Positions 1 through 6,590 of a stretch of 6,590 nucleotides of DNA are shown here, piece after piece. The stretch's first letter is position 1, and each line of letters opens with the position of its first letter. The stretch spans positions 1 through 6,590 of the forward strand of contig JALNXV010000207.1 in the NCBI GenBank assembly GCA_023230175.1, given 5' to 3'. The notes under the pieces are model-generated. The model saw only the letters and a program-made list of their open reading frames with translations, had not been told where the DNA came from and searched no databases. The position numbers and the translations under genes were made by a program. This stretch comes from Candidatus Cloacimonadota bacterium. Its GTDB lineage: Bacteria; Cloacimonadota; Cloacimonadia; Cloacimonadales; WRIO01.

Positions 1-1141
1 CATCATAGAGCATCTCCATTGACTCGTAGTCACCCTGACGTACAAGCTCGCGGGCCTCTGCAAGATCGGGCATTTCGTTTCTGGGAAGATTTTGTAATTG
101 GATCAAACGTCCTGCCCATCGCCCGGAACGGTTTGCCCCGTAAAATTGGAACATTCCTCTCGCTCTTCCGTCATCGCATACAGCATTAGCCATTGCCTGG
201 TATTTCTTCACAGAGCTTTTGGCTAGCTGTTGCCTTAGCTCCAGTACATCGCAGATACCATCGGGTGCATCCTTCATGAGGGCATCAACGGCTTTCTTTC
301 CAAGTGTATCTGTCTCGACTCCATTCTCTGAAAGCCAGGTCTTCATCTGGACCACGCTGTTTGGATTTTCAAGATCAGTCATGCCTTTCATCTGCTCCGA
401 GATGGTTCCCTTGGAGCGTTCGTCAAAGGCTATGGCGTTTTTTACAAGCTGCATGTCTATGCCGATACCCCTGTCGTTTATCTCTTGGTCCAGGTGGTAC
501 TCATCCCACACAAACTCAGGGACAGGGAAGTTTTTGAGCTTCTCCTTGATGGATAGCTCCACCTCGACATCTCGCTTGTTGTAGGCTTTGAAGGTCTCCC
601 ACTTGTCAGGTGCATGGAAGGGAAGGTTTCTTGTTCTTCCTCCATTCACCTTCGTTGGCTTGCAGGGAACACAGAAGTAGCGTATTAGGTCAGAGCCTTC
701 ACTCATCTTCTGCTCATCCAGCTTCAGCACCGCACCAATACCTTTGAGCGAAAGAGGAAGTCCCATGTAGGCACCCCAGACAAGTGAGCAGCGCCAGGAT
801 GAAGGGTCCAGATAGTCACCCACTGTATCTTCCTCGATGCTGTAGCTTCTGAAGTACTCTAGGTAGTTTCTTTTGAGCCACACAGACAGGAATACCCGTT
901 CGAAATTACTGTTATAGGCCCACTTGGTTACTCCGTTATCTGACAGGGCTTTTAATATATATTCCGGGATCTTTTCGCCTTGCGCCACATCGATGACTTC
1001 AACGGGGCCGTTGTCTATGGAGTATCCAAATAGTAGCAGATCTGCATTTGGAGAAGATGCATATCTGTAAACACCACATTTCTTCAAATCGATGTCACTG
1101 TAGGTTTCAATGTCGATAGACAAAGTGTTCATTTGAGCCAT
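1..1141 (-). CDS. Phage family A DNA polymerase, N-terminal part (3' end beyond the left edge)
   Basis: The 380 visible residues begin with a DnaQ-like 3'-5' exonuclease domain and reach the start of the PolA-type polymerase domain. Visible motifs are Exo I with D10 and E12 (SIDIETYSD), an Exo II-like site N77-x2-F80-E81, and Exo III Y187-x3-D191. Residues 334-352 carry the family A signature GANRSGRWAGRLIQLQNLP, which precedes palm motif A; motifs A, B and C lie outside the window. The role is template-directed phage genome synthesis with proofreading. I chose the ATG at 1141-1139 (MAQMNTLS) because a GGAGG sits 8 nt upstream (1154-1150). The alternative in-frame ATG at 1132-1130 would have that site 17 nt away. 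The start overlaps the end of the HNH gene by 13 nt, which suggests translational coupling. Exo II has Glu where DnaQ proteins usually have Asp, possibly a trait of this phage family. The family call is firm; the exact start is likely. Confidence 0.95.
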   Translation of the reverse strand, partial: MAQMNTLSIDIETYSDIDLKKCGVYRYASSPNADLLLFGYSIDNGPVEVIDVAQGEKIPEYILKALSDNGVTKWAYNSNFERVFLSVWLKRNYLEYFRSYSIEEDTVGDYLDPSSWRCSLVWGAYMGLPLSLKGIGAVLKLDEQKMSEGSDLIRYFCVPCKPTKVNGGRTRNLPFHAPDKWETFKAYNKRDVEVELSIKEKLKNFPVPEFVWDEYHLDQEINDRGIGIDMQLVKNAIAFDERSKGTISEQMKGMTDLENPNSVVQMKTWLSENGVETDTLGKKAVDALMKDAPDGICDVLELRQQLAKSSVKKYQAMANAVCDDGRARGMFQFYGANRSGRWAGRLIQLQNLPRNEMPDLAEARELVRQGDYESMEMLYD

Positions 1142-1647
1142 TCGTATCGCCTCCAATTCTTGATATCCTTAATTGTTGTCGGGTTAACATCGTACAGTGT
1201 TGCAAGTTCCTGATTGGAATACCCACAATAAATACCGAAGCGTATAGCCTCTACATCATCTATGGTTAGCTTTCGCCATGCTTTTCCTTGGTAATATACA
1301 TCCAGTATGTTTTCTTTCTGTGTTCCATAACGCAGATTTTCCGGACGGTTGTCTGTCGGGTCGCCATTGCAGTGCAAAACATAAAGATCTTCATTCTCGG
1401 GCAAGCCTAAGAAGGCCATAGCAACAGCCCTATGAACACCAATATTGTGAGTATCTTTACCAAGTGAAACACCCAAATGTCCACCTACGTCTCGGATATG
1501 CTGCTTGAGAATTTTTTCCTTAACATACCTTTGTCCACGGGCTGTTCGTACATATTTACCCAGACTTTTTATTCTGCCCATGTTGCTTGCTTGATATTTT
1601 CCCTCATAGCCAGGAATGTCCTTCCAGATTTCTTCTGAGTTTTTCAT
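1129..1647 (-). CDS. NUMOD4-HNH endonuclease with C-terminal helix-turn-helix (homing-type)
   Basis: The protein has 172 residues. Residues 5-30 (EIWKDIPGYEGKYQASNMGRI) are a NUMOD4 motif, a DNA-contacting module typical of free-standing phage homing endonucleases. Residues 70-113 form an HNH_3-type nuclease core, with H72 in VHRAVAMAF, H92 in LHCNGDP and N100/N104 in DNRPENL. Residues 126-168 look like a resolvase-type helix-turn-helix (KLTIDDVEAIR, then YSNQELATLYDVNPTTI). The expected activity is site- or motif-directed DNA nicking or cleavage. The start at 1647 has AAGGAG about 7 nt upstream; the open frame extends further upstream to 1797, but that part overlaps the previous gene and has no such site. 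The gene ends 13 nt inside the DNA polymerase gene. It is more AT-rich than its neighbours (about 40 % GC in sampled lines), consistent with separate acquisition. Activity itself is inferred. Confidence 0.92.
   Translation of the reverse strand: MKNSEEIWKDIPGYEGKYQASNMGRIKSLGKYVRTARGQRYVKEKILKQHIRDVGGHLGVSLGKDTHNIGVHRAVAMAFLGLPENEDLYVLHCNGDPTDNRPENLRYGTQKENILDVYYQGKAWRKLTIDDVEAIRFGIYCGYSNQELATLYDVNPTTIKDIKNWRRYEWLK
1150..1154 (-). promoter_or_regulatory. Shine-Dalgarno site that decides the DNA polymerase start
   Basis: GGAGG on the minus strand lies inside the 3' end of the HNH gene, 8 nt before the ATG at 1141-1139. This spacing favours the MAQMNTLS start over the internal ATG at 1132-1130, which forms an ATGA overlap with the HNH stop codon but is too far from the site. 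Confidence 0.7.
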
Positions 1648-1671
1648 GTATTTACTCCTTCGATATAAGAA

Positions 1672-1695
1672 GGCGGTGGCTTCTGTTCCACCGCC
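1672..1695 (-). terminator. Perfect 8-bp hairpin upstream of the HNH gene, possible weak terminator
   Basis: GGCGGTGG (1672-1679) and CCACCGCC (1688-1695) pair perfectly around an 8-nt loop. In the minus-strand transcript the hairpin lies 5 nt after the stop codon of the membrane-protein gene, and TTCTTATAT follows it. That tract is only moderately U-rich, so it may be a weak terminator, an mRNA-stabilising stem, or a left-over of the insertion that brought the HNH gene. It lies just before the HNH ribosome binding site. Confidence 0.45.
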
Positions 1696-1700
1696 ATATG

Positions 1701-1865
1701 TCACTGTTGTCTTGTTGCAAGTGAAGCAATCCAGTGGTATAGCTTCCTTGTCATCTTCACCAGGAAAGAGAAGATGTTGTATATACTGAATCCGCATAGG
1801 ACAAGCGATACACCCAGGAGCGTGCCTCTTATGAGAGAGTCGATGATTGCATTAATCAAATCCAT
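1701..1865 (-). CDS. Small predicted single-pass membrane protein (54 aa)
   Basis: I do not recognise this protein. It starts MDLINAIIDSL and has one long hydrophobic stretch at about residues 14-36 (GTLLGVSLVLCGFSIYNIF and onward), followed directly by basic residues K37, R40 and K41. By the positive-inside rule its C-terminus would face the cytoplasm. The start at 1865 lies 14 nt after the stop of the preceding 117-aa gene. The ribosome binding site is weak: an AAGAAG-like stretch 8-10 nt upstream, or a GGAG about 16 nt away that overlaps the previous stop codon. A longer reading from 1949 would overlap the upstream gene and adds a basic, non-membrane segment, so I did not use it. Small membrane proteins in phage early regions sometimes affect host division or superinfection, but nothing here shows which, if any, applies. 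Confidence 0.6.
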   Translation of the reverse strand: MDLINAIIDSLIRGTLLGVSLVLCGFSIYNIFSFLVKMTRKLYHWIASLATRQQ

Positions 1866-1879
1866 TGAATCAATTCTTC

Positions 1880-2233
1880 TTACTCCAGGTCTTCCGGGTT
1901 GATGGCGATGTATGAAGAATCGAGCGGATTGATGGAAGACTTCACCCATACACCGTTCTGGTCGCCCGAGCGTCTGTTCTTCACATAGCGGTAGAAGCAG
2001 GTTGTAGTTGCATAGGCTTCTTCCCGTGGTTCATGGAATATCTGTTCCAGGAGTCTTTCCTCCGGAGTCTTGCCGTCATTGCCATAACGTCTTGGCAGCA
2101 TGCTTCCTTTTTTGAAGAATCGCATGATGCCATACCTTCTTTCCGTGTCTGTTTCTTCGCACACGAACAGGTCGATGTCTTCTGGCGGTTCTTGCTTGGT
2201 GAAAGGTGTCAGGTGTTCAAGAATGTTTGTCAT
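1880..2233 (-). CDS. Hypothetical phage protein (117 aa)
   Basis: I do not recognise a family. The protein starts MTNILEHLTPF. It has a basic aromatic stretch (RRYGIMRFFKKG, residues 32-43; LPRRYGNDGKTPEERL, 46-61), a central TTTCFYRYVKNRRSG (76-90) and an acidic C-terminus (NPEDLE). There are no membrane segments and no obvious catalytic motif. The mix of basic and aromatic residues would suit a small nucleic-acid or protein-binding fold, which is only a guess. The start at 2233 follows GGAGG by 5 nt. An upstream in-frame ATG at 2248-2246 overlaps the TGA of the previous gene in an ATGA arrangement, but that reading contains the ribosome binding site itself, so I rejected it. It sits in the leftward operon between two other unknown genes. 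Confidence 0.7.
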   Translation of the reverse strand: MTNILEHLTPFTKQEPPEDIDLFVCEETDTERRYGIMRFFKKGSMLPRRYGNDGKTPEERLLEQIFHEPREEAYATTTCFYRYVKNRRSGDQNGVWVKSSINPLDSSYIAINPEDLE

Positions 2234-2244
2234 TGGTTCCTCCT

Positions 2245-2745
2245 TCATAACTCGTAGTCGATGCAGCTAAGTGAAGAAAGCTGCCTTCCGTGTTCATCAG
2301 TAAATGGTTTGATGCACTGGCAGTTGAATGCTAGATGCTCTACGAAGTACTGGAGCTTTCTTTTCTGTGTGCGGACCATGTCTTCTGTGGCATCTGAGCA
2401 CATCGCCATTTCCAGATCTTCATTCACCTTGCAGACTTCATTGATCATTTGAAGAATGTCTATGAGCACTTCAGTCTCATCGCAGTTTTTCACGATATCG
2501 ACAATATCTATCTCATCCACAATGCGTGTCGTTATCCTGTTCATATGGCAATAGAGACGTGCTGCATCTATGCCGGTCAATGAAATGTCATCTTCTTCGG
2601 CTATATCTTTTACGATGATGGCTCCACGTACAATGCAGAGGCATTTTCTGTAGTTGAGAAGATCATTGATAATGTCCTGATAATCTTCGCTCATGTGTTC
2701 GTCGTTAAGAAACATGACAGGGTTTAAAAGTTTGATTGTTTCCAT
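2245..2745 (-). CDS. Acidic, cysteine-rich hypothetical phage protein (166 aa)
   Basis: I do not recognise a family. The protein starts METIKLLNPVMF; an AAGGAGG site lies 8 nt before the ATG at 2745, which rules out the longer upstream reading from 2775. By hand count it has about 33 Asp/Glu against 16 Lys/Arg, so it is strongly acidic, and nine Cys spread through the chain without a clear zinc-finger spacing. It looks mostly helical, with amphipathic stretches such as VDEIDIVDIVKN and VLIDILQMINEVCKV. No signal peptide, membrane segment or catalytic motif is evident. A strongly acidic small protein from a phage replication region could be a DNA mimic or an inhibitor of a host factor, but this is speculation. 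It opens the sub-block that follows the hairpin-bearing gap after DUF2815. Confidence 0.72.
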   Translation of the reverse strand: METIKLLNPVMFLNDEHMSEDYQDIINDLLNYRKCLCIVRGAIIVKDIAEEDDISLTGIDAARLYCHMNRITTRIVDEIDIVDIVKNCDETEVLIDILQMINEVCKVNEDLEMAMCSDATEDMVRTQKRKLQYFVEHLAFNCQCIKPFTDEHGRQLSSLSCIDYEL

Positions 2746-2788
2746 AGTGTTTTCCTCCTTGGTGTGTATGTTCAAAGCAATTCTCCAT

Positions 2789-2812
2789 CCCCCGGCTTTT
2801 TGGGCCGGAGGG
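2789..2812 (-). other. GC-rich intergenic hairpin between the DUF2815 and 166-aa genes
   Basis: CCGGC (2792-2796) pairs with GCCGG (2804-2808), and CCC (2789-2791) pairs with GGG (2810-2812) across a bulged A. The loop is 7 nt. It lies in the 93-bp gap after the DUF2815 stop codon. In the minus-strand RNA no U-run follows, so it is not a clean rho-independent terminator. It could act as an mRNA 3'-end stabiliser or processing site that separates expression of the SSB/nuclease genes from the accessory genes downstream. Confidence 0.5.
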
Positions 2813-2838
2813 GAGAGTGCCTTATGAGTGTTTTTCCC

Positions 2839-3402
2839 TTAGTTCAGGAAGTCCTCGTCATCGTCGGTGTCGAAGTCATCCTCGGCCCTGGACTTGCCTC
2901 CAAGAGGCTCACCATCACGGATCTTCTGAAGGTTGTTGAGCCCGCATGCAATACCTCTGTTGCCGTTTGAGTTGAATGCGTAGAAGTTGATGGATGCACG
3001 GCCATAGACGCCGGAATACACTTCACTTGTATCAAGGATAGGCTGGCGGTCAGCATCGACGATACCAGGAGCTGTTGCACTGTTTGCGTTGATGAACCAG
3101 CAGCCCTTGTAGGCTTCATCGCCCGGGCGCTCCTTGTCTCCATCGCGGAGCGGAGTCTTGATGGCATCAAGTGCAGGCACGAACTTGCCGTTGCCCTTGA
3201 GTTTTGATTCGCCTTCCTCATAGGCTGCCTTGATTGCTGCCCTGATCTTCTCCACGGTCACAGTATCCGACTTGGGAATGATGAGGGAGATGCTGTACTT
3301 AGGTGCACCTCCGTTGATGGACTTGGCCTGCCATACATTTGCGTAGGACCAACGTGTGTTTACACCTGTGATAACTTTAGTAGGGTTCTGAAACTTTGAC
3401 AT
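2839..3402 (-). CDS. DUF2815 family protein, predicted phage ssDNA-binding protein
   Basis: The protein has 187 residues and matches DUF2815 from its start (MSKFQNPTKVITGVNTRWSY) through KYSISLIIPK, the GKFVPALDAIKTPLRDGD segment, GCWFINANS and YGRASINFYAFNSNGNRGIACGLNNLQKIRDGEPLGG (about residues 132-168). This family is thought to have an OB-fold related to T7 gp2.5-like ssDNA-binding proteins. The C-terminus (EDDFDTDDDEDFLN) is a very acidic tail of the sort that phage and bacterial SSBs use to recruit partner proteins. The role would be coating ssDNA in replication and recombination. The start at 3402 follows GGAGG by 10 nt and lies 2 nt after the stop of the DUF2800 gene, so the two are almost certainly co-translated. 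The family call is strong; the SSB function rests on family knowledge and the tail. Confidence 0.9.
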   Translation of the reverse strand: MSKFQNPTKVITGVNTRWSYANVWQAKSINGGAPKYSISLIIPKSDTVTVEKIRAAIKAAYEEGESKLKGNGKFVPALDAIKTPLRDGDKERPGDEAYKGCWFINANSATAPGIVDADRQPILDTSEVYSGVYGRASINFYAFNSNGNRGIACGLNNLQKIRDGEPLGGKSRAEDDFDTDDDEDFLN

Positions 3403-3404
3403 AA

Positions 3405-4544
3405 TTACTTTTCCTCCATATCTGTTTTGTCATTAAAATCTTCTGCCGCAGTATTGATTGCCGGACGCTTGTCCGACTCCGGTACAAGGGCAGGTTTTCC
3501 AGGCGGCTTATAGACCAAGCTGCCTAATAGTTCTTCAAACTTCTTCTTTCCAAGAAGTGAGCTCATGGCCGTGATGCCAAGGAGCTTCTTTTCATAGGGG
3601 TCATACCCGGCATCGGTTACTGTCTTTGCGACTTTTTCCTCATCCGTGTACTTGCGGTTGCTTTTTCCTTCCACGACCTTGAAGCCCTCGTAGTGGGTTC
3701 CGCTCTGCGCCTTAGAGAGGGCATAGTCCTTGAGGTCATTGCCCCATGCAATCAGCTGGTCGATACGCGGAAGGATTGCTGCAATCTCAATCTCGTCCAG
3801 GGTGTCGGGCATCGCAAAGTCGTACCTGGCCATCTCAAGATTGTGCTCTGCACGTTTGCGGCATATCGCCTTGGCCTTGCAGAACTGGCAATGGTCACCG
3901 GCTTTGAATTCACCCTTACCCTCATAGGCGAGTGCTGCAGTAGGGGCAAGCACCATGTCGGCCCAGTCCAGAAGGTCCTTCCTCTTCAGCCTGCAGGTAC
4001 TGACGTTGTCCCTGCGTGGCTGGAATATGGTCATGGACACTTCCTCGATGTCGTAGATTCCGTCAAAGGCCTCCAGGGCACCAAGTGCATAGCACATCAT
4101 CTGACTGTTGCCTTCAGCCTCAACCAGGACGCCAAGGCCATGCTTGTAATCGATGATCTGCAGGACCTGGTCGGCAACGATGATGCAGTCGCCGGTTCCA
4201 AAGCCATTCTCTACCCATCTGGAGAAGTCAAGCCTCTGTTCGATGAACACCATCGGGTCGGCGCAGTACTTCTTTGCCGCCTCGAGCTGTTCCAATACAT
4301 AGGCGCAATACTCCTCGGCGCAGTTTTGCATCTCAGCGCTGTAATAGCTAAGGTGCTCTCTTGGGTCCGCGACGTCTTTGCCTAGTGCCTTCTCAACCAG
4401 GTAGGCACAGAGCTCGTGGCAATCCGTTCCTTCCTGTGCATAGGGCGATGGCTCATCCGGCATGCCTTCGCAAAGCTTTGCGGATGGCGGGCAATTGAGC
4501 CAGCGATGGGAAGCGGATGCGGAAAGGAATGCGTGATTAGCCAT
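3405..4544 (-). CDS. DUF2800 family protein, Cas4/AddB-like PD-(D/E)XK nuclease with Fe-S cluster
   Basis: The protein has 379 residues, a normal full length for DUF2800. The PD-(D/E)XK nuclease motifs of the RecB/Cas4 group are readable in order: E38-G-T-x2-H43 (AQEGTDCHEL), D119 in GTGDCII, D132-Y-K134 in IIDYKHG, and Q148-x3-Y152. Cysteines C18 (WLNCP) and C219-x2-C222-x5-C228 (HCQFCKAKAICRKR) match the split four-Cys arrangement that holds a 4Fe-4S cluster in Cas4 and AddB. The expected role is exonucleolytic processing of DNA ends for phage recombination or repair, in the cytoplasm together with the adjacent ssDNA-binding protein. The ATG at 4544 overlaps the end of the upstream gene by 8 nt, indicating translational coupling. 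All motif residues are present, so it should be active. The exact substrate is unknown. Confidence 0.92.
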   Translation of the reverse strand: MANHAFLSASASHRWLNCPPSAKLCEGMPDEPSPYAQEGTDCHELCAYLVEKALGKDVADPREHLSYYSAEMQNCAEEYCAYVLEQLEAAKKYCADPMVFIEQRLDFSRWVENGFGTGDCIIVADQVLQIIDYKHGLGVLVEAEGNSQMMCYALGALEAFDGIYDIEEVSMTIFQPRRDNVSTCRLKRKDLLDWADMVLAPTAALAYEGKGEFKAGDHCQFCKAKAICRKRAEHNLEMARYDFAMPDTLDEIEIAAILPRIDQLIAWGNDLKDYALSKAQSGTHYEGFKVVEGKSNRKYTDEEKVAKTVTDAGYDPYEKKLLGITAMSSLLGKKKFEELLGSLVYKPPGKPALVPESDKRPAINTAAEDFNDKTDMEEK

Positions 4545-4941
4545 TGGCGATCACCTGTGCCTCATGCACAAGAGCTGCATAGTCTTCTTCCTTTACATCG
4601 CTAAGGCGCTTTGCACCGAACTTCTCAAGCAGGGCTCTGGCTTCCGCCTTCTTTCCCTGTCCAGAAAGTCCGGCCATGATGCCGCGTACATCGGTGAAGG
4701 AGTAGGTCCTGGCTTCTTCCTTCGGTGCTTCCTTCTTATCAGGAGTCCTGTCAGGCAGCGGTTTTGCTTCTAGCTTTTCTGTTGTTGCCACAGAATTTTC
4801 GCTAAACAGAGCCTTGAGCTCCTTTACTGCGTTCAGGATGATTTCCGCGGTGCTGGCTGTCTTCTTATAGGAAGCGACCAGTTCCTCACCGGCTTCGATG
4901 ATCTCATCCAGGGTCATCGAATAGTCTTTAGTCTTGCTCAC
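4537..4941 (-). CDS. Small phage 'rrp5-like' protein (134 aa, GTG start)
   Basis: Proteins of this type are often labelled 'rRNA biogenesis protein rrp5' in phage genomes, almost certainly a mislabel. The N-terminal part (about 10-50, LDEIIEAGEELVASYKKTASTAEIILNAVKELKALF) is helical and may form a coiled coil. A charged Pro/Lys/Glu linker follows (about 51-78). A conserved C-terminal domain lies at 79-132 (TYSFTDVRGIMAGLSGQGKK, then ALLEKFGAKRLSDVKEEDYAAL), with the pattern of a small helical, SAP-like or lid-like fold. The GTG at 4941 has AAGGAGG 9 nt upstream, whereas the in-frame ATG at 4917-4915 has no comparable site, and the open frame extending to 5253 runs through the non-coding region. 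It overlaps the genes on both sides (14 nt and 8 nt). In related phages it sits next to DUF2800/DUF2815, so a role as an accessory subunit in recombination or replication is plausible. Confidence 0.85.
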   Translation of the reverse strand: MSKTKDYSMTLDEIIEAGEELVASYKKTASTAEIILNAVKELKALFSENSVATTEKLEAKPLPDRTPDKKEAPKEEARTYSFTDVRGIMAGLSGQGKKAEARALLEKFGAKRLSDVKEEDYAALVHEAQVIANG

Positions 4942-5077
4942 TTGGGTTTTCCTCCTTTGTCTTTTGGCTGAGCTTTTTCGCCAGTCTCTTGGCGACCACA
5001 CTGATGGCGATGAGCGTATCGATGAGCTCCTCGTCCGTTCTGTCAGGTGGGGTTGCTTGTTCTTGTGAAATCTGCAT
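4928..5077 (-). CDS. Small hypothetical protein (49 aa), first gene of the leftward operon
   Basis: Reading the minus strand from the ATG at 5077-5075 gives MQISQEQATPPDRTDEELID, continuing TLIAISVVAKRLAKKLSQKT and ending KEENPSEQD before a TAA at 4930-4928. A GAGG lies 6 nt before the ATG. The reading frame overlaps the GTG start of the next gene by 14 nt and carries that gene's AAGGAGG, the same coupled arrangement seen elsewhere in this operon. The centre (about 15-41) would be an amphipathic basic helix. I recognise no family. Position, ribosome binding site and overlap support a real gene. It stands about 39 bp downstream of the leftward bipartite element R1. Confidence 0.68.
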   Translation of the reverse strand: MQISQEQATPPDRTDEELIDTLIAISVVAKRLAKKLSQKTKEENPSEQD

Positions 5078-5116
5078 CTTGTACCTCGCTTTCCGGATGG
5101 CGTCTTGCCTTCCTGA

Positions 5117-5150
5117 CTATCTCTGGACAGTGGGCTTTCAAAATCACGGA
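5117..5150 (-). promoter_or_regulatory. Bipartite element R1, pointing left, proximal to the leftward operon
   Basis: Read on the minus strand: TCCGTG (5150-5145), 15 nt, then TGTCCAGAGA (5129-5120) extended by TAG. It ends about 39 bp before the ATG of the 49-aa gene at 5077. It shares 27 of 34 positions with R2, including everything from CACTGTCCAGAGATAG, and the period between R1 and R2 is exactly 82 bp. Distance and orientation fit a promoter with unusual -35-like and -10-like boxes, or an activator/repressor site next to one. Confidence 0.6.
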
Positions 5151-5198
5151 ACTTTTTTGAATTTCTTTTTCCGGTGGTTCTTAGCGCTCCCTGCCTAT

Positions 5199-5232
5199 CT
5201 ATCTCTGGACAGTGCAAAGGCAAAACCACGGA
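5199..5232 (-). promoter_or_regulatory. Bipartite element R2, pointing left, distal copy
   Basis: Minus strand: TCCGTG (5232-5227), 15 nt, TGTCCAGAGA (5211-5202), extended by TAG. It is a near repeat of R1 displaced by 82 bp; the spacer is the same length but partly different in sequence, so the two boxes look selected rather than just duplicated. It abuts the T-run of the leftward terminator at 5234. Confidence 0.58.
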
Positions 5233-5233
5233 G

Positions 5234-5264
5234 AAAAAAACCTCCGCAGCCAAAGCCGCAGAGG
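5234..5264 (-). terminator. Leftward rho-independent terminator
   Basis: On the minus strand, an imperfect stem from 5264 to 5241 (outer CCTC/GAGG, inner GC-rich pairs, two mismatches) is followed by seven T residues (5240-5234). The layout is that of an intrinsic terminator for RNA moving left. It would stop antisense or read-through RNA from the primase side just before element R2, insulating the leftward arm. It could instead act on a leader RNA started farther right. Confidence 0.55.
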
Positions 5265-5306
5265 AAAATCAAAATTTATAAGGAAGTAAAAATTCTTTTC
5301 TGTTTT

Positions 5307-5340
5307 TCCGTGAAATCCCATCGCCGTTGTCCAGAGAAAG
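5307..5340 (+). promoter_or_regulatory. Bipartite element R3, pointing right, towards the primase operon
   Basis: Plus strand: TCCGTG (5307-5312), 15 nt, TGTCCAGAGA (5328-5337), then AAG. This is the same bipartite pattern as R1 and R2 with the same 15-nt gap, in the opposite orientation, and the spacer is largely unrelated in sequence. It ends 47 bp before the ATG at 5388. The mirrored placement relative to R1 suggests that both arms respond to the same factor. Confidence 0.58.
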
Positions 5341-5344
5341 TTAG

Positions 5345-5361
5345 AAGGACCTAGCGTCCTT
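5345..5361 (+). promoter_or_regulatory. Small hairpin/palindrome in the leader of the rightward operon
   Basis: AAGGAC (5345-5350) and GTCCTT (5356-5361) form a perfect 6-bp stem with a 5-nt loop, followed by ACTTTTC. It sits between element R3 and the ribosome binding site of the first rightward gene. As DNA it could be a repressor operator; as RNA it could be a leader stem or weak attenuator. The stem is short and the T-run is broken, so I do not call it a terminator. Confidence 0.4.
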
Positions 5362-5387
5362 ACTTTTCAACGAAAGGAGAACGACCG

Positions 5388-5795
5388 ATGGGTGATTTAT
5401 TTAAGAACCAGGAAGGTTACGCTGACCCGACTGCCGGAGCCGCGATGAGAGAGGTCATCAAGGAAGCACGCAAGTGGAGACCGCTCGTGTATATCTGCAG
5501 TCCGTACTCAGGTGATCCGCCTGGCAATACAAAGAAAGCCATCCTGTACAGCCGCTTCGCTGTGGACCAGGGTGCAATCCCGTTGGCACCGCACCTGTTG
5601 CTTCCTCTTTATATGGATGAAAGCACAGAACGGGAGCTTGCGATGTTTATGGACATGGTTTTCTTAGGCCACTGCGAAGAGATGTGGGTCTTCGGTTCGA
5701 AGTGGAGCGAGGGCATGCAGACAGAAATCGCAAAGGCCAAGAAGCGAAGCATCAAGATTCGACATTTTACGGAAGATTGCAAGGAGGAAAGCTAG
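5388..5795 (+). CDS. DUF4406/DUF7768-type protein with nucleoside 2-deoxyribosyltransferase-like fold
   Basis: The protein has 135 residues. Conserved segments are VYICSPYSG (34-42), an NTKKAILYSRFAV stretch (47-59), IPLAPHLLLPLYMD (64-77), FLGHCEEMWVFG (92-103) and SEGMQTEIAKAKK (107-119). The order and spacing resemble the small nucleoside 2-deoxyribosyltransferase-like proteins found beside primase genes in Firmicutes phages and integrative elements; E113 in the S-x-G-x3-E motif corresponds to the usual catalytic Glu position. It may bind or remodel nucleotides or deoxyribosides, but its true substrate is unknown. The ATG at 5388 has AAAGGAG 8 nt upstream. The next gene starts immediately after its stop codon, and the AAGGAGG for that gene lies inside this one, so the pair is co-translated. 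Confidence 0.85.
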   Translation: MGDLFKNQEGYADPTAGAAMREVIKEARKWRPLVYICSPYSGDPPGNTKKAILYSRFAVDQGAIPLAPHLLLPLYMDESTERELAMFMDMVFLGHCEEMWVFGSKWSEGMQTEIAKAKKRSIKIRHFTEDCKEES

Positions 5796-6590
5796 ATGCA
5801 GATTACATTATTTACCGCAAACTGCACCGGCGTGAAGACCAACTGCATCTACCCCAACAAGGTAGTGGCAGAGAGTAAAGCTGAGATGGTGGAGGCCATC
5901 AAGCGCGATCACGTCTGCGCAAAATACACCAACAACTATAGAAGCAATGACAACTTCGAGGAAGCGGTCGGCATTTTCATGGATAACGACAACGATCATT
6001 CCGAGAATCCTGCGGACTGGCTGACTGCGGAAAAGCTCAGTGAGCTGCTTTGCGATGTGGATCATGTGATTGCTCCAAGCCGCCACAACATGCTCCCGAA
6101 GGACAACAAGGCGGCCAGACCTCGTCAGCACATCTATTTCCCGACTTCTGTTTTTACAGATAGAAAGAAGTACGAGGAGCTCAAGGCGGCCATCCAGAGA
6201 ATGTATCCGTTCTTTGATGACAACGCCAAGGATGCTGCCAGGTTCTTCTTCGGTTCTGCCTGCAGCGAGGACGAGCTGATCTGGAATGAAGGCTGGATGA
6301 CCATTGATGAAGCAGTGGATGAAGAGGCTCTGGTTCCAAACAGTGATGAAGACGAGGACTTCTGTGCACCGGCTTCCTCCGGCCCGATTCTGGAGGGCAG
6401 CCGCAACAACACCATGAGCCACTTCGCCGGAAGAATCCTCAAAAAGCTGGGTGTCTGCGATAAGGCCAAAGAGGCATATCAGGAACGTGCCCGGAAGTGT
6501 GAGCCGCCATTATCCGAGGAGGAGCTTGAAACCATTTGGAACAGTGCAGTCAAGTTCTATGAGAAGGTTGCTTCCCAGGAAGGCTATATT
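5796..6590 (+). CDS. Phage primase (archaeo-eukaryotic-type) with PriCT-like domain, N-terminal part, continues beyond the right edge
   Basis: The frame is open for 265 codons to the window edge. It begins MQITLFTANCTGVKTNCIYP. Motifs of the archaeo-eukaryotic primase fold are readable: D63-x-D65 in IFMDNDNDH (metal-binding motif I), H112 in RPRQHIYFP (the s-x-H nucleotide-binding motif), and D146 in AKDAARFFFGS (motif III-like). Residues about 200-258 (GSRNNTMSHFAGRILKKLG, then LSEEELETIWNSAVKFYEKV) fit the PriCT_1 domain. In phages and plasmids this arrangement usually continues into a VapE/P4-type superfamily 3 or D5-like helicase, so a primase-helicase is expected but not visible here. 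Its role is to start, and perhaps drive, phage DNA synthesis together with the divergently encoded polymerase. The start has GGAGG 8 nt upstream and directly follows the TAG of the preceding gene. An acidic linker lies at about 171-189. Confidence 0.88.
   Translation, partial: MQITLFTANCTGVKTNCIYPNKVVAESKAEMVEAIKRDHVCAKYTNNYRSNDNFEEAVGIFMDNDNDHSENPADWLTAEKLSELLCDVDHVIAPSRHNMLPKDNKAARPRQHIYFPTSVFTDRKKYEELKAAIQRMYPFFDDNAKDAARFFFGSACSEDELIWNEGWMTIDEAVDEEALVPNSDEDEDFCAPASSGPILEGSRNNTMSHFAGRILKKLGVCDKAKEAYQERARKCEPPLSEEELETIWNSAVKFYEKVASQEGYI

Follow-up and report, generated by a model that had tools for sequence, protein, structure and literature searches.

A bipartite promoter-like element and a covarying sigma-region-4 gene in Heliusviridae-type phages

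Introduction

Phages of the phiEco32 group encode sigma factors of their own, and in phage 7-11 the promoters of the sigma factor SaPh711_gp47 have the form GTAAtg-(16)-aCTA; this protein is 15% identical to phi32_gp36 and has a different promoter consensus at similar genome positions (PMC8948821, in the portion of its text available). A second kind of phage regulator is represented by RinA, Ltr and ArpU, which control late genes through three to four imperfect repeats that precede a TATA promoter of the sigma-A type (PMC13123087, likewise in part).

Candidatus Heliusviridae is a phage family whose signature genes include DUF2800, DUF2815 and a DNA polymerase, with six others encoding VRR-NUC, an SNF2 helicase, terminase, portal, protease and capsid (PMC9226167, available text). 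Of 196 participants, 190 had it in their bulk phage populations, which places it among the most widespread temperate gut phages (same source and portion). In the main text of that paper, as far as it was available, the word ‘promoter’ occurs 0 times and ‘sigma’ once. No description of how Heliusviridae are switched on, nor of the regulon considered here, was found in the literature searched, which largely excludes subscription papers and preprints and takes in the available portions of PMC4260502, PMC9429907, PMC13123087, PMC8948821, PMC9226167 and PMC13432834.

Results

The stretch of DNA analysed here (6,590 nucleotides; hereafter the window) is a phage replication module with two divergent arms. 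The left arm, on the minus strand, opens with a 49-aa ORF (4928..5077), whose homologues occupy the equivalent position in many loci. It is followed by a 126-aa ORF (4537..4917) homologous to a variable protein; the counterparts of this protein in L198 and L199 both belong with phrog_408, a family of unknown function, by sequence match. L198 is PV036455.1, labelled Ca. Heliusvirales. Further along the same strand are genes for a DUF2800 protein resembling PD-(D/E)XK nucleases (3405..4544; PF10926, 9.3e-162; PF12705, 1.4e-9), an ssDNA-binding protein of the Enc34/DUF2815 family (2839..3402; PF10991, 1.9e-77), two ORFs with no Pfam match, a NUMOD4-HNH endonuclease recognised by Pfam (1129-1656) and, beside this insertion, a DNA polymerase whose C-terminus is cut by the window edge (2..1156); the polymerase has no Pfam match and aligns to annotated phage DNA polymerases. 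NUMOD4-HNH homologues also lie near the polymerase gene in several relatives (e.g., L031, L042, L044 and L050). The right arm, on the plus strand, comprises a DUF7768 gene (5388..5795; PF24963, 3.5e-37) and the N-terminal part of a primase/helicase gene cut by the other edge (5796..6590), which has no Pfam match and was assigned by homology: its homologue sits at an annotated DNA helicase in PV036455 and at a DNA primase/helicase in Javan49. The Ca. Heliusviridae signature trio of DUF2800, DUF2815 and DNA polymerase is thus found together in the window; the other six signature genes would fall beyond its edges.

A first-pass annotation of the window had described three copies of a bipartite element, each facing the operon it precedes, and both statements held on re-examination. 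TCCGTG-N15-TGTCCAGAGA matches exactly at 5120..5150 on the minus strand (the proximal left-arm element; A box 5150-5145, B box 5129-5120), at 5202..5232 on the minus strand (the distal left-arm element, upstream of the proximal one and 82 bp from it) and at 5307..5337 on the plus strand (the right-arm element). The distances to the first start codons had been given as 39 and 47 bp and required correction; they are 42 nt on the left (start 5077) and 50 nt on the right (ATG 5388). The window contains no further match at up to three mismatches, and 200 dinucleotide shuffles of it produced a mean of 0.09 matches, with a maximum of 2. When 5078-5387 was shuffled 1000 times with dinucleotides preserved, the most frequent gapped word of the form 6+N15+10 occurred once (993 shuffles) or twice (7), never three times.

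No sigma-70-type promoter was found in 4900-5450, in agreement with the earlier remark that sigma-A promoters are not obvious there. A terminator-like hairpin lies at 5241..5264 on the minus strand (10 pairs, 7 of them GC, followed by T7; -18.6 kcal/mol, z -3.5), and its T tract ends 1 base before the distal left element. A small hairpin, AAGGAC-CTAGC-GTCCTT (5345..5361, plus strand), was read from the sequence of the predicted right-arm leader and also appeared in the fold. The two elements tested for folding were no better than shuffles (z 0.9 and 0.2), and no dyad symmetry was seen by eye in the element.

Relatives were collected by two IMG/VR protein searches and one of GTDB genomes, yielding 193 loci; removal of identical loci left 122 regions of divergent arrangement including the window, 120 of them long enough for testing. 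Elements were compared without gaps on a template of 22 positions (boxes of 8 and 14), the spacer being ignored. An initial pair search, in which 97 of the 120 regions scored higher than any of 30 shuffles, was set aside as it had counted palindromic terminators; pairs at the same place were excluded from the comparison because such palindromes would count. Opposite-strand pairs matching at 19/22 or better were then present in 76 of the 88 regions of up to 600 bp, and left-strand pairs in 53 of the 88, with none in the 88 shuffles (one per region) in either case. Fourteen of the 120 regions scored below 18/22 and L153 and L169 were dropped as doubtful; clustering, copy counts, distances and -10-box counts refer to 104 regions.

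The copies are laid out as two left and one right in 59 of these regions, one and one in 40, and three and one in 5. Measured from the end of a 35-nt frame, the proximal left copy lies a median of 45 nt from its anchor gene (n=80) and the right copy a median of 48 nt (taken over the 88 of 104 that lie within less than 150 nt). Left copies are a median of 80.5 bp apart (n=48; 26 of them within 76-84 bp), close to the 82 bp of the window. As for conservation of the boxes in homologous divergent regions, to which the first-pass annotation had looked, topology and spacing are kept, but the box sequences are not conserved between lineages. Three relatives (L132, L133 and L147) come from genomes titled Gammaproteobacteria or genera thereof, one of which (L133) has the same element architecture with boxes of its own and carries the regulator described below.

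The lineage-specific classes, given as A box/B box, include TCCGTCC/TGTCCTTAGG in Anaerocolumna and others, CCGGAATT/CCCTTAG, GACCGGAAAA/CGCTTAGG, ATCGGAAAA/TACCTAGACC, CCGCTGAAA/TGTCCTTTCA, CCGCCCAAA/TGTCCATNGG, TTCGTTCAAA/TGTCCTGGGAC, GTTATAAAAA/GCAGGCATGGGA and, in Streptococcus, GNGGAAAA/TACTTAGTA. Single-linkage clustering of the 104 regions returned 21 clusters, 13 of them singletons including the window, a rough number in that classes which plainly differ to the eye fall together in each of the two largest clusters, and the singletons L007, L121 and L135 are poor or shifted extractions. The window’s boxes are nearest to the TCCGTCC and CCGCCC classes (17/22); no relative with exactly these boxes was found, the nearest being TCCGTCC-class copies with 3 mismatches, and blastn of the divergent region against phages gave no match. 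An exact search for the element in IMG/VR returned four matches on four other contigs, which is near the estimated chance level, and these were not used. By eye, many elements also have a purine-rich third block (e.g., GTTAGAAAGG) several nucleotides after the B box, near the predicted transcription start.

Boxes resembling the sigma-A -10 sequence are depleted around the elements. They occurred 3 times in 241 downstream of elements, against 20.9 expected from dinucleotide shuffles, and 27 times in 240 upstream, against 57.2; in both positions the -10 hexamer was the rarest of 20 permuted hexamers. These figures replace those of an earlier test with simple shuffles, the expectations of which (50.4 and 106.5) were too generous.

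The first-pass annotation had proposed looking for further copies upstream of operons, and such copies were found, in lineage-specific form, before recombinase operons in phage genomes. Lineage patterns with up to two mismatches were searched for in 46 genomes or records of six classes, as well as in L198 and Javan49. They matched in 45 of the 46 (the exception being the record of L075), and controls with the pattern reversed were negative apart from G046 (1 match), G052 (3) and G053 (3). A distal copy was present in 25 of the 48 genomes or records, many of the others being fragments: 9 of 12 in the TCCGTCC class, 2 of 9 for GACCGGAAAA, 4 of 7 for ATCGGAAAA, 1 of 4 for CCGCTGAAA, 4 of 6 in Streptococcus and 4 of 8 for GTTATAAAAA, plus L198. 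Javan49 has no distal copy; the polymerase gene is the first in its record, and no recombinase is annotated there.

Inspection covered 28 of the 32 distal matches (L243-L253 and L254-L270), the other four, all with two mismatches, being from G021 (two), G052 (one) and G053 (one). Twenty-six of the 28 precede serine-recombinase ORFs, 23-131 nt before the first listed ORF, and all five recombinases tested have the Resolvase and Recombinase Pfam domains. These copies are not independent, because several of the phages are closely related. As the arm copies and the distal copy are in some cases on different contigs, the link to the same phage applies to cases on a single contig or record. Judged by these matches, the set of sites appears to take in the recombinase operon in many relatives. 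One distal copy (L256, in G017, on the contig of L118) lies 249 nt before the regulator gene itself, which suggests autoregulation in one lineage. Another (L254, in G006, contig C18), a GACCGGAAAA-class element with two mismatches, is found elsewhere in the host genome, 11 nt ahead of a Tn916-type excisionase gene (PF09035) and a 425-aa ORF, as though this promoter code were shared by a different mobile element. The genome of Anaerocolumna sedimenticola contains two TCCGTCC-class modules; in one prophage of this species (L247), two ORFs take the place of the first serine recombinase downstream of the distal copy, which is split. In a Streptococcus suis locus (L262, up to 1079, minus strand) an ORF that begins downstream of the recombinases resembles tetracycline resistance proteins of the ribosomal-protection type.

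A reader for the elements was sought in an unbiased scan, in which the similarity of gene families within 10 kb was correlated with motif similarity. Among DNA-binding-like families the best (partial rho 0.42 over 36 loci), hereafter the regulator, is a protein of approximately 190-260 aa; in the scan loci its gene mostly follows directly beyond the polymerase gene, in the opposite orientation. The scan’s top two families were set aside on annotation and position: a C5 DNA methylase (partial rho 0.52, 28 loci; Pfam) and a large protein that often adjoins the regulator (partial rho 0.44, 21 loci). The regulator has a sigma region 4 DNA-binding domain. Its C-terminus matched the sigma70-ECF family TIGR02937 in 9 of 20 proteins scanned (best 1.3e-9), none of the 20 reaching the cut-off of 42.9 bits (best 37.9 bits, L029); some regulators also matched phage sigma families, and NCBI calls a 91%-identical relative (P0028) sigma-70 family. 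Region 2, which serves core binding and -10 melting, was not recognised in the regulator, and comparison of the N-terminal domain with the PDB returned no listed family, an absence that does not make the fold new.

When 36 further genomes or records were searched with a profile, 27 contained a match to the regulator. Thirteen regulators were verified on the contig of their own locus, roughly 8-22 kb past the polymerase gene by coordinates; the best matches in G013 and G019 look more like ECF sigma factors of the host, and three further ones were on other contigs (L207, L222 and L223 were dropped for having the regulator on a different contig from the locus). Several non-divergent loci among L143, L150, L156, L158-L160 and L163 have a regulator homologue approximately 1 kb upstream of DUF2800. 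In L020, L088, L104, L107, L122 and L151, beyond 13 kb, several kilobases of cargo with large ORFs lie past the polymerase gene, and these look like restriction-modification or other defence genes. As the regulator gene of divergent relatives is located past the polymerase gene, beyond the part covered by the window, the regulator of the window’s own phage is predicted only, and any distal copy of its element would likewise fall outside; the regulator is expected to have a recognition helix of the KST type, since the window’s boxes are closest to the TCCGTCC class.

Of 81 regulator-bearing loci, 8 had no usable motif, and the nonredundant set of 49 (excluding L153 and L162) comprised 19 motif classes. 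Regulator similarity correlated with motif similarity at 0.55 in this set (Mantel p 0.001; because the loci share ancestry, Mantel p values are not strict probabilities). The corresponding values were 0.37 for DUF2800, 0.37 for ssb, 0.30 for the polymerase, 0.23 for DUF7768, 0.19 for SNF2 and 0.14 for the primase (p 0.07). For the family of the 126-aa ORF the value was 0.56 (n=35; 0.73 for the regulator when restricted to these pairs), and for the 49-aa ORF it was 0.46 (n=15; regulator 0.55).

The near-isogenic comparison and the recognition-helix test are the stronger evidence for a link between regulator and boxes. Among 110 pairs of loci with nearly identical replication genes, the motif was kept (at least 22/27) in 52 of 52 pairs with a regulator similarity of at least 0.5, and all 31 motif switches (17/27 or less), which represent at least 6 switch events, fell in pairs with a regulator similarity below 0.25; two pairs were intermediate. 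The motif was still kept in 16 of the 48 pairs below 0.25, and all 16 pair regulators within one recognition-helix class. Among 1083 pairs of diverged regulators, the 26 that share a motif all share at least 4 of 9 helix residues, and none of the 935 pairs with three or fewer in common shares a motif; helix identity correlated with the A box at rho 0.34 (permutation p 0.0005). Matches between helix and box, drawn by eye, were KST with TCCGTCC, RRTLRD with CCGCCC, QRTVSD with CCGCT, QSS/QST with TCGTT, and GKGK/KSQGY/KTQAY with CCGGAA. A modular reading, in which the N-terminus corresponds to the B box and the C-terminus to the A box, was unsupported (partial correlations: N-B 0.04, C-A 0.37, C-B 0.52).

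The regulator gene that the first-pass annotation had suggested looking for, sigma-like or RinA/ArpU-like, was found in relatives in the former guise: the sigma-region-4 gene covaries with the boxes, but the RinA/ArpU-like gene does not (rho 0.06, p 0.18). The latter, a phrog_36/DUF1492-type gene after the SNF2 helicase, was dropped as a reader because near-identical proteins occur with quite different motifs and because of this low correlation. Unrelated HTH regulators are swapped in the same slot elsewhere and in L198 (20796-21284), and the slot is a candidate position for a late regulator.

Discussion

The elements are probably -35/-10-like promoters of a Heliusviridae-type phage, predicted to be read by the phage sigma-region-4 protein, that would switch on excision and replication together. 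What the sequences themselves show is the position, orientation and fixed spacing of the elements, their lineage-specific boxes and distal copies, the covariation with the regulator and the scarcity of -10 boxes of the sigma-A type. The elements face their genes, stand at a set distance from the start codon and keep their spacing, as promoters do, and since both boxes vary between lineages a host sigma factor is unlikely to read either of them. The proposal of the first-pass annotation, promoters for a phage sigma factor or sites for a phage activator serving both arms, is thus supported by the topology, the operon-facing copies and the covarying sigma-region-4 gene. Two elements would drive the left arm of replication genes and one the right. 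The regulator would bind the boxes of its lineage, its region 4 domain reading the A box, with the B box as a -10-like sequence and transcription starting just after it. Acting as a sigma factor rather than an activator, it would direct host RNA polymerase to the excision and replication genes together; the recombinases would excise the phage, and the switch would presumably operate at induction.

The alternative that survives best, though we think it unlikely, is that the regulator is an early-gene activator of the RinA/Ltr sort, whose sigma-region-4-like domain would bring the sigma-A holoenzyme of the host to promoters that lack a canonical -10 box. The sigma likeness is indeed confined to the C-terminal half of the regulator, with no region 2 found, and the Ltr activators known from phages are likewise small proteins that bind DNA and activate phage operons (PMC13123087, available text). 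However, Ltr sites are, in the same portion of that source, three to four repeats upstream of a sigma-A TATA box, and the elements here are lone bipartite units around which -10-like boxes are depleted; moreover, both boxes change by lineage, and host sigma-A is unlikely to follow such changes.

It is very improbable that the elements are operators at which a lysogeny repressor silences both arms and the recombinase operon, even though sites common to three operons and rapid divergence would also be expected of a repressor, and divergent repressors would explain the lineage-specific boxes. The strict gene-facing orientation, narrow start-codon distance and fixed box spacing oppose it, as do the lack of dyad symmetry by eye, of any sigma-A promoter found to block, and the sigma-like nature of the covarying protein. 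A slimmer chance still is given to RNA sites at the opening of both early transcripts, whether antitermination signals of the nut/put kind or leader structures. An arrangement of divergent early operons that each have a site is similar to lambda nutL and nutR, and the right leader contains a hairpin, but the two elements tested fold no better than shuffles, the terminator T tract abuts the distal left element with no room for a promoter between them, and a protein with a sigma-4 domain covaries. The faintest candidate, origin iterons for a replication initiator, accords with two to four copies inside a replication module but not with the further copies far off before recombinase genes, an orientation and start-codon distance that follow the genes, or the weak tracking of the motif by primase similarity (rho 0.14, p 0.07).

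The promoter reading can be extended, tentatively and with the balance of probability somewhat against it, to a new kind of sigma factor, in which region 4 and an N-terminal domain of unknown type would read both boxes alone. Such a protein might be the master switch of excision and replication, and swapped regulator/element pairs might amount to approximately 20 orthogonal codes that insulate co-resident prophages. If it is true that the N-terminal domain replaces region 2, this would be a new way of building a sigma factor. Taken together, the results suggest a regulon of three operons, name a candidate for its regulator and supply regulator/promoter pairs as a panel provided by nature. The control of induction thereby becomes directly testable, and the panel offers material for assigning recognition helices of the sigma type to their promoter boxes.

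Compared with known systems, the regulator resembles ECF sigma factors (TIGR02937) in its region 4 fold and sequence similarity. ECF promoters feature an A/T-rich stretch and a spacing of the -35/-10 type, and many element classes likewise have an A/T-rich stretch after the A box and a spacing like that of a -35/-10 pair. Unlike ECF sigma factors, the regulators are below the curated cut-off of TIGR02937 in 20 of 20 cases and have no recognised region 2. BacL2 (NF041508), a plasmid-borne positive regulator with a sigma-like C-terminus, is weakly matched by the regulator C-terminus (0.0014-0.0077; 0.069 for L029); the regulators are, however, far below its curated cut-off of 200 bits, and BacL2 is not known as a phage induction regulator.

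With Candidatus Heliusviridae the window shares the signature genes DUF2800, DUF2815 and DNA polymerase (PMC9226167, available text). RinA, Ltr and ArpU are likewise small phage-encoded DNA-binding activators of operons, and the phrog_36/DUF1492-type gene of these phages looks similar to them; compared with RinA/Ltr-type sites, as far as the available accounts describe them, the arms here have one to three bipartite units each, no sigma-A promoter, and replication genes downstream. There is also a likeness to phage 7-11 and phiEco32, which have a phage-encoded sigma-type protein and a bipartite promoter, with 16 nt between the boxes (PMC8948821, available text). The 7-11 promoters serve late genes and are proven in vitro, according to the same portion of that source, whereas those described here are predicted promoters of replication and recombinase genes in recombinase-carrying phages, known from sequence alone, with a regulator that has no recognised region 2 and roughly 20 box classes. 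The phiEco32/7-11 pair nevertheless provides, in what is available of that account, a precedent for diverged phage sigma factors that use different promoters at similar places.
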